Source: Allobosea sp. UNC402CLCol (lineage in GTDB: Bacteria > Pseudomonadota > Alphaproteobacteria > Rhizobiales > Beijerinckiaceae). Taken from it: DNA of 64,000 nucleotides. Below are positions 1-64,000 of the stretch, piece by piece. A program made the translations under genes and the position numbers. The stretch is from assembly GCF_000745475.1 (NCBI RefSeq), contig NZ_JQJJ01000009.1, positions 744,001-808,000 of the forward strand, written 5' to 3'. How positions within the stretch are numbered: the first letter of the stretch is position 1; the number at the start of each line of letters is the position of its first letter. The notes beneath the pieces are model-generated. The model did not search any database and was not told the origin of the DNA. It was given only the letters and a program-made list of their open reading frames with translations.

Positions 1-447
1 TACGCCTTGATGCAGGCGACCAGTGTTGCTGGACGCGTTCTGCTTGGGTGGCTCGCGGACAGGCTTGGAACCCCGCGGCTGCTGTTGCGCGTGATCGGGT
101 TGGCGTCAGGCGCAACCTCGCTGACATTGGCGCTTGCGACGCCACAGTGGTCTTTCCAGACCTACTGCGTCCTCGCGGCAATCGCCGGCGTGACGGTGTC
201 GAGCTGGAATGGCGTTCAGCTATCTGAAATTGCGCGGGCTTGCCCGCCAAGCCTCGTTCGGGAAGCGTCAGCCGCCGCTACTCTGGTCATCTTCCTCGGC
301 TATGTGGTCGCGCCATCCGCGTTCGCGATGGCCTTGTCGCTGACCGGCCGATTCGATCTCGGCTTCCTTGCCTGCGCGCTTTCAGGCGTCGGATGCGCGC
401 TCATCGTCCCCGCGGCCATGACGGAAGATAGGTCTCAGCGAAGCTGA
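1..447 (+). CDS. MFS transporter, C-terminal part (cut by window edge)
   Basis: The frame is open from the first base, so the true start lies upstream. About 148 codons are visible. They hold several hydrophobic stretches and, near residue 20 of the visible part, the loop LGWLADRLG, which is the MFS G-x-x-x-D-R-x-G loop between two membrane helices. This is therefore the second half of a major facilitator protein in the inner membrane. Only about five helices are visible, and the substrate cannot be read. The stop is followed after 34 bases by a barrel fragment with no start signal, so the downstream side looks rearranged. Confidence 0.75.
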   Translation, partial: YALMQATSVAGRVLLGWLADRLGTPRLLLRVIGLASGATSLTLALATPQWSFQTYCVLAAIAGVTVSSWNGVQLSEIARACPPSLVREASAAATLVIFLGYVVAPSAFAMALSLTGRFDLGFLACALSGVGCALIVPAAMTEDRSQRS

Positions 448-481
448 ATGGCTTGGAGAGCCGATTTTCGACATAACCGGT

Positions 482-1081
482 GTGGCGAGGAACCGGCGCC
501 TGGGTTTCCGCTTGAGTGGCGGGGTCACCTATGCCTGGCATGAGCTGGACACCCGGCGCAGCGCCGTATTCTCCGGCTTCGGCGAGGAGCTGCGCTCCGA
601 TTACGGCGCCCGCAGCCTGCAGGCTTTCGGTGAGATCGCCTATCGCTTCGACCTCGGGCGGGCCACCATCGAGCCTTTCGTCAATCTCGCCTATGTCAAT
701 CTCCGTAGCGCCGGCTTCACCGAGACAGGCGGCGTCGCAGCGCTTACCGCCAGGGCGCAGACCACGGCCGTCGCCTTCGCCACGCTCGGCCTGCGCGCTC
801 AGATGAGCTTCGATCTCGGCAACAGCGTCGCGCGGATCAGCGGCACGCTCGGCTGGCGGCACGCAACGGGTGACGTCACCCCATTGTCGCTCCAGGCCTT
901 CTCCGGCGGCGCGCCGTTCTCGATCGCAGGCGCTCCGATCGCCCGCGACGCGTTGGTCGTCAACACCGGCCTCGCGCTAAATCTCTCGCCAGAAGCCGAA
1001 ATCGGGTTGTCCTATGACGGGCAACTCGCGTCGCGCGCGACCGACCATGCCTTCAATGCCCGGCTCGCAGTCAAGTTCTGA
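482..1081 (+). pseudogene. Autotransporter beta-barrel remnant, 5'-truncated
   Basis: The 199 codons read as the C-terminal translocator barrel of a type V autotransporter. They show alternating hydrophobic/polar strands, motifs such as GGVTYAWHELDTRR and SLQAFGEIAYRF, and a terminal phenylalanine (AVKF), the usual BAM-recognition end. The family barrel is about 260-280 residues and follows a large passenger domain. Here both the passenger and the first strands are missing. The only start is a GTG without a ribosome binding site, and the same frame is closed by a stop at 419-421. I infer a dead fragment left by a deletion. A barrel-only protein made from the GTG is the alternative. Confidence 0.7.
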
Positions 1082-1273
1082 TGCCACCAGCATGTACTGC
1101 CATCCGCCGCAATGTCTGGTTCGCGGCATCAGATGAGCTTCCGCTCCTGGCGCATTCGCGCTCTGTCGGTGCTGCGTCAGAAGCGGATCGCCTCTGGCTG
1201 GCGGCCGCGGCCGTGGGCCGTCCGGAGCCGACGCTTCTCACGGGCCAGCCGAGCAACGCGCGCTTTTGCGACT

Positions 1274-2182
1274 TCAGCGATCTTCGCTAGTCTCCAAAAA
1301 GGCGGGGCGAACCGCCTTCTTCAGCTCGTCGATGAAGGCTCGGACGAGCCGTTTGGGCGCGCGGGCCTTCTGATAGAGCGCATAGGCCTCGACCGAGACA
1401 CGCGGTCTGAGGGGCCGCACTTCCAGCCGGTAGCGGCTGCCGCTGATCGCGGTGAAGGAATCGACCAGCGCCACGCCGAGCCCGGCCTCGGCCAGCAAGC
1501 AGGCCGTGTTGCTGTAGCGCACCTCGATCGGGCAGGGCGGGCGCGCACCGGCGAAGAAATCCCGCTGCAGCAGCAGCCCGAGCCGCGCGCCCGGCTCGAA
1601 GCCGATCATCCGGTGGCCGGAGAGCATGGCAGGAGAAATCTCGCTCTTGGCGGTTAGCGGATGGTCGGGCGTCATGGCGCAGACCATCTGGCCGGCGCCG
1701 ATCAGTTCCGCCTCCAAACCCGGCCTCGCATAGGGCTCCAGCGAGACCCCGAGATCGGCTGCGCCGCTCTCCAGCCCTTCGATGACGCCATCGGTACGGC
1801 GCACGTCGAAATCGACATGCAGCTCCGGCCGGCGGCTGGCGAAGCGCGCCAAAGCGCGTGGCACCAGCGCATTGGCGATCGGGGGCGTCGCGAGAAGCCG
1901 CAGCGAGCCGCTGCGCGTGTCGCGCAGCGCGGCGACCTTGCGCGAGAAGGACTGGACCATCGAGAAGATGGGATCGCTGTCGCGATACATCTCGAGCGCT
2001 TCCGGCGTCGGGATCAGCCGGTTGCCCTGCCGCTGGAACAGCTGGAAGCCGAGCTGCCGTTCCATCTGCTTGAGCGCGGTGCTCACCGCCGGCTGCGACA
2101 AGGCCAGCCCCTGCGCCGCCGCCACTGTCGTTTGGCAGCGAATGACTTCCCGAAAGATCTCGAGTTGCCGCAAATTCAGCAT
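1274..2182 (-). CDS. LysR family transcriptional regulator
   Basis: A 302-residue protein, the normal LTTR length. The N-terminal winged helix (residues 1-60, with LRQLEIFREV and LSQPAVSTALKQME) is followed by a periplasmic-binding-protein-like effector domain. The ATG at 2182 is chosen because it gives the canonical MLNLRQLEIF beginning; the frame extends upstream through low-quality sequence. It is divergent from the amino-acid ABC operon starting at 2320, across 137 bases. LysR proteins usually control the divergent operon, so it probably regulates this uptake system and the carbamoylase. The effector is unknown. Confidence 0.88.
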   Translation of the reverse strand: MLNLRQLEIFREVIRCQTTVAAAQGLALSQPAVSTALKQMERQLGFQLFQRQGNRLIPTPEALEMYRDSDPIFSMVQSFSRKVAALRDTRSGSLRLLATPPIANALVPRALARFASRRPELHVDFDVRRTDGVIEGLESGAADLGVSLEPYARPGLEAELIGAGQMVCAMTPDHPLTAKSEISPAMLSGHRMIGFEPGARLGLLLQRDFFAGARPPCPIEVRYSNTACLLAEAGLGVALVDSFTAISGSRYRLEVRPLRPRVSVEAYALYQKARAPKRLVRAFIDELKKAVRPAFLETSEDR

Positions 2183-2319
2183 GTCGGCCGGCTCCGCTGG
2201 GCAGATCGCAGGCAGTATAAATTGGATTGATAGAGGGCCTAGTGATTTTTCTAGATCTGATATTGTGGCGGCTTTCCGGCGCTGACTATCCTGCGGTTTC
2301 CCGTTCCCAGGAGCGCGCC
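2183..2319. promoter_or_regulatory. Divergent promoter region between LysR gene and ABC operon
   Basis: This 137-base spacer is visibly richer in A+T than its flanks, especially 2212-2265, as expected for facing promoters with a LysR site. It contains a TCTAGA palindrome near 2249. I could not settle on a single T-N11-A operator. An AGGAG ribosome binding site at about 2309-2313 precedes the ATG at 2320. Confidence 0.5.
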
Positions 2320-3150
2320 ATGTTCGCCAGAATTGCCACCATCGGCCTGACCTTGCTGCTCGCCCCCGCCGCGATGGCGCAGACGACATTGAAGACCGCC
2401 GTCGATGGCACGTTCGCGCCCCACGCCATGCCCAAGCTCTCCGGCGGCATCGAGGGCTTCAACGTCGATCTGGCCGAGGCTATCGGCAAGCAGCTCGGCA
2501 AGACGGTGACGGTCGATGCCGCCCAGTTTTCCGGTCTGATCCCGGCCCTGCAGGCCGGCACCTACGACTTCATCGTCGCGCCGGTGACGGTCAGCAAGGA
2601 GCGCGCCGAAAGCCTGCTCTTCACCGAAGGTTATCTCAATACCGACTTCCAGTTCATCACGAAGAAGGGCGCGCCGCCGATCACCGCGCTCGAAGAGCTG
2701 AGGGGCAAGGTGATCTCGGTCAACAAGGGTTCGGCCTATGACAGCTGGGCGCGCGGACTGGAGGAGAAGATCGGCTGGAAGGTCGAGTCGTTCGGCACGC
2801 AGACCGATGCCGTCCAGGCGGTGATTTCGGGCCGTGCCTACGCCAACGTGGCCGGCAACACCGTCATCCAATGGGCCGCCAAGAGCAATCCGCAGATCCA
2901 GCTCTCCTACACCTATTCGACCGGGCTGGTCTGGGCCGTCGCGCTGCGCAAGGATTCCGCGCCGCTGCGCAACGAGCTCGATCAGGCGATCGAGTGCCTG
3001 AAGACGAACGGCACCATGGCCGCGCTGCACGAGAAGTGGTTCGGCACCAAGCCGGCCGCGGGCTCGGCCGCCGTCACCCCCTTCCCGGGATATGGCGTGC
3101 CCGACATGCCGGGCTACGATGCCACGGCGCATACCCCCGCCTGCAAGTGA
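2320..3150 (+). CDS. Polar amino-acid ABC transporter, periplasmic binding protein
   Basis: A 276-residue family 3 solute-binding protein. Residues 1-20 form a signal peptide with an AMA cleavage site. The mature part begins with the typical beta strand LKTAVDGTFAPHAM and continues with the family's EGFNVDLAEAIG and YDFIVAPVTVS segments. The chosen ATG has AGGAG six bases upstream. It is the first gene of an operon followed by an ATPase (3189) and two permeases (3937, 4611). The protein would capture a ligand in the periplasm and deliver it to the permease pair. The ligand cannot be read, but the downstream carbamoylase suggests an N-carbamoyl amino acid, D-amino acid or related compound (inference). 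Confidence 0.9.
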   Translation: MFARIATIGLTLLLAPAAMAQTTLKTAVDGTFAPHAMPKLSGGIEGFNVDLAEAIGKQLGKTVTVDAAQFSGLIPALQAGTYDFIVAPVTVSKERAESLLFTEGYLNTDFQFITKKGAPPITALEELRGKVISVNKGSAYDSWARGLEEKIGWKVESFGTQTDAVQAVISGRAYANVAGNTVIQWAAKSNPQIQLSYTYSTGLVWAVALRKDSAPLRNELDQAIECLKTNGTMAALHEKWFGTKPAAGSAAVTPFPGYGVPDMPGYDATAHTPACK

Positions 3151-3188
3151 GCGAGGCGAGCGAACTGTCGGCCGGCGGAACCGGCACC

Positions 3189-3932
3189 ATGCGCCCTCCG
3201 CATCCGCTGCTCGACATCCGCGGCCTGCACAAGAGCTTCGGCACGATCGAGGTGCTGAAGGGCATCGACCTTGCCGTCTCGCCCGGCGAACTCGTCTTCC
3301 TCATCGGCCCTTCCGGCTCCGGCAAGAGCACGCTGTTGCGTTGTTACAACCGGCTGGAAGAGGCCAGCGGCGGCTCGATCTGGTTTGACGGGCAGGAGGT
3401 GCTGGCAGACAGGATCGACATCAACGCGCTGCGCCGGCGCATGGGCATGGTCTTCCAGTCCTTCAACCTCTACCCGCACATGACCGCGCTGGGAAACGTG
3501 ACGCTCGCGCTGCGCAAGGTTCTGAAGAAGCCTCGCGCCGAGGCGGAGCGCATCGGCATGGCCGCGCTGGAGGGCGTCGGCCTCGCGCATAAGGCCGCTT
3601 CCTACCCGGGCGAACTCTCCGGCGGCCAGCAGCAGCGTGTCGCCATTGCCCGCGCCTCGGCGCTCGAGCCCGGGCTGATGCTGTTCGACGAGCCGACCTC
3701 GGCGCTCGACCCCGAACTCGTCGGCTCGGTTCTGCAGGCGATGCGCGACATGCGCGCCGCCGGGATGACGATGCTGGTCGTCAGCCATGAGATGCGTTTC
3801 GCCCGCGAGGCGGCCGACCGCGTCGTCTTCATGGATGGTGGCGTCATCGTCGAGCAGGGCCCGCCGGAGCAGATCTTCGGTTCGCCACGGCACGAGCGCA
3901 CCCGCGCCTTCGTCTCCGAGGTCGCCCGGTAG
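3189..3932 (+). CDS. Polar amino-acid ABC transporter, ATP-binding protein
   Basis: A 247-residue GlnQ/HisP-type ATPase with every catalytic motif: Walker A GPSGSGKST (residues 40-48), Q-loop Q90, signature LSGGQ (143-147), Walker B LMLFDEP with E168, and switch H200. The C-terminus has the family pattern VVFMDGG-VEQGPPEQIF. The ATG at 3189 is used because it starts the ATPase fold; the open frame runs back into the upstream gene. It energises the permeases encoded directly downstream, with the next start five bases after this stop. Confidence 0.93.
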   Translation: MRPPHPLLDIRGLHKSFGTIEVLKGIDLAVSPGELVFLIGPSGSGKSTLLRCYNRLEEASGGSIWFDGQEVLADRIDINALRRRMGMVFQSFNLYPHMTALGNVTLALRKVLKKPRAEAERIGMAALEGVGLAHKAASYPGELSGGQQQRVAIARASALEPGLMLFDEPTSALDPELVGSVLQAMRDMRAAGMTMLVVSHEMRFAREAADRVVFMDGGVIVEQGPPEQIFGSPRHERTRAFVSEVAR

Positions 3933-3936
3933 CGCC

Positions 3937-4611
3937 ATGGATCGCTTCCTCGACAGCTTCCTCAACGCCAAGCTCATCGCCACCACCTGGCCGGCGATCC
4001 TGAGTGGGCTGGTGGTGACGATCGAGATCGCGGCACTCGTCGTCGTGACGGGCCTGCTGCTCGGCCTGGCACTCGCAATGGTGCGCTGGCGGGCCGGCCG
4101 CTGGTTCGCCTGGCCGCTGATGCTCTTCGTGGATCTCTTCCGCGCGGTGCCCCCGCTCGTGCTCGTGCTGCTGATCTTCTTCGGCCTGCCCAATGTCGGC
4201 ATCGAATTGCCGAGCTTCGCGGTGCTCTGGCTGGTGCTCTCGCTGGTGCTGGCCGCCTTTGCCGAGGAGATCGTCTGGGCCGGGCTGATCGCAGTGAAAC
4301 GCGGCCAGCACGAGGCTGCCCGCTCGACCGGGCTGACCGAGACCCAGACACTTCTCTACGTCGTCCTGCCGCAGGCGCTGCGCCTCGCCGTGGCGCCGTT
4401 GACCAACCGCACCATCGCCATCACCAAGAACACCGCACTGGGAACGGTGATCGGCGTGCCGGAGATCATCAACCAGGCGACGACGGCGGTCTCCTTCTCG
4501 GGCAATGCGACGCCGCTGCTGATGGGCGCCTTCGCCTATCTCCTGCTCTTCATCCCGATCATCGGCCTCGGTCGGCTGATCGAGAGCCGCTTTGCCTGGA
4601 GGCGCCAGTAA
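3937..4611 (+). CDS. Polar amino-acid ABC transporter permease (first subunit)
   Basis: A 224-residue inner-membrane protein with about five helices and the HisMQ-type EAA loop (EIVWAGLIAVKRGQHEAARSTG), which docks on the ATPase. It starts four bases after the ATPase stop and its TAA overlaps the ATG of the second permease by one base, so translation is probably coupled. The two permeases would form the heterodimeric channel. Confidence 0.9.
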   Translation: MDRFLDSFLNAKLIATTWPAILSGLVVTIEIAALVVVTGLLLGLALAMVRWRAGRWFAWPLMLFVDLFRAVPPLVLVLLIFFGLPNVGIELPSFAVLWLVLSLVLAAFAEEIVWAGLIAVKRGQHEAARSTGLTETQTLLYVVLPQALRLAVAPLTNRTIAITKNTALGTVIGVPEIINQATTAVSFSGNATPLLMGAFAYLLLFIPIIGLGRLIESRFAWRRQ

Positions 4612-5276
4612 TGGACGTGCTCCTCCAGCAGTTCTTCAATCTCGACATTATGGCTAAGGCCCTGCCGCTGGTGCTGCAGGGCTTGAAGACCACGCTACTC
4701 ATCTGCCTGATCGTCATCCCGATGGGCCTCATCGGCGGCGTGCTGGTGGCGTTGGCCAGCCGATCCACGGTTCGCGCCCTGCGGGTTTCGGTGACGCTGC
4801 TCGTCGACCTGATGCGTGCCTTGCCGCCGCTCGTGGTGCTGATCCTCGTCTATTCGGGGCTGCCTTTTCTCGGCCTGCGCATCTCGCCGCTCACGGCGGT
4901 CGTGATTGCCTTCTTCCTCAACAACGCCGCCTATTACGGCGAAATCATCCGCGCGGGCATTGAGAGCGTCCCCGCCGGGCAGTGGGAGGCGGCACGCTCG
5001 ACCGGCCTGAGGGCGGACCAGGCTTTCACGTGGGTCATCCTGCCGCAGGGCCTGCGCAACGTGCTGCCGGACCTCGTCTCGAACACGGTCGAGGTGGTGA
5101 AGCTCACCTCGCTCGCCAGCGTCGTCTCGCTGCAGGAGATGCTCTACTCGGCCGACATGGCCCGTTCTCTCACCTTCAACGCCTCGCCGATCGTGCTGGC
5201 CGCGCTGATCTATTTCGCGCTGCTCTGGCCGGCGGTGAGGCTCGTCAGCCGCCTCGAACACGCCGCCGCCCGCTGA
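4611..5276 (+). CDS. Polar amino-acid ABC transporter permease (second subunit)
   Basis: A 221-residue HisMQ-type permease with hydrophobic helices and the EAA loop (GEIIRAGIESVPAGQWEAA followed by RSTGLRADQ). It is similar to, but clearly distinct from, the preceding permease, consistent with a heterodimer. It lies one-base-overlapped in the same operon, and the carbamoylase gene begins 26 bases downstream. Confidence 0.9.
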   Translation: MDVLLQQFFNLDIMAKALPLVLQGLKTTLLICLIVIPMGLIGGVLVALASRSTVRALRVSVTLLVDLMRALPPLVVLILVYSGLPFLGLRISPLTAVVIAFFLNNAAYYGEIIRAGIESVPAGQWEAARSTGLRADQAFTWVILPQGLRNVLPDLVSNTVEVVKLTSLASVVSLQEMLYSADMARSLTFNASPIVLAALIYFALLWPAVRLVSRLEHAAAR

Positions 5277-5302
5277 GCGGCCATCACTGAAAGGACGCGC
5301 CC

Positions 5303-6235
5303 ATGCGCATGCTCACCGTCGCCGCCGCCCAGATGGGCCCCATCCAGAAGGCTGACAGTCGCGAAGCCGTGATCGCCCGCATGATCGCTCTGCTCGACGA
5401 AGCCAAGGAGAAGGGCGCCGATCTGGTTGTCTATCCCGAGCTGGCGCTGACGACCTTCTTTCCGCGCTGGTATCACGAGGACCGCGCCGAGGCCGACATC
5501 TGGTTCGAGGACGCGATGCCCGGCCCGGCGACGCAAGCCCTGTTCGACCGGGCGCGCGAACACGGCATCGCGATTTCCTTTGGCTATGCCGAGAAGACAC
5601 CGGACGGGCATCATTTCAACACCAGCATCCTCACCGACAAGAGCGGCGCCATCGTCGGCAAATACCGCAAGATCCATTTGCCCGGACACGCCGAATACGA
5701 CCCCGAGCGCACGCACCAGCACTTGGAAAAGCGCTATTTCGAGCCGGGCGATCTCGGCTTCCCCGTCTGGCGCACGCTCGGCGGCGTGCTCGGCATGGCG
5801 ATCTGCAACGACCGGCGCTGGCCCGAGACCTATCGCGTCATGGGCCTCCAGGGCCTGGAGATGGTGCTGATCGGCTACAACACGCCATCGGTGAATTCGC
5901 AGCGCGGGGCCGAGGGCCCTGAAAAGCGCCTCTTTCACAACCGCCTCAGCGTCCAGGCCGGCGCCTATCAGAACGCCACCTGGGTGGTCGCGGTCGCCAA
6001 GGCCGGCGACGAGGACGGCCATCACATGATCGGCGGCTCGCTGATCGTCGACCCCAATGGCGAGATCGTCGCCGAGGCCAAGACCGAGGGAGACGAATTG
6101 CTGGTGCACGCCTGCGACCTTGGGGAGACGGCCTTCGGCAAATCGACCATCTTCGATTTCGCCCGCCATCGCCGCATCGAGCATTATGGGCTCATCACGA
6201 GCCGCACCGGTGCAGTGCCGCCGCCGGAGACGTGA
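5303..6235 (+). CDS. N-carbamoyl-D-amino-acid hydrolase (nitrilase superfamily)
   Basis: A 310-residue cytoplasmic amidase; D-carbamoylases are about 304 residues. The Glu-Lys-Cys triad is visible: E46 in YPELALTTFFPRW, K123 in KYRKIHLPGH and C168 in AICNDRRWPET. The long stretches PELALTTFFPRW, GKYRKIHLPG, HLEKRYFEPGDLGFPV and CNDRRWPET closely match the Agrobacterium D-carbamoylase as I remember it. The reaction is N-carbamoyl-D-amino acid to D-amino acid plus CO2 and ammonia. Its place after an amino-acid uptake operon and before a racemase stub suggests a hydantoin or N-carbamoyl-amino-acid scavenging locus. Substrate stereochemistry is inferred from resemblance only. Confidence 0.85.
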   Translation: MRMLTVAAAQMGPIQKADSREAVIARMIALLDEAKEKGADLVVYPELALTTFFPRWYHEDRAEADIWFEDAMPGPATQALFDRAREHGIAISFGYAEKTPDGHHFNTSILTDKSGAIVGKYRKIHLPGHAEYDPERTHQHLEKRYFEPGDLGFPVWRTLGGVLGMAICNDRRWPETYRVMGLQGLEMVLIGYNTPSVNSQRGAEGPEKRLFHNRLSVQAGAYQNATWVVAVAKAGDEDGHHMIGGSLIVDPNGEIVAEAKTEGDELLVHACDLGETAFGKSTIFDFARHRRIEHYGLITSRTGAVPPPET

Positions 6236-6293
6236 GCGCTGCATCGACCGGACGCCCGGCCGCCGAGGGCGCAGCCTTTCGGGGAGAAAGACC

Positions 6294-6461
6294 ATGAGCC
6301 GCATCCTCGTCATCAATCCGAGTTCGAACGAGGCTGTCGCCGACGAGATCTGGTTCATGGAAGCCGGCAGGCTCATCGAACGCGGTAGGCCTGCGGAGCT
6401 CGCCGGCGGTCCTGGCGATTCCCGACTGGGAGCATTCTTGCGGAATGCTGGCATGAGCTAA
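6294..6461 (+). pseudogene. Chimeric stub: Asp/Glu-hydantoin racemase start fused to ABC ATPase end
   Basis: A 55-codon frame with a good ribosome binding site (GGGGAGAAAG at 6281-6290). Residues 1-14 (MSRILVINPSSNEA) are the start of an Asp/Glu/hydantoin racemase. From about residue 16 the reading changes to the C-terminus of a polar amino-acid ABC ATPase (DEIWFMEAGRLIERG, then PAEL and RLGAFLRNAG). The join near base 6337 stays in frame. The simplest reading is a deletion that fused the start of a racemase gene to the end of a second transporter ATPase. Family assignment is by eye. Such a short protein is unlikely to have either activity. Confidence 0.7.
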
Positions 6462-6896
6462 GTGCCTGATGCGGCCAGTGGCCACACGACGTTGCGGTGA
6501 AGGCGGAGATCGCAGCTGTGATCGGCACTTCGGGCTCGCCGGAATCAATCTCGGTTCGCTGGCAGTCGGAGAGGCCCTGTTGACGATATCAGTACTGCTT
6601 CAGCGTACTGCGAATCGGCGGCCAGAGCTTCGCCAAGGGCTTTCACCGCCGCTTTCGTTGTGTTGTCGAGGCACGCCGTGGACATGGCGGTGAAGCGCGA
6701 AACGGGCCGATCCTGAATCCGATCTAGCAGGTCTTCGAACAGGTGTTTCGCGACACCGCGTCGGAGATTTTCGATGGTGGGCCAATGTATTCGGAGGCGG
6801 AGAAAGAGCCTTGACGCCAGAGGCTGTCTACTGGGTCGCACGAGCCCGTGCGGGTGATGGGCTAGGTGCGAGCGGCCCCCCTCGTGTCAGAACAAG
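6462..6896. other. Gene-poor stretch, no recognisable coding sequence
   Basis: Between the chimeric stub and the terminator at 6897 I recognise no protein family. A minus-strand frame of 98 codons (6545-6841) and a plus-strand frame of 74 codons exist, but neither has a convincing start, ribosome binding site or family motif. Because it adjoins a deletion scar, it may hold further degraded sequence. Confidence 0.4.
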
Positions 6897-6920
6897 AAAG
6901 CGGGCTGTTGGCCCGCTTTT
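6897..6920 (-). terminator. Rho-independent terminator for the alpha/beta hydrolase gene
   Basis: Seven-base GC-rich stem AGCGGGC (6899-6905) / GCCCGCT (6911-6917) with loop TGTTG, extended by flanking A/T pairs. On the minus strand a T-rich run follows, 40 bases after the hydrolase stop. The plus strand also ends in TTTT, so it may work in both directions. Confidence 0.75.
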
Positions 6921-6958
6921 GATTGTTGTCGCTCGGGAGCCGAGGCGCGGTGAGCACA

Positions 6959-7717
6959 TCACTTCTGGTTTGCGGCCTTTTCGATGAAGTCTGCGACGAC
7001 CTTGGGCTTTGAGACATAGACGGCGTGGCTGCCCTTGGTCTCCGCGACGGTCGCGCCGGCGCGCTGGGCCATCTGGCGCTGGGCCGGGGGCGGGATCATG
7101 TGGTCGTCGGTCGCGACGAGATAATAGCTCGGCTTGACCTTCCAGGCCGGGCTGCAGACCGCACCGCCGGCAGCCGCGACATTCCAGGGCACCTGCGAGT
7201 CAGCCATGAAGGCGGCGGTCTTCGCGTCGACATCGGCGGCGAAGGAGGCGGCGAACTTCGCCTTGTCGAGCATGAGGAAGCCGTCGACCGGTGGCAGGAT
7301 CGGCGGGACGGGGGCGCCTGCGGGCGGGTTGGCGATCAGCGACATCACCGACTCACCGGCATCCGCTGCGAAGGCGGCGATATAGACGACAGACTTCACC
7401 TTCGGATCGGTGCCGGCCTCGCTCACCACGACGCCGCCATAGGAATGGCCGACGAGCACGACCGGGCCGTCCTGCTGGGCGATGGCGCGCTTGGTGAAGG
7501 CGACGTCGTCGGCGAGCGAGGTGGTCGGGTTCTGGACGATGGTGACGTTGTAGCCCTTGGCCTTGAGGGCATTGTAGACACCCTGCCAACCCGAACCGTC
7601 GACGAAGCCGCCATGGACGAGGACGATGTTCTTGACGGCGGGGGCGGCCTGGGCGGAGGTCAGCGAGACGGTGGTGGAGAGGGCAAGCGCAGCGGCAGCG
7701 AGGATGGACTTGGTCAT
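6959..7717 (-). CDS. Secreted alpha/beta hydrolase
   Basis: A 252-residue protein. Residues 1-25 form a signal peptide ending AQA. An alpha/beta-hydrolase fold of the salicylate-esterase/HNL-like type follows: oxyanion HGG (35-37), nucleophile elbow GHSYGG with S92, an acid in TDDHMIPPP, and histidine in GSHAVYV. AAGGAG sits at about 7723-7728 before the ATG. It is divergent from an OhrR-like MarR gene across a spacer with two TATCGCGATA palindromes, so it is probably repressed by that regulator and induced by oxidant or another signal (inference). Substrate unknown; a periplasmic esterase is likely. Confidence 0.85.
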   Translation of the reverse strand: MTKSILAAAALALSTTVSLTSAQAAPAVKNIVLVHGGFVDGSGWQGVYNALKAKGYNVTIVQNPTTSLADDVAFTKRAIAQQDGPVVLVGHSYGGVVVSEAGTDPKVKSVVYIAAFAADAGESVMSLIANPPAGAPVPPILPPVDGFLMLDKAKFAASFAADVDAKTAAFMADSQVPWNVAAAGGAVCSPAWKVKPSYYLVATDDHMIPPPAQRQMAQRAGATVAETKGSHAVYVSKPKVVADFIEKAANQK

Positions 7718-7752
7718 GGCGGGCTCCTTGGGTTAATCTATTCGCGAAAATC

Positions 7753-7766
7753 ATTATCGCGATAAT
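7753..7766. promoter_or_regulatory. Palindromic operator, site 1 (hydrolase side)
   Basis: A perfect 14-base palindrome, ATTATCGCGATAAT, starting 36 bases upstream of the hydrolase start. It shares the TATCGCGATA core with the site at 7809, as expected of a dimeric MarR/OhrR protein controlling both divergent genes. Confidence 0.7.
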
Positions 7767-7808
7767 CAATATCTACCCGCAAGCTCGGGGCTTGTAAAGC
7801 GCTTTCTT

Positions 7809-7818
7809 TATCGCGATA
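7809..7818. promoter_or_regulatory. Palindromic operator, site 2 (regulator side)
   Basis: A second copy of the palindrome TATCGCGATA, 46 bases before the MarR-family start and 54 bases centre-to-centre from site 1. That is about five helical turns, which would place both dimers on one DNA face and suits autoregulation. Confidence 0.65.
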
Positions 7819-7864
7819 TCATTTTTCTCGACAGCGACACGCCAGCCCGATTCCGGAGACCGCC

Positions 7865-8353
7865 ATGACCGATGCCCAGAAGCCTCCCGCCGCGCCTGCA
7901 CCCGCGGGGCCGACGCTGCCGCTCGACGGCCAGCTCTGCTTCTCGATCTATTCGGCCTCGCTGGCGATCCAGCGGGTCTACAAGCCGATGCTCGATGCGC
8001 TGGGCGTGACCTACACGCAGTATCTGGCCTTGAGCACGCTGTGGGAGCGCGACGGGCTGACCATCGGCGCCATCGCCGAGCGGCTGGCGCTGGAGCCGAG
8101 CACGATCACCCCGGCGGTGAAACGGCTGGAGACGGCGGGCTTCCTCTCGCGCCGGCGCAGCACCTCGGACGAGCGCCTCGTCGAGGTTCATCTCACCGCA
8201 AAGGGCAGGGAGCTCCATCCGCAGACCGGATGCCTCACCGATGCCCTGCTACGCCATTCGGGGTTCGAGGTGCCGCAGATGATCGAGCTCAATCGATGCG
8301 TTCAGGCCCTCAGGCACGGCATGCGCGAGGCAGTCGAAGGTAGCCATGAATAA
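7865..8353 (+). CDS. MarR family regulator, OhrR-like
   Basis: A 162-residue winged-helix protein. After a proline/alanine-rich leader (1-20) comes LDGQLCFSIYSASLAIQR. Its C25 matches the peroxide-sensing cysteine of OhrR proteins (LxxxLCFxxYxxS). The recognition region follows (LTIGAIAERLALEPSTITPAVKRLE), then the wing with the MarR D-E-R (TSDERLVEVHLT). OhrR proteins release DNA when this cysteine is oxidised by organic hydroperoxides or hypochlorite. The divergent neighbour is an esterase-like hydrolase rather than Ohr, so the inducer here may differ. Confidence 0.82.
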   Translation: MTDAQKPPAAPAPAGPTLPLDGQLCFSIYSASLAIQRVYKPMLDALGVTYTQYLALSTLWERDGLTIGAIAERLALEPSTITPAVKRLETAGFLSRRRSTSDERLVEVHLTAKGRELHPQTGCLTDALLRHSGFEVPQMIELNRCVQALRHGMREAVEGSHE

Positions 8354-8545
8354 GGGATGAGAGGAAATGAGACCGCGCAGAGAGTGCGCTTCCTCCTTCC
8401 CTTTCTGAGCGTTGTTATTGATGCACCTTCCAGCGCGCCACGGATTTGCGGTCGCTTTCGTAAACTGCGGCAAACTTCACTTTTCCCCACACACTGCGCC
8501 GTATGCGAACGGCCTGGATCTTGACGGCGGCCTCGTCATGGACCT

Positions 8546-8569
8546 AAACTTAACTCAATGGTTAAGTTT
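8546..8569. promoter_or_regulatory. ArsR operator spanning the start codon
   Basis: A perfect 9-base inverted repeat, AAACTTAAC (8546-8554) and GTTAAGTTT (8561-8569), separated by TCAATG. The last three spacer bases (8558-8560) are the ATG of the ArsR gene. Binding here would block both transcription and the translation start region. I infer an autoregulatory ArsR site. Confidence 0.75.
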
Positions 8570-8902
8570 CAGGACGCGCAGCTCGACCGCACCTTCTCTG
8601 CCCTGGCGGACCCGACGCGCCGGGCCTTGCTGGCGCGGCTGGAGCAGGAGGATGGGCTGTCGGTCAGTGAGCTGGCGAAGCCCTTTACGGTCTCGCTGCC
8701 GGCGGTGATGAAGCATCTCGACGTCCTGTCCGACGCCGGGTTGCTGACGCGGACCAAGGCGGGGCGCACCGTGTCCTGCCATCTCAACGCCGGGCCGATG
8801 GAGGAAGCGATGAGCTGGCTCGCCCGCTATCAGAGGTTCTGGACTGAACGGCTCGATGCTCTGGCCGCGCTGCTGGATGCGCGGCGCCAGGGGCGAGATT
8901 GA
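8558..8902 (+). CDS. ArsR family transcriptional regulator
   Basis: A 114-residue winged helix: ALADPTRRALLARLE (residues 14-28), recognition helix in LSVSELAKPFTVSLPAVMKHLDVL, and wing LLTRTKAGRTVSCHL. No metal-binding CxC is present, so it belongs to the non-metal class that controls SRPBCC/AHSA1 genes. A classical Shine-Dalgarno is absent because the start sits inside a palindrome. The SRPBCC gene begins 20 bases downstream, making a two-gene operon. Confidence 0.88.
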   Translation: MVKFQDAQLDRTFSALADPTRRALLARLEQEDGLSVSELAKPFTVSLPAVMKHLDVLSDAGLLTRTKAGRTVSCHLNAGPMEEAMSWLARYQRFWTERLDALAALLDARRQGRD

Positions 8903-8921
8903 CGAGAGGCTGGAAGAAGGC

Positions 8922-9356
8922 ATGCATCAGCCGGTGACACCGAGCCTCACGATGAAACGCCGGCTGAATGCGAGCCCGGCGGAGGTCTACCAGGCCTGGA
9001 CCGATCCCGAATTGCTGGTCCGCTGGTTCGGGCCGGAAAACGTGGTGGCGCAGGAGGCCGAGATCGATCCCCATGTCGACGGCGCCTACCGGGTCGTCAT
9101 GCTCGAGGATAATGGCACGCGCCATGAGGTCTCCGGCCGCTATCTCGAGGTGGTCGAGAACGAGCGCCTCGTCTTCAGCTGGTCCTGGGTGACGACGCCG
9201 GAACGCGTTTCGCGCGTGACGGTTACATTGACGCCGGATGGCGACGGCACGATCCTGACACTGTTGCACGAGAAGCTGTTCGATGATGCCGCCGTCCGCG
9301 GCCACACCCATGGCTGGACGGGCTCGATGGTCAAGCTGGAGGCCTTCTTCGCCTGA
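8922..9356 (+). CDS. SRPBCC (AHSA1-like) domain protein
   Basis: A 144-residue START/Bet v1-like protein of the AHSA1 family: RRLNASPAEVYQAWTDPELLVRWFGP, the central VDGAYRVVM strand, then FSWSWVTTPE, and HTHGWTGSMVKLEAFF at the end. Members bind small hydrophobic ligands and are usually encoded beside an ArsR repressor, as here. The ATG is chosen where the fold begins, with GAAGAAGG upstream as a ribosome binding site. Physiological ligand unknown. Confidence 0.87.
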   Translation: MHQPVTPSLTMKRRLNASPAEVYQAWTDPELLVRWFGPENVVAQEAEIDPHVDGAYRVVMLEDNGTRHEVSGRYLEVVENERLVFSWSWVTTPERVSRVTVTLTPDGDGTILTLLHEKLFDDAAVRGHTHGWTGSMVKLEAFFA

Positions 9357-9446
9357 GGTCAAGGCGAGCCTCGCTCATCCGTATCCGGCGCCAGCGAGGA
9401 GCGCCGCCGCCGATGCCGAACCGGCGCCAGCGGAGGAGAGGAGACG

Positions 9447-9527
9447 ATGGAACACAGGATCGTGTCGCGCGAGCCGTCGCGCGCCGCGCTGCACCCGTCT
9501 CGAGCGGTCGGTTCTCGCTGCGGTTGA
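9447..9527 (+). pseudogene. DUF899 family gene, 5' stub only
   Basis: A strong ribosome binding site (GGAGGAGAGGAGACG, 9432-9446) precedes an ATG whose first nine codons read MEHRIVSRE, the characteristic start of DUF899 (thioredoxin-like) proteins. The frame then turns to unrelated sequence and stops after 26 codons, whereas the family is about 230-260 residues. ArsR, SRPBCC, DUF899 and DUF1428 genes often occur in this order, so the stub lies where an intact gene would be expected. I infer loss by internal deletion. The assignment rests on only nine residues. Confidence 0.55.
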
Positions 9528-9552
9528 GGCGGGTGCAAATGTGCCACCGATA

Positions 9553-9576
9553 CTCAAGTTGAGTTGATATCAACTT
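9553..9576. promoter_or_regulatory. Overlapping palindromes upstream of the DUF1428 gene
   Basis: Two nested symmetries: CTCAA-G-TTGAG (9553-9563) and the perfect 14-base palindrome AGTTGATATCAACT (9562-9575). Together they also give an AAGTTGA (9556-9562) / TCAACTT (9570-9576) pair. They lie 46 bases before the DUF1428 start. The sequence differs from the ArsR operator at 8546, so the binding protein cannot be assigned. Confidence 0.5.
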
Positions 9577-9621
9577 ATATGGCGCCGGATGGGCCGGCGC
9601 CATTCAAGAGGAGACTACACG

Positions 9622-10335
9622 ATGGCTTATGTCGAAGGTTTCGTGGTCGCGGTTCCCGCCGCCAACAAGGATGTCTACCGCAAGCATGCGAAGGAGGCGC
9701 TGCCGCTCTTCAAGGAGTTCGGTGTCACCCGCATGGTCGAGGCCTGGGGCGATGAGGTGCCGGACGGCAAGGTCACCGACTTCAAGGGCGCCGTGAAGGC
9801 GACGCCCGACGAGGTCGTGGTCTTCTCCTGGTTCGAGTATCCCGACCGGAAGACGCGCGACGCGGCCAATGCGAAGATGATGAGCGATCCGCGCATGGCG
9901 TCGATGGGGCAGTCGATGCCTTTTGACGGCAAGCGCATGATCATGGGCGGCTTCGACGCGCTCGTCGATGACGGCGAAGGCGGCGCGGCGGGTTACGTCG
10001 ATGGCGTGCTGATCGCCGTGCCGCAGGAACGCAAGGCGGATTTTCGCGACTATGCGGCGGGGCTCTCCGCGCTGTTCACGGATCACGGCGCGCGCCGCGT
10101 CGTCGATGCCTGGGGTGACGACGTGCCGGATGGCAAGGTCACGGATTTCAAGGGAGCGGTGAAGGCGAAGGACGGCGAGGCCGTCGTGTTCGGCTGGGTC
10201 GAATGGCCGACCAAGGCCGCCCGTGACGAGGCCTGGGGCAAGATCAGGCAGGATGCGCGGATGAACGGCATGCCCATGCCGTTCGACGGCCAGCGCATGG
10301 TCTATGGCGGTTTCGCCACCTTGCTGGACGCCTGA
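9622..10335 (+). CDS. Tandem DUF1428 domain protein
   Basis: A 237-residue protein made of two DUF1428 repeats, residues 1-117 and about 122-237, joined by a short acidic/glycine linker (DDGEGGAAG). Each repeat has the same landmarks: YVEGFVVAVP / YVDGVLIAVP, VEAWGDEVPDGKVTDFKGAVKA / VDAWGDDVPDGKVTDFKGAVKA, and MPFDGKRM / MPFDGQRM followed by a GGF. DUF1428 is a dimeric alpha/beta-barrel family normally about 117 residues long, so this is probably a covalent dimer. AAGAGGAGAC precedes the start. Function unknown. Confidence 0.88.
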   Translation: MAYVEGFVVAVPAANKDVYRKHAKEALPLFKEFGVTRMVEAWGDEVPDGKVTDFKGAVKATPDEVVVFSWFEYPDRKTRDAANAKMMSDPRMASMGQSMPFDGKRMIMGGFDALVDDGEGGAAGYVDGVLIAVPQERKADFRDYAAGLSALFTDHGARRVVDAWGDDVPDGKVTDFKGAVKAKDGEAVVFGWVEWPTKAARDEAWGKIRQDARMNGMPMPFDGQRMVYGGFATLLDA

Positions 10336-10463
10336 CCCGGGCGCCGCGCTCCGCCGCCAGGGCCAGGGACACCGGGCAGCACATGACAGGGCTGTCCGGA
10401 AGCCCTTGCCCCGGCTGACGAAATCGCGGAGAGGGGAAGGGCTGGCCCACCGGAACCCTCTCC

Positions 10464-11297
10464 ATGCTCGCAGGCATTCCCATCGGCGATCTCGTCTTCC
10501 TCGCCGTCTCGCTCGTGCTGGCGGGGGCCATGACGGGGTTGCTCGCCGGCGTCTTCGGCGTCGGCGGCGGCGCGGTCATCGTGCCGGTGCTCTACGAGGT
10601 CTTCCGCGTCATCGGCGTGCCGGAGGAGGTCCGGATGCCGCTCAGCGTCGGCACATCGCTCGCCGTCATCATCCCGACCTCGATCCGCTCCTTCAACGCT
10701 CACCGCGCCAAGGGGCTGGTCGATCTCTCGATCCTCAAGGTCTGGGCCGTGCCGGTGGTGCTCGGCGTCCTCGTCGGCAGCTATATCGCGCGCTACGCGC
10801 CGGCCGATCTCTTCAAGATCGTCTTCGTCGTGGTCGCGACGATCTCCGCCATCCGCCTGCTCTTCGCGGCGGATCGCTGGAAATTCGGCGAGGAGATGCC
10901 GGGCAAGCCGCTGATGGTCGCCTATGGCGGCGTCATCGGGGTGCTCTCCTCGCTGATGGGCATCGGCGGCGGCCAGCTTTCCAGCCTGTTCATGACCTTC
11001 TACGGCCGCCCGATCCACCAGGCGGTGGCGACCTCATCGGGGCTCGGCGTGCTGATCTCGATCCCCGGCGCGCTCGGCTTCATCTATGCCGGCTGGCCGA
11101 AGATGGACATCCTGCCGCCGTTCTCTCTCGGCTACGTCTCGCTGCTCGGCATGATCCTGTTCATCCCGACCTCGATCTGGACGGCGCCGATCGGGGCCCG
11201 GCTGGCGCACCGGCTCTCGAAGCGGCGGCTGGAGGTGGCCTTCGGCCTGTTCCTGCTCGTCGTCGCCGGGCGCTTCATCTGGTCCCTGCTCCACTGA
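10464..11297 (+). CDS. TauE/SafE family sulfite/sulfonate exporter-like permease
   Basis: A 277-residue inner-membrane protein with about eight helices in two halves. The TauE/SafE glycine motifs are visible: LLAGVFGVGGGAVIVP in the first half and SSLMGIGGGQLSS in the second. The family exports sulfite, sulfoacetate or other organosulfur anions, but substrate cannot be read and no sulfur genes adjoin. A GNAT gene follows 19 bases downstream. Confidence 0.85.
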   Translation: MLAGIPIGDLVFLAVSLVLAGAMTGLLAGVFGVGGGAVIVPVLYEVFRVIGVPEEVRMPLSVGTSLAVIIPTSIRSFNAHRAKGLVDLSILKVWAVPVVLGVLVGSYIARYAPADLFKIVFVVVATISAIRLLFAADRWKFGEEMPGKPLMVAYGGVIGVLSSLMGIGGGQLSSLFMTFYGRPIHQAVATSSGLGVLISIPGALGFIYAGWPKMDILPPFSLGYVSLLGMILFIPTSIWTAPIGARLAHRLSKRRLEVAFGLFLLVVAGRFIWSLLH

Positions 11298-11316
11298 GGC
11301 GGCGCGAGGGCGAGGG

Positions 11317-11796
11317 ATGAGCGAGCCGGTGATCCGCCTGCTGCAAACCGCCGATCATCCGGCGCTGGCTGCGCTGATGGTCGAGATGCAGGGGCACTAC
11401 CGGGTGCCGTGCCCGCCGGTGGCGGAGATACGCGCCGACCTCGCCGCTCTCCCGGCCGGCGTGGACATCCTCGTCGCGGTGAAGGGGGAGGCCATCCTGG
11501 GCTTCGCCTCGGCCTGCAACCTCTATCCGGGCCCGGGGCTGAAATCCGGCTTCTTCCTCAAGGAGATCTATGTTGCCGATGCCGCCCGCGGCAAAGGGCT
11601 CGGCCGCGCACTGATGCAGGCTCTCGCGGCGCTGGCGCTGGAGCGCGGCCACAGGCGCCTCGACTGGACCGCCGACGCCGACGATCCGGCCCTGTTGCGC
11701 TTCTATGAGAGCCTTGGCGCAGTCGCGCAGACGAAGAAGGTCTTTTATCGCCTGACCGGTGAGGCGCTGGCGGCGGTGGCGGCAGGGCCAGAATAA
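11317..11796 (+). CDS. GNAT family N-acetyltransferase
   Basis: A 159-residue single GNAT domain. The acetyl-CoA pyrophosphate loop is RGKGLGRAL (motif A, R/Q-x-x-G-x-G) after the beta-4 strand KEIYVADAA. The tail has the LRFYESLGA motif, where the tyrosine often acts as general acid. GCGAGGG lies just before the ATG. The acceptor substrate is unknown. It is convergent with the DUF1289 gene across a palindromic repeat. Confidence 0.85.
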   Translation: MSEPVIRLLQTADHPALAALMVEMQGHYRVPCPPVAEIRADLAALPAGVDILVAVKGEAILGFASACNLYPGPGLKSGFFLKEIYVADAARGKGLGRALMQALAALALERGHRRLDWTADADDPALLRFYESLGAVAQTKKVFYRLTGEALAAVAAGPE

Positions 11797-11815
11797 GCCC
11801 GCCCGGCGCCGCACT

Positions 11816-11917
11816 CGTCATTGCGAGGAGCGAAGCGATGACGCAATCCAGGGGGATTGGGTCGCAACTGTTCGGCCCGGCTCCCCCTGGATGGCTTCGC
11901 TACGCTCGCCACGACGA
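11816..11917. repeat. Palindromic intergenic repeat A
   Basis: Left arm 11816-11856 (begins CGTCATTGCGAGGAGCGAAG) pairs with right arm 11881-11917 (ends CGCTCGCCACGACGA) with a few mismatches, giving a long hairpin with a roughly 25-base loop. It lies between convergent genes, and the right arm contains the stop codon of the DUF1289 gene. Confidence 0.8.
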
Positions 11918-12109
11918 CTGCGACGGTTTGGACTCGGCCGCTCGCTCCTGCAGCCGCTCCGGCAGCACCGCCATGATCGCCAGTCGCTCGGCCTCGCTGA
12001 GGCCCGACCACTGCGCGATTTCGTCGAGCGTGCGTCCGCAGCCCTCGCAGAGCCCGCTCGCCGGGTCGATGACGCAAACCTTGATGCAGGGCGTCGAAGC
12101 GCTGGTCAT
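11900..12109 (-). CDS. DUF1289 domain protein
   Basis: A 69-residue protein with the DUF1289 core CIKVCVIDPASGLCEGCGRT. It has four cysteines (C8, C12, C21, C24) able to bind a metal, then the conserved IAQWSGLSEAERLAIM helix. Function unknown. The ATG overlaps the cobS stop by four bases (ATGA), so it is translated with cobS. The last codons (SSWRA) and the stop are encoded by repeat A, suggesting the repeat inserted into the end of the gene. Confidence 0.8.
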   Translation of the reverse strand: MTSASTPCIKVCVIDPASGLCEGCGRTLDEIAQWSGLSEAERLAIMAVLPERLQERAAESKPSQSSWRA

Positions 12110-12960
12110 CGCCCCGCCCATCCCAGCGCGAGCGCAAGCCCGAGATAGATCGCGATCTCGGCAAGCTGCTGGACGGCGCCGACGATATCGCCGGTCTGCC
12201 CGCCGATCAGCCGGCGCGCCAGCCGGGCCAACACCGCTGCCGCCCCATGCGCCAGCGCGAAGCCGGCCAGCAATCCGGCCAGCGGGAGATGCGCGGCAAG
12301 CGCGATTCCGGTCGCCGCGATGAGGCTCAAGCCCAGCGCGATCCGCGCCGTGGCGAGGCTGGGCTGGCCGACTGCCGCCGAGGCGCCGCCGCTGCGCGCC
12401 GGAGGCTGGGTCGCAAGCAGGAGCAGGCCTTCCGCGCGTGACCACGGCGCTGCGACGAGCACCGCCGCCGCAGAGCCCCAGGCGCCGGCATGGTCGAGTA
12501 TCCCCGCGATCAGGCTCGCGCGCAGCAGCAGCGACAGCCCCAGCGCCATCGCGCCATAGGAGCCGATGCGGCTGTCCTTCATGATCTCCAGCCGGCGCTC
12601 GACCGTGTGCCCGCCGAACAGCCCGTCGGCGCTGTCGGCGAGCCCGTCCTCATGGAAGGCGCCGGTGCTCAGCGCCAGCGCCGTCAGGGCGAGCGCCGCG
12701 ACGACCATCCCGCTGAGGCCCGCAAGCCCCCCGATCAGGGTGACGAGCGCCGCCGGCAGCGCGATCGCCAGCGCCGCGAAGGGCAGGGCGCGTGGCACCA
12801 GCCTGAAATCGGGAATGCCGTGCAGATCGCCTTCGCCCGGCAGCCGGGGCATGGGCAGGCGCGAATAGAAGCGGATGCAGATCGCGGTCGCCACAAGCCA
12901 GCCCGGCCAGATCGGCGGGCTGTCCTGCATCGGCTCCGCGCTGGTTTCCGCTTCCGCCAT
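12106..12960 (-). CDS. cobS: Adenosylcobinamide-GDP ribazoletransferase (cobalamin synthase)
   Basis: A 284-residue integral membrane enzyme joining adenosylcobinamide-GDP with alpha-ribazole in the last step of B12 nucleotide-loop assembly. Recognised by FYSRLPMP near the N-terminus, the acidic metal motif FHEDGLADSADGLFGG, RRLEIMKDSRIGSYG, and several Ala/Leu-rich helices. The ATG at 12960 is chosen; a GTG at 12993 would add 11 charged residues. It is divergent from cobT, the enzyme that makes its lower-ligand substrate, and co-translated with the DUF1289 gene. Called cobV in the Pseudomonas nomenclature. Confidence 0.92.
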   Translation of the reverse strand: MAEAETSAEPMQDSPPIWPGWLVATAICIRFYSRLPMPRLPGEGDLHGIPDFRLVPRALPFAALAIALPAALVTLIGGLAGLSGMVVAALALTALALSTGAFHEDGLADSADGLFGGHTVERRLEIMKDSRIGSYGAMALGLSLLLRASLIAGILDHAGAWGSAAAVLVAAPWSRAEGLLLLATQPPARSGGASAAVGQPSLATARIALGLSLIAATGIALAAHLPLAGLLAGFALAHGAAAVLARLARRLIGGQTGDIVGAVQQLAEIAIYLGLALALGWAGR

Positions 12961-13074
12961 GCCGGCTTCGCGCTCCCGTCGATTGTCTTCCACCTGTCGA
13001 GCCTATAGCAGCAGCATCAACCTTGCCGCCACGCCGATGCGCTGCTGCGGCGTTTGCGTGATGGATCTGATCTC

Positions 13075-14094
13075 ATGTCCGCTTCCGGTTTGCCCTTCGA
13101 CGATATCCGCGAGCTCATCGCCGCGATGCCCGGCCCCGACATGGCGGCGGCGAATGCGGTGCGCGCCCGCGACGCCAACCTCACCAAGCCGGCCGGCAGC
13201 CTCGGCCGCATGGAGGAGATCGCCGAATGGCTTGCCGCCTGGCAGGGCAAGGCCCCGCCCGAGGTGCGGCGCCCGCTGGTCTGCGTCTTTGCCGGCAACC
13301 ATGGCGTGGTGGCGCAGGGCGTCTCGGCCTATCCGCAGGCGGTGACGCGCCAGATGCTGGAGAATTTCGCTGCCGGCGGCGCGGCGATCAACCAGATCTG
13401 CGCAGCCTATGATCTCGGCTTCAAGGTCTTCGACCTCGCGCTCGATCTGCCGACCGGCGATTTCACCCAGACCGATGCGCTCGACGAGCGCGCCTGCGTC
13501 GCGACCATGGCTTTCGGCATGGAGGCGCTGGCCGGCGGCGCCGATCTGCTCTGCCTCGGGGAGATGGGCATCGGCAACACCACCTCGGCGGCGGCGATCT
13601 ATGCCGCGCTCTATGGCGGTGACGTGGCCCGCTGGTGCGGGCGCGGCACCGGCATCGACGATGAGGGTTTCAAGCGCAAGGTCGCGGCCGTAGAGAAGGG
13701 CCTGGCCCTGCACCGCGCCCATCTCAAGGACCCGCTCGAGGTGCTGCGCCGCCTCGGCGGGCGCGAGATCGCGGCGATCTGTGGCGCCATCATCGCCGCG
13801 CGCTCGCAGCGCATCCCGGTGATCCTCGACGGCTATGTCGTCACCGCCGCGGCCGCGATCCTGCACGCCATCGAGCCCTCGGCCATCGACCATTGCCTGG
13901 CCGGGCATCTCTCGACCGAGGGCGCCCATGCCGAGGTGCTGGCCCGGCTCGGCAAGGTGCCGCTGCTGGCGCTCGACATGCGCCTCGGCGAGGGTTCGGG
14001 CGCCGCGCTGGCAGCGGGCCTCGTCAAGGCCGCCGCCGCGATCCATTCGGGCATGGCGACCTTCGAACAGGCGCAGGTGGCGCGCAAGGACTGA
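13075..14094 (+). CDS. cobT: Nicotinate-nucleotide--dimethylbenzimidazole phosphoribosyltransferase
   Basis: A 339-residue cytoplasmic enzyme that activates the lower ligand of cobalamin to alpha-ribazole phosphate. Family landmarks are KPAGSLGRMEEIAEWLA, VCVFAGNHGVVAQGVSA, LCLGEMGIGNTTSAAA and the C-terminal LGEGSGAAL, whose E306 corresponds to the catalytic base. It is divergent from cobS with a 114-base spacer holding no cobalamin riboswitch. An upstream in-frame TTG (13054) is a less likely start. Called cobU in the Pseudomonas nomenclature. Confidence 0.93.
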   Translation: MSASGLPFDDIRELIAAMPGPDMAAANAVRARDANLTKPAGSLGRMEEIAEWLAAWQGKAPPEVRRPLVCVFAGNHGVVAQGVSAYPQAVTRQMLENFAAGGAAINQICAAYDLGFKVFDLALDLPTGDFTQTDALDERACVATMAFGMEALAGGADLLCLGEMGIGNTTSAAAIYAALYGGDVARWCGRGTGIDDEGFKRKVAAVEKGLALHRAHLKDPLEVLRRLGGREIAAICGAIIAARSQRIPVILDGYVVTAAAAILHAIEPSAIDHCLAGHLSTEGAHAEVLARLGKVPLLALDMRLGEGSGAALAAGLVKAAAAIHSGMATFEQAQVARKD

Positions 14095-14149
14095 CGCCGG
14101 CTGAATTAAGCGGGGGGAAGCGCACCGTCAGGGCTCGCTGCCTTGCCGG

Positions 14150-14797
14150 TCACCCTCGTGTGGCGATGGCCCCCGCTGTCCTATGTCGTCTGACGGTCGT
14201 CAGAATGACGTCGAGCAGTTCCGCCTGCGCTTCCTCTCGCGAAATCTCGTTGGCCGCGGCAGCGCCCGAGAGTGCCTCGGCTGCTCCGAGCACCCCCCAA
14301 AACGCAGCGGCCGGGATCGGAATGTCGGCGAAGGGCTGGAGCGCCGCTCGGCACTTTCCGATGAAGATCGCGCTATAGCCGCGCTTGAGCTGGTCGAGCT
14401 CCGGCGAGCCGGCAAGCGCAGCCGTGACGCCGGGAATCTCCCGCCCTTGAGTAAGGACGCAATCGACGTAGCACGCGGCGATCACGCCGGCGCGCGCGTC
14501 GAGCAGCTGAGGGCTATTTGCGAGCGCCTCGTCCATCAGCGCGGTCTGGCGTTGATCGTATTCGCGGTAAAGCGCCGCCAAGAGGCCCGCCCGCGTGCCG
14601 AAATGATCGTAGACGACGGGCTTGGTCACGCCGGCCTCTTCGCTCAGGCGGCCCAGGCTCAACGCGTCGGTCCCATCCCGACGCACGAGGCGCCAGGCGA
14701 CGTCGATCAATTGGCGGTAGCGCTCGTCGCGCGTCAGCCGCTGCCGCATCGCCGTGGGGCCCGCATCGGCGCGGGCAGGTGGGAGGGAGGTTGACAT
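14150..14797 (-). CDS. TetR family transcriptional regulator
   Basis: A 215-residue protein with an N-terminal TetR helix-turn-helix (residues 25-70: RYRQLIDVAWRLVRRDG, LGRLSEEAGVTKPVVYDHFG) and a helical ligand-binding domain that is not diagnostic. It is divergent from a flavodoxin-fold quinone-reductase-like gene with only 75 bases between starts and a TACCA-T-TGGTA palindrome beside its own ATG. It probably represses itself and that oxidoreductase. Confidence 0.87.
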   Translation of the reverse strand: MSTSLPPARADAGPTAMRQRLTRDERYRQLIDVAWRLVRRDGTDALSLGRLSEEAGVTKPVVYDHFGTRAGLLAALYREYDQRQTALMDEALANSPQLLDARAGVIAACYVDCVLTQGREIPGVTAALAGSPELDQLKRGYSAIFIGKCRAALQPFADIPIPAAAFWGVLGAAEALSGAAAANEISREEAQAELLDVILTTVRRHRTAGAIATRG

Positions 14798-14803
14798 TTA
14801 ATA

Positions 14804-14814
14804 TACCATTGGTA
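14804..14814. promoter_or_regulatory. Probable TetR operator
   Basis: Inverted repeat TACCA / TGGTA around one base, in an A+T-rich patch (14797-14832) inside otherwise GC-rich DNA, seven bases upstream of the TetR ATG and between it and the divergent oxidoreductase gene. Position and symmetry fit an operator. The arms are short, so confidence is moderate. Confidence 0.5.
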
Positions 14815-14872
14815 ACTTACTAAAAGTATATAAGCGCGATGGCGGATGCGCAATCGCTTTCGGAGATCGGTC

Positions 14873-15475
14873 ATGCACAGCCTCATCGTTGTCTCTCATC
14901 CCTTGCCCCAATCGCTGGTGCACGCCGTGGCCAGGCGGATTGCCGAGGGGATTGGCGAGACCGGCCATTCCAGCGAGATCACCGATCTTTCGGCCGAGGG
15001 TTTCGATCCCCGCTTCAAAGAGAGCGACATCACAGCCCATCTCAGGCAGGCGCCTGCAGATGCCGCCGTTCTGGCCGAGCAGGCGCGCCTGGGCCGGGCC
15101 GATGCGCTCGTCCTGGTGTATCCCGTCTATTGGTGGTCTTTTCCCGGCTTGCTGAAAGGCTGGATCGACCGCGTCTTCAGCAATGGCTGGGCTTACGAGG
15201 AGGTGCCCGGTGGCCGCGTGGTGAAGAAGCTGGGCCACCTGTCGATCCATCTTGTCGCCATTGGCGGCGCCGACCTGCGGACCTATGCCCGCCATGGCTA
15301 TTTTGGCGCGATGAGAACGCAGATCGACCACGGCATCTTCGGCTATTGCGGCGCGCCGGTGCGCCGTTCGGAGCTGCTGCTGCCGAACGCTCCCGACGAT
15401 GCTTCCAATGTCATCGATGAGGCCGGGCGCATTGGCCGCGCCATCTTCGATCAGCCGGCCGCCGTAGCGGCGTGA
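14873..15475 (+). CDS. NAD(P)H dehydrogenase (quinone)-like flavodoxin-fold protein
   Basis: A 200-residue protein of the NQO/MdaB/KefF superfamily. It starts with the strand MHSLIVVSHPLPQSLVHAVA and has the FMN/FAD-contact motif YPVYWWSFPGLLKGWIDRVF (about residues 83-102) followed by NGWAY. Members reduce quinones or related electrophiles using NAD(P)H. The ATG at 14873 is chosen because the fold starts there. Divergent TetR gene: probably an inducible detoxification pair (inference). Confidence 0.85.
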   Translation: MHSLIVVSHPLPQSLVHAVARRIAEGIGETGHSSEITDLSAEGFDPRFKESDITAHLRQAPADAAVLAEQARLGRADALVLVYPVYWWSFPGLLKGWIDRVFSNGWAYEEVPGGRVVKKLGHLSIHLVAIGGADLRTYARHGYFGAMRTQIDHGIFGYCGAPVRRSELLLPNAPDDASNVIDEAGRIGRAIFDQPAAVAA

Positions 15476-15496
15476 CGAGGCTCGACCGGCGCCGGA

Positions 15497-16615
15497 TCAG
15501 GCATCGTAATCCGTCTTCAGCGCCGCGCGCTCGGCATGGCGCTCCAGCGCAAGCTCGATCAGCCGGGTGATCAGGTCGCGATAGGCCATGCCGGAGGCTT
15601 CCATCATCTTCGGATACATGCTGATCGCGGTGAAGCCGGGCAGGGTGTTGATCTCGTTGAAGTAGAATTCGCCACTCTGCCGGTCGAGGAAGAAGTCGAC
15701 GCGCGCCAGCCCGCTGCATTCGAGCGCCAGGAAGGCCGTCTTTGCCAGTTCTCGGACGCGCTCCATCTGCGCCGGCTCGAGCTTCGCCGGCAGGTCGACG
15801 GTCGCGCCGTCCTGGTCGATATACTTGGCCTCGTAGGAATAGAACTCGTGCTTGGGGTGGGCGTTGAGCTCGCTCGCCACGCTGACGAAGGGCGGGTCGC
15901 CGTCGAGCACCGCGACCTCGACCTCGCGGGCGTCGATGCCCTGCTCGATCAGGACGCGCGTATCGTAGCGGAAGGCGTCGACGAGGGCGGCGTCGAGATC
16001 CTCCCAGCGCTTCACCTTATGGACACCGACGCTGGAGCCCATATTGCAGGGCTTGATGAAGACCGGCAGCGTCAGCTTCGCCTGCGCCGCCGTGCCGACC
16101 GCCGCCGGATCGCGCTGGAACTCGCGCCTGGCCACCGTCACATAAGGCGCGACCGGCAGCCCCGCGAGCGCCGCGAGCCGCTTGGCGATGTCCTTGTGCA
16201 TGCCGATGGCGGAGGCGAGCACGCCCGAGCCGACATAGGCGGCGCCGGACAGCTCCAGCAGGCCTTGCACGGCCCCGTCCTCGCAGAGCGGGCCGTGGAT
16301 CACCGGAAACACCACGTCGATGCCGCCATCCGCCGCGGTGCCGTCGAGCGCCGCGACCTGCAGCCCGCCGGTTCCATCGGCGGAGAGGCGGATTTCCGGC
16401 GCATCCGCGTGGATCGGCAGGCTCTCCGCATTCCACTCGGCCAGGCGCTTGGGATCCTGCCGCTGCCAGCGGCCCTGCTTGTCGATGCTGACCGGAATCA
16501 GCTCGAAGCGATTCCGGTCGAGATGGCGCACCACGGAGGCCCCGGATTTGAGCGAGACCTCATGCTCTCCCGACTTGCCGCCATAGAGCACCGCGACGCG
16601 GATTTTGCCGTTCAT
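15497..16615 (-). CDS. ddl: D-alanine--D-alanine ligase
   Basis: A 372-residue ATP-grasp enzyme that makes the D-Ala-D-Ala dipeptide for peptidoglycan, in the length class of DdlA. Motifs: N-terminal VLYGGKSGEHEVSLKSG, HGPLCEDGAVQGLLE, GSGVLASAIGMHKD, ATP-grasp FIKPCNMGSSVGV, and magnesium-ligand region FNEINTLPGFT. It stands alone rather than in the mur/fts cluster, so it may be an accessory copy; the window cannot show whether another ddl exists. Confidence 0.93.
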   Translation of the reverse strand: MNGKIRVAVLYGGKSGEHEVSLKSGASVVRHLDRNRFELIPVSIDKQGRWQRQDPKRLAEWNAESLPIHADAPEIRLSADGTGGLQVAALDGTAADGGIDVVFPVIHGPLCEDGAVQGLLELSGAAYVGSGVLASAIGMHKDIAKRLAALAGLPVAPYVTVARREFQRDPAAVGTAAQAKLTLPVFIKPCNMGSSVGVHKVKRWEDLDAALVDAFRYDTRVLIEQGIDAREVEVAVLDGDPPFVSVASELNAHPKHEFYSYEAKYIDQDGATVDLPAKLEPAQMERVRELAKTAFLALECSGLARVDFFLDRQSGEFYFNEINTLPGFTAISMYPKMMEASGMAYRDLITRLIELALERHAERAALKTDYDA

Positions 16616-16720
16616 GGTCCAGTGATCCAGTGCTGAGGCGGAGATGGGAGACGTCGGGAGGGATGGCGGTCTTGTCGGGCGATCATGGCTTTGTGATGAA
16701 GCTTTGGCCGGTGGCGGAGC

Positions 16721-18244
16721 TCAGGCCGCACGCGGTTTCGGCTTCGGCTCGGGCAGGGCGGGCAGGGCGTCCATCACCCGCTCGGCCGGCAGGGTGATGG
16801 TGACCTCGGTGCCGCCGCGCGGCTTCGACCTGAGGAGGAAGCCGCCGCCATGCAGATCGACCAGCCCCTTGACGATTGGCAGGCCCAGGCCTGAGCCCTG
16901 CTCGGCCGTCTTGATGGCGAGCGAGCCGCGCCCGAAGCTCTGCATCACGATCGGGATCTCGTTCTCGGGGATGCCCGGCCCGGTGTCGGTGATCGTGACA
17001 TACTGCCCGCCGGTGGCCGTCCAGCCGATCTTCATGGTGATCTCGCCGCCCTGCGGGGTGAACTTGATCGCGTTCGACAGAATGTTGAGCACCACCTGCC
17101 GGATGGCCCGCTCATCGGCCCAGACGCGCGGCAGGTCGGGTTCGGCGAATTCGCGGATCATCTGGCCCTTGGCCTTGGCGCGTAGCGCCAGCATGTGGCG
17201 GCAATCCTCGACGATGCCGATGAGGGAGATCGCCTCCTCGTTCAGCTCGTATTTGCCGGCCTCGATGCGGGAAAGGTCGAGGATCTCGTTGATCAGGTTG
17301 AGGAGGTGCTGGCCCGAGCCGTGGATGTCGCCCGAATACTCCCTGTAGGCGGCATTGGCATGGGCGCCGAAGATCTCGTTCTTCATCACCTCGGAAAAGC
17401 CGAGGATGGCGTTGAGCGGGGTGCGCAGCTCATGGCTCATCGTGGCGAGAAAGCGGGATTTGGCGAGGTTCGCTTCCTCGGCCTTGCGCCGCGCCTCGTC
17501 CGAATTGGCGTTGGCGGTCTCCAGCTCCGCAAACAGAGCATCCTTCTCGGCCCGGAAGCCGATGGTCTCGACCGAACTGGCATAGAGGCGGTTGGCGAGA
17601 AAGATGAAGAAGAGCTGCGCGGAGGCCGCCATCAGCGCCATGGTGACGCTGTCGATGTCGCGCTTGTCCCAGAAGAACAGCATGATGCCGAGGATGATCG
17701 GGCTTAAGCCCGCATAGACCGCGAGCGGGATCGAGGCCGAGAGCATCACCGTCAGCGCGCTGACGATCAGCAAGGCGGTGGTCACGAAGATTTTCGCGCC
17801 GGGAGCGTCGATCTGCGCGAAGAGCACGAGAAGCGCCGCCCAACACAGGCCGTGGAAGCCTTCCGCCAGCGCGAACCAGCGGCGCCAGCGCGCCGGGCGG
17901 ATGTCCTCCGGGCGTTTGGTGAGATAGCGGCGCGACAGCCCGACGATGACGAGCGCGCTGGCCAGCACGAAAGCGCTCCAGGACGCGGCGAGGTAGACGG
18001 GCAGCCACAGGCAGGCCGCGGCCGCGATGCCGAGCGTGAGCACCATCGTGCCGACGGAGCCGGAAACTCGGTATTGCGCGAAGCTGCGCAGGAGCTCGTT
18101 GTCGAAGGCGCGCTCGAGGCCGGACGAGGAGGTCAGCCGCTCGCGGACGGTCTTGACCTCCCTCGTGAGCAGCTTGCGGCGCGCGACGGCGGCAGGGTCC
18201 GGCCCGCGCCCGCGCTGCACCTGTTCGGCCGTCACTTCCGCCAT
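16721..18244 (-). CDS. Membrane sensor histidine kinase
   Basis: A 507-residue kinase. After a soluble, charged N-terminus come about six membrane helices (roughly residues 64-220), a short coiled coil (230-262), HisKA with phospho-acceptor H271 in MSHELRTPLNAILGFSEVM, and a HATPase domain with N-box NILSNAIKFTP, G1 DTGPGIP and G2 GSGLGLPIVKGLV. The sequence around the histidine resembles the PleC/DivJ/PdhS group of alphaproteobacterial cell-cycle kinases (resemblance only). No response regulator adjoins, so it is an orphan kinase here. Confidence 0.88.
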   Translation of the reverse strand: MAEVTAEQVQRGRGPDPAAVARRKLLTREVKTVRERLTSSSGLERAFDNELLRSFAQYRVSGSVGTMVLTLGIAAAACLWLPVYLAASWSAFVLASALVIVGLSRRYLTKRPEDIRPARWRRWFALAEGFHGLCWAALLVLFAQIDAPGAKIFVTTALLIVSALTVMLSASIPLAVYAGLSPIILGIMLFFWDKRDIDSVTMALMAASAQLFFIFLANRLYASSVETIGFRAEKDALFAELETANANSDEARRKAEEANLAKSRFLATMSHELRTPLNAILGFSEVMKNEIFGAHANAAYREYSGDIHGSGQHLLNLINEILDLSRIEAGKYELNEEAISLIGIVEDCRHMLALRAKAKGQMIREFAEPDLPRVWADERAIRQVVLNILSNAIKFTPQGGEITMKIGWTATGGQYVTITDTGPGIPENEIPIVMQSFGRGSLAIKTAEQGSGLGLPIVKGLVDLHGGGFLLRSKPRGGTEVTITLPAERVMDALPALPEPKPKPRAA

Positions 18245-18329
18245 GGCAAAGGGTACGCATCCTCGTTCCGCGGCGCGGGTTGCGCAGCGGGCTCGCCATC
18301 ATGGACACCAAATCGTTAAGCTCTTCCTG

Positions 18330-18881
18330 ATGGCGCGTTTCGGATTCGGTCGATCTCGTTCTGGTCCTTTCGGCTGGCGCCGTGTCGGGCGCCTGACCGA
18401 TCTCGTCGTCGCGCTCGGAATTCTGGGCTTTCTCGCGCTGGCGGGGGCGATCCTCCAGTACCGTCTCGGGCCGGCGCGGGTGCTCACCGGTCCGGCGCAG
18501 GCGATCGACGGCGATTCGATCCGCCTGCTCGGCGAGGAATTGCGGCTCGAAGGGCTGGACGCACCGGAATACCGCCAGAGCTGCACGGATGCCGGCGGGC
18601 GCGGCGTCGCCTGCGGGCGCGAGGCGCGGCGAGCCTTGCAGGCCCTGCTGGCGCGGGGGCTGACGACCTGCGAGATCGGCAAGAGCGACCGTTACGGCCG
18701 CGGCTTGGCTCGCTGCCGGCAGGGCGACGAGGACATCAACGCCACCATGGTGCGCGACGGGCAGGCGGTTTCCTACGGCGCCTATCAGGCTGAGGAAGCG
18801 CAGGCCCGCGCGGCCGGGCGCGGGCTCTGGGCCCTGCGCTTCGAGCAGCCGGAAGCCTGGCGGCGCAGCCATCCGCGCTGA
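18330..18881 (+). CDS. Membrane-anchored or secreted thermonuclease (SNase-like)
   Basis: A 183-residue protein with a basic N-terminus, one hydrophobic helix (about residues 24-44), then a staphylococcal-nuclease OB fold: AIDGDSIRLLGEELRLEGLDAPE with the catalytic Asp/Arg surroundings, SDRYGRGLARC, and the C-terminal ARAAGRGLWAL. Members degrade nucleic acids outside the cytoplasm. The second catalytic region is compact, as in other Rhizobiales homologues. It is divergent from the sensor kinase with 85 bases between starts. Two cysteine pairs may form disulfides. Confidence 0.85.
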   Translation: MARFGFGRSRSGPFGWRRVGRLTDLVVALGILGFLALAGAILQYRLGPARVLTGPAQAIDGDSIRLLGEELRLEGLDAPEYRQSCTDAGGRGVACGREARRALQALLARGLTTCEIGKSDRYGRGLARCRQGDEDINATMVRDGQAVSYGAYQAEEAQARAAGRGLWALRFEQPEAWRRSHPR

Positions 18882-19001
18882 GGGCCTGATACCCAGGGTG
18901 CCGAGGAAGCAGGCGCCATCCTCGCGTCAAGAAGCGCTATGATACGGTTGACCGTCCGGCACGGGCCGTGATCCGGTGCGGCCGGAGACGGAGACGATCT
19001 G

Positions 19002-19613
19002 ATGAAGCTCTATGATGGCGGCCGCGCCCCGAACCCGCGACGGGTCCGCATCTTCTTCGCGGAGAAGGGCGTGCCGCTGCCGGAACTCATCCCGGTCGAC
19101 ATCGCCAAGAAGGAGCACAGGACCGAGGCGTTCAGGCGGATCAACCCGGCGCAGCGCCTGCCCGTCCTCCAGCTCGACGACGGCACGGCGCTGGCCGAGA
19201 CCATCGCGATCTGCCGCTATATCGAGGGCCTTCACCCGCATCCGCCGCTGTTCGGCCGGGAGGCCAAGCAGCAGGCGCTGATCGAGATGTGGAACCGCAG
19301 GATCGAGCTCGGCCTGTTCAGCAGCGTCTCCGCCGTCTTCCGCCACAGCCATCCCTCCATGGCCGAGCTCGAGGCGCAGGTTCCGGAATGGGCCGAGATC
19401 AACCGCGAGCAGATCGACGACCATCTCCTGGTGCTCGAGCTGCAGCTCGCTGCCAACCCCTTCGTCTGCGGCGACGAGCTGACGGTCGCCGACATCACCG
19501 CCGGCATCGCCATCGACTTCATGAAGCCCTCCCGGATTCGACTGCCGGAGGATTTCGTCCATATCCGCCGCTGGCATGGCGACATCTCGGCTCGCCCGAG
19601 CTGGAAGGCGTGA
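19002..19613 (+). CDS. Glutathione S-transferase family protein
   Basis: A 203-residue protein with an N-terminal thioredoxin-like domain (1-78: KLYDGGRAPNPRRVRIFFAE, then LPVLQLDDGTALAETIAICRYIE, which includes the cis-proline and the glutathione-binding E-T pair) and an all-helical C-terminal domain ending with the VADITAGIAIDF capping motif. The catalytic residue is uncertain, with N14 in the region of interest. Its stop overlaps the next start (TGATG), beginning a four-gene coupled operon to 21266. Confidence 0.88.
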   Translation: MKLYDGGRAPNPRRVRIFFAEKGVPLPELIPVDIAKKEHRTEAFRRINPAQRLPVLQLDDGTALAETIAICRYIEGLHPHPPLFGREAKQQALIEMWNRRIELGLFSSVSAVFRHSHPSMAELEAQVPEWAEINREQIDDHLLVLELQLAANPFVCGDELTVADITAGIAIDFMKPSRIRLPEDFVHIRRWHGDISARPSWKA

Positions 19614-20080
19614 TGCGGTATCTGGCCTTCGTTCTGGCCGTCCTGTCGGGACTGCTGACGTCTGCCCATGCGGCCGAGCGCCTCAAGGGCGAGCAGATCC
19701 AGCGCGCCTTCGAGGGCAATACCGTCACCGGCCGCTACACCAATGGCGGCTTCTTCACCGAGTTTCATGCGCCCGACGGGCGCGCGCTCGGCCATAATGG
19801 CTGGCAGCCCAACACCGACGCCTGCTGGATCACCAAGCGCGATCAGGTCTGCTACTATTACGGCCCGCCCGAGAACCGCACGGTGCATTGCTTCACCGTC
19901 GAGATGAGCGGCGATCTCTACGTGCTGCGCAACAGCGGCAACGGCATGGTCAATGCGCTCGCCAAGGTCGAACTCGGAAATCCGCGCGGCCACACCGACA
20001 ATGGCAAGCCCTGGTATTGCGACGGCCTGATCTCGCGGGCGCCGGCCCCGCCGATGAGCCGGAGGCTGGCGCAGCGATGA
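19613..20080 (+). CDS. Secreted protein of unknown function, paralogue 1
   Basis: A 155-residue protein with a 20-residue signal peptide (ending AHA) and a mature domain I cannot name. Landmarks are ERLKGEQIQRAFEGNTVTG, the HAPDGRALGHNG segment, NTDACW, VCYYYGPPENR, HCFTVE and WYCDGLISRAP. Four cysteines are conserved with its neighbour and could form two disulfides. It overlaps the GST stop by three bases and the next start by four. The close paralogue directly downstream marks a tandem duplication. Confidence 0.8.
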   Translation: MRYLAFVLAVLSGLLTSAHAAERLKGEQIQRAFEGNTVTGRYTNGGFFTEFHAPDGRALGHNGWQPNTDACWITKRDQVCYYYGPPENRTVHCFTVEMSGDLYVLRNSGNGMVNALAKVELGNPRGHTDNGKPWYCDGLISRAPAPPMSRRLAQR

Positions 20081-20643
20081 CAGCATCGGCCGTCCGGAGC
20101 GCAATCCTCGTCCTGGCTCTCACCGCCACGGCCGCGGCCGGCGCGGCCGAGCGCCTCACCGGCTCGCAGATCCGGCAGGCTTTCGAGGGCAATACCGTGA
20201 CGGGGCTTTATTCCGGCAGCAACCTGCCCTTCAGCGAGTATCACCATGCGGACGGCCGCGCGCTGGGCCATAATCGCCATGTGCCGAACACGGATGCCTG
20301 CTGGACCACGACGGAGGACGCGGTCTGCTATTATTACGGCCCGGTCGACAAGCGCCGCACCTATTGCTTCACCATCGAGACCAGCGGCGCGCTTTACGTC
20401 ATCCGCAACCGCCCGAGCGGACGCATCAACGGTCTGGCGCGGATCGAACCCGGCGACCCGCATGGCTTCGTCAAGAAATCGGAGAACTGGGTCTGCGACG
20501 GGCTGATTTCGCGGGCGCCCGGCCGTGGGAAGCTCGCCAGCATATTATCGAACGAAGCGGGTTCGCATGAAGACGATGCGATGAAGCAAGGAGCCGGAGC
20601 CACTTCGCCGATCGGAGAAACGCGGAGCGACCCCGGCCGATGA
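20077..20643 (+). CDS. Secreted protein of unknown function, paralogue 2
   Basis: A 188-residue paralogue of the preceding protein, aligning almost without gaps over the mature domain: ERLTGSQIRQAFEGNTVTG, HHADGRALGHN, NTDACW, VCYYYGPVDKR, YCFTIE and WVCDGLISRAP. All four cysteines are kept. It carries its own signal peptide (about 1-23) and an additional C-terminal tail of about 40 polar residues not present in paralogue 1. Its stop overlaps the UDG-like start by four bases (ATGA). The tail may be recent read-through sequence. Confidence 0.8.
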   Translation: MTASAVRSAILVLALTATAAAGAAERLTGSQIRQAFEGNTVTGLYSGSNLPFSEYHHADGRALGHNRHVPNTDACWTTTEDAVCYYYGPVDKRRTYCFTIETSGALYVIRNRPSGRINGLARIEPGDPHGFVKKSENWVCDGLISRAPGRGKLASILSNEAGSHEDDAMKQGAGATSPIGETRSDPGR

Positions 20644-21266
20644 GCGCGCGGGAGACGCTGGACGAGGTCCTGCACGAGTTGCGGGCCTGCCGTATCTGCC
20701 GCGATGCGCCGCGTTATCTGCCGCCGCTGCCGCATCAGCCGCGCCCGGTCATTCAGGCCTCGGCGACGGCGCGGCTGTGCATCGCCGGGCAGGCGCCGGG
20801 CACGCGCGTCCATGCCAGCGGGCGGCCCTTCACCGATGCGTCCGGCGTGCGACTGCGGCGCTGGCTCGGCATCGACGAGGCGGTCTTCTACGATTCCGCC
20901 AGGGTCGCGGTCGTGCCGATGGGCCATTGCTTCCCGGGGCAGGACGCCAAGGGCGGCGACCTACCGCCGCGGCGCGAATGCGCGCCGGCCTGGCGCGAGC
21001 GCGTCTTCGCGGCGATGCCCCGGATCGAGCTCATCCTCGCCATCGGGCGCTATGCTCAGGACTGGCATCTGGCCGAAGGGAAGGGGCGTGGCCTCACGGC
21101 GACGGTGGCAGACTGGCGCGAGCTGCTGGCGCGGCCCGTGCATCCGCGTGTCGTGCCGCTGCCGCACCCGTCCTGGCGCAACAATGCCTGGCTGCGGCTG
21201 AACCCCTGGTTCGAGGCCGAATTGGTGCCGGTGCTGCAACGGGAGGTCGCGCGGCTGGTCGCCTGA
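20640..21266 (+). CDS. Uracil-DNA glycosylase family protein
   Basis: A 208-residue UDG-superfamily protein: motif A IAGQAPGTRVHASGRPF (about residues 48-64) and the C-terminal substrate-loop motif PHPSWRNNAW. Cysteines C17, C20 (CRIC), C97 and C114 have spacing like the 4Fe-4S ligands of family 4 UDGs (14, 17, about 86, about 102 in Thermotoga), so an iron-sulfur cluster is plausible. It is co-translated with two secreted proteins and a GST. Base specificity is unknown. Confidence 0.78.
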   Translation: MSARETLDEVLHELRACRICRDAPRYLPPLPHQPRPVIQASATARLCIAGQAPGTRVHASGRPFTDASGVRLRRWLGIDEAVFYDSARVAVVPMGHCFPGQDAKGGDLPPRRECAPAWRERVFAAMPRIELILAIGRYAQDWHLAEGKGRGLTATVADWRELLARPVHPRVVPLPHPSWRNNAWLRLNPWFEAELVPVLQREVARLVA

Positions 21267-21286
21267 GCTGACGCCGGGGCGACCGT

Positions 21287-21670
21287 TCAGTAGCGGAACG
21301 GACCGGAATCGAGGCCGCGATCGACGCTGCCGCGCACGCTCACCACCGAGCGAACCGGCCCGAGCGCGGTCTGGCCGCGGCTTTCGACATAGGCCATGCC
21401 GTCGGTGCGGCTGCCATAGCCGCTGCGTGAGCTCTTGCCGAATTCGGCCCTGACCGCGCCGCCGACACGCACGCAGAAGGTCGAGCCTTCGAGCCGCACG
21501 AAGCCCGCGCCATATTCGGGGCAGGGGCGGGCGCCCTTGGTCGGGCTCGGTGCAGGTTTGCTGAAAGCTTCGCGCGGCTGCGCCCGGCCGGGCAGGGCTT
21601 CGCCGATCGACTGGGCCATGGCGGCGCCGGGCAACGAAGCCAGAAGCAGGAGGGCGGCGAAGCGGAGCAT
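21287..21670 (-). CDS. Small secreted protein resembling the start of an alphaproteobacterial porin
   Basis: A 127-residue protein with signal peptide (1-19, ending AMA), a proline-rich linker, then CPEYGAGFVRLEGSTFCVRV followed by GGAVRAEF. That cysteine-bounded motif is the one that opens the mature barrel of the Rhizobiales porin family (Omp2/RopA type). The remaining 40 residues hold short strand-like segments ending in FRY, far too few for a barrel, as porins are about 350-500 residues. It could be a truncated porin or a small outer-membrane-associated protein; I favour a genuine small gene because the start and signal peptide are intact. Confidence 0.65.
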   Translation of the reverse strand: MLRFAALLLLASLPGAAMAQSIGEALPGRAQPREAFSKPAPSPTKGARPCPEYGAGFVRLEGSTFCVRVGGAVRAEFGKSSRSGYGSRTDGMAYVESRGQTALGPVRSVVSVRGSVDRGLDSGPFRY

Positions 21671-21773
21671 GGCTGATTCCCGAAGCGATGACCGATCATG
21701 ACGACGCGGCAAGGCGCAGTTGTGGCAGATCATCGTAATGGCACCCCCGCCATGTGGGAAGAAGCGGAACGAA

Positions 21774-21803
21774 AACGAAAAAGCCCGGCCGAAGCCGGGC
21801 TTT
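21774..21803 (-). terminator. Terminator of the TRAP binding-protein gene
   Basis: Eight-base stem AGCCCGGC / GCCGGGCT (21782-21789 and 21794-21801). On the minus strand the loop reads TTCG and a run TTTTTCGTTTTCG follows, 33 bases after the TRAP gene stop. Confidence 0.85.
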
Positions 21804-21835
21804 GACGTCGCGAGCAGGGCTCCCGAGCGGAAGGC

Positions 21836-23062
<1,227 letters not shown>

Positions 23063-23144
23063 CTAAAGTCCGGCCTGCACAGGGCATGGGAGGCCCTGTT
23101 TTTCAAGGCTTGGCCATGGGCGCCGCGGCTGCTTTAAGGGCGCG

Positions 23145-23657
23145 ATGATCGAGACGGAACGATTGCTGCTGCGCCGGCCCTCCCGCGAGGATCTCGATCC
23201 CATTCACGCCATGCGCTCGGACCCCGAGGTCGTCCGCTTCATCGGCGGCAAGGCGCTGTCGCGCGAGGAGGCCTGGCAGCGATTGACGCGCAGCGCCGGC
23301 AACTGGGCCTTGCTCGGCTACGGCTTCTTCGCCGTGGTCGAGAAGGCGAGCGGCCGTCTCGTCGGTGAGGCCGGGCTGATGCAGGCCCATCGCGGCCTCG
23401 GCGAGCGGTTCGACCCATTCCCCGAGGCGGGCTGGGTCTTCACGCGCGAGGCGCAGGGCAGGGGCTATGCGACCGAGGCCGCCTTGGCGTCCCATGATTG
23501 GTTCGGGCGCGTCGTCGGCGCGTCGCGCACCGTCTGCATCATCGCGCCGGAAAATCTCGGATCGATGCGGGTTGCCGCCAAACTGGGCTACACGCCCTTC
23601 GGCTCGGCCTGCTATCACGACGCGACGGTCACGATGCTCGAGCGCCCGGCCGGGTGA
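23145..23657 (+). CDS. GNAT acetyltransferase, RimJ/RimL-like
   Basis: A 170-residue GNAT protein of the RimJ/RimL class: IETERLLLRRPSREDL at the N-terminus, EAGWVFTREAQGRGYATEA with the acetyl-CoA loop QGRGYA, and IIAPENLGSMRVAAKLGYTP, the hallmark N-x-x-S-x-R-V-x-x-K-x-G motif. It may acetylate a protein N-terminus or a small amine. It is read in the same direction as the agmatinase gene 37 bases downstream. Confidence 0.87.
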   Translation: MIETERLLLRRPSREDLDPIHAMRSDPEVVRFIGGKALSREEAWQRLTRSAGNWALLGYGFFAVVEKASGRLVGEAGLMQAHRGLGERFDPFPEAGWVFTREAQGRGYATEAALASHDWFGRVVGASRTVCIIAPENLGSMRVAAKLGYTPFGSACYHDATVTMLERPAG

Positions 23658-23694
23658 GCGGCGGGACCGGACAGGCGGCAAGGGAGAGGGTCTC

Positions 23695-24747
23695 ATGGAT
23701 CAGGACAAGCTCGGGCGGCTCAGGGCCCGCTATGCCGGGGCGAGCGGCGGCGATATCCATGATCCGCGCTTCGCTAAAGTTGCCGCCGACCAGTTCCAGG
23801 GCGACCGGCGCAAATGGCCTTTCGCTGATGTCGCGACCTTCATCGGCGCCCCGTACCGGCCGGATGCGCTGGGCAAGCCGGATCTCGGCGGCCTCGATGT
23901 CGCGATCATCGGCCTGCCGATGGATCTGGGCGTGACCAACCGGGCCGGCACGCGGCTCGGGCCCCGTGCGGTCAGGGCCGTCGAGCGCATCGGGCCGATG
24001 GACCATGTGCTGGGCACGGCGCCGCTGGGCATGGTCAAGGTGGCGGATATCGGCGATGTGCCTTTCCGTTCGCGCTATTCGCTGGAAAGCTGCCACGAGG
24101 ACATCGAGGCGACCTTTCGCAGCATCGTCGAGGCCGGCGTCTCCACGCTTGCCGTCGGCGGCGACCATTCGATCACCTATCCGATCCTGAAGGCCGTGGG
24201 GGCGAAGCGCCCGGTCGGTATGGTCCATATCGACGCCCATTGTGATACGTCGGGCCCCTATGAGGGCTCGAAATTCCATCATGGCGGCCCCTTCCGGCAG
24301 GCGGTGCTCGACGGCGTGCTCGATCCCGAGCGCGTGATCCAGATCGGCATCCGCGGCGGCGCCGAATATCTCTGGGAGTTCTCCTACGAGTCGGGCATGA
24401 CCGTGATCCACGCCAATGAGGTCGACGATCTCGGCATCGAGGCCGTGATCGCCAGGGCGCTCGCCGTCATCGGCGACGGGCCGACCTATGTTTCCTTCGA
24501 TGTCGATTCGCTCGACCCCGCCTTCGCGCCCGGCACCGGCACGCCGGAGGTCGGCGGCCTGACGCCGCGCGAGGCGCTGGCGATCCTGCGCGGGCTGAAG
24601 GGACGAAATATCGTTGCGGCCGATGTCGTCGAGGTCGCGCCGCAATACGATGCCACGAGCAACACGGCGCAGTGCGCGGCGCAGGTGCTCTTCACCGAGC
24701 TCTGCCTGATCGCGGAAGCGCGCGCTGCTGGAAAAGGAAGACCATGA
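23695..24747 (+). CDS. Agmatinase / guanidino-acid ureohydrolase
   Basis: A 350-residue arginase-superfamily enzyme. Manganese ligands are visible: H158 in GGDHSITYP, D180/H182/D184 in HIDAHCDT, and D269/D271 in SFDVDSLDP. The reaction is hydrolysis of a guanidino compound to urea and an amine; agmatine to putrescine is typical, but guanidinobutyrase or guanidinopropionase activity is equally possible from sequence. GGGAGAGGG precedes the ATG. Its stop overlaps the start of a secreted protein gene, and a spermidine-synthase-like gene lies just beyond, suggesting polyamine or guanidine metabolism. Confidence 0.88.
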   Translation: MDQDKLGRLRARYAGASGGDIHDPRFAKVAADQFQGDRRKWPFADVATFIGAPYRPDALGKPDLGGLDVAIIGLPMDLGVTNRAGTRLGPRAVRAVERIGPMDHVLGTAPLGMVKVADIGDVPFRSRYSLESCHEDIEATFRSIVEAGVSTLAVGGDHSITYPILKAVGAKRPVGMVHIDAHCDTSGPYEGSKFHHGGPFRQAVLDGVLDPERVIQIGIRGGAEYLWEFSYESGMTVIHANEVDDLGIEAVIARALAVIGDGPTYVSFDVDSLDPAFAPGTGTPEVGGLTPREALAILRGLKGRNIVAADVVEVAPQYDATSNTAQCAAQVLFTELCLIAEARAAGKGRP

Positions 24748-25523
24748 TGAAACGACCTTCGATGGCGCAGCTTTCCGCTGTGGCCGGGCTTTGCCTGATC
24801 GGCTTCGCCGCCCGCGCGGAAGTGCCCGCCAACGGTGCGGCCTATATCGAAGCGTCCGTGGCCGCCGTCGAAAGCATGATGCGGGTCGAGCCGGGCAAGA
24901 CGAGCCTGCCGCGGCTCTCCGATCCGGTCGCCCGCAAGGTGCTGGAGGATGTCTGGAACGAGGGCGCGATTCTCGGCAAGGCTCCCTATACGGGGGCCGA
25001 CATCCCCGCTCTGCTCAACATCGTGCAGCAGCAGACGCGGATCCTGCAGGCCTACACGCTGTATTCGCCCGCTCCCGGCAAGACGCCGCCGGATACCGCC
25101 CGCAACGTGGTCGAGTATCAGGACGAGCTCGCCCATTCGCATGCCTTCCTGCTGAAGGCGGTCTCGGCCTCCCTGGAGGCGATCAACAATTTCGGCGCGA
25201 ACCTGTCGCAGGACGAGAAGACCGATGCCCGCTTCCAGGGGCTGCGCCAGATGCGGCTTGGCCTGCAGGAGATCATCACCGGCGTCGCTCTGGCGCTGCG
25301 CAATCCGGCGCTGCGCGAGGCCAACCAGACCCTGATCGCGCGCAGCCTGGCCGATAACGCGGCGGGCATCGTGGCCGGCATCGCCCCGCCGGACCGCACG
25401 GCTTTGGTTACCGCCCTGCAGGCGGCCCGGCCTTCCCTGAAGCCGGGTGCCGAGAAGGCCGTCAGCGCCTTCATCGCGACGGCGACCAGCGCGCCCTGCA
25501 ACGGGCTCTGTCGTCTGGAGTGA
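24744..25523 (+). CDS. Secreted helical protein of unknown function
   Basis: A 259-residue protein whose ATG overlaps the agmatinase stop (ATGA), so translation is coupled. Residues 1-25 are a signal peptide (GFAARA). The mature part is almost entirely predicted helix, with heptad-like leucine/alanine spacing, no transmembrane segment and a C-terminal cysteine pair (PCNGLCRLE). I do not recognise the family. Coupling to agmatinase hints at a periplasmic role in the same process, but nothing in the sequence proves it. An ATG one codon later is an alternative start. Confidence 0.8.
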   Translation: MMKRPSMAQLSAVAGLCLIGFAARAEVPANGAAYIEASVAAVESMMRVEPGKTSLPRLSDPVARKVLEDVWNEGAILGKAPYTGADIPALLNIVQQQTRILQAYTLYSPAPGKTPPDTARNVVEYQDELAHSHAFLLKAVSASLEAINNFGANLSQDEKTDARFQGLRQMRLGLQEIITGVALALRNPALREANQTLIARSLADNAAGIVAGIAPPDRTALVTALQAARPSLKPGAEKAVSAFIATATSAPCNGLCRLE

Positions 25524-25529
25524 AGGCTT

Positions 25530-26207
25530 CTACGCCGGGCGCGTCGCGAGCCAGATCACATGGCGCGCGCCGCGCCCGGTGCGGCTCGCCCGCACCGTGA
25601 CCTCCTCCGTCGCGAAGCCGGCCGCGCGCAGCCGGCGGGTGAAGCCGTGGTCCGGTCCCGACGACCAGACCGCGAGCACGCCGCCCGGCCGTAAGGACGC
25701 CTTGGCGATGCCGAGCCCGGTCGCGCCGTAGAGGCGGTCATTGGCGGCGACGGTCAGCCCCTCCGGCCCGTTGTCGACATCGAGCAGGATGCCGTCGTAG
25801 CGCGCTGTCCCCGCCGCGATCACCGCCATGACGTCGTCGACCGTCAGCGTGACGCGCGGATCGTCGAGGCAGCCCGCGAAGACCGGCGCCATCGGCCCCT
25901 TCGCCCAGGCGGCGACGGCCGGGATCAGCTCGGCCACCTCGACCGACGCCTCGCCCGGCAATGCGGCGAGCGCCGCCCGCAGGGTGAAGCCCATGCCGAG
26001 CCCGCCGATGAGCAGGGACGGGCGGGGCCGCGGCGCGAGACGCTCGCAGACGAGCCGCGCCAGCGCCTCCTCCGAGCCGCTGAGGCGGCTGTTCATCAGC
26101 TCGTTGCTGCCGAGCATGATCGAGAACTCGCTGCCGCGCTGCTTTAGCCGCAAGGTGCCGCTGCCGTCGGGAAGAGCGGCGGTGTCGAGCACGGTCCAGG
26201 GCAGCAT
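25530..26207 (-). CDS. Spermidine synthase-like SAM/dcSAM-fold protein
   Basis: A 225-residue Rossmann-fold protein: LLIGGLGMGFTLRAAL is the SpeE-type nucleotide loop, VEVAELIPAV the acidic strand-2 end, and DGILLDVDNGPEGL the catalytic-region Asp (canonical spermidine synthases have D-x-T-D there). At 225 residues it lacks part of the usual roughly 290-residue enzyme, so aminopropyl transfer is uncertain and a methyltransferase-like role is possible. It is convergent with the secreted protein gene, six bases between stops. Confidence 0.75.
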   Translation of the reverse strand: MLPWTVLDTAALPDGSGTLRLKQRGSEFSIMLGSNELMNSRLSGSEEALARLVCERLAPRPRPSLLIGGLGMGFTLRAALAALPGEASVEVAELIPAVAAWAKGPMAPVFAGCLDDPRVTLTVDDVMAVIAAGTARYDGILLDVDNGPEGLTVAANDRLYGATGLGIAKASLRPGGVLAVWSSGPDHGFTRRLRAAGFATEEVTVRASRTGRGARHVIWLATRPA

Positions 26208-26408
26208 GAGGCTCTCGCGGTCGGGTTGGCGATGGAGCCTTATAGCCCGGACGGGGCGGCTGGCGAGGCATCGGGGGCGGTCATCGGGCGATATGCGCCT
26301 CCGTCATGGCTCTCGACCGTCTCGGCAGTTGCTGTAGCGCACAAGACATGGCTATCTGATGCTGCAGCGCAGCATGCGCCTGCGCTCCCTTTGCCGAAAG
26401 CCTTCGCT

Positions 26409-27623
26409 ATGTCTCTCGCCGCGAATGATCGCAGCCTGAATGTCTCTGCGCCCGTCACGGCCGCCACTCCGGCCGGGCTGGTGCTGTTCGCGCTCGCCAT
26501 GGGCGGTTTCGCCATCGGCACGACCGAATTCGCCTCGATGAGCCTGCTGCCCTATTTCGCGGCCGGGCTGGGCATCGACGAGCCGACCGCGGGGCATGTC
26601 ATCAGCATCTATGCGCTGGGCGTGGTCGTCGGCGCGCCCCTGATCGCGGTTCTGGCGGCGCGGATCCCGCGGCGTACGCTGCTGATCGCGCTGATGGGCC
26701 TCTTCGCTCTCGGCAATCTCCTGAGCGCGCTCGCGCCGAGCTACCATTGGATGCTGTTCTTCCGGTTCCTCAGCGGCCTGCCGCACGGCGCCTATTTCGG
26801 CGTGGCGGCGCTGGTCGCGGCCTCGCTCTCGGCGCCCAATCGCCGGGCGCAATCCGTAGCGCGGGTCATGCTGGGGCTCACCATCGCGACGATTCTCGGC
26901 GTGCCGGTCGCGAGCTGGATGGGGCAGGCGCTGGGCTGGCGGACCGGCTTTGGCATCGTCGCGGTGCTGGCGCTGCTGACCGTGCTCCTGGTCGCCCTCT
27001 ATGCGCCGCGCGACAGCGTGCAGCCGGGCGCAAGCCCCTTGCGAGAGCTCGGCGCGCTGAAGCGCCGGCAGGTCTGGCTGACGCTCGGCATCGGCGCCAT
27101 CGGCTTCGGCGGCCTCTTCGCGGTCTACACCTATGTCGCCTCGACCCTGATGGCGGTGACGCAGGTCTCGCCCGTCGTCGTTCCCGTGGTGTTGTCGGTC
27201 TTCGGCGTCGGCCTCACCGTCGGCACGCTTTTCGCCGGCTGGGCCGCCGACCGGGCGTTGATGCCCTCGATCGGCGGGCTCCTGCTCTGGAGCGCGGTCT
27301 GGCTCGCCGCCTTCCCCTTCGCCGCCGGCAACATCTGGGCCGTCTCGCTGGTCGTCTTCATGATCGGCAGCGGCGGCGGCCTCGGCGCGATGCTGCAGAC
27401 GCGATTGATGGATGTGGCCGAGGACGCGCAGACGCTGGCCGCCGCCCTCAACCACAGTGCCTTCAACACTGCCAATGCGCTCGGGCCCTGGCTCGGCGGC
27501 ATGGCGATTGCCGCAGGCTATGGCTGGACCTCGACCGGCTGGGTCGGCGCCGCGCTCGCGCTCGGGGGCATCGCGATCTGGGGCGTTTCGCTGCTCGACG
27601 ACCGCCTGTCGCGTCGGCGCTGA
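26409..27623 (+). CDS. MFS transporter, DHA1 (AraJ/Bcr-like) efflux family
   Basis: A 404-residue protein with twelve predicted helices. Family motifs: GGFAIGTTEFASMSLLP in helix 1, the LAARIPRRTLL loop (a variant of G-x-L-a-D-r-x-G-r), RFLSGLPHGAYFGVAAL in helix 4 (motif C-like) and SAFNTANALGPWLGG in helix 11. These fit arabinose-efflux-like DHA1 proteins that export sugars or drugs. The ATG at 26409 is chosen; an in-frame upstream extension lacks membrane or family features. It is divergent from the spermidine-synthase-like gene. Confidence 0.87.
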   Translation: MSLAANDRSLNVSAPVTAATPAGLVLFALAMGGFAIGTTEFASMSLLPYFAAGLGIDEPTAGHVISIYALGVVVGAPLIAVLAARIPRRTLLIALMGLFALGNLLSALAPSYHWMLFFRFLSGLPHGAYFGVAALVAASLSAPNRRAQSVARVMLGLTIATILGVPVASWMGQALGWRTGFGIVAVLALLTVLLVALYAPRDSVQPGASPLRELGALKRRQVWLTLGIGAIGFGGLFAVYTYVASTLMAVTQVSPVVVPVVLSVFGVGLTVGTLFAGWAADRALMPSIGGLLLWSAVWLAAFPFAAGNIWAVSLVVFMIGSGGGLGAMLQTRLMDVAEDAQTLAAALNHSAFNTANALGPWLGGMAIAAGYGWTSTGWVGAALALGGIAIWGVSLLDDRLSRRR

Positions 27624-27826
27624 GGTCGACTTTCGCAGCAGGAGTGCCTGTCTCGCGCCTTTTGCCCAATCGGATCAGCGGTTTACCCTGCGATAAATTT
27701 CGGCGGGGCCGCCTGGAAAAGCTGCGTCTGCCCACTTGCGGCTGCGGTGAGACTTCGCCCAATCTGTAGGCACAAGGTGCGGCCGGGAAGAGGGAACACC
27801 CGGCCGTTCAACCTGCGGGAGGCACC

Positions 27827-28600
27827 ATGAAGAGTTTCGTTCGTTTCATCGCCGCGGCAGCGCTCACCGTCGTGGGCGCCACCGGCGTCCTGGCGCAGGC
27901 CAAGGAGTGGAAGGAGATCCGCATCGGTACGGAGGGCGCCTACCCGCCCTACAACAACCTGAATGCGAAGAAGGAGCTCGAGGGCTTCGAGATCGACTAC
28001 GGCAATCTGCTCTGCGAGAAGATGAAGGTGAAATGCACCTGGGTGGTGCAGGACTGGGACGGCATCATCCCGGCACTGCAGGCCAATAAGTACGACGTCA
28101 TCTTCGCCGGCATGAACGCGACCGACGAGCGCAAGAAGCAGGTCGATTTCACGGCGGTCTACAGCAAGACGCCGATCTGGATGATCGGCCCGAAGACCAT
28201 CAAGTCGGACGATGTCTCGCCGGCCGCCCTCAAGGGCAAGTCGGTCGGCGCGCAGGGCTCGACCATCCATGCCAACTTCCTCGAGAAGTTCTACAAGGAT
28301 TCCGACATCCGCCTCTATCCGACGCAGGAAGAGGCCAATCTCGACTTGCTCAACGGCCGCCTCGACTACATCGTCGCCGATGCGCTGGCGCTCGCCGATT
28401 TCCTCAAGGGCAAGGGCAAGGATTGCTGCCGCAAGATCGCCGAGGTGAAGCGCGACGACGCCATCCATGGCCCCGGTGTCGCGGGTGCGGTGCGCAAATC
28501 CGACGTGGCCCTGAAGGAGATGATCAGCAAGGCGATTGCCGAGACCATGGCCGACGGCTCGCACAAGAAGCTTGAGGACAAGTGGTTCAAATACGAGTGA
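27827..28600 (+). CDS. Basic amino-acid-type ABC transporter, periplasmic binding protein
   Basis: A 257-residue family 3 binding protein with signal peptide (1-23, ending LAQ). The mature segments IRIGTEGAYPPYNNLNAKK, GFEIDYGNLLCEKM, WDGIIPALQANKYDVIFAGM and TDERKKQVDFT are those of the lysine/arginine/ornithine/histidine/octopine group. A disulfide between the two cysteines near residues 64 and 71 is also typical. GGGAGG precedes the ATG. Two permease genes follow. A polar amine substrate is likely; the exact one is not readable. Confidence 0.9.
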   Translation: MKSFVRFIAAAALTVVGATGVLAQAKEWKEIRIGTEGAYPPYNNLNAKKELEGFEIDYGNLLCEKMKVKCTWVVQDWDGIIPALQANKYDVIFAGMNATDERKKQVDFTAVYSKTPIWMIGPKTIKSDDVSPAALKGKSVGAQGSTIHANFLEKFYKDSDIRLYPTQEEANLDLLNGRLDYIVADALALADFLKGKGKDCCRKIAEVKRDDAIHGPGVAGAVRKSDVALKEMISKAIAETMADGSHKKLEDKWFKYE

Positions 28601-28674
28601 GCCGATCCTCGTGAATCGTTTCCGCCGGCCCGGTCGGGCCGGCGGGCTTACTGTTCTCCAGCCCCGGCATCCAC

Positions 28675-29403
28675 ATGCTCGATAAACTCGCCCTGCTCGG
28701 CTTCGGCGATGGCGGCTGGGGGCTGGCGCTTCTGCAGGGCGCCGGCATCACCATCTCGATCGCGCTCGCGACGCTGCCTTTCGGCCTTGCCCTGGGCCTC
28801 CTCGTCGCTCTCGGCAAGCGCTCCGACAACGCCGTGCTGCGTGGCATGGCCACGCTCTACACGACGATCTTCCGGGGCGTGCCCGAGCTGTTGACGCTCT
28901 ACATCATCTATTTCGGCGTGCAGCTCCTGCTCCAGCACCTCTGGCAGTATCTGGGCCTGCCGGGTTCGTTCAGCATGCCGCCCTTCGTCGCCGGCATGGT
29001 CGCGCTGGGCGTCGTGCTCTCGGCCTTCTCCAGCGAGGTCTGGGTCGGCGCCCTGAACTCGATCCAGAGGGGCCAGCGCGAAGCCGCCGCGGCGCTCGGC
29101 CTCAGCAAGGCGCAGGCCTTCCGCCTCGTGGTGCTGCCGCAGCTCATCCGAGTCGCGCTGCCGGGGCTCGGCAACAACTGGATGGTGCTGCTCAAGGAAA
29201 CCTCGCTCGTCTCGGTCATCACCCTGCCGGACATCATGTTCATCACCACCCGCGCCAATGTCGTGACCAAGGAGCCGTTCCTGTTCTTCGGCGCGGCGAT
29301 CCTGATCTATCTCTTCTTCTCGCTGATCTCGGCCAGGGTGGTCGACCGGATGGAGCGGCGCGCCAATCGCGGCTTCGCCTCCTTCGGGGGCGCGACGCGA
29401 TGA
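28675..29403 (+). CDS. Amino-acid ABC transporter permease, HisQ-like
   Basis: A 242-residue permease with five helices, RGVPELLTLYIIYFG in the first loop and the EAA motif SEVWVGALNSIQRGQREAAA. It starts 74 bases after the binding protein and overlaps the next permease by four bases (ATGA). It would pair with that protein as a HisQ/HisM-type heterodimer. Confidence 0.9.
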   Translation: MLDKLALLGFGDGGWGLALLQGAGITISIALATLPFGLALGLLVALGKRSDNAVLRGMATLYTTIFRGVPELLTLYIIYFGVQLLLQHLWQYLGLPGSFSMPPFVAGMVALGVVLSAFSSEVWVGALNSIQRGQREAAAALGLSKAQAFRLVVLPQLIRVALPGLGNNWMVLLKETSLVSVITLPDIMFITTRANVVTKEPFLFFGAAILIYLFFSLISARVVDRMERRANRGFASFGGATR

Positions 29404-30116
29404 ACTGGTGCGAATATCCCGGCTGGCTCGTCGGCAGCGAGGTTTTGCAGAACTACGGCTGTCGCATGGCGTCCGGGCTCTGGATCACGGTCGAGCTGGT
29501 GGTGATCTCCGTGCTGATCGGTTTCGTGATGGCGCTGGGCCTCGCCATCGCCCGACTCTATGGGCCGCGCTGGGCGCAGGCGGCAGTCAACGGCTACACC
29601 ACCTTTTTCCGCGGCACGCCGCTGCTCTGCCAGCTCTTCCTGGTCTATTACGGCCTCGGCCAGTTCCGCCTCTTCTGGCAGGACACCGGGCTGTGGTGGT
29701 TCTTCCGCGATCCATTCTATTGCGCGGCCCTGACCTTCACGGTGAACACGGCCGCCTATCAGGCGGAGATCCTGCGCGGCGCCATCCAGTCGATTCCGCG
29801 CGGTCAGTTCGAGGGCGCCGCCTCGCTCGGCCTGCATCGCTGGGCGACCTTGCGCCTCGTCATCCTGCCGCAGGCGATGATCCTGGCTCTGCGCCCGCTC
29901 GGCAACGAATTGATCGTGATGATCAAGTCCAGCGCCGTCGCCTCGCTGGTCACGCTGTTCGACCTGATGGGCGCGACGCGGCTCGCCTTCGCGCGCTCCT
30001 TCGACCTCTCGATCTATCTCTATGCGGCGCTGATCTATCTGACGCTGGTCGAGATCATCCGGCGCGTCTGGGATCGGATCGAGCTCAGGCTCAGCCGGCA
30101 TCTGGCGCTGCGCTGA
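29400..30116 (+). CDS. Amino-acid ABC transporter permease, HisM-like
   Basis: A 238-residue permease, partner of the preceding one: FFRGTPLLCQLFLVYYGLGQ, the EAA loop AEILRGAIQSIPRGQFEGAA, and KSSAVASLVTLFDLMG near the end. The operon ends here without an ATP-binding subunit, since the next gene is a convergent methionine aminopeptidase. The ATPase must come from elsewhere, possibly shared with another amino-acid system. Confidence 0.9.
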   Translation: MNWCEYPGWLVGSEVLQNYGCRMASGLWITVELVVISVLIGFVMALGLAIARLYGPRWAQAAVNGYTTFFRGTPLLCQLFLVYYGLGQFRLFWQDTGLWWFFRDPFYCAALTFTVNTAAYQAEILRGAIQSIPRGQFEGAASLGLHRWATLRLVILPQAMILALRPLGNELIVMIKSSAVASLVTLFDLMGATRLAFARSFDLSIYLYAALIYLTLVEIIRRVWDRIELRLSRHLALR

Positions 30117-30132
30117 GAACTTTTAGCCGTCC

Positions 30133-30885
30133 TCAGCCCGGCAGCGTCAGGACGACGGCGCCGCGCGGGGTCGCGACGACGGTGTGCTCGTATTGGACGG
30201 TAGGCGCGCAGGGCTCGCTGTAGAGCGTCCAGCGATCGCCGTCGCCCTGTTCCGCCCAGTCGGCGCCCAGCGACAGGAATGGCTCGACGGTGAAGACGAG
30301 TCCGTTCGTCATGGTCCGGCGCTCGCGCCGGTCGGGCCAGGTCGCGATCTCCGTCGGCTCCTCGTGAAGGGAGCGGCCGCAGCCATGGCTCGCCAGGTTG
30401 CGCACCAGCGTATAGCCGTTCTTCTCGGCGAAGCGCCCCACCGCCTGGCCGATGCCGGCGAGCGGCTTGCCCGCACCGACCTGCCCGATGCCCGCCCAGA
30501 GCGCGCGCCGGCCGTCGCGGCACAGGCGCTCCAGCTTGGGCCTGACCGGCGGCACGGCGAAGGACGCGCCGGTATCGGCGAAGAAGCCGTCCTTTTCCGC
30601 CGAGACGTCGATATTGACGAGATCGCCGGCCAGGATGCGCCGCTCGCCGGGAATGCCGTGGGCGATCTCCTCGTTGACGCTGATGCAGGTGGCGCCGGGG
30701 AAGCCATAGGCGAATTCCGGAGCGGGCCGGGCGCCTTGCCGTTCGAGGACATCGCGGCCGATCGCGTCGAGTTCCGCGGTGGTCATGCCGGGCTCCAGCG
30801 CCTTGCCCATGGCGGCGAGAGCGCGCGCCACGATCGCGCCGATCTCCTTGAGCGCCTGCAGTTCGTCGTCGTTCGAAATGGTCAT
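30133..30885 (-). CDS. map: Methionine aminopeptidase, type I
   Basis: A 250-residue cytosolic dinuclear metallopeptidase removing N-terminal methionine. Ligands and catalytic residues are all visible: H76 (EEIAHGIPG), D93 (NIDVS), D104 (FFADTG), H167 (ASHGCGRSLHEEP), E201 (FTVEPF) and E233 (YEHTVV). The ATG at 30885 is the only one giving a normal N-terminus; the frame stays open far upstream but reads antisense to the next gene. It stands away from ribosomal genes, so it may be a second map copy. Confidence 0.92.
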   Translation of the reverse strand: MTISNDDELQALKEIGAIVARALAAMGKALEPGMTTAELDAIGRDVLERQGARPAPEFAYGFPGATCISVNEEIAHGIPGERRILAGDLVNIDVSAEKDGFFADTGASFAVPPVRPKLERLCRDGRRALWAGIGQVGAGKPLAGIGQAVGRFAEKNGYTLVRNLASHGCGRSLHEEPTEIATWPDRRERRTMTNGLVFTVEPFLSLGADWAEQGDGDRWTLYSEPCAPTVQYEHTVVATPRGAVVLTLPG

Positions 30886-31023
30886 GGAGCTTGAGCTAAG
30901 CTGCCGCCCGCCCGGCCGCAACGGGAAAAGCCGCATGGGCGGCTGGCGCGCATCCGCCTTCCCGCCTCGGCAACCGCGCGCTAAAGCGTGACGATCTTCG
31001 GAAAAGGACAACGGGAGCAGCTC

Positions 31024-31890
31024 ATGGCCAAAGTCGCGTTCATCGGTCTCGGCGTGATGGGATACCCCATGGCGGGCCATCTCAAGGCCAAGGGCCATGA
31101 GGTCACCGTCTACAACCGCAACCCGACGAAGGCGCAAGCGTGGGTCGCCCAGCATGGCGGTGTTTCGGCCGCGACCCCCGCCGATGCGGCAAAGGGCCAG
31201 GAGTTCGTCTTCTGCTGCGTCGGCAACGACGATGATTTGCGCTCGGTGACGACGGCTGAGAACGGCGCCTTCTCCGGCATGGAGAAGGGGGCGGTCTTCG
31301 TCGATCACACCACCGCCTCGGCCAATGTCGCGCGCGAGCTCGACGAGGCCGCGAAGCAGGGCGGCTTCGCCTTCATCGACGCCCCGGTCTCCGGCGGCCA
31401 GGCCGGTGCCGAGAACGGCGTGCTGACGGTGATGTGCGGCGGCGAGCCCGAGGCTTACGCCCGCGCCGAGCCGGTCATCGCGAGCTTCGCCCGCATGTGC
31501 CGGCTGATGGGCCCCGCCGGTTCTGGTCAGCTCACCAAGATGGTCAACCAGATCTGCATCGCCGGCCTCGTCCAGGCGCTGTCGGAAGGCGTCCACTTCG
31601 CCAAGCGCGCGGGCCTGGATGTCGAGACGATGCTGGAGGTGATCTCCAAGGGCGCCGCCGGCTCCTGGCAGATGGAGAACCGCGGCAAGACCATGAACCA
31701 GAACAAGTTCGACTTCGGCTTCGCCGTCGACTGGATGCGCAAGGATCTCGGCATCGTGCTCGACGAGGCCCGCCGCAACGGCGCGCAGCTTCCGGTCACG
31801 GCGCTGGTCGACCAGTTCTATGCCGAAGTGCAGAAGCTCGGCGGCCGGCGCTGGGACACCTCCAGCCTGATCGCGCGGCTGGAGGGCTGA
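31024..31890 (+). CDS. 3-hydroxyisobutyrate dehydrogenase family NAD(P)-dependent oxidoreductase
   Basis: A 288-residue beta-hydroxyacid dehydrogenase: dinucleotide loop IGLGVMGYPMAGHL, substrate motif DAPVSGGQAGAENG, and the catalytic lysine in SGQLTKMVNQ (about K171). The rest is the helical C-terminal domain. Candidates are 3-hydroxyisobutyrate, tartronate semialdehyde or a related acid; sequence alone does not decide. GGGAGCAG precedes the ATG. It is convergent with an EamA exporter across two inverted repeats. Confidence 0.87.
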   Translation: MAKVAFIGLGVMGYPMAGHLKAKGHEVTVYNRNPTKAQAWVAQHGGVSAATPADAAKGQEFVFCCVGNDDDLRSVTTAENGAFSGMEKGAVFVDHTTASANVARELDEAAKQGGFAFIDAPVSGGQAGAENGVLTVMCGGEPEAYARAEPVIASFARMCRLMGPAGSGQLTKMVNQICIAGLVQALSEGVHFAKRAGLDVETMLEVISKGAAGSWQMENRGKTMNQNKFDFGFAVDWMRKDLGIVLDEARRNGAQLPVTALVDQFYAEVQKLGGRRWDTSSLIARLEG

Positions 31891-31925
31891 GCGGAAAGCC
31901 GTGGCGGCTGCCCTCAGAGCCGGAT

Positions 31926-31964
31926 GATTTCAGACGGAAACACAGAGTGATTCCATCTGAAATC
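31926..31964. repeat. Inverted repeat after the dehydrogenase gene
   Basis: GATTTCAGACGGAA (31926-31939) pairs with TTCCATCTGAAATC (31951-31964) with one mismatch and an 11-base loop. No T-run follows immediately, so it may be part of the neighbouring repeat element rather than a plain terminator. Confidence 0.65.
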
Positions 31965-31987
31965 TGAATCCGTTTCTTATCAAAGAG

Positions 31988-32042
31988 TTAGAGCAGGATT
32001 AATGCGAAAAGCCGGTTCCCACTTTTTCGCATCCTGCTCTAA
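31988..32042. repeat. Palindromic intergenic repeat, GAGCAGGAT type
   Basis: Outer arms TTAGAGCAGGAT (31988-31999) and ATCCTGCTCTAA (32031-32042) are perfect complements, and inner arms ATGCGAAAA / TTTTTCGCAT continue the hairpin around CCGGTTCCCAC. Hairpins of this form are widespread between genes in Hyphomicrobiales. The outer right arm holds the stop codon of the EamA gene (CTA at 32039-32041). Confidence 0.85.
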
Positions 32043-32932
32043 GGGCCCGTCTTCATGTCCGCCGAGGTCGCGACTGCCTGTTTGCGATCGATCTTGAGAT
32101 TGGAATCCGGCTTCACCCGCTGCCGATGCATCGTGTAGAGGCCGCTGGCCACGATCAGGACCATGCCGAGGACGGCAATCAGGTCCGGCACATCGCCCCA
32201 GACGAGATATCCGCTGAGGACCGCCAGAACGACCGCTGCATAGCGATACTGCGAGATCACGCCGACATCGGCGCGGCGGAAGGCCGAGATGATGCAGAAG
32301 GTGCCCAGCGTCACCAGCAGCGCGGCCAGCAGCAGATAGACGAGCTCGATGCGCCAGAGCGGTTGCCAGATCTCCGTCAGCCCGTAGCCCGCGGCGACAA
32401 GGCCGACGAGGATCGTCGTGGTCAGCGACACCACGGTCGAGGGCACTTCCGCGCCGATCGTGCGGGTGGTGAGGTCACGGCAAGCCGTCAGCAGGACGCT
32501 GATCAGGGCGACGATGGTCGCGGCGCTGAAGGTATCGGTCCCCGGCCGCACGACGATGAGAACGCCGACGAAGCCGACGAGCAGCGCCAGCGTGCGCCGC
32601 CAGCCGACGGCCTCGATCCGCAGTGCCACGGCCAGTGCCACGATGATCAGCGGAGTCGCCATGTTGATCGTCGTGATGGTCGCGAGGGGGAGGAGCCCGA
32701 GCGACCAGCTGAAGGTCAGGGCGCCACCGGCCTCCAGCAGGCCGCGCAGCACCACATGCGGCTTGAGCGCCATCGTCAGGCGGTCGCCTTCCCCGGCGGC
32801 GAAGACCAGCGCGATGCCGATCAACAGCGCGAAGGCGGCTCGCAAGGCCAGCGCCTGTCCCGGCGGATAGACCTCGCGCGCGAGCTTCATGAACGTGTCG
32901 TTACAGACGAAGAGCGTCACCGCCGCGAGCAT
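32039..32932 (-). CDS. EamA/DMT superfamily exporter
   Basis: A 297-residue protein with ten predicted helices in two EamA halves, including WSLGLLPLATITTINMATPLI (helix 3-4 region) and FRRADVGVISQYRYAAVVLA with YLVWGD in the second half. DMT proteins export amino acids, metabolites or drugs. The ATG at 32932 begins the first helix; a TTG at 32971 would add 13 residues and is a possible start. The stop lies in the intergenic repeat. It may be coupled to the SolA-like gene just upstream. Confidence 0.83.
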   Translation of the reverse strand: MLAAVTLFVCNDTFMKLAREVYPPGQALALRAAFALLIGIALVFAAGEGDRLTMALKPHVVLRGLLEAGGALTFSWSLGLLPLATITTINMATPLIIVALAVALRIEAVGWRRTLALLVGFVGVLIVVRPGTDTFSAATIVALISVLLTACRDLTTRTIGAEVPSTVVSLTTTILVGLVAAGYGLTEIWQPLWRIELVYLLLAALLVTLGTFCIISAFRRADVGVISQYRYAAVVLAVLSGYLVWGDVPDLIAVLGMVLIVASGLYTMHRQRVKPDSNLKIDRKQAVATSADMKTGP

Positions 32933-32994
32933 GAAGGCGATGCCCCGGCGGTTGTCGGCTGCGCTGGCCAAGGCGTTGTCCTGTCGGGATGTGC

Positions 32995-34134
32995 TTACGC
33001 GTCGAAGCGGGAAAGCGAGAAGGGGGCGAGGTCGAAGGGCGAATGGCCGCTCGTCGACAGATCGGCGAGGATCTCGCCGATGGCGCTGGCGAATTTGAAG
33101 CCGTGGCCGGAGCAGGCCGAGGCGAAGACGGCCTGCGGCACGCCCGGCACCGTGTCGATGATGAAGTCCTCGTCCGGCGAGACGGTGTAGACGCAGCCCT
33201 TCAGGGTCAGCGGCTCGCCGGCGGCGTCGGGGATATAGCGTGCGAGGCATTCGCGGATGAGCCTGACCTGCGTCTCGCTCGGTGTCCGGTCCTGATCGCG
33301 GGGGTCCATCGGCTCGCGGCCGAAATGCGGCCCGCCGAGCTTGAAGCCGGGATGCTCGTAGAGCGGGAAGCCGTAGAAGCTGCCCTCCTCGACATGCAGG
33401 ATGAAGACCGGGAAGGCGCCTTCCCGGAACAGCTCCGGCCGGCGCGTGCTGAACCAGCCGATCGCCTGCTTCACCGTGGCGACGTTCCGGGTCAGCGCCG
33501 GTACCGCATCCGCGATCCAGCCGCCCGAGGTGATGACGAGCCGCCCGGCGCTGTAGGTGCCGCGCTCCGTGCGCACCACCACGCCGCCCTGCGCCGTCGG
33601 CGTCCAGTCGATGAGCGGCTCGTTGGTGCGGATCTCGGCGCCACGCGCCTGCGCCAGCCCGACATGGGCGTAGATCGCCTTTTCGGAGGCGACGAAGCCG
33701 CCATCCGGCTGCCACAGGCCGAGATGGCCGGCCGGCAGCTGGAAGCCGGGGAAGCGGCGCATCGCCTCGGCGGCGTCGATCACCTCATGGCTGAGGCCGT
33801 GGTCGAGGCAGGATTGCAGCGAGGATTCGACCGGTCCGCCGCCTTCGGGCGCCAGATCGAGCGAGCCGGTGACGTGCAGCAGCTTCAGCCCCGCCATCTC
33901 CCCCGTCTCGCGCCAGAGCTCATGCGCCCGGCGCACGATCGGCACATAATGCGAGCCCTCGAAATAGGCGAGGCGGATGATCCGGCTCAGCCCGTGCGAG
34001 GAGCCCATGGCATGGCCGAGGTCGAAGCGTTCGAGCCCGAGCACCTTGAGGCCGCGGCGGGCGAGATGCCAGCAGGCGGCCGACCCCATGGCGCCGACGC
34101 CGGCGACAATGACGTCATAGCTTTGCTGGCTCAT
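32995..34134 (-). CDS. solA: N-methyl-L-tryptophan oxidase / monomeric sarcosine oxidase-like flavoenzyme
   Basis: A 379-residue FAD amine oxidase. FAD-binding GVGAMGSAACWHLARRG is at the N-terminus, SSHGLSRIIRLAYFEGSHYVP is the SoxA/SolA signature, and SACSGHGFKFASAIGEILADL carries the cysteine that attaches FAD covalently in this family. It oxidises an N-methyl amino acid to the free amino acid plus formaldehyde and peroxide. The ATG at 34134 gives the usual start before the flavin strand. Substrate (N-methyltryptophan versus sarcosine) is unproven. The EamA exporter lies downstream on the same strand. Confidence 0.83.
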   Translation of the reverse strand: MSQQSYDVIVAGVGAMGSAACWHLARRGLKVLGLERFDLGHAMGSSHGLSRIIRLAYFEGSHYVPIVRRAHELWRETGEMAGLKLLHVTGSLDLAPEGGGPVESSLQSCLDHGLSHEVIDAAEAMRRFPGFQLPAGHLGLWQPDGGFVASEKAIYAHVGLAQARGAEIRTNEPLIDWTPTAQGGVVVRTERGTYSAGRLVITSGGWIADAVPALTRNVATVKQAIGWFSTRRPELFREGAFPVFILHVEEGSFYGFPLYEHPGFKLGGPHFGREPMDPRDQDRTPSETQVRLIRECLARYIPDAAGEPLTLKGCVYTVSPDEDFIIDTVPGVPQAVFASACSGHGFKFASAIGEILADLSTSGHSPFDLAPFSLSRFDA

Positions 34135-34268
34135 GGGCTCTGGCTCGACCGGAAGGTGGAAAGCCAAGCCATACAGGGGCTTGCCGACCCGGTCCATGGC
34201 GCGGCCGGCAGAGCCGCTCCGCTATTTCGAGAAGCCTTTGTTAACGGACGCCCGCAATAAGCTTGCCC

Positions 34269-36053
34269 ATGACGCAGGGTGAGATCGGGGGGCTCATGAC
34301 GGGCAGGATTCGGCGCTGGTTCGGCGCTGGTAAAATCGCCGGATACGACGCGCTTCCCGTCGCGCCTGCCGCTGAAGTCGAAAAGCCAGTCTTCGTGCCG
34401 GACGGGGAAACCGTTTCGGCGGCCGTCGACGATATCGAGAGCGAGATCCTGTCCGCGATGGGCAAGCTGACCCGCGAGCTCGGCGAGGCCGGGCAGCTCT
34501 CGGCCGATTTCGAACGCGATTCCCGGGCGATCCTTGCAAGCGCCGGCGGCATGCGCCTGGCGGTGGTTTCGGCCAATGAGAACGCCTCGGCGCTCGCGGC
34601 CGCGAGCCAGCAGGTTTCTGATGCGGCGGAGGAGGTCGATCTCTCGCTCGCCAATGTGCGCAGCAAGCTCGACGCCGCCATGTCGCGGGCCAGCGAGGCG
34701 ACGATCATGCTCGACGGGCTGGCGGTCGCGACCGGGGAGATTCGCGGCATCGTCGATTCGATCGCGGATATCGCGCGCCAGACCAATCTGCTGGCATTGA
34801 ACGCGGCCATCGAGGCGGCGCGTGCCGGTGAGGCCGGGCGCGGCTTCGGCGTCGTCGCCCATGAGGTGAAGTCGCTCTCGGTCGAGGTCAGCCAGGCGGT
34901 CGAGCATATCCGCACGCGGGTCGACCGCCTGACGCAGGCCGCGCAGGGCTCGACCGAGATCGTCAACGACGCGCTCCAGATCGTCCGTGAGGTCAACCCG
35001 ATCGTAGGTCTGATCGGCAATGCCTCGCAGCAGCAGGCGACGACGACCGCCGAGCTCTCCCGCAATGCGCGCGAGACGGCCTTGTTCGTCGATGGCGTGG
35101 CCAGGCAGGCCGACGAGATCGACCGCATCGCCCATGTGACGGTGGCGGATAGCGAGCGGGTGCGTCACGCCACCGAGCGCGGCGGCCGCCTCGTCGGCAA
35201 CATGGTGCGCCGGTTCAAGCCGACCCTGCGGCACGCCGCCTTCGCCGATCGGCGCCGCCATGACCGGTTTCCGGCGGCGCGCCGCGCCTGGCTCTCGGTC
35301 GGCGACGTCGACATCGCCGGGGAGGTCATCGATCTCGGCCGGGGCGGGGCCCTGCTGGCCGATGCGCCGGAGGCGCGTCACTGGTCGGGCGCATCCGGCA
35401 GCGTCACGATCGAGGGGCTGCCGCCGCTGCCGTGCCGCATGACGGGGGTGAGCGACAACGGGCTCCACATCGCCTTCGCGCCCGAGGCCGCCGCCGGCAA
35501 CGACGCGCTGGCGCAGACCATCGAGGAGATCGAGCGCTCCTACCGGCCTCTGATCGAGCGCGCCCAGGACTTTGCCCGGCAGGTCGGCGCGGCGATGGAA
35601 ACCGCGCTGGATCGCGGCCTGTTGACCGAGGACGACCTGTTCCAGGCCAGCTATACCGCCGTGGCGGACAGCGAGCCGCGCCAGTATCTGAGCCCGAGCC
35701 TGACCGCGCTGGAAACCGTGCTCCCGCCGGTTCTCGCGCAAATCCTCGCCGACGATGCGCGCCTGTCCTTCGCCGTCGCCGGCGACCGCAACGGCTATGT
35801 GCCGGTCCACAATGCCGCCCATTCCTTGCCGCCGCGCCGGGGCGAGCCGGGCTGGAACGCGACCTATGCCCGCAACCGGCGCATCTATGACGACCGCGTC
35901 GGCATCAGTTTCGGCCGTTCGGTGCGCCCCTTCCTCGTGCAGCGCTCGCTGCAGGATCTCGGCCGCGGGCTGGAAGCGTTCAGCGAGATCGGCGCGCCCA
36001 TCAGGGTGCGCGGCCGCCACTGGGGCGGGGTCAGGACGGCCTACCGGCTCTGA
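34269..36053 (+). CDS. Soluble chemoreceptor (MCP) with PilZ domain and C-terminal MCP-associated domain
   Basis: A 594-residue protein without a membrane helix or HAMP. Residues about 40-320 form an MCP signalling coiled coil with hairpin tip IARQTNLLALNAAIEAARAG (around 165-190). Residues about 325-410 are a PilZ domain, starting RRRHDRFPAARRAWL, with the RxxxR c-di-GMP motif and a later DLGRGGALL matching D/N-x-S-x-x-G with glycine in place of serine. Residues 415-594 form a domain with GYVPVHN, RNRRIYDDRVG and PIRVRGRHWGGVRTAYRL, seen at the C-terminus of some receptors. It could link c-di-GMP to chemotaxis signalling in the cytoplasm. Stop codons of this gene and the next, convergent one directly abut. 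Confidence 0.83.
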   Translation: MTQGEIGGLMTGRIRRWFGAGKIAGYDALPVAPAAEVEKPVFVPDGETVSAAVDDIESEILSAMGKLTRELGEAGQLSADFERDSRAILASAGGMRLAVVSANENASALAAASQQVSDAAEEVDLSLANVRSKLDAAMSRASEATIMLDGLAVATGEIRGIVDSIADIARQTNLLALNAAIEAARAGEAGRGFGVVAHEVKSLSVEVSQAVEHIRTRVDRLTQAAQGSTEIVNDALQIVREVNPIVGLIGNASQQQATTTAELSRNARETALFVDGVARQADEIDRIAHVTVADSERVRHATERGGRLVGNMVRRFKPTLRHAAFADRRRHDRFPAARRAWLSVGDVDIAGEVIDLGRGGALLADAPEARHWSGASGSVTIEGLPPLPCRMTGVSDNGLHIAFAPEAAAGNDALAQTIEEIERSYRPLIERAQDFARQVGAAMETALDRGLLTEDDLFQASYTAVADSEPRQYLSPSLTALETVLPPVLAQILADDARLSFAVAGDRNGYVPVHNAAHSLPPRRGEPGWNATYARNRRIYDDRVGISFGRSVRPFLVQRSLQDLGRGLEAFSEIGAPIRVRGRHWGGVRTAYRL

Positions 36054-36818
36054 CTACAGCCGGTCCCAGCTCACGGCGACGTTCATCTTCCGGAAGGTCT
36101 GCTGCCAGAGCGTGGCCGCCTGTTCGAGGCGCTGGGGCTCGTAGAGGCCCTGCACCTGATGCACGCTGAGCGCCCAGCTCGCGGCACCCGAGCTCTGCCA
36201 GACCTTCGCCAGGAGCTGCCGCAGCTTTTCGGGATCGCGCGCGCCTGCGCCATTGCCGAAGACGGTGTATTGGCCCGAGTTCTGCAGCATGTCGGAGACC
36301 AGCACGAGCTTGCGGTCGCCGTTCTCGACCCGGTTCTCCCGCCGCGCCACGACATCGCCGATCGCCTCGACGATCGGCGACTGGTTGCCCTTTGCCGGCG
36401 TGGTCAGCACCTTCAGCGCGTCGTCGAGCGGACGGCCGAACTTCTCGACCCATTTGACGTATTCGCGGCGCGGGTTGCCGATCAGCTCGCTCGCGGTCTT
36501 GCCGGGATTGCAGAGCGAGATCAGCGCCGGGAAGCCGGGCTCGAAGACGTCGTTGAAGACATAGATCGAGAGCATCCGGTCGGCCGGCAATTCATCGCCG
36601 ATCTGCTTGACCAGCGTCTTGAGGCGTCCGGCCTGGACCTCGCTCCACGGGTCGGTCTTGTCGACGAGGATCAGCGTCTGCCCCACCGGGCCGGTCTTGG
36701 GGCAGAGCGTCTCCTGGTCGCGCGGCGGCCCGCGCAGCAGGGAGGGGGCGGCGAAGAAGCCGACGAGGGCGACGCCGGCGAGGAGGGAGGCGACGATCGC
36801 CCAGTTCTCGGTCTTCAT
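36054..36818 (-). CDS. Uncharacterised membrane-anchored protein, VWA-like
   Basis: A 254-residue protein with one N-terminal helix (about 7-28) followed by a periplasmic or cytoplasmic domain. The strand-loop LILVDKTDPWSEVQAGRL (about 48-65) resembles the beginning of a von Willebrand A fold with the usual D-x-S-x-S replaced by D-K-T-D. Later RKLVLVSDMLQNSGQY resembles VWA strand 4 with its conserved aspartate. It is the last gene of a three-gene minus-strand module (38902 to 36054), ten bases after the coiled-coil gene. No function can be named. Confidence 0.75.
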   Translation of the reverse strand: MKTENWAIVASLLAGVALVGFFAAPSLLRGPPRDQETLCPKTGPVGQTLILVDKTDPWSEVQAGRLKTLVKQIGDELPADRMLSIYVFNDVFEPGFPALISLCNPGKTASELIGNPRREYVKWVEKFGRPLDDALKVLTTPAKGNQSPIVEAIGDVVARRENRVENGDRKLVLVSDMLQNSGQYTVFGNGAGARDPEKLRQLLAKVWQSSGAASWALSVHQVQGLYEPQRLEQAATLWQQTFRKMNVAVSWDRL

Positions 36819-36828
36819 GCGTCGGCCT

Positions 36829-38301
36829 CTAGCGCTGCATGGCGGCGAATTCCTCGGCCGCCTGCTTCTGCGCCGCCTCGTCGCGCTCGAAGGCTTCGCG
36901 CCCGGCCTGTGCGGCGCGCAGCTTGACCTGCTCGACCTCGCCGGCGAGGTCGATGCCGCGCAGGAGCACGAGCCGGTCCTTCAGCGTCGCTTCGATCAGG
37001 GCCGGCATCGATCCGAGCTGCCGCTCGAAATCCTCGATCTGTCGGCGCGCGGCGGTGTATTCCGGCAATTCGCCGGGCTGGTCGATCTCGGCCAAGTTGA
37101 GCGATTGGGAGAAATAGGCCGGCGGCAGGTCGGTCCGAACGCGCAGATTGGCCTCGCGATATTGCATCATCGCCGCGTCCTTGGCGGCGCGAAGCTGCCC
37201 GAGGCGGGAGATATGGAGGTCGCGCGCCTTCTCGGCCCTGGCCTTGAAGGATTGCAGCTTGCCGAGCTCGTCGCGGCATTCCTCGCGGAAGCCGTCGACC
37301 TGCGTCCTGAGCGCCTCCATCTCCGGCAGCAACTCGACATCGAGCCGGCGCCTTTCTTCCTCGACCGCGCTCCAGCGCTGGCGCCAGCGCTTATAGGCGG
37401 CGGCATGGCCCGGATAGCTGCCGAAGGCGGAATAGCCCTTGGTCGCCGAGACGAAGGCGACGATGCAGCCGATGATGACGAGCGCGACCGATTTGAGGTC
37501 GTAGATCGCGAACGGGTTCTCCAGCATGCGCGGCATCACCTGGAAGGAGCGCGCATCGGGATTGGCGATCAGCATCTCGCGGTAATGGCCGACCGCGAGG
37601 TTGAACAGCACGATCAGCGCGATCATCCCCGCATAGGCCGGCAGCGCCCAGAACAGATGCGAGCTCTTCACATGCTGGCAGTAGCGCGCCGGTCCCACCC
37701 CCATGAAGAAGCCGAGCGCGATGTTGAGCGCCGAGATGATGACCGCCGTCGCCGCGCCGCCGACGAGGCCGAAATCGCTGGCCTCGGCGAAGAAATTGCC
37801 GTTGAGCAGGCTCTCGATCACCAGCGGCACGACCAGGAAGAACAGGATGAACTGCCATTTGTCGAGCTTGGGGTCGGCGCGGCGCTTGTTCTCGTAATTG
37901 AAGAAGGCGTATTCGCGCTTGGCCCTGAGCGCGTCGTAGACGCGCTGCTCCAGCTCGCTGCCATGCTTGTTCAGCATCGCGCGCATCGCAGCCTCGATGC
38001 TGCGCACGCGGCCCTCGAAGCGCTGCTGGGTGAACAATTCGCGCCGGTTCGCGATCTCGGCCTGGAGCGCGTTGAGGCTCGCCGCCGCCTCCTGCCGGAT
38101 CGCGGTGAAATGCTCGCGGGCCCGCGCGACCAGCGTCTGCTCGGTCTGCGACAGCATCGTCGCATGGGCCGGCGGCTGGTTCTCGACCGCGTCGCTGGCG
38201 CCGTGATGGCCGGCCTTCACCGATTCCGCGAGGTGATGCGCCGTGATCGGCGCGATGGCCTCGCGCCGACGGGGCTCGCCGCTGCCGTTCTCATTCGCCA
38301 T
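36829..38301 (-). CDS. Uncharacterised membrane protein with two coiled-coil arms
   Basis: A 490-residue protein. Residues about 50-140 are a charged helical arm, about 148-290 hold four membrane helices (FILFFLVVPLVIESLL, TAVIISALNIALGFF, YAGMIALIVLFNLAV and ALVIIGCIVAFVSA), and about 310-485 form a second long Glu/Arg/Leu-rich coiled coil. I do not recognise the family. The plan (coil, four helices, coil) suggests a membrane scaffold whose coils face the cytoplasm. Its start overlaps the stop of the upstream gene by 11 bases, and the VWA-like gene follows ten bases after. Confidence 0.78.
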   Translation of the reverse strand: MANENGSGEPRRREAIAPITAHHLAESVKAGHHGASDAVENQPPAHATMLSQTEQTLVARAREHFTAIRQEAAASLNALQAEIANRRELFTQQRFEGRVRSIEAAMRAMLNKHGSELEQRVYDALRAKREYAFFNYENKRRADPKLDKWQFILFFLVVPLVIESLLNGNFFAEASDFGLVGGAATAVIISALNIALGFFMGVGPARYCQHVKSSHLFWALPAYAGMIALIVLFNLAVGHYREMLIANPDARSFQVMPRMLENPFAIYDLKSVALVIIGCIVAFVSATKGYSAFGSYPGHAAAYKRWRQRWSAVEEERRRLDVELLPEMEALRTQVDGFREECRDELGKLQSFKARAEKARDLHISRLGQLRAAKDAAMMQYREANLRVRTDLPPAYFSQSLNLAEIDQPGELPEYTAARRQIEDFERQLGSMPALIEATLKDRLVLLRGIDLAGEVEQVKLRAAQAGREAFERDEAAQKQAAEEFAAMQR

Positions 38302-38902
38302 GGGCGGACCGCATCAGGAAATGGCGGGCATCGACGACATCCACCCAGAAGTCACGGAAGCCGGGATAGGCCGGCCGCAGATAGGCGCGCTCGAACCAGA
38401 GCGTCAGCACGACGAGCCCGGCTGCCCCCAGCGCCGGCAGGATCGCGCCGGCGATGGCGGCGGGGCTCGTTTCCCAGAGCCGCCAGCCCAGCCCGAGCAG
38501 GGCAAAGGCGCTGGCGACGACGAGGAGCGCGAGCATGCAATGCCGGCCGGTGTCGTAGGCGAGCTGCAGCCCGGCGGTCATCAGCGTGATCGCGAAGGCG
38601 GCGGCAAGCTCGATCACGGCGAGCCCGACAACGAGGCCGGCGAGCGTGGCGCCGATTCCAGTCGGGGATGCCGGCGAGAGCACCGCATGGACGCTGCGAC
38701 CGGTCGCCCAGCCGAGATGGAGGCAGAAGAGCAGGATCGCGGCGATGAGGATGGCGACGAGTGGCGTCTCGCGCCGCAGCCGCGCCGCCATGGTCGCCAG
38801 TCGCGCGGCATGCGTCTGGCATGCGGCTTCGTAAAGCGCGCTTCCGGCCGCCCGCAGCCGACCCATCATTGTCCTGAGTATCGAACGCAACCGACCCGCC
38901 AT
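38291..38902 (-). CDS. Uncharacterised small membrane protein, first gene of the module
   Basis: A 203-residue protein with a basic amphipathic N-terminus (about 1-45) and four predicted helices (around LVAILIAAILLFCLHLGW, LAGLVVGLAVIELAAAFAI, MLALLVVASAFALLGLGW and ILPALGAAGLVVLTLWF). The short tail ends DARHFLMRSAHGE. Family unknown. ATG 38902 is chosen over an in-frame TTG at 38938. It overlaps the coiled-coil gene by 11 bases, so the two are probably made together. Confidence 0.75.
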   Translation of the reverse strand: MAGRLRSILRTMMGRLRAAGSALYEAACQTHAARLATMAARLRRETPLVAILIAAILLFCLHLGWATGRSVHAVLSPASPTGIGATLAGLVVGLAVIELAAAFAITLMTAGLQLAYDTGRHCMLALLVVASAFALLGLGWRLWETSPAAIAGAILPALGAAGLVVLTLWFERAYLRPAYPGFRDFWVDVVDARHFLMRSAHGE

Positions 38903-38962
38903 GGCCACGACGGTTACCGCATTCGCCCGGCCGGTCAAGGGAAGGGCAGGGGCGTGCCCTGC

Positions 38963-40096
38963 TCAGCCGCCGGTCACGCTCATATGGCGGCCGACCGCGG
39001 GGCGCGCATGGCGGCGGTCGATGACGAAATCATGGCCCTTGGGCTTGCGCGCGATCGCTTCGTCCATGGTGCGGAAGAGCAGGGCGTCGTCCTTCGACGC
39101 GCGCACGGCGGCGCGCAGATCGGCGGCGTCCTCCTGGCCCAGGCACATATAGAGCGTGCCGGTGCAGGTCAGGCGCACGCGGTTGCAGCTCTCGCAGAAA
39201 TTATGCGTCAGCGGCGTGATGAAGCCGACGAGCCCGCCGGTCTCCTTGACGCGGACATAGCGCGCCGGCCCGCCGGTGCGGTAGGGATCGTCGACGAGGG
39301 AGTACTTGTCCATCAGGCGCCCGCGCACCACCGAGAGCGGCAGGTACTGGTCGATGCGCCCGGCCTCGATCTCGCCCATCGGCATCACCTCGATCAGGGT
39401 GAGGTCCATGCCGAGGCCGTGCGACCAGAGCATCAGCTCTTCGATCTCGTCGTCATTGACGCCCTTGAGCGCGACCGCATTGATCTTGACCCGCATGCCG
39501 GCCTTGCGCGCCGCCTCGATGCCGGCGAGCACCACGCTGAGATCGCCGCGCCGGGTGATCTCGCGGAACTTGTCGGCGTCGAGCGTGTCGAGCGAGACGT
39601 TGATGCGCCGCACCCCGTAGCCGGCGAGCTCGTCGGCATATTTGTGCAGCAGCGAGCCATTGGTGGTCAGCGTCAATTCGTCGAGCGCGCCCGAGGTGAG
39701 ATGGCGCGAGAGCGAGCGGAACAGGCTCATGATGTCGCGGCGCACCAGCGGCTCGCCGCCGGTGAGCCTGAGCTTGCGCGTGCCGCGGGCGACGAAGGCG
39801 GTGGCGATCCGGTCGAGCTCCTCGAGCGTCAGCAATTCCTTGCGGGGCAGGAACTGCATGTTCTCGGCCATGCAATAGACGCAGCGAAAATCGCAGCGAT
39901 CCGTCACCGAGATGCGCAGATAGGAAATCGTGCGGCCGAACGGATCGACCAGGGGCGACCGCGTCAGCGGTTTGATGTCGTCGAGCAGCACGTCTGCCTC
40001 AACTCCGGATGCGGCGCCGCTCCGCGCTGGATGCGGACGCTTCTTCACATTGCTATAGCGAGACATTGGCATCGATGCGCTGAAGGTCAAGCGCAT
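38963..40096 (-). CDS. moaA: GTP 3',8-cyclase (molybdenum cofactor)
   Basis: A 377-residue radical SAM enzyme converting GTP to 3',8-cyclo-GTP, the first step of molybdopterin synthesis. Radical SAM cluster cysteines C68, C72 and C75 (CDFRCVYC) and the second cluster [15 protein letters not shown] are present, as is the mandatory C-terminal Gly-Gly. The N-terminus is longer than usual; ATGs at 40072 and 40066 are alternative starts giving about 367-369 residues. It is divergent from the DUF971 gene. No other moa gene adjoins. Confidence 0.92.
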
Positions 40097-40131
40097 GGCT
40101 GCCGCGCATGGCGATGAGGAACTGCACGATC

Positions 40132-40494
40132 ATGTCATCCTGGCCGACCGAGATCCGCCTCGCCAAGGACCGCCGCACCCTCCACGTCACCTTCGACGAC
40201 GGCGCGAGCTTCGCGCTGCCGGCCGAGCTGCTGCGCGTCGAGAGCCCCTCCGCCGAGGTCCAGGGACATCATCCCAGCCAGAAGACCATCGTTCCCGGCA
40301 AGGCCGAGGTCGAGATCCTGCGTGTCGAGCCTGTCGGGCACTATGCCGTCAGGCTCGGCTTCGACGACATGCACGACACCGGCATCTATGCCTGGGACTA
40401 TCTGCGCGAGCTCGGCGAGCAGGCCGGGGAGAAGATGAAGGCGTATGAGGCCGCTCTGGCCGAGAAGGGGCTGTCGCGGGGGGGACGGCGGTAA
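40132..40494 (+). CDS. DUF971 (gamma-butyrobetaine-hydroxylase N-terminal-like) protein
   Basis: A 120-residue single-domain protein: IRLAKDRRTLHVTFDDGASFALPAELLRV, then VEILRVEPVGHYAVRLGFDDMHDTGIYAWDYLREL. These match DUF971, which also forms the N-terminal domain of gamma-butyrobetaine hydroxylase; stand-alone members near moaA or Mrp/ApbC are thought to work in iron-sulfur cluster assembly. Closeness to moaA, itself a two-cluster enzyme, fits that (inference). ATGs at 40108 and 40114 are alternative starts. Confidence 0.83.
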   Translation: MSSWPTEIRLAKDRRTLHVTFDDGASFALPAELLRVESPSAEVQGHHPSQKTIVPGKAEVEILRVEPVGHYAVRLGFDDMHDTGIYAWDYLRELGEQAGEKMKAYEAALAEKGLSRGGRR

Positions 40495-40588
40495 GGCAGG
40501 AGTCGGAGCGACATTAGCGGAACCCGCTTTGGGTCGGGAGCGGACGTTCGTCTCTGTGTTATACAATGCGAAAGGGGTGGGAACGGAG

Positions 40589-40984
40589 ATGGCGATGCGT
40601 AGCTGCTGGCTGATCGGGGCTCTATTCATCGCGAGCGCGACCACTTCCTTGGCGCAGGAGCGCTACAGTCAGGCTCAGCTTCTCGTCGTGCGTCAAATCG
40701 CGTCCGCGAGCGCAATGGCCGAGCTGTGTGGTGCCGGACTATCGCGATTTCGCAGCACCGCTGCTCTTCGCTCAGTCGGCTTGACCGAAGCGGACACAGA
40801 AGGTCAGTTCCTGCGGGATGAAAGGGCAAAGCAACGCCTTGCCCTCATGGACAGCTACGAAGCACTCAGCATGACCATCGTCGGACGACAGGGGGCGTTG
40901 CAGCGGCAGTGCTCAAACCTTGTGCGCATGTACGGGGCCAGAGGCACCGCGATCCCCGGACTCGCCATTGTCATAGCCCACTAG
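40589..40984 (+). CDS. Small secreted protein of unknown function
   Basis: A 131-residue protein with signal peptide (1-22, ending SLAQ) and a helical mature part with two cysteines (in AELCGAG and RQCSNLV) that could pair. GGAACGGAG precedes the ATG. No family recognised. The neighbourhood (about 40.5-41.2 kb) is less GC-biased in codon third positions than its flanks by eye, a weak hint of foreign origin. Confidence 0.65.
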   Translation: MAMRSCWLIGALFIASATTSLAQERYSQAQLLVVRQIASASAMAELCGAGLSRFRSTAALRSVGLTEADTEGQFLRDERAKQRLALMDSYEALSMTIVGRQGALQRQCSNLVRMYGARGTAIPGLAIVIAH

Positions 40985-41190
40985 CGGCCGCGCATCTCAG
41001 AGCAGCGACGCAATTTCTGGCCACCAAAGCCGCGCTGATCGAAGCCGAATGAGATGTCCGCAACGGGGTGGGAACAGACCCTCCCGTCATCTTCGCCAGA
41101 GCGGCGCTCGTAATCGAAGGCGAGTTCAGCGCAAACTTATCCCGCCTTCCAACTCCGGCAGCTTCCGTACCCGCAAAGCCCACATGAACG

Positions 41191-41216
41191 AAAAAGGCCG
41201 GCGTCGCCGCCGGCCT
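41191..41216 (-). terminator. Terminator of the L,D-transpeptidase gene
   Basis: Stem AGGCCGGC (41195-41202) / GCCGGCCT (41209-41216) with a six-base loop. On the minus strand TTTTTCG follows, about 25 bases after the gene's stop. Confidence 0.85.
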
Positions 41217-41241
41217 GTTCACGTGATCGCGGATCGGCGGC

Positions 41242-41820
41242 TCAGCGCGCGACGACGACGCGGGTACCGACCTTGGCACGCTCGTAGAGGTCGATGACGT
41301 CCTCGTTCAGCATGCGGATGCAGCCCGACGAGACGGCCTGGCCGATCGTCTCCGGCTCGTTCGAGCCGTGGATGCGGTAGAGCGTCGAGCCGAGATAGAG
41401 GGCGCGGGCGCCGAGCGGGTTGTCCGGGCCGCCGGCCATGTGGCGCGGCAGGTCGGGGCGGCGCTTCAGCATGGAGGCCGGCGGCGTCCAGCCAGGCCAT
41501 TCGGCCTTGCGCGTGATGGCGTGCGCGCCCGACCAGTCGAAGCCCGGGCGGCCGACGCCGACGCCGTAGCGCACGGCCTTGCCGTCGGGCAGCACGTAAT
41601 AGAGGCGGCGCTCGTTGGTATCGACCACGATCGTGCCCGGCCGCTGCTTGGTCGGGTAGCTGACGATTTCACGCGGAATGGCGGTGGCCTGGGCCTTCGC
41701 CGGATCGACATAGGTGACCAGCGGCTGACGCGTCAGCGGGTCGATTTCGGCTCGGGCAGCGGTGCCCAGAGCGAGCAGGCCAAGGCCGGCAAGCACGGCC
41801 AGACGGGTGGAGCGGAGCAT
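41242..41820 (-). CDS. L,D-transpeptidase (YkuD/ErfK family)
   Basis: A 192-residue periplasmic enzyme with signal peptide (1-24, TAARA). The YkuD domain ends with the catalytic motif YRIHGSNEPETIGQA then SSGCIRML, with histidine and cysteine in place. GTIVVDTNERRLYYVLPDGKAVRYGVGVG is the domain's opening. It forms 3-3 peptidoglycan cross-links or attaches outer-membrane proteins to peptidoglycan, a common role in Hyphomicrobiales. The ATG at 41820 starts the signal peptide. Confidence 0.92.
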   Translation of the reverse strand: MLRSTRLAVLAGLGLLALGTAARAEIDPLTRQPLVTYVDPAKAQATAIPREIVSYPTKQRPGTIVVDTNERRLYYVLPDGKAVRYGVGVGRPGFDWSGAHAITRKAEWPGWTPPASMLKRRPDLPRHMAGGPDNPLGARALYLGSTLYRIHGSNEPETIGQAVSSGCIRMLNEDVIDLYERAKVGTRVVVAR

Positions 41821-42007
41821 CGGATGAACCTCGGGCGGTCGGTGGCGCTGGGCACGAAGTTGACACGGAAAAGTCAACGTCTCCTCAATGTCCTGTCAGA
41901 CTCATTTGGGCCGTGCAATTGCGCCGCCATCACATCGATGAGAGCGGGTGAGCTTTGCTTTGCCGCGTTGCGCGTCTGCAACATCGCGCACCGGTGAAGG
42001 CCGCGAA

Positions 42008-42958
42008 TCAGCTCCTCAACACGACGCAGGCGCCCCGATCGACCTGGATGCGCCGGCACAGTGCGGTCGCCGCGGCCCGTGTCGCGGCCGGCAGGCGGAC
42101 ACGGTAGAAGGCGCGCGTCCCGCGGCTGCGCAGGCGCGTTCCGATCACCATCGGCTGCAGATCGCCGATGATGCTGCGGTGGCGCGCTCCGGCCCGCTGG
42201 AAGGAAGCCAGCGCCCGCGATTTCGAGAAATTGCCGGCGAGCTGCACGCCCCAGGGCGCGAAGGGCGCTTCCGCGATCATGGGCAAGGCCGGACGCGCGC
42301 GGCGGATCGCGATCAGCGTCGGCGCGCAGGCCGTTTGCGTGTCGCGCGTGGCTGGGAGCGGCGGCGGCGAGCGCCCGTCGCCATTGGCGGTGTTCTCCGC
42401 ATCCTCGGCCCAGTTCTCGACGGAGGTGCCGGTGACGGCGACGACATAGTTCTCCGTCTCGAAGGGCAGGAAGCGGCTCTGCTTGGCCTTGCGGGCCGCG
42501 AGCCAGCCCGCGACCCGGTTTGGCCCGCCATTATAGGCCGCGGCGGCGAGCCCCCAATTGCCGAAGCGGTCGCGCAGCTCCGCCAGGAAATGCGCCGCCT
42601 TCGGCACGGCCTGCTCGGGGTCGAAGGGATCGATGAGGCCGCGCTCGCGCGCCGTGCCCGGCATGAACTGCGCCACGCCCTGCGCGCCGGCCGGGCTGGT
42701 GACGCCGGGCCGGAAGCTCGATTCCTGGAAGATCAGCCGCGTCAGGAAGGCGGCAGGTACGGAGTGGGTCCGCGCCGCGTCGTCGATCAGCCGGCAGAGC
42801 GCGTCCTCGATGCCGGAGGAGGGCAGGGCGACCTCTTCGGGCAAGGCGGGCGCGGGCGCGAGTGCTGCCATCGCCGCGACGAGCAGGGCGGCGATGCAAC
42901 CGGTCGGGCGGAGCAGGCGGCGGCGGGGATCCCGAGGCATGGCCGGCTTCTCTCGCAT
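42008..42958 (-). CDS. Lytic transglycosylase with C-terminal SPOR-like domain
   Basis: A 316-residue exported protein: signal peptide (about 1-37), then an SLT goose-lysozyme-like domain with catalytic glutamate in IFQESSFRPG, and SPAGAQGVAQFMPGTARE and AAAYNGGPNRV. The C-terminal 75 residues (WGVQLAGNFSKSRALASFQRA to the end) look like a SPOR peptidoglycan-binding fold. It cleaves glycan strands with anhydro-muramic ends. ATG 42940 is an alternative start. Divergent from an SGNH-like protein gene. Confidence 0.88.
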   Translation of the reverse strand: MREKPAMPRDPRRRLLRPTGCIAALLVAAMAALAPAPALPEEVALPSSGIEDALCRLIDDAARTHSVPAAFLTRLIFQESSFRPGVTSPAGAQGVAQFMPGTARERGLIDPFDPEQAVPKAAHFLAELRDRFGNWGLAAAAYNGGPNRVAGWLAARKAKQSRFLPFETENYVVAVTGTSVENWAEDAENTANGDGRSPPPLPATRDTQTACAPTLIAIRRARPALPMIAEAPFAPWGVQLAGNFSKSRALASFQRAGARHRSIIGDLQPMVIGTRLRSRGTRAFYRVRLPAATRAAATALCRRIQVDRGACVVLRS

Positions 42959-43082
42959 GTCCGGCGCGTCGCAGCCAGCCCGCGACATCGCTTGCGGATT
43001 GTCCGGGAGGGCCTGCCTGTGCGAAGAGGCGCGCAACGCGGCGGCCGGAATGGCGGTCGGATGACGGAGCAAACAGCCCGAG

Positions 43083-44138
43083 ATGGCGAAGGCCTGGATT
43101 GTCTGGTCGCGGTGGTTCCTGCTGGCGGCGCTCGCCTTCGCCGGGTTGCTGCTCGCCTTCGTCGCGGTGCTCGACCCGTTCGGCATGCGCGTTCATGCCG
43201 GGCAGGCGGCCCGGCCGATCATGGATATCAACCAGCGCTACATGTACCCGCAGCTCGTGCGCTCGGGGGCCTTCGACGCGGCGGTCGTCGGCACCTCGAC
43301 CATGCGGCTGATCGACCCGCAGGCGCTGTCGCGCGATCTCGGCGCCCGTTTCGTCAATCTCGCCATGAACGCCGCCACGCCCTGGGAGCAGATGCAGGCC
43401 GCACGCCTGTTTCGCCAGCACACCGCCGCGCCGCGCTGGCTGATCTGGGGGCTCGACGCGAACTGGTGCGAGGCCGACGCGACCGATCCGTCGAAATGGC
43501 GCACGCCGCGGCCGGTGCCAGCCTGGTTCTCGCGCGAGGTGCGCTGGTTCGACTGGCTCAAGCTGATGAACCTGACCAATCTCGAGATTGCCGGCCGGCT
43601 GCTCGCCTATCGCTTCGGCCTGGCGACCGAGCGCCTGCGCGGCGACGGCTACGGGGTCTTCACCCCGCCGGAAGAAAGCTACGATCTCGCCCGCGCCCGC
43701 AGCCATATCTATCAGAACAACGGCGGCCGGCCCCTCGATCTGGCGCCCTTGCCGCGGATGCCGGTTCCGATCTCGGAGAGCATAGGCTGGCGCTTCCCGG
43801 CTCTCGATTGGCTGGAAGAGACGATCTCGGCCTACCCGAAATCGACCCGCCTGATGCTGGTCCTGCCGCCGTCGCATGTCGCGGCGTTCCCGCGCGAGAA
43901 CAGCGCGGAGGGGCAGCGTTACACCGCCTGCAAGACCGCCATTGCGGGGCTGGCCCGGCGTCACGGCGCGACCGTGGTGGACTATGCCCACATCTCCCCC
44001 GTGACGACGCAGGATATGAATTACTGGGACGCGCTCCATTTCCGTCTGCCGATCGCGCAGCGCGTCGAGGAGGAGCTCGCAGGTCTCGCGAAAGGCGGCC
44101 AGCCTCTGCCCGACGGTGCCGCCCGGGTCTCGCGATAG
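43083..44138 (+). CDS. Membrane-anchored SGNH-like protein
   Basis: A 351-residue protein with one N-terminal helix (about 8-30) and an extracytoplasmic domain. VVGTSTMRL has a serine (S72) in the position of the SGNH nucleophile block, and MNYWDALHFRLP carries the D-x-x-H pair (D316, H319) that completes the triad in SGNH/DltD/AlgX-type proteins. The G and N blocks are less clear. It may de-acetylate or acetylate a cell-envelope polysaccharide. It is divergent from a lytic transglycosylase, so a wall-related role is plausible. Family assignment by motif only. Confidence 0.65.
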   Translation: MAKAWIVWSRWFLLAALAFAGLLLAFVAVLDPFGMRVHAGQAARPIMDINQRYMYPQLVRSGAFDAAVVGTSTMRLIDPQALSRDLGARFVNLAMNAATPWEQMQAARLFRQHTAAPRWLIWGLDANWCEADATDPSKWRTPRPVPAWFSREVRWFDWLKLMNLTNLEIAGRLLAYRFGLATERLRGDGYGVFTPPEESYDLARARSHIYQNNGGRPLDLAPLPRMPVPISESIGWRFPALDWLEETISAYPKSTRLMLVLPPSHVAAFPRENSAEGQRYTACKTAIAGLARRHGATVVDYAHISPVTTQDMNYWDALHFRLPIAQRVEEELAGLAKGGQPLPDGAARVSR

Positions 44139-44174
44139 CGGTTCGGGGAAAACGCCGGTGGCTGAGACGCGCCC

Positions 44175-44822
44175 TTACAGCTGCTCGATCGACGACAGCG
44201 AGAAGTCGTCGCCGGCCGGATTCTCGCCGACCACGAGCGTCGTGTCGGTGGCGTAGTGATGGGGTGGAACCGGAAGGTTGTACGGTGCGGGAACGCCCCG
44301 AAACACCCGGCCTGCCAGATCGTATTTCGAGCCGTGGCAAGGGCAGAAATAGCCTCCCGGCCAGGAAGCTTCCATGGTGGGATCGCCCAGATCGGGCTTG
44401 GGGAGCGGTATGCAGCCCAGATGCGTGCAGATGGCGATCAGAACCATGAATTCGGGCTTGCTCGACCGGCACCAGTTCCTGGCATAGCCCGGCTGCTGGT
44501 TGACCGCGGAGTCGGGGTCGCCGAGCCGGGCGAGCAGGCCCGGATTCTTCAGCTCGGCGAGAGCCTGCTCGGTCCGACGCAGGACGAAAATCGGCTTTCC
44601 TTGCCAGAAGAACGAGATCTGCTGACCCGGCTGGATCTGCGAAAGGTCGATGGAAACCGGCACTCCCGCTGCCCTCACATCGGCGGAGGGTTCCAGCGAG
44701 GTGATGATGGGCCAGGATGCCGCGGTCGCGCCGACGACGCCGAAGGCGGCCGTGGCCAGGAACAGAAACTCCCGCCGGGTGGACTGCTCCCCATGGAATC
44801 CGAGTTCGGCTTGCTCGGGCAT
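44175..44822 (-). CDS. petA: Ubiquinol-cytochrome c reductase iron-sulfur (Rieske) subunit, isolated copy
   Basis: A 215-residue Rieske protein. The Tat-type anchor STRREFLFLATAAFGVVG (residues 14-31) is followed by the 2Fe-2S domain with C132/H134/C137 (ICTHLGC) and C160/C162/H163 (FCPCHGS), the complete ligand and disulfide set. In bacteria petA normally leads a petABC operon. Here cytochrome b and c1 genes are absent on both sides: a convergent SGNH-like gene lies downstream and tRNA-Val upstream. It is an orphan or second copy. Confidence 0.9.
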   Translation of the reverse strand: MPEQAELGFHGEQSTRREFLFLATAAFGVVGATAASWPIITSLEPSADVRAAGVPVSIDLSQIQPGQQISFFWQGKPIFVLRRTEQALAELKNPGLLARLGDPDSAVNQQPGYARNWCRSSKPEFMVLIAICTHLGCIPLPKPDLGDPTMEASWPGGYFCPCHGSKYDLAGRVFRGVPAPYNLPVPPHHYATDTTLVVGENPAGDDFSLSSIEQL

Positions 44823-45056
44823 CGGCGCCTCCGATCGAACGGAGCGGCGTCGCGAGATTGCTGAAAACCCGGCGGCGCGATCCTTGATTCGAGGTGGTGC
44901 GGCACAGGCGGAAAACAAGGGAGCCGGGGGCGTTCCCGGTTCAATCCAGGCTGCCGGCTCCGGAGACATCCAGCCTCTCGCCAAGCGCGATGACGCGCGC
45001 CCGCGCGGCGTCCTGCAGGGCAGTACGCAATCGAGGCGGAGACATCCGGGAAGAAA

Positions 45057-45131
45057 TGGTGGGCGATACAGGGATCGAACCTGTGACCCCTCCCGTGTGA
45101 AGGGAGTGCTCTACCGCTGAGCTAATCGCCC
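45057..45131 (-). tRNA. tRNA-Val (anticodon CAC)
   Basis: On the minus strand a full cloverleaf folds: acceptor GGGCGAT / ATCGCCC, D arm GCTC-AGCGGTAGA-GAGC, anticodon stem CTCCC / GGGAG around loop TTCACAC (anticodon CAC, reading GUG), T arm ACAGG-TTCGATC-CCTGT. Discriminator A and an encoded CCA (45057-45059 on the plus strand as TGG) complete it. No integrase or duplicated 3' end is visible beside it. Confidence 0.95.
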
Positions 45132-45184
45132 GGACGGGCCTCTCCTAGTCGGCGCGCCCGGTGCCGTCAAGGACGGTTCTGCGC

Positions 45185-45874
45185 TCAGGACGCGATCGCC
45201 ACCGGATCGAGGGCGCGCGCGACGGCGGCGGGAAGCTCGTCGAAATGCTGGATGATGAAATCCGGCTCCAGCGTCTCGATCGGCACGTCGGTATAGCCGA
45301 AGGGCACGCAGATCGAGGGGATGCCGGCAGCGCGGGCGGTTGCGATGTCGGTGCGCGAATCGCCGATCATCACGGCGCGCTTCGGATCGCCCTTCGCCGC
45401 CTCGATCGTCAGGGTGAGATGGCGCGGATCGGGCTTGAAGAAGGGGAAGGTGTCGCGCCCCGCCACCGAGGCGAAGCGCGCGGCGATGCCGAAATGGTCG
45501 AGGATCAGCCGCGTGTGCAGGATCGGCTTGTTGGTGCAGACGGCGAGCGCATAGCCTTCGCCGGTCAAGGCGTCCATCGCGCCGAGCACGCCGTCGAAGA
45601 GATGGCTGCTGGAGGCGACGTCCTGCGCGTAGATCGTCAGGAAGTCCTGGAAGAGGCGCTCCAGCGTCTCCGCGTCGAGCGGGCGACCCGAGACCTTGAA
45701 GCCGCGCTCGATCAGCGCGCGGGCGCCGGCGCCGACCAGTTCGCGGGCCCGCTCGTAGGGCAGGGTCGGCAGGCCTTCCTGCGTGAGAATGACGTTGAGC
45801 GTGCGCATGATGTCGGGCGCCGTCTCGGCCAGGGTGCCGTCGAGATCGAAGACGACGATGGGGGCGAGGCTCAT
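45185..45874 (-). CDS. gph: Phosphoglycolate phosphatase (HAD family)
   Basis: A 229-residue HAD hydrolase: motif I VVFDLDGTLAET (nucleophile D10, acid D12), motif II VCTNKP, motif III lysine in FFKPDPRHL, and motif IV MIGDSRTDIATARAAG. The cap domain and length fit Gph, which dephosphorylates 2-phosphoglycolate from DNA repair or photorespiration-like reactions. The ATG at 45874 is chosen because it places motif I at the N-terminus. Confidence 0.88.
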   Translation of the reverse strand: MSLAPIVVFDLDGTLAETAPDIMRTLNVILTQEGLPTLPYERARELVGAGARALIERGFKVSGRPLDAETLERLFQDFLTIYAQDVASSSHLFDGVLGAMDALTGEGYALAVCTNKPILHTRLILDHFGIAARFASVAGRDTFPFFKPDPRHLTLTIEAAKGDPKRAVMIGDSRTDIATARAAGIPSICVPFGYTDVPIETLEPDFIIQHFDELPAAVARALDPVAIAS

Positions 45875-46051
45875 GGTCGCGTTTTCCCTCAGGCCGACTG
45901 ATCCGGCCGCATGGCGATCGCTTAAAGGTTTTTCGCTCCGGCTTGGCAAGCGCGTCGGGCGCAACCCGGCCAGACGCCACCTCAAATCCGCCCGGCAAGA
46001 TGCTATCCTGCGCTCGATTCGCCGCAGGTCGGCGCGGCAGGGAACCTTGTG

Positions 46052-46441
46052 ATGTCGAAGATGGTCGAGAAGCTGCCGCTGCGCGGCGCGCGCGCCCTGC
46101 GCTGGTCCTTCCTGTCGCTTGTCGTCGCCGGCCCCGCTTTCGCCGGCAATTTCGAGTTCGCGCCGGCGCCACAGAACGATCTCAACCGCGTCTACCGGAT
46201 CGAGAGGGCGACAGGGGAGGTCGGCGCCTGCCAGTTCCAGCTCAAGGAAGGCGGTGTCGGCATCACCATCTGCTTCCCGGCCGGCGAGGGGGCGGGGCCG
46301 CAGACGCCGGGCGAATACGGGCTGATGCCCTCCCGGCACGAGAAGGAGGGCGGCATCTTCCGCGTCAACCTGCGCACCGGCGAGATGAGCATCTGCTACG
46401 TCTTCGACGACAAGACGGTGTGCACGCCCCAGGCGAAATAG
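46052..46441 (+). CDS. Small secreted protein of unknown function
   Basis: A 129-residue protein with an internal signal-like helix (about 14-32, ending AFAG) and a small beta-rich domain with three regularly spaced cysteines in GACQFQL, TICFPAG and SICYVFD, plus one in TVCTPQ. The pattern VYRIERATGEVGACQ and FRVNLRTGEMSICYV is an internal duplication of one motif (arginine-x-TGE-hydrophobic-C). No function known; similar small proteins are common in Hyphomicrobiales. A GTG one codon earlier is possible. Confidence 0.72.
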   Translation: MSKMVEKLPLRGARALRWSFLSLVVAGPAFAGNFEFAPAPQNDLNRVYRIERATGEVGACQFQLKEGGVGITICFPAGEGAGPQTPGEYGLMPSRHEKEGGIFRVNLRTGEMSICYVFDDKTVCTPQAK

Positions 46442-46582
46442 CGCAGTGGCGGGCCGCAAGGCTGGACTTTAAAGGGCTGGACTCTCGCGCTCCGGCGCGG
46501 CAGGAGGGCGCCGTCATCCGTTGCGGATGGGTCTGACCTTCTCAAATCAACCACTCGCTCAAACCGACGCCCGGGCAGGACG

Positions 46583-47284
46583 ATGAACGCCGACGAATTG
46601 AAGAAGCAGGCCGCCGCCCGCGCGCTCGATCTGGTGCGGCCCGGCATGCGGCTGGGGCTCGGGACGGGCTCGACCGCCAAGCATTTCGTCGACCTGCTGG
46701 GCCGGCGCGTGGCCGAGGGGCTCGAAATCATCTGCGTCGCGACCTCGGAGGCGACGCAGGCCCAGGCCCTCTCCCTGAACATCCCGATGTCGACCCTCGA
46801 CGAGACGCCCGAACTCGACCTGACGGTCGACGGCGCCGACGAGGTCGATCCGCAACTGCGCCTGATCAAGGGCGGCGGCGCGGCATTGCTGCGCGAGAAG
46901 ATCGTCGCGGCGGCTTCAGCGCGGATGATCGTCATCGCCGATGACGGCAAGCTCGTGCCGCGGCTCGGCCGCTTTCCCCTGCCGATCGAGGTCGTGCCCT
47001 TCGGGCTGGAGGCGACGCGGCGGGCGGTCGCGATCGCGATCACGGCGTCCGGCGCGGCCGGAGAACTGAAGCTGCGCCTGCGCCCGGATGGAAGCACGCT
47101 CCTGACCGATGGCGGTCATTTCATCCTCGACGCTCATCTCGGCGCCATCGATCAGCCGGAATTATTGGCTCAGGCTCTCAACACGGTTCCGGGCGTGGTC
47201 GAGCACGGCCTGTTTATCGGCCTCGCGACGGGGGCCATCCTGGCTGGCGCTGAGGGGCTGAAGCTGCTCGGCCGGATCGAGTGA
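46583..47284 (+). CDS. rpiA: Ribose-5-phosphate isomerase A
   Basis: A 233-residue enzyme interconverting ribose 5-phosphate and ribulose 5-phosphate in the pentose phosphate pathway. Motifs: [16 protein letters not shown] for phosphate binding, [14 protein letters not shown] with the catalytic aspartates, and [16 protein letters not shown] with the general-base glutamate region. Length is typical. It stands alone, followed by a DUF2059 gene. Confidence 0.95.
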
Positions 47285-47396
47285 TTCCATTCCGGCGCGA
47301 TCCACGCTAAGGAACGCGCGAACGAGATCGGGCCGCGGGTCCGGAGGCGCAGCCGGGCTCCGGTCGGCTCCTCAACGACGAAGGGGTTTTGAACGT

Positions 47397-47894
47397 ATGA
47401 TCCGCCACTCTCTCGCCAGCGCGCTTCTGGGCCTGGCGCTCATCTGCGCCGCTCCCGCCTTCGCCCAGGCGCCGGCATTGGCGCCGAGCCATCTGCAGGC
47501 GGCCCGCGAGGTCATGACTCTGACCGGCGTCACGCAGAATATCGACAATATCTACCGCGAGTTCGAGGAGAGCGCGAAGCAGCTCATCGCGACGAGGCCG
47601 GAAGCGAAGAAGGACATGGAAGCCGTCGTCGCCGAGCTGAAGCCGGAGGCCGACAGGCGCGCCGAGGAGATGACGAAGACCGCCGCCGCGATCTTCGCCA
47701 GCAAGATGACCGAGGCCGATCTCAAGGCGGTTTCGGCCTTCTTCAACTCGGATGTCGGCAAGCGCTACACCAGCCTGCGCTCCGAGGCGATGCAGGCGCT
47801 TTTCAAGGAGCTCGAGCCCTGGAGCGTCCAGACCAGCAACTACCTGTTCGACCGCTTCTCGCAGGAGATGCGCAAGCGCGGTCATACGCTCTGA
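47397..47894 (+). CDS. DUF2059 domain secreted protein
   Basis: A 165-residue protein with signal peptide (1-23, AFAQ) and a helical DUF2059 domain, recognised by ASKMTEADLKAVSAFFNSDVGKRY, the hallmark F-x-x-x-x-G-x-x-x segment. DUF2059 proteins are periplasmic and of unknown function. A strong terminator follows. Confidence 0.87.
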   Translation: MIRHSLASALLGLALICAAPAFAQAPALAPSHLQAAREVMTLTGVTQNIDNIYREFEESAKQLIATRPEAKKDMEAVVAELKPEADRRAEEMTKTAAAIFASKMTEADLKAVSAFFNSDVGKRYTSLRSEAMQALFKELEPWSVQTSNYLFDRFSQEMRKRGHTL

Positions 47895-47934
47895 CGCAGC
47901 CGTGCGGTGCGGCTCCGCACTGCAAGGAATTCGG

Positions 47935-47966
47935 AAAGGCCGGTGGATTATCCGCCGGCCTTTTTT
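47935..47966 (+). terminator. Rho-independent terminator after the DUF2059 gene
   Basis: GGCCGGTGGAT / ATCCGCCGGCC hairpin (one G-T pair) closely followed by TTTTTT, 40 bases after the stop. Confidence 0.9.
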
Positions 47967-48054
47967 CTTCGATGGCGGAGGGTTTATGTCCCTGCATGAC
48001 TGCGAAGCGCAGCGTGTTTGACCGCCCTTCCTCCCTGCGATGGAAAGCCCCGGC

Positions 48055-49098
48055 ATGACCCGCCAGACCGTTCTCGTGACAGGCGGCTCCGGCTTTCTCG
48101 CCGGCCATTGCATCCTCGCTCTGCTGAAGGCCAGCTACGATGTCCGCACGACCTTGCGCTCGCCGGCGCGCGAGGCCGGCCTGCGGGCCGCCCTGGCCGC
48201 TGCGGGAGCCGAGCTCGACGGGCGGCTTCAGGTCGCGATTGCCGATCTGACGGCCGATGCGGGCTGGGACGCGGCCGCCGCGGGCTGCTCCCATGTGCTG
48301 CATGTCGCTTCGCCGCTTCTGACGGCGGCGCCGCGCGACGAGGACGAGCTGATCCGGCCGGCCCGCGAAGGCAGCTTGCGCGTGCTGCGCGCCGCGCATC
48401 GCGCCGGCTCCCGGCGCGTGGTCCTGACCTCGTCCTTCGCCGCGATCGGCTATGGGCGCCCGCTCGACCGCCCCTATGACGAGCGCGACTGGACCGATCC
48501 CGCCGCACCGGGGCTCGCCGCCTATCCGAAATCGAAGACGCTGGCCGAGAAGGCCGCCTGGGATTTCGTCGATGGCGAGGGGCAGGGGCTGGAGCTCGCC
48601 GTCGTCAATCCGGTCGGCATCTTCGGCCCGCTGCTCGGGCCGGATCTCTCGGCCTCGATCGTGCTGATCCGGACCATGCTCGAGGGCAAGCTCCGCGCGG
48701 TGCCGCAGCTCATGTTCGGCGTGGTCGATGTGCGCGATGTCGCCGAGCTGCATCTGCGCGCGATGACCGACCCTGCCGCCGCCGGCGAGCGCTTCCTGGC
48801 CACGGCCGGCGACTTCATGACGATGCGGGCCATCGCGGAGGCGCTGAAGGCGGGGCTCGGCCAGCGCGCAGACCGCGTCTCGACCGTCGTGCTGCCGAAC
48901 TGGCTGGTGCGTTTCGTCGCCCGCTTCAGCGCGACGGCCCGTCAGGCTGCGACGCCCGAGCTCGGACGGAAGAAGACCGCGACGAGTGCCAAGGCGATCG
49001 CCATGCTCGGCTGGCAGCCGCGACCGGCGGCGGAAGCGCTGGTCGCGACCGGGGAGAGCCTGTTCAGGCTCGGCCTGGTCAGTCCTCCGAGGCCTTGA
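48055..49098 (+). CDS. NAD-dependent epimerase/dihydroflavonol-4-reductase-like SDR
   Basis: A 347-residue extended short-chain dehydrogenase: [19 protein letters not shown] for the dinucleotide (T-G-x-x-G-x-x-G), HVASPL, catalytic serine in [12 protein letters not shown] and Y-x-x-x-K in [15 protein letters not shown]. The sequence is of the DFR/cinnamyl-alcohol class that reduces aldehydes or ketones. GGAAAG eight bases before the ATG at 48055 supports that start over 48040. Its last 20 bases overlap the convergent tctA gene. Confidence 0.85.
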
Positions 49099-50578
49099 AC
49101 CGGTTCAGCCCCTTCATCGCGAAGGGTGCGATCAGGGCCAGTGCGGCGATGCCGAGCAGCGTCGCCGAGATCGGGTTCTCCAGCAGGATCATCGGGTCGC
49201 CGAGGCTGATCTGCAGGGCGCGTCGCAATTGCTGCTCCGCCATCGGCCCGAGGATGAGCCCGACCACCATCGGCGCGACCGGATAGTCGTAGCGGCGCAT
49301 CAGATAGCCGATGAAGCCGAAGATGAAGAGCATGGCGAGCTCGACCGGCGAGCCGTTGACCGCGAGCGTGCCCATCGTCGCGAAGACGACGATGCCGGCA
49401 TAGAGCCAGGGCTGCGGGATCGCCAGCAGCCTGACCCAGAGCCCGATCAGGGGCAGGTTCAGGATCACCAGCATGACGTTGGCGATGAACAGCGAGGCGA
49501 TCAGGCCCCAGACCAGGTCCGGCTTCTCGGCGAAGAGCAGCGGGCCGGGATTGAGCCCGTATTGCTGGAACCCTGCCAGCATGATCGCGGCGGTCGCCGA
49601 GGTCGGCAGGCCGAGCGTCAGCAGCGGCACCAGCGTGCCGGCGGCGGAGGCGTTGTTGGCGGCTTCCGGCCCCGCGACGCCCTCGATCGCGCCCTTGCCG
49701 AACTCGTCGGGATATTTGCAGAGCCGCTTCTCGGTCGAATAGCTGAGGAAGGTCGGGACCTCCGCGCCGCCGGCGGGCAGCGCGCCGATCGGGAAGCCGA
49801 AGGCGGTGCCGCGCAGCCACGGCGCCCAGGAGCGCTTCCAGTCCTCCTTGGTCATCCAGAGCGAGCCCTTGATCGGGATGATCTCCTCCGGCGCGTGGGA
49901 GCGCTTGGAGGCGACGTAGAAAGCCTCGCCCACCGCAAACAGGCCAACGGCCAGCGTCGTCACCTCGACGCCGTTGAGCAGCTCCGGCACGCCGAAGGTC
50001 AGGCGGGCCTGCCCGGTCAGCTTGTCGATGCCGATGAGGCCGAGCGCGATGCCGATGAACAGGCTCGTCAGCCCGCGCAGCGGCGAGTCGCCGAAGGTCG
50101 CCGACACCGTGACGAAGGCGACGATCATCAGCGCGAAATAGTCCCAGGGGCCGAATTTCACCGCGACCTCGACCAGCCACGGCGCCAGGAAGGCGAGGCC
50201 GATTGTCGCGATCAGGCCGGCGACGAAGGAGCCGATGGCGGACGTCGCCAGCGCCGGGCCGCCGCGCCCCGCCTTGGCCATCTTCGAGCCTTCGAGCGCG
50301 GTTGCCAGCGAGGCGCTCTCGCCCGGCGCATTGAGCAGGATCGCGGTGGTCGAGCCGCCATACATGCCGCCGTAATAGATGCCGGCGAACATGATGAGCG
50401 AGCCGGCGGGGTCAAGTTTGAAGGTGACCGGCAGCAGGAGCGCGACCGTCAGCGCCGGGCCGATGCCGGGCAGCACGCCGACCGCGGTGCCGAGAAAGAC
50501 GCCGATCAGGCAGAACAGCAGCTTCGAGGGTTCGAGCGCGACCGTGAAGCCGTGGAGAAGCGAAAGCAGCGTTTCCAT
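49079..50578 (-). CDS. tctA: Tripartite tricarboxylate transporter large permease TctA
   Basis: A 499-residue membrane protein with about twelve helices and TctA hallmarks: [43 protein letters not shown] and [11 protein letters not shown] near the N-terminus, and the internal repeat [14 protein letters not shown]. It is the transport channel for a carboxylate delivered by the TctC binding protein (51234-52199) together with TctB. Gene order on the minus strand is tctC, tctB, tctA. Confidence 0.93.
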
Positions 50579-50593
50579 CGTATCCGGCCCGCC

Positions 50594-51073
50594 TCAGAGG
50601 AAGAGTTGTTCGAGCGGTCCCGCCGGCAAAATCAGCGTCAGGACCTTGGCGAAGACGAGGAAGATCGCGAGGCCGAGCACGAAGCCGATCGCGGCATCGA
50701 CGGCAAGCGCCCGCCGCCCCATGCCGCGCGCCGTGCAGGCGAAGACGACCGCGATGGCGATGACGAAGCCGCCGCCGAGCCCGATGCAGGCGATCAGGAA
50801 GATGAGCCCGCCCGCGATCCAGAGCAGGGCCGTACCGTCGGCAGCATCGGGCTTCGGCAGCCCTTCGCGGAAGGCGACGACGAAATGCGCCAGCCCGAGA
50901 ATGGTCAATCCGGCAGCCACGACATAGGGCATGGCGGTGGGGCCGACGCCGTAATTCGACGTGATGGTCTGCTGCGAGGCGTCATAGCCGATCAGGGCGG
51001 CGACGATCAGCAGCAGCACGCCCACGATCAGGGCCGGTTTGTCGGCGCCTTGCGTGCGGGTCTCGTTCGTCAT
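50594..51073 (-). CDS. tctB: Tripartite tricarboxylate transporter small permease TctB
   Basis: A 159-residue protein with four helices and the TctB segment VGPTAMPYVVAAGLTILGLAHF. The second half holds WIAGGLIFLIACIGLGGGFV. ATG 51073 starts the family N-terminus, and tctA follows after 15 bases. Confidence 0.88.
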   Translation of the reverse strand: MTNETRTQGADKPALIVGVLLLIVAALIGYDASQQTITSNYGVGPTAMPYVVAAGLTILGLAHFVVAFREGLPKPDAADGTALLWIAGGLIFLIACIGLGGGFVIAIAVVFACTARGMGRRALAVDAAIGFVLGLAIFLVFAKVLTLILPAGPLEQLFL

Positions 51074-51233
51074 GGCGTTCCCCTGGTGGAGGCTGGCGCC
51101 TTCGCGCATTGTTGGGCGAAGCGGCTCCGGTTCGCGCGGCGACAAGGCGACGGGAGAAGAGTTGGAGGCGCTTCTGGCGTTGAGAAAGGGGCCGGTTGCC
51201 CGGCCCCCCGAGATATCGACGGTGCCGGTCGGT

Positions 51234-52199
51234 TTACTTCACCAGCCCGACTTCGGTCATCACCTTGGAGACGCGCTCGATCTCGCCCTTCAGGAAGCTG
51301 TCGAAGGCGGCGCCGGCCAGGAAGGAATCGTCCCAGCCTCGGGCCTTGAGGATCTCCTGCCACTCCTTCGACTTGACCATCTTCTCGACCGTGTCGGTCA
51401 GAGCCTTGGTCTGCTCGGCCGAGAGGCCGGGAGGAGCGACGACGGAGCGCCAGTTCAGCAGCTCGAGCTCGATGCCCTGTTCCTTGAGGGTCGGGGCGTC
51501 CGGCGCGTTTTCGAGGCGCTTGCCCGAGGAGACCGCGAGCACGCGCAGCTTGCCGGCCTTGATCTGGCCCTCGAACTCGCCATAGCCGGAGACGCCGGCG
51601 GTGACGCGCCCGCCGAGCATGGCAGCCAGGGCCTCGCCGCCGCCCGAGAATGGGATGTAGTTGATCTTCTTGGCGTCCGCTCCGACCGCCTGCGCGAACA
51701 GCGCGGCGAGGATGTGGTCGGTGCCGCCGGCCGAGCCGCCGGCCCAGGTCACCTTGGCCGGGTCGGCCTTCAGGCGCTCGGCCAGGTCCTTGGCGCTCTT
51801 GAGCGGCGACTCCGTCGGCACGACGATGACCTCGGCCTCGGCGGTGAGGCGGGCGATCGGCGTCACCTGCGTCAGGTTGACCGGCGACTTGTTGAGCAGG
51901 ATCGCGCCGACCATGACGAAGCCGTTGACCATCAGCTGATGGCCGTCGCCCTTCGCGCCGATGAGCTGGGAGAGGCCGATGGTGCCGCCGGCGCCGGTGA
52001 CGTTGTTGACCTGCACGCTCTTGACGATCCCGGCCGCGGTCAGCGCCTGCTGCATCGAGCGCGCGGTGCCGTCCCAGCCGCCGCCGGGAGCTGCCGGAGC
52101 CATGATCTTGAGCTCGCTCACCTGGGCGAAGGCTGCCGTCGAGAGCGCCGCGAGGGCCACGGCCGCAAGGGCGCCGCGCTTGAGGACCGATGTCAGCAT
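51234..52199 (-). CDS. tctC: Tripartite tricarboxylate transporter substrate-binding protein TctC
   Basis: A 321-residue Bug-family periplasmic binding protein: signal peptide (1-25, AFAQ), [18 protein letters not shown] for ligand carboxylate contact, [22 protein letters not shown], and [20 protein letters not shown]. Of the citrate/TctC type with the WD in GGWD. First gene of the operon, 160 bases before tctB. The ligand is probably a di- or tricarboxylate. Confidence 0.92.
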
Positions 52200-52443
52200 G
52201 GATTTCCTCCGCTGTGCGGCTTTGCCGCGAGTTTTTTAGGGTTGCCTTTGCCCTGTGGCACCATGCCGCTCCAGGCGTCAATTGCGCCTGATTACATAAT
52301 CGGATGACATGATTTCGGGTCGAACCGGCAGGTTTTCCGAAGTTCTACGTCTTTCGTCGCAGGCGCCGTGTCAGCGGAAGGCAAAGGCGGGGCTTGCAAC
52401 CACGCCTCTGGCGAAGATCGGCCCGATCGCGTAATCGCAGCCC

Positions 52444-53715
52444 ATGAGCCAGCCCCGCCTTCCAGTCGGCCAGGAAGCCGTGTCGACTTCCTCGCTTCTC
52501 TCCACCCGTCTCGTGGCGGCCGGCTCGGCGCTGATGGTGCTGATGCCGCTGGCGATGTGGCTCGCCAATCGCTCCGCGCCGCTGATGCTCGGCCTCGGCG
52601 CCGTGACCTTCATCGCCGCTGCTGTCGCGGTGGGCCGGACGGGCGAAGTCGTCGCGCGCTTGCGGAACCTGCTCGCGACACCGCTGGGGCTGGCGCTGGC
52701 CGCCTTCCTCGCCTGGGCCCTTCTCTCGATCCTGTGGAGCCACAGGCCGGCGGCCTCCTTGCGGGCCTGGGCGGAGCTTGTGCTGCCGGCGGTCTTCGCG
52801 CTCGCGATTGCGGCTTCGGGCCGGTTCAGGCCGCAGCCCGCATGGCTGCGCGCGCTTGCCGTCGCGATCATCCTCGCCAGCCTGCTGGCCATGGTCGAGC
52901 TCGCCTCCGGGCTGTCGCAACGGGCCGAGCTCGGCATCGGAAAGCTGATGAGCTTCGTCTTCAATCGCCCCGCCATCACGGCGCTGGTGCTCGCCGTGCC
53001 CACGATCCATGGTCTCTGGCATATGCCGGCCGCGCGCCGCTCCGACCGGATCCTGGCAGTCCTGCTCGGACTGACCGTGGCCGCATTGGCGCTGCGCTCG
53101 GAGAGCGCTTCGGCGCGGCTCGGCGTCGCGGTCTGCCTCGTCTGCTGGGTCGCGTCGGCCTACTGGCCGCGCCTGATGCTGACGGCCGCCGCGATCGGGC
53201 TCGTCCTGACCATGGCGATGGCGCCGGTTCTCGGCCTTGCCGCCCATAACTGGCTACCCTCGGTGATCCTGAACCGTTTCGCTGTCATGACCGGGCAGGC
53301 TCGTATCGATATCTGGCAGAGTTTCGGCGAGGTGGTGCGGGTACGGCCGATCGCCGGCGCCGGCTTCGGCACCTCGGCCAGCATGGACCGGCATCCGGTG
53401 GCGGCCGAGGTGGCGCCGGAGCATAGGGTGCTCCTGGGCGTGGGGCACCCTCATGACATGCCGTTGCAGGCGTGGGTCGAGACCGGGGTGATCGGGGCGG
53501 GCATTCTGCTTGCGGCGGGCCTGCTTCTGCTGGCGCGATTGCGCCGGCTGCCGGCACGGGAGATGGCGCCGCGCCTCGCGCTCTTCGCCGCTGCCTTTGC
53601 GATTTCGGTCGTCGGGCACGGTGCCTGGCAAGGCTGGTGGATTGCCGTTCTGGGAGCCGGGATCCTCTGGTTCGGTCCGGGCGCGGCCGCGCGACAAGGA
53701 GAAGACCATGGCTGA
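52444..53715 (+). CDS. O-antigen ligase family membrane protein
   Basis: A 423-residue protein with about ten to twelve helices and a Wzy_C domain: ESASARLGVAVCLVCW, RIDIWQSFGEVVRVRPIAGAGFG and HPHDMPLQAWVETGVIGAGIL, which carry the conserved R-x-x-x-W and H-N/H-x-x-x-Q features of O-antigen ligases and polymerases. It probably joins surface polysaccharide. The N-terminus was set at ATG 52444. It overlaps the start of gor by eight bases, although no polysaccharide genes are near. Confidence 0.82.
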   Translation: MSQPRLPVGQEAVSTSSLLSTRLVAAGSALMVLMPLAMWLANRSAPLMLGLGAVTFIAAAVAVGRTGEVVARLRNLLATPLGLALAAFLAWALLSILWSHRPAASLRAWAELVLPAVFALAIAASGRFRPQPAWLRALAVAIILASLLAMVELASGLSQRAELGIGKLMSFVFNRPAITALVLAVPTIHGLWHMPAARRSDRILAVLLGLTVAALALRSESASARLGVAVCLVCWVASAYWPRLMLTAAAIGLVLTMAMAPVLGLAAHNWLPSVILNRFAVMTGQARIDIWQSFGEVVRVRPIAGAGFGTSASMDRHPVAAEVAPEHRVLLGVGHPHDMPLQAWVETGVIGAGILLAAGLLLLARLRRLPAREMAPRLALFAAAFAISVVGHGAWQGWWIAVLGAGILWFGPGAAARQGEDHG

Positions 53716-55078
53716 GTACGACGTCGATCTCTTCGTCATCGGGGCCGGCTCCGGCGGCACGCGCGCGGCGCGCATCGCGGCAGGCCATGGCGCCCGCGTG
53801 ATGATCGCGGAGGAAGACCGGATCGGCGGCACTTGCGTCATCCGCGGCTGCGTGCCGAAGAAGCTCTTCGTCTATGCCAGCCGCTTCACCGAGGATTTCG
53901 AGGACGCGGCCGGCTTCGGCTGGACGCTTCCCGCAAAGCCGTCCTTCGACTGGCCGACGCTGCGCGATGCCGTGGCCAACGAGGTCACGCGTCTGTCCGG
54001 GCTCTATCGCAAGGGGCTCGAGGGCGCGAAGGCCGAGATCCGCGAGGAGCGGGCCGTCATCGAGGGACCGCATGAGGTCCGCCTGCAGAAGAGCGGACAG
54101 CTCGTCCGCGCCCGCCACATCCTCGTCGCGACCGGTGGCTGGCCCTCCTTCGACCCGCCGATCCCCGGCGGTGAGCTTGGCATTTCCTCGAACGAGGTCT
54201 TCCACCTGCCGGTGCTGCCGAAGCGCATGCTCGTCGTCGGTGGCGGCTATATCGCGCTCGAATTCGCCAGCCTCTTCGCCCGGCTCGGCGTCGCGGTGAC
54301 GCTCCTGCACCGGGGCGACAACATCCTGCGCGGCTTCGACGAGGACATCCGCACCCGCCTGCGCGACGCGCTGAAGGAGGCCGGCATCACCTTCCGCCTC
54401 GGTTGTACCGTCGAGCGCATCGAGGAACTGCCGGACGGCAGCCGCCGAGCCCATTGCGCGACGGGCGCGCCGATCGAGGCCGATGTCGTCCTGGTCGCGA
54501 CCGGGCGCCGTCCCAACACGAAGGGGCTCGGGCTGGAGAAGGTCGGAGCCGAGCTCGGACCGCTCGGCGAGGTCGTCGTGGACGCCGCCTCGACCAGCAG
54601 CGTGCCGTCGATCCACGCGGTCGGCGACGTCACCAATAGGGTGAACCTGACCCCGGTCGCGATCCGCGAGGGCCATGCCTTCGCCGACACGGTTTTCGGC
54701 AACAAGCCCTGGACGGTGGATCACGGCACCATCGCCTCGGCCGTCTTCACCACGCCGGAGGTCGGCACGGTGGGGCTGAGCGAGGGGCAGGCTCTCGCCG
54801 CCGGCCATGAATTGCGCGTCTTCGAGTCCAATTTCCGCCCGATGAAGGCGACGATCGCCGGCCGGCACGAGCGCATCTACATGAAGCTCGTCGTCGACGC
54901 GAAGACCGACAAGATGCTGGGCGTCCACATCCTCGGCCATGACGCCGGCGAGATTATCCAGGCAACCGCTATCGCGGTGACGATGGGCGCGACCAAGGCG
55001 GATTTCGACCGCACCGTCGCGCTGCATCCCAGCGCCGCCGAGGAACTGGTGACGATGCGTACGCCGCGCGCGGGGTAG
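53708..55078 (+). CDS. gor: Glutathione-disulfide reductase
   Basis: A 456-residue flavoprotein reducing oxidised glutathione with NADPH. FAD-binding IGAGSGGTRAARIAA, redox cysteines C43 and C48 (GGTCVIRGCVPKK), NADPH-binding VVGGGYIALEFASLFARLG, and the dimer-interface base HPSAAEE (H440, E445). It starts inside the end of the O-antigen-ligase-like gene with GGAGAAGAC as ribosome binding site. Cytoplasmic. Confidence 0.94.
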   Translation: MAEYDVDLFVIGAGSGGTRAARIAAGHGARVMIAEEDRIGGTCVIRGCVPKKLFVYASRFTEDFEDAAGFGWTLPAKPSFDWPTLRDAVANEVTRLSGLYRKGLEGAKAEIREERAVIEGPHEVRLQKSGQLVRARHILVATGGWPSFDPPIPGGELGISSNEVFHLPVLPKRMLVVGGGYIALEFASLFARLGVAVTLLHRGDNILRGFDEDIRTRLRDALKEAGITFRLGCTVERIEELPDGSRRAHCATGAPIEADVVLVATGRRPNTKGLGLEKVGAELGPLGEVVVDAASTSSVPSIHAVGDVTNRVNLTPVAIREGHAFADTVFGNKPWTVDHGTIASAVFTTPEVGTVGLSEGQALAAGHELRVFESNFRPMKATIAGRHERIYMKLVVDAKTDKMLGVHILGHDAGEIIQATAIAVTMGATKADFDRTVALHPSAAEELVTMRTPRAG

Positions 55079-55103
55079 GGTTATCGATCGTCTCGCGAAA
55101 CCA

Positions 55104-55200
55104 CGCCGTCATCCCGGGCCTGCCCCGGGATCCATCGAAAGGCGCAGCGCTCGACGATGGATCCCGGATCTCCGCTTCGCTCCGTCCGGGATGACGCGCG
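55104..55200. repeat. Palindromic intergenic repeat B
   Basis: Starts CGCCGTCATCCCGGGCCTGC and ends GTCCGGGATGACGCG. Arms CGTCATCCCGG / CCGGGATGACG and inner CCGGGATCCATCG / CGATGGATCCCGG pair into a two-part hairpin. It has the same GTCAT...ATGAC frame as repeats A, C and D, 26 bases after the gor stop. Confidence 0.8.
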
Positions 55201-55462
55201 TTTCTGGGACAGCACTGCCAGTAGAGTTTCTGCGGCTACGGTTGAATCAGCCTGTGAAGCGCCTGAATCAGCATGGCAACCGGCGTTGCTATCCGGTTGC
55301 GGGGAATCGGCTTTTCGATCGCGTGTGACGATGGGCCGGGCAGCCCGCTGCAGGGGCTGCCGCCAGACGATGGCCATTCCGCGAGCTTGGGTGTATAGCC
55401 GCCCCTTCGCGCTACCAAGAGGTTAACGATGCGCGATCCCAAAGTCAGGAGCACGTAGTCCC

Positions 55463-56848
55463 ATGTCCGAGCGGTGGACGCCAGAGAGCTGGAGGGCCAA
55501 GCCCGCCCAGCAGATTCCGGATTATCCGGACCAGGCAGCCTTGAAGGCGGTCGAGCAGCAGCTCGCCGGCTTTCCACCGCTCGTTTTTGCAGGCGAGGCG
55601 CGCAAGCTCAAACGGGCGTTGGGCAAGGTCGCGGCCGGCGAGGCCTTCCTTCTTCAGGGCGGTGACTGCGCCGAGAGCTTCGCCGAGCACTCGGCCGACA
55701 ACATCCGCGACTTCTTCCGGCTGTTCCTGCAGATGGCGGTGGTGCTGACCTTCGCCGGCGGCTCGCCGGTGGTGAAGGTCGGGCGCATCGCCGGGCAGTT
55801 CGCCAAGCCGCGCTCGGCGCCGAACGAGAAGATCGGCGATGTCGAGCTTCCCAGCTACAAGGGCGACATCGTCAACGACATCGCCTTCACGGAAGAAGCG
55901 CGCATCCCCGATCCGCGCCGCCAGCTCGAGGCCTACAGGCAGTCGGCCGCGACGCTGAACCTGATCCGCGCCTTCGCGACGGGCGGCTACGCCAATCTCG
56001 ACAACGCGCATCGCTGGATGCTCGGCTTCGTCAAGGACAGCCCGTCCTCGCATCGCTACCAGGAGGTGGCCGAGCGCATCACCGAGGCGCTCGACTTCAT
56101 GCGCGCCATCGGCATCGACCCGGAGACCCATCCGGAGATGCGCACGACAGACTTCTACACCAGCCACGAGGCGCTGCTGCTCGGCTACGAGCAGGCGATG
56201 ACCCGTACCGACTCGACGACCGGCGAGTGGTACGACACCTCCGGCCACATGGTCTGGATCGGCGACCGCACGCGCCAGCTCGACCACGCCCATGTCGAGT
56301 TCTTCCGCGGCATCAAGAACCCGATCGGCCTGAAATGCGGCCCCTCGACCACGGTCGACGGCCTGCTCAAGCTGATCGAGGTGCTTGATCCGCAGAACCA
56401 GCCGGGCCGGCTGACGCTGATCGGCCGCTTCGGCGCCGACAAGGTCTTCGACAACCTGCCCGCGCTGGTGCGCGCCACCAAGCGGGAAGGGCGCAATGTC
56501 GTCTGGTCCTGCGACCCGATGCACGGCAACACGGTCAAGGCGGCGAGCGGCTACAAGACGCGGCCCTTCGACCTGATCATGACCGAGGTGAAGAACTTCT
56601 TCGCCGTCCATCAGGCCGAGGGCAGCCATGCCGGCGGCCTGCATCTGGAGATGACCGGCAAGAACGTCACCGAATGCACCGGTGGTGCGCGCGGTATGAC
56701 CGATGCGGATCTCAACGACCGCTACCACACGGTCTGCGATCCCCGCCTCAATGCCGAGCAGGCGCTGGAATTGGCCTTCCTCGTCGCCGAGCTGGTCAAG
56801 CGCGAGCGGGCCGGGCGGGCGCGTCCCGAGGTCGAGGCGGCCGAATAG
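55463..56848 (+). CDS. Class II 3-deoxy-7-phosphoheptulonate (DAHP) synthase
   Basis: A 461-residue plant/Mycobacterium-type DAHP synthase, the first enzyme of the shikimate pathway (phosphoenolpyruvate plus erythrose 4-phosphate). Motifs: [15 protein letters not shown] with the metal-binding cysteine, [23 protein letters not shown] and [17 protein letters not shown] with metal-ligand histidine and glutamate. CAGGAG lies about 12 bases before the ATG. It is transcribed alone and ends at the hairpin at 56875. Confidence 0.94.
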
Positions 56849-56874
56849 GCCGCTTCTCCGTCAGACGAAAATGG

Positions 56875-56905
56875 AAAAGGCCGGGACTGATGTCCCGGCC
56901 TTTTT
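56875..56905. terminator. Bidirectional terminator between DAHP synthase and outer-membrane protein genes
   Basis: Perfect 11-base stem AAGGCCGGGAC (56877-56887) / GTCCCGGCCTT (56892-56902) with loop TGAT. T-runs occur on both strands, so it can serve both convergent genes. Confidence 0.9.
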
Positions 56906-56926
56906 CGTTGCGGCAGGAGGATGCCG

Positions 56927-57808
56927 TCAGAACTTCACGCCCATCGCGGCCCGGGCGGTGTTGATCGTCGTCGTCGTGCCCTCGACATCGGCGAAGCGGA
57001 TGAGCTGATATTCGCCGCGCAGGAAGATGTTCTCGGTCAGCGCCCAGTCGACACCGCCGCCCACCGCCAGGCCGAAGCCGTAGACGTTCTTCTTAGTCGC
57101 GCCGACGGGTGGGTCGCCGGGCCGGCGCCCAGCGGCATAACCCGTCTCGATGAGCCCCGTCACCGGGTTGGTCCGGGTCAGATAGTTCGTGGTGGCGATT
57201 GTCGAGCTCGTATTGAAGCGCCCCACGGCGCCGCCGATTGTCGCGAAGGGCATAAAGCTGCCGAAGGCCCAGCCCACGCGGAGGCGGGCTGTTCCGTAGT
57301 CGTTGAGCTTGGCGCTCTGGTTCGTGGCCAGCGAGAAATCGTTGACGGTGCCGTCCGAGGTTATGAAGCGCCGGGCGATGTAGTCGTCGATCTGATAGGC
57401 GTGGCCCGAACGGGTATAGTCCGCCTCCAGGCCCAGTACCGCGTCACCGAAGGCCCAGTTGTAGCCGAGGAAGCCGAAATAGGTGGCGCCACTGTCGCTC
57501 TTCTCGGGGAGGTTGTTGACCAGAGATCCCATGTTGACCTCTTGGCCGAGCGTTGTGTTGCGGAACGCGAAGTTGGCCAGGTCCTGCAATCCCGTGCCGG
57601 ATTTGAACTTGCTGTCCGACACGCCGGCGCCGCCGCCGAAATAGAAGCCGTTCCAGTTGGAGGAGCCGCCGAAATTGGAGGGCGCCTGCGGCATGTCCTC
57701 GATCTGCGAGCCGCGCAGCACCGGATAATCGGCCGCGAAGGCCGGCGCGCCGAGTCCCGCGGCAAGTGCAAAGGAACCGACCACGCGCGTGACGGAACGG
57801 AGGCGCAT
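56927..57808 (-). CDS. Outer-membrane beta-barrel protein, Omp25/31 family
   Basis: A 293-residue protein with signal peptide (1-25, AFAA) and an eight-strand barrel: WNGFYFGGGAGVSDSKF opens the barrel, FLGYNWAFGDAVLGLEADYTR and ARLRVGWAFGSFMPFATIGG continue it, and it ends AAMGVKF with C-terminal phenylalanine. These are the hallmarks of the Rhizobiales Omp25/31-type porin-like surface proteins. Convergent with the DAHP synthase gene. Confidence 0.88.
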   Translation of the reverse strand: MRLRSVTRVVGSFALAAGLGAPAFAADYPVLRGSQIEDMPQAPSNFGGSSNWNGFYFGGGAGVSDSKFKSGTGLQDLANFAFRNTTLGQEVNMGSLVNNLPEKSDSGATYFGFLGYNWAFGDAVLGLEADYTRSGHAYQIDDYIARRFITSDGTVNDFSLATNQSAKLNDYGTARLRVGWAFGSFMPFATIGGAVGRFNTSSTIATTNYLTRTNPVTGLIETGYAAGRRPGDPPVGATKKNVYGFGLAVGGGVDWALTENIFLRGEYQLIRFADVEGTTTTINTARAAMGVKF

Positions 57809-57968
57809 CCTGATCTCCCCGGCAGCGGTACGGTCTGGCTCCGTTCTGCCCTGCCTGGGAGCGATTCATGCCTTGGTAACCCTAATAACGGGTTAACAGC
57901 CTAAGGTTGCAGGCGCCTTATCAGACGAGCGATTGTCGCCCGGGGCCAAAAGCGCCATAAGCCGCGTC

Positions 57969-59309
57969 ATGACAACGTCTCTGGTCCGCTTCGCGCCGTC
58001 GCCCACCGGCTATCTGCATATCGGAAACGCCCGGCCGGCGCTGTTCAACTGGCTGTTCGCCCGCCGCCATCACGGCCGTTTCCTGTTGCGCTACGACGAC
58101 ACCGACATCGCGCGCTCGAAACCGGAATATGCCGAGGCCATCGCCGAGGATCTCGGCTGGCTCGGCATCGTGCCCGATCAGGTCATCTGGCAGTCGCAGC
58201 GCCTGGCGATCTATGACGCGGCGGCAGAGCGTTTGCGCACCGCGGGGCGGCTCTATGCCTGCTACGAGACGCCCGACGAGCTCGACCGCCGCCGCAAGCG
58301 CCAGCTCGCCCGCGGCCTGCCGCCGATCTACGACCGTGCCGCGCTGAAGCTCACTGCCGAGCAGAAGGCGGCCTTCGAGGCGGAGGGGCGCAAGCCCCAT
58401 TGGCGCTTCCTGCTGGAGGCGCGCGAGGTGGCGTGGGACGACCTCGTGCGCGGCCCCTCCCATGTCGACTGCGCCTCGCTCTCCGACCCGGTTCTGGTGC
58501 GCGAGGACGGCAGCTATCTCTACACGCTGCCCTCCGTCGTCGACGATATCGAGACCGGCGTGAGCCATGTCATCCGCGGCGAGGACCACGTCACCAACAC
58601 GGCGGTTCAGGCGCAGATCTTCGAGGCACTGGGCGCGAGCCTGCCGGTCTTCGGCCACCACAACCTGCTGACCACGGCGAGCGGAGAGGGGCTTTCGAAG
58701 CGCCTCGGCCATCTCTCGCTGCGGGGCTTGCGCGACTCTGGCGTCGAGGCGCTGGCCGTCGCGGCGCTGGCCGTGCTGGTCGGGACCTCCGACGCGGTGC
58801 GTCCCGTTGCGAGCCTCGACGAGCTCGCCGGTCTCGTCGATCTCGCCCATGTGTCGCGTGCCCCGGCCAAGTTCGACGAGCACGAGCTCGAAGCGCTGAG
58901 CGCCCGCACGCTGCATCAGATGCCCTTCGCGGCGGTCGCGGACCGGCTCGCGGCCATCGGCGTCGCTGGCGGGGAGCCGTTCTGGCTGGCCGTGCGCGGC
59001 AACCTGACGAAACTCGACGAGGCGAAGCTCTGGTGGCAGGTCGTCGAGGGACCGGCCACGCCCGTCATCGCCGATCCGGCTTTCGTGGCGAAGGCGGCTG
59101 AGCTGCTGCCGCCGGAGCCTTTCGACGGCACGAGCTGGAAGAGCTGGACCCAGGCCGTCGCGGTAGCGACGGGGGCGAAGGGCAAGGGGCTGTTCATGCC
59201 GCTGCGCCAGGCGCTGACCGGCCTCGATCATGGGCCGGAACTGGCGGCCCTCTTGCCGCTGATCGGGCGGGAGAAGGCGCTGAAGCGGCTGGCCGGCGAG
59301 AGCGCCTGA
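57969..59309 (+). CDS. gltX: Glutamate--tRNA ligase
   Basis: A 446-residue class I synthetase: nucleotide motif [19 protein letters not shown] (HIGH-like), [29 protein letters not shown], and the second signature in [12 protein letters not shown], where the usual K-[LM]-S-K-[RS] has G-L-S-K-R. A normal C-terminal anticodon-binding domain follows. Many alphaproteobacteria carry two glutamyl-tRNA synthetase paralogues; this length and motif fit one of them. Which one cannot be told here. Confidence 0.9.
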
Positions 59310-59317
59310 TATACCGC

Positions 59318-59409
59318 CGTCATTCTCGGGCCGCCTCAGCGAACCCGAGAATCTCGTTCAGGATAGGCGCTGGTTTCCGAGATGATCGGGTCAGGCCCGA
59401 CCATGACGG
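59318..59409. repeat. Palindromic intergenic repeat C
   Basis: Begins CGTCATTCTCGGG and ends GGCCCGACCATGACGGC; paired segments TTCTCGGG / CCCGAGAA and GATCGGGTC / GGCCCGACC form adjacent hairpins. It has the same plan as repeat D. It lies between the convergent gltX and MHS transporter genes, nine bases after the gltX stop. Confidence 0.8.
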
Positions 59410-59424
59410 CAGAGAGCCGCCCCC

Positions 59425-60753
59425 TCACTCGTGCCGGTGCATCGCCGAGGCGTGCTTGGTGTCGCGCATCAGCGCGTAGACCAGGAACGAGAGGAAGATG
59501 ATGCCGGCGAGATAGTAGTAGAACCACTGCTCGTGGCCCTGCTGCTTGAAGAACAGGGCGATGGCCGGCGCCGTGCCGCCGAAGATCGAGACGGTCAGCG
59601 CATAGGGCACGGCGACGCCGGTGGCGCGCACCGAGGTCGGGAACAGCTCGGCCTTCACCACCGCGTTGATCGAGGTGTAGCCGGCGGTGAAGATCCAGGC
59701 GCCGCAGATCAGCAGGAACGCGATCCAGGGGGATTTCGTGCCGGAAAGCGTGGTCAGGATCGGCACGGTGAGCAGCGTGCCGGCGATGCCGAAGAACATC
59801 AGCACCGGCTTGCGGCCGATCCGGTCGGAGATCGCGCCATAGATGGGCTGCAGGATCGCCGCGAAGATCAGAGAGCCGGCGATGACATAGGTAGTGACGA
59901 TGTCGGAGAGGCCGACCGTCTGCTTCACGAAGGTCTGCATATAGGTGGTGAAGGTGTAGAAGGCGGCGGTGCCGCCGGCGGTGAGGCCGACCACGATCGC
60001 GACCTCGCGCGGATATTTCAACAGGCCACGCAGCGAGCTTTCGCGCTTCATCGTGCCCTTGGCGGCTTCGAAGGCCTCGGTCTCCTGCATATGCCGCCGC
60101 ATGAACATGGCGGTGACGGCGAGGACGGCGCCGATGATGAAGGGGATGCGCCAGCCCCAGGCGACGAGCTGCTCATGCGTCAGGAAGACGTTCTGGAGCA
60201 GCAGCAGCACCAGGATGGCGGTGAGCTGGCCGCCGATCAGCGTCACATACTGGAAGCTCGAATAGAAGCCGCGATGTTCGGGGTCGGCGATCTCGGTGAG
60301 ATAGGTCGCGCTCGCCCCGTATTCGCCGCCGAGGCTGAGGCCTTCGATGATGCGGGCGAGAGCGAGCAGGGCAGGCGCGGCGAAGCCGATCGTCTGATAG
60401 GTCGGGGTGAAGGCGATGATCAGCGAGCCGAAGCACATCATCACCACCGAGAGCATCAGCGACAGGCGCCGGCCATAGCGGTCCGCGAGATGGCCGAACA
60501 GCCAGCCGCCGACGGGGCGCACGATGAAGCCTGCCGCGAACAGCGTCGCGGCGTTGAGCTGCTGCACCACCGGGTCGGTCGAGGGGAAGAAATGCGGCGC
60601 GAAATACAGCGCGAAGGCGGTATAGGCGTAGAAATCATACCACTCGACGAGATTGCCGACGGAGCCGATGAAGATCGCCTTGATCCTGCGCCGGGCGTCG
60701 CTGAGCTCGATCGGGTGCGGGTGGTGCGGCTGTGTCGTGCTGACGTCCGACAT
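59425..60753 (-). CDS. MHS-family MFS transporter (alpha-ketoglutarate/proline permease-like)
   Basis: A 442-residue protein with twelve helices. MHS signatures: GNLVEWYDFYAYTAFALYFAP in helix 1, RPVGGWLFGHLADRYGRRLSL, IIEGLSLGGEYGASATYLTEI and EHRGFYSSFQYV. MHS proteins import small carboxylates or osmolytes by proton symport. The substrate is not readable. It is convergent with gltX. Confidence 0.88.
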   Translation of the reverse strand: MSDVSTTQPHHPHPIELSDARRRIKAIFIGSVGNLVEWYDFYAYTAFALYFAPHFFPSTDPVVQQLNAATLFAAGFIVRPVGGWLFGHLADRYGRRLSLMLSVVMMCFGSLIIAFTPTYQTIGFAAPALLALARIIEGLSLGGEYGASATYLTEIADPEHRGFYSSFQYVTLIGGQLTAILVLLLLQNVFLTHEQLVAWGWRIPFIIGAVLAVTAMFMRRHMQETEAFEAAKGTMKRESSLRGLLKYPREVAIVVGLTAGGTAAFYTFTTYMQTFVKQTVGLSDIVTTYVIAGSLIFAAILQPIYGAISDRIGRKPVLMFFGIAGTLLTVPILTTLSGTKSPWIAFLLICGAWIFTAGYTSINAVVKAELFPTSVRATGVAVPYALTVSIFGGTAPAIALFFKQQGHEQWFYYYLAGIIFLSFLVYALMRDTKHASAMHRHE

Positions 60754-60946
60754 GAAGGCCCTCTGAAGCTGGTGGGAGCGTCAGAAGGCAGGACCCGCGG
60801 GGATACGGGCCGGAATGCGGTCTGGCGGCCTCCCGAAGGGGCGGCAAGGTTCGCTCTTTATGCGACGGTCTCGCCCATGCGTCCAGCGCCGAGCATGACG
60901 ATACCCGGCTGCGCGATTTGTCGTCCGCGCATGGAACTTATGTGGA

Positions 60947-62104
60947 TCAGGGCTTGACCAGTTGCGGGCTCAGATTGGGCGCGAGGTTCGGCGCCACGAT
61001 GCGCACCGTGCGGCGCTCGCCGGTGACGCTGCGCGACTCGCTCTTCAGCCCGTCGCCCTTGTCGAGCGTCTTCTCGTCGACGATGTCGGGGCCGACGCCG
61101 GCCGATTCGGTGCCGGAGGTCGGGGAGTTCTCCGACGGCATCGGCTTCTCGTCCGGCGCGTCCGGGAGAGCGGCCGGAGTCGGCTTCACCGCTTCGGGCG
61201 CGCCGCGCCGCTTGGGATCGGGCTTCGGCCGCGAGAGCTCGGCCGCGCGCTGCTCGGTGACGATGACGTCGCCCTTGCGCTTGTCGAGCAGGTATTCGGC
61301 GTTCTTCAGCGCCTCCGACCAGCTCTGGCCCTGGCCGCGGCAGGTGCAGGTCGCATCGAAGGAGCGGGTGTATTTGCCGGCGTTCGGCAGGGACGAATAG
61401 GGCTGGCCGGTCGAGCGCGAGGCCGCGTTCTGGATGTCGCCGCCCGCGCTCATGCCGAAGGCCGTCGTCTCGCTGCCGGGGCAGAGCGCCTGGCACATCT
61501 CGTCGGCATTGCCGTTATTGTTGGCGAGCGGGAAGAAATAGCCGTCGCAGCTGCGCACGCAGACGGTCTGGGCGCCGCCGAGGCGCGGCTTTTCCGGCTC
61601 GATCACCGGCTGCTCGGGGTCGAGCTCGGGGATGGTCGAGTCGACGCCGCCGGGGCCGGGACCCGGGTCGCGCCCGAAGATCGTGTCGAAGAAGCCGCGC
61701 GGGCGCGCGCCGCAATTGTTGCTGATCGCGGCCGCGAGCTGGGCGCGCCGCTGCTCGAGCGCGCCGCCCTGTGCCCGTTGCTGGAGCGCCTCGTACTGCG
61801 CTTGCAACTGGCCCATCTGCGCGCGGATGCCGCCGCATTGCGGCGGCGCCTGTCCGCCGAAAAAGAGGAAGCCGCCACCGCGGTCGCAGCCCATGGCGCG
61901 GTACTGGCCGCTCAGCTGGCCGAGCTGCACGCCGACGCGCTGGGCGGCCTGCGCAGCGCGCGGATCGCCGCCGCTGCGGCCCTGGAGGCTCTGAAGCTCG
62001 GCGCGCCATGCGTCGCAGGACGGTGACTGGGCGGCTGCCGTCCCGCTCAAAGCCGCCAGCGCCAGCAGGGCCATGCCGAAGCGTCTGGAAAGTCGCAGCA
62101 TCAT
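60947..62104 (-). CDS. DUF2865 domain secreted protein
   Basis: A 385-residue protein with signal peptide (about 1-26, TAAAQ), a helical/coiled region to about residue 130, then the DUF2865 core with CVRSCDGYFFPLANNNGN, MCQALCPGSETTAFGM and TCTCRGQGQ, seven or more cysteines in a fixed spacing, and a long proline-rich tail. The family is restricted to Hyphomicrobiales and its function is unknown. ATG 62104 is chosen because it begins the signal peptide. Confidence 0.87.
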   Translation of the reverse strand: MMLRLSRRFGMALLALAALSGTAAAQSPSCDAWRAELQSLQGRSGGDPRAAQAAQRVGVQLGQLSGQYRAMGCDRGGGFLFFGGQAPPQCGGIRAQMGQLQAQYEALQQRAQGGALEQRRAQLAAAISNNCGARPRGFFDTIFGRDPGPGPGGVDSTIPELDPEQPVIEPEKPRLGGAQTVCVRSCDGYFFPLANNNGNADEMCQALCPGSETTAFGMSAGGDIQNAASRSTGQPYSSLPNAGKYTRSFDATCTCRGQGQSWSEALKNAEYLLDKRKGDVIVTEQRAAELSRPKPDPKRRGAPEAVKPTPAALPDAPDEKPMPSENSPTSGTESAGVGPDIVDEKTLDKGDGLKSESRSVTGERRTVRIVAPNLAPNLSPQLVKP

Positions 62105-62388
62105 CGCAGGTCGGGTCACGTCATCCACTGTCGGAGCAGGCCGTCGGGCCACAAACTCCTGCCAACAACACCCGCCAAACGCGACGGAACTATGGAGCCC
62201 CCGCGTCTCCCGACGCCGAGTCGGCCGAGGTGACGCGGCTTTCGCATGCCACATCCGGGCGCGCGCAGCAATCCGCGGCGAAGGGCGCCGGACAGGTGGT
62301 GGAAAACGCGCGCTTCGACTAGAAGCGCGGGGCTGGCGCCGCGATTGCGGCGTCGGCAGCTCCTTTCGTCGCGAGGCCAGCGCCGCTC

Positions 62389-63339
62389 ATGTCCGAATTC
62401 CTGCCGCTTCACGAAGCCGTCATCCCGGAGCTGCCGAACTATTATCGCGGCAAGGTCCGCGAGAATTACGATCTCCCGGATGGACGCCGTATCCTGATCT
62501 CGACCGACCGGCTCTCCGCCTTCGACCGCGCCATCGCCTCGATCCCGCTGAAGGGGCAGGTGCTGACGCAGACGGCGCGCTACTGGTTCGAGAAGACCGC
62601 CGATATCTGCCCGAACCATGTCCTCGAATATCCTGACCCGAATGTCGTCGTCGGCCGGCGCCTCGACATCCTGCCGGTCGAGATGGTGGTGCGCGGCTAT
62701 CTCGCCGGCACGACCGGCACCTCGATCCTGACCATGTACAAGCAGGGCCGGCGCGAGATGTACGGCATGACGCTGCCGGACGGCTTGCGCGACAACGAGG
62801 CCCTGCCGCAGCCGATCATCACCCCGACCAGCAAGGCCTTCGACGGCGGTCATGACGAGCCGCTTTCGGCCGGCCAGATCGTCGGGAGCGGCCTGCTGAC
62901 GCAGAAGCAATGGGACACCGTCTCAGGCTATGCGCTGGCGCTCTTCGCCCGCGGCCAGAAGCTCGCGAGCGAGCGCGGCCTCATCCTGGCCGACACGAAA
63001 TACGAGTTCGGCACCGACGCCGACGGCAACATCCTGCTCGCCGACGAGATCCATACGCCCGATTCGAGCCGCTACTGGTTTGCGGAAAGCTATCCCGAGC
63101 GCTTCGCCAGCGGCGGGAAGCCTGAATCCTTCGACAAGGATTTCGTGCGCAACTGGGTCGTGGCGCGCTGCGACCCCTACAAGGAGGAGCTGCCGCCGAT
63201 CCCGCAGGAGCTGATCGACCAGACCTCGGCGGTCTATGTCCGCGCCTATGAGACGATCACCGGCCAGGCTTTCGCCTATCCGCCGGCGGGCGAGAACCCG
63301 CAGGAGCGGATCAGGCGCAATCTCGCGCGGTATTTCTGA
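62389..63339 (+). CDS. purC: Phosphoribosylaminoimidazole-succinocarboxamide synthase, long form
   Basis: A 316-residue SAICAR synthetase joining aspartate to CAIR in purine synthesis. Motifs: [56 protein letters not shown] and the metal site in [14 protein letters not shown]. The common bacterial PurC is about 240-255 residues; this is the longer, yeast-like form that many alphaproteobacteria carry in addition. It is not in a pur operon. Confidence 0.92.
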
Positions 63340-63357
63340 AGGCGTCGGAGGGGCGTC

Positions 63358-63449
63358 CGTCATTCTCGGGCTTGGCCCGAGAATCTCAGGCCGAAAGAGG
63401 CGAGGTTCCTCCGCGTCACGAGATGCTCGGGTCAGGCCCGAGCATGACG
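63358..63449. repeat. Palindromic intergenic repeat D
   Basis: Starts CGTCATTCTCGGGCTTGGCC and ends GGCCCGAGCATGACG; TTCTCGGGC / GCCCGAGAA and GCTCGGGTC / GGCCCGAGC pair. It lies between the convergent purC and MarR genes, 18 bases after the purC stop and 10 before the MarR stop. Nearly the same sequence as repeat C. Confidence 0.82.
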
Positions 63450-63459
63450 ACTGGCCGCC

Positions 63460-63957
63460 TTACGACCCGTCTTCCTCGCGATAATTCCCCGCGAGCAGGC
63501 GGCCGCGCTCGGTCAGGGTCGAGAGCACGCGCTCGAACACCTTGATTTCCTCCGGCGCGATGCCTTCGATCCAGCGCGCCTCGAAGCCGAGCGCCAGCGG
63601 CACGATCTGGTCGTAGATCCGCTTGCCGGCCGGCGTCAGGGTCACGAAGGATTCGCGCCGGTCCTGCCGGTTCTCGGCGCGCGAGACGAGGCCGCGCTTC
63701 TCCAGCTCGGTGACGGCGCGCGAGACCTTGGTCTTGTGCATCTGGGCGAGCTCGCCGATGTCGCGCGAGGTCAGCTTGCCGAACTCGCCGAGCTGCGCCA
63801 CCACGCGCCATTCCGGGATGCCGATGCCGAAATGCTCGCCATAGATCCGGCCGAGCGCGCGGCCGCCCAGCGTGCCGACGACATTCAGGCGATAGGGCAA
63901 GAAGCGCTCCAGCCGGAGCATCTGGTCCTGGAGCGAGGGCGAGGTTTTCTCTGACAT
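63460..63957 (-). CDS. MarR family transcriptional regulator
   Basis: A 165-residue winged-helix protein: GIGIPEWRVVAQLGEFGKLTSRDIGELAQMHKTKVSRAVTELEKRGLV holds helix, turn and recognition helix, followed by the wing RAENRQDRRESFVTLTPAG with the MarR D-R-R. There is no sensing cysteine, unlike the OhrR-like gene at 7865. The ligand is unknown. The ATG at 63957 leaves only 43 bases to the window edge, so its target gene may lie outside. Confidence 0.88.
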   Translation of the reverse strand: MSEKTSPSLQDQMLRLERFLPYRLNVVGTLGGRALGRIYGEHFGIGIPEWRVVAQLGEFGKLTSRDIGELAQMHKTKVSRAVTELEKRGLVSRAENRQDRRESFVTLTPAGKRIYDQIVPLALGFEARWIEGIAPEEIKVFERVLSTLTERGRLLAGNYREEDGS

Positions 63958-64000
63958 GGGCGGCTGTGTAGCTGGTTCCGGAGAGGCCGGCGAGCCGGTG

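Follow-up and report, generated by a model that had tools for sequence, protein, structure and literature searches.

A P0002–P0001 membrane gene pair of Alphaproteobacteria, linked to a putative motor in most relatives found and motorless in Bosea

Three adjoining genes and their conserved residues

The window analysed here, a 64,000-nucleotide stretch of the Allobosea sp. UNC402CLCol genome, holds three adjoining minus-strand genes, P0003, P0002 and P0001 (Table 1), the first two overlapping by 11 bases and the last two standing 10 bases apart, as the tight packing noted in the preliminary description had it. Hydropathy assigns four transmembrane (TM) segments each to P0003 and P0002 and one to P0001. 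The gene moaA runs in the same direction and lies 60 bases ahead of P0003; beyond the other end, at 34263–36053, is a chemoreceptor gene; Pfam finds its PilZ region only weakly and leaves a further stretch of about 190 C-terminal residues uncovered. Against three Bosea copies, the module gives dN/dS values of 0.11–0.46. The nearest public module loci are those of Bosea (93% and less), and the window's genome holds a single copy of each core gene, P0002 and P0001.

Table 1. Features of the module: window coordinates, strand and description
P0003	38291..38902	(-)	203-aa small membrane protein, four TM segments
P0002	36829..38301	(-)	490-aa coil / four-TM / coil protein; core component
P0002 four-TM region (residues 150-287)	37441..37854	(-)	polar residues in TM segments
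P0001	36054..36818	(-)	254-aa; one TM anchor, then VWA domain, probably periplasmic; core component
P0001 C39 codon	36702..36704	(-)	invariant cysteine, 75/75; candidate periplasmic disulfide
P0001 D53 codon	36660..36662	(-)	first residue of MIDAS-like D-x-[TS]-D; 75/75 sequences
P0001 C103 codon	36510..36512	(-)	second invariant cysteine, 75/75
P0001 S147 codon	36378..36380	(-)	candidate third-loop MIDAS-like residue; S147-P148 75/75; putative placement
P0001 D176 codon (SD motif)	36291..36293	(-)	candidate last MIDAS-like residue; 75/75; putative placement

The initial statement that none of the three matches a nameable system is borne out. Pfam, NCBIfam and PHROGs scans of P0001–P0003 return no family, with weak matches only (best 0.0032), and a PADLOC scan returns no Zorya family, its sole weak match being LeoBC on P0002 (2.6e-5). 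A phage search and a search of viral contigs with P0002 patterns alone both yield no match, and among the papers listed by literature searches none is on this operon.

For P0001, the VWA-like strands seen at the outset are supported by a structure model with the alpha/beta VWA fold. The classic MIDAS motif is D-x-S-x-S, T, D. P0001 differs from integrin I and other VWA domains in carrying D-x-[TS]-D plus S and SD: D53, T/S55, S147 (assigned to the site by order and secondary structure) and D176 are kept, D56 is invariant, and the fifth position is P57 in 67 of 75 sequences and not Ser. Metal binding at this modified MIDAS-like motif is predicted. The TM helix contains zero polar residues at positions 9–25 in 75 of 75 sequences. 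Motor-type relatives of P0001 (see below) have an Arg-rich N-terminus ahead of the TM segment, which suggests that the VWA head lies outside the membrane; in the predicted topology the domain is probably periplasmic.

P0002 has its four TM segments between coil-like parts, with E163, N167, N193 and N234 within TM segments and H239 and R241 directly past TM3. Across 33 diverse sequences, E163 and R241 are kept in 33, N167, N193 and H239 in 32 each, and N234 in 31. All six are invariant in a 76-sequence set, gathered by patterns that themselves span two of the conserved stretches; four of the 33 diverse sequences came from the same scan. Such polar residues inside TM segments may point to a channel, and P0002 might itself conduct ions or transport, its TM Glu and Asn forming a proton or ion path that P0001 gates from outside, so that in Bosea the module would do a motor's job alone. 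We consider this unlikely: P0002 has no Pfam match to MotA/ExbB/TolQ (PF01618), and hhalign gives its alignment A9 0.0% against a TolQ set and 0.8% against ZorA, with 0.1% and 0.3% for alignments A9 and A2 against the ZorA-like set introduced below. PDB sequence searches with alignments A1 and A2 return coil or chance matches.

P0003 is found in 35 of 101 genomes searched and in one of 41 genera, the window's own, and a profile comparison of loci places it at no locus outside the Bosea clade. We also considered P0003 as a shrunken motor subunit, which is not shown, since hhalign scores its family at most 0.2% against the ZorA-like set, P0002, TolQ and an alphaproteobacterial MotA-like set, and 4.1% when a broader P0002 set, TM part only, is the target.

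The gene pair and its motor-type relatives

P0002 matches 21 of 297 genomes of the order and P0001 matches 20, all among the same genomes; in the genome missing from the P0001 count (G083), a VWA ORF recognised at profile level overlaps the end of P0002. The two genes are directly adjacent in 20 of the 21, and at L048 a 304-aa ORF stands between them. Within the genus, P0002 occurs in 38 of 67 genomes, P0001 in 39 and both in 37. G304 and G355 have P0001 without P0002, the G304 copy lying near a contig start. The pair is not strictly obligate, since G307 keeps a P0002 (45%; L263, 1410–2858, reverse complement) between moaA and a chemoreceptor gene, without P0003 or P0001. Each of the two queries also matches 24 plasmid records, of which six regions were read. 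Among 398 genomes of the phylum, a VWA profile at E 1e-6 finds 17, of which six are weak matches from outside the class; of the class-level loci, L295–L297 have all four genes described next, and L291, L292 and L294 have the pair alone. The P0002–P0001 neighbourhood is kept across Alphaproteobacteria. Of the three-gene module as first proposed, this two-gene core stands, and P0003 is confined to the window's genus and near clade.

Outside Bosea, the usual partners are a ZorA-like gene and a ZorB/OmpA-like gene, which follow P0002 and P0001 in that order at 74 loci. These comprise 12 of 20 order-level relatives, six of six plasmid regions and 56 of 57 non-Bosea loci from a genome-contig scan of the best 80 of 112 relatives, and at least five records occur twice among them. 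The four genes of Rhizobium johnstonii pRL11 lie at L056, 11869–16280. We call the third gene ZorA-like because its TM hairpin matches ZorA by hhalign (24.9% against a single ZorA; 63%, E 6.9e-5, against three), with no Pfam MotA_ExbB match in any of 18 members; with the same ZorA set as target, profiles of P0003, P0002 and TolQ each fall below 1%. The third gene scores no higher than 0.5% with TolQ, MotA or the alphaproteobacterial MotA-like set, and that MotA-like set itself matches ZorA at 91%. An assignment to MotA_ExbB was accordingly rejected, as neither Pfam nor hhalign to TolQ or MotA found it. The third gene's PADLOC ZorA matches are mostly coil, as are most matches of a PDB search with alignment A3, ZorA among them; a PDB search with the TM part of A3 returns nothing.

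The fourth gene scores 92.8% against a ZorB by hhalign and 0.3% against the MotB of the window's genome. PADLOC ZorB2 matches it at 5.7e-25 for a Paracoccus member and at about 1e-5 to 1e-4 for two others, and in the PDB it finds MotB-like, MotS and PomB chains at about 1e-6. Its TM segment carries a Glu (E28) in 17 of 17 sequences, which we infer to correspond to the ion-carrying Asp of ZorB. By sequence, the two genes are ZorAB-like and not proven Zorya members, and their motor activity is predicted.

Many motor-type loci also carry a gene resembling staphylococcal nuclease (SNase). At 27 of the 74 loci, in several lineages, one lies no more than 3 kb from the cassette, whichever the side or strand (60 bits or more against one query, among loci that include the best 80 of 112 scan relatives); this distance limit is partly forced, as the sequence of many loci extends just 4 kb or so to one side. 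Of 18 loci with mostly wider flanks (L036–L047, L056–L061), nine have the gene, within about 1.2 kb. SNase is the commonest neighbour family, with 11 of 143 ORFs (the nearest up to five neighbours at 29 motor loci, two of which, L045 and L166, are the same record) and the next families five each, counts made with no control set. None was seen at 32 motorless loci. Read by eye, the SNase-like genes of L056 (16281–17024) and L295 have a signal-peptide-like start.

These neighbours, together with the ZorA/ZorB-like genes and the 24 plasmid records, would fit an anti-phage defence of Zorya type, as would strong defence-family matches beside a few motor loci (RmrA, PD-Lambda-1, a type II methyltransferase and mad3). 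We judge that identity quite improbable for the module. No PADLOC family occurs in more than three of the 143 neighbouring ORFs, again with no control set; the window copy was found with no motor, nuclease or known Zorya effector, and the module keeps one chromosomal place in Bosea.

A farther version may exist outside the class. The six weak VWA matches (L285–L290; same phylum, other class) lie in the order OmpA-domain lipoprotein, with the lipobox called by eye, multi-TM protein and VWA protein. By hhalign against the alphaproteobacterial relatives, the VWA proteins score 97–98% and the OmpA domain 96%, and the multi-TM protein only 10–25% against P0002, with controls up to 4%. The shared gene order, similar spacing and a Glu in the first TM segment that matches make the multi-TM protein perhaps a P0002 relative, a kinship that at the sequence level is suggestive only.

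The motorless Bosea branch

P0003, P0002 and P0001 are all present at 23 of 23 Bosea-clade loci. Profiles find no motor gene of ZorA/ZorB type at these loci and no such ORF was seen around the window's module; a ZorA-like query against the window's own genome gives one match (E 0.0146). That genome has five PF01618 places, none near the module, which by eye are flagellar-type and PomAB-like pairs and one order-wide MotA-like/OmpA pair. A MotA-like and OmpA-domain pair is seen on contig C8 (L227, 6003–8175); eight MotA-like proteins of this type, each from a different genome of the order, match one another, and their profile scores 91% against ZorA and 38% against TolQ.

On a tree of 38 selected concatenated P0002/P0001 pairs, the 26 motor loci form one group (support 98/90) with the 12 motorless loci outside it, and motor presence changes once, compared with a mean of 10.4 when shuffled. 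The tree is rooted at its midpoint and L048, L050 and L130 are long branches, so the deep rooting is unsure and one motor gain and one motor loss are not separable.

The module's place on the chromosome raises two further readings. In 22 of the 23 Bosea-clade loci moaA is followed by P0003, the remaining contig ending short of moaA, and a search of the window found no terminator-like site between the two, which could make the module an accessory of molybdenum-cofactor synthesis. This seems very improbable, since the relatives read outside Bosea sit in other neighbourhoods and moaA is kept in genus genomes that lack the module: it was found in 17 of 18 genomes searched and, of 16 such loci, 15 hold no module part and one holds P0002 alone. 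We also considered whether another system has taken the module's place after moaA and set this aside, the 15 of 16 loci holding other genes that look ordinary by eye. In module-lacking genomes this interval (L257–L271) is variable, with CDP-diglyceride-synthase-like, solute-binding and Gfo/Idh-like genes by eye.

The other reading joins the module to the neighbouring chemoreceptor-PilZ gene in signalling, for which their stop-to-stop contact, noted in the first description, and the frequency of this neighbour in Bosea speak. The link is not supported: the chemoreceptor gene lies on the opposite strand, the modules of L109 and L112 have no adjoining chemoreceptor, and one is present at nine of 15 module-lacking genus loci. 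The neighbourhood is probably incidental, and a joint signalling role would be most surprising.

A proposed envelope relay core and its relation to known systems

Our preferred reading, held tentatively and at somewhat less than an even chance, is that P0002 and P0001 make up an inner-membrane relay core that is motor-linked in most relatives found and motorless in Bosea. The two proteins would form a complex in the inner membrane. P0002 would contribute a pair of cytoplasmic coils and, linking them, four TM helices with conserved polar residues, and P0001 a plain hydrophobic helix as anchor with a VWA head in the periplasm, probably disulfide-closed and carrying the modified metal-binding motif. 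Between periplasm and cytoplasm, the core may relay a state such as binding, tension or damage to the envelope. Most of the relatives found would have it in one operon with the ZorA-like and ZorB-like proteins, a putative peptidoglycan-gripping, ion-driven motor often encoded beside the SNase-like gene, and this motor could pull on or sense peptidoglycan via the core. The Bosea core would work without a motor, as a branch made of relay, VWA head and its own small four-TM protein, inherited with the chromosome. A shared cell-envelope machine is likely but unproven, given that the relatives' core sits in an operon with a motor-resembling pair. For the Bosea module, envelope upkeep or sensing is likelier than mobile defence because the module is motorless and chromosomally inherited.

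The nearest known systems share parts of this arrangement. ZorC and ZorD are known Zorya effectors. In the accessible part of the Zorya paper, ZorE, ZorF and ZorG are also named as effectors, ZorB D24 is described as crucial for defence, and neither 'VWA' nor 'von Willebrand' appears (PMC11890865). Motor-type relatives resemble Zorya in carrying ZorA-like and ZorB/OmpA-like genes in the same order, whereas their ZorB-like TM segment has Glu E28 where ZorB has Asp D24 (PMC11890865), a presumed correspondence, and the window copy has no adjoining ZorA or ZorB gene and no known effector.

For vWA proteins that are tethered to the inner membrane and coupled to TolQ(R)-like motors, two kinds have recently been proposed, an SHLS type with a His in the TM helix and a transpore-helix type with an Asp, and the accessible text reports no deletion phenotype (PMC12204202). 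P0001 is similar in that its vWA domain comes after a TM helix at the N-terminus, and motor-like genes are linked to it in relatives. As far as the accessible text defines the two kinds, however, it belongs to neither, because its TM helix, free of polar residues, has no His or Asp; its partners are ZorAB-like genes and P0002, and the window copy has no adjoining motor gene.

A broader reading, possible though we would not lean on it, is that P0002 and the VWA protein represent an envelope core that is old in proteobacteria and has been combined with various partners that bind peptidoglycan: a ZorAB-like Glu motor, often with an exported nuclease, in rhizobia and rhodobacters, an OmpA lipoprotein in other classes, and none in Bosea. 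If true, the ZorAB-like motor and nuclease would be a new system of rhizobia and rhodobacters. Should the motor-type cassette with its nuclease neighbour work, it would add another Zorya-like kind, one with Glu in place of the crucial Asp of ZorB. The same core with a motor-like pair in rhizobia and rhodobacters and without one in Bosea offers a natural comparison of what a motor adds.
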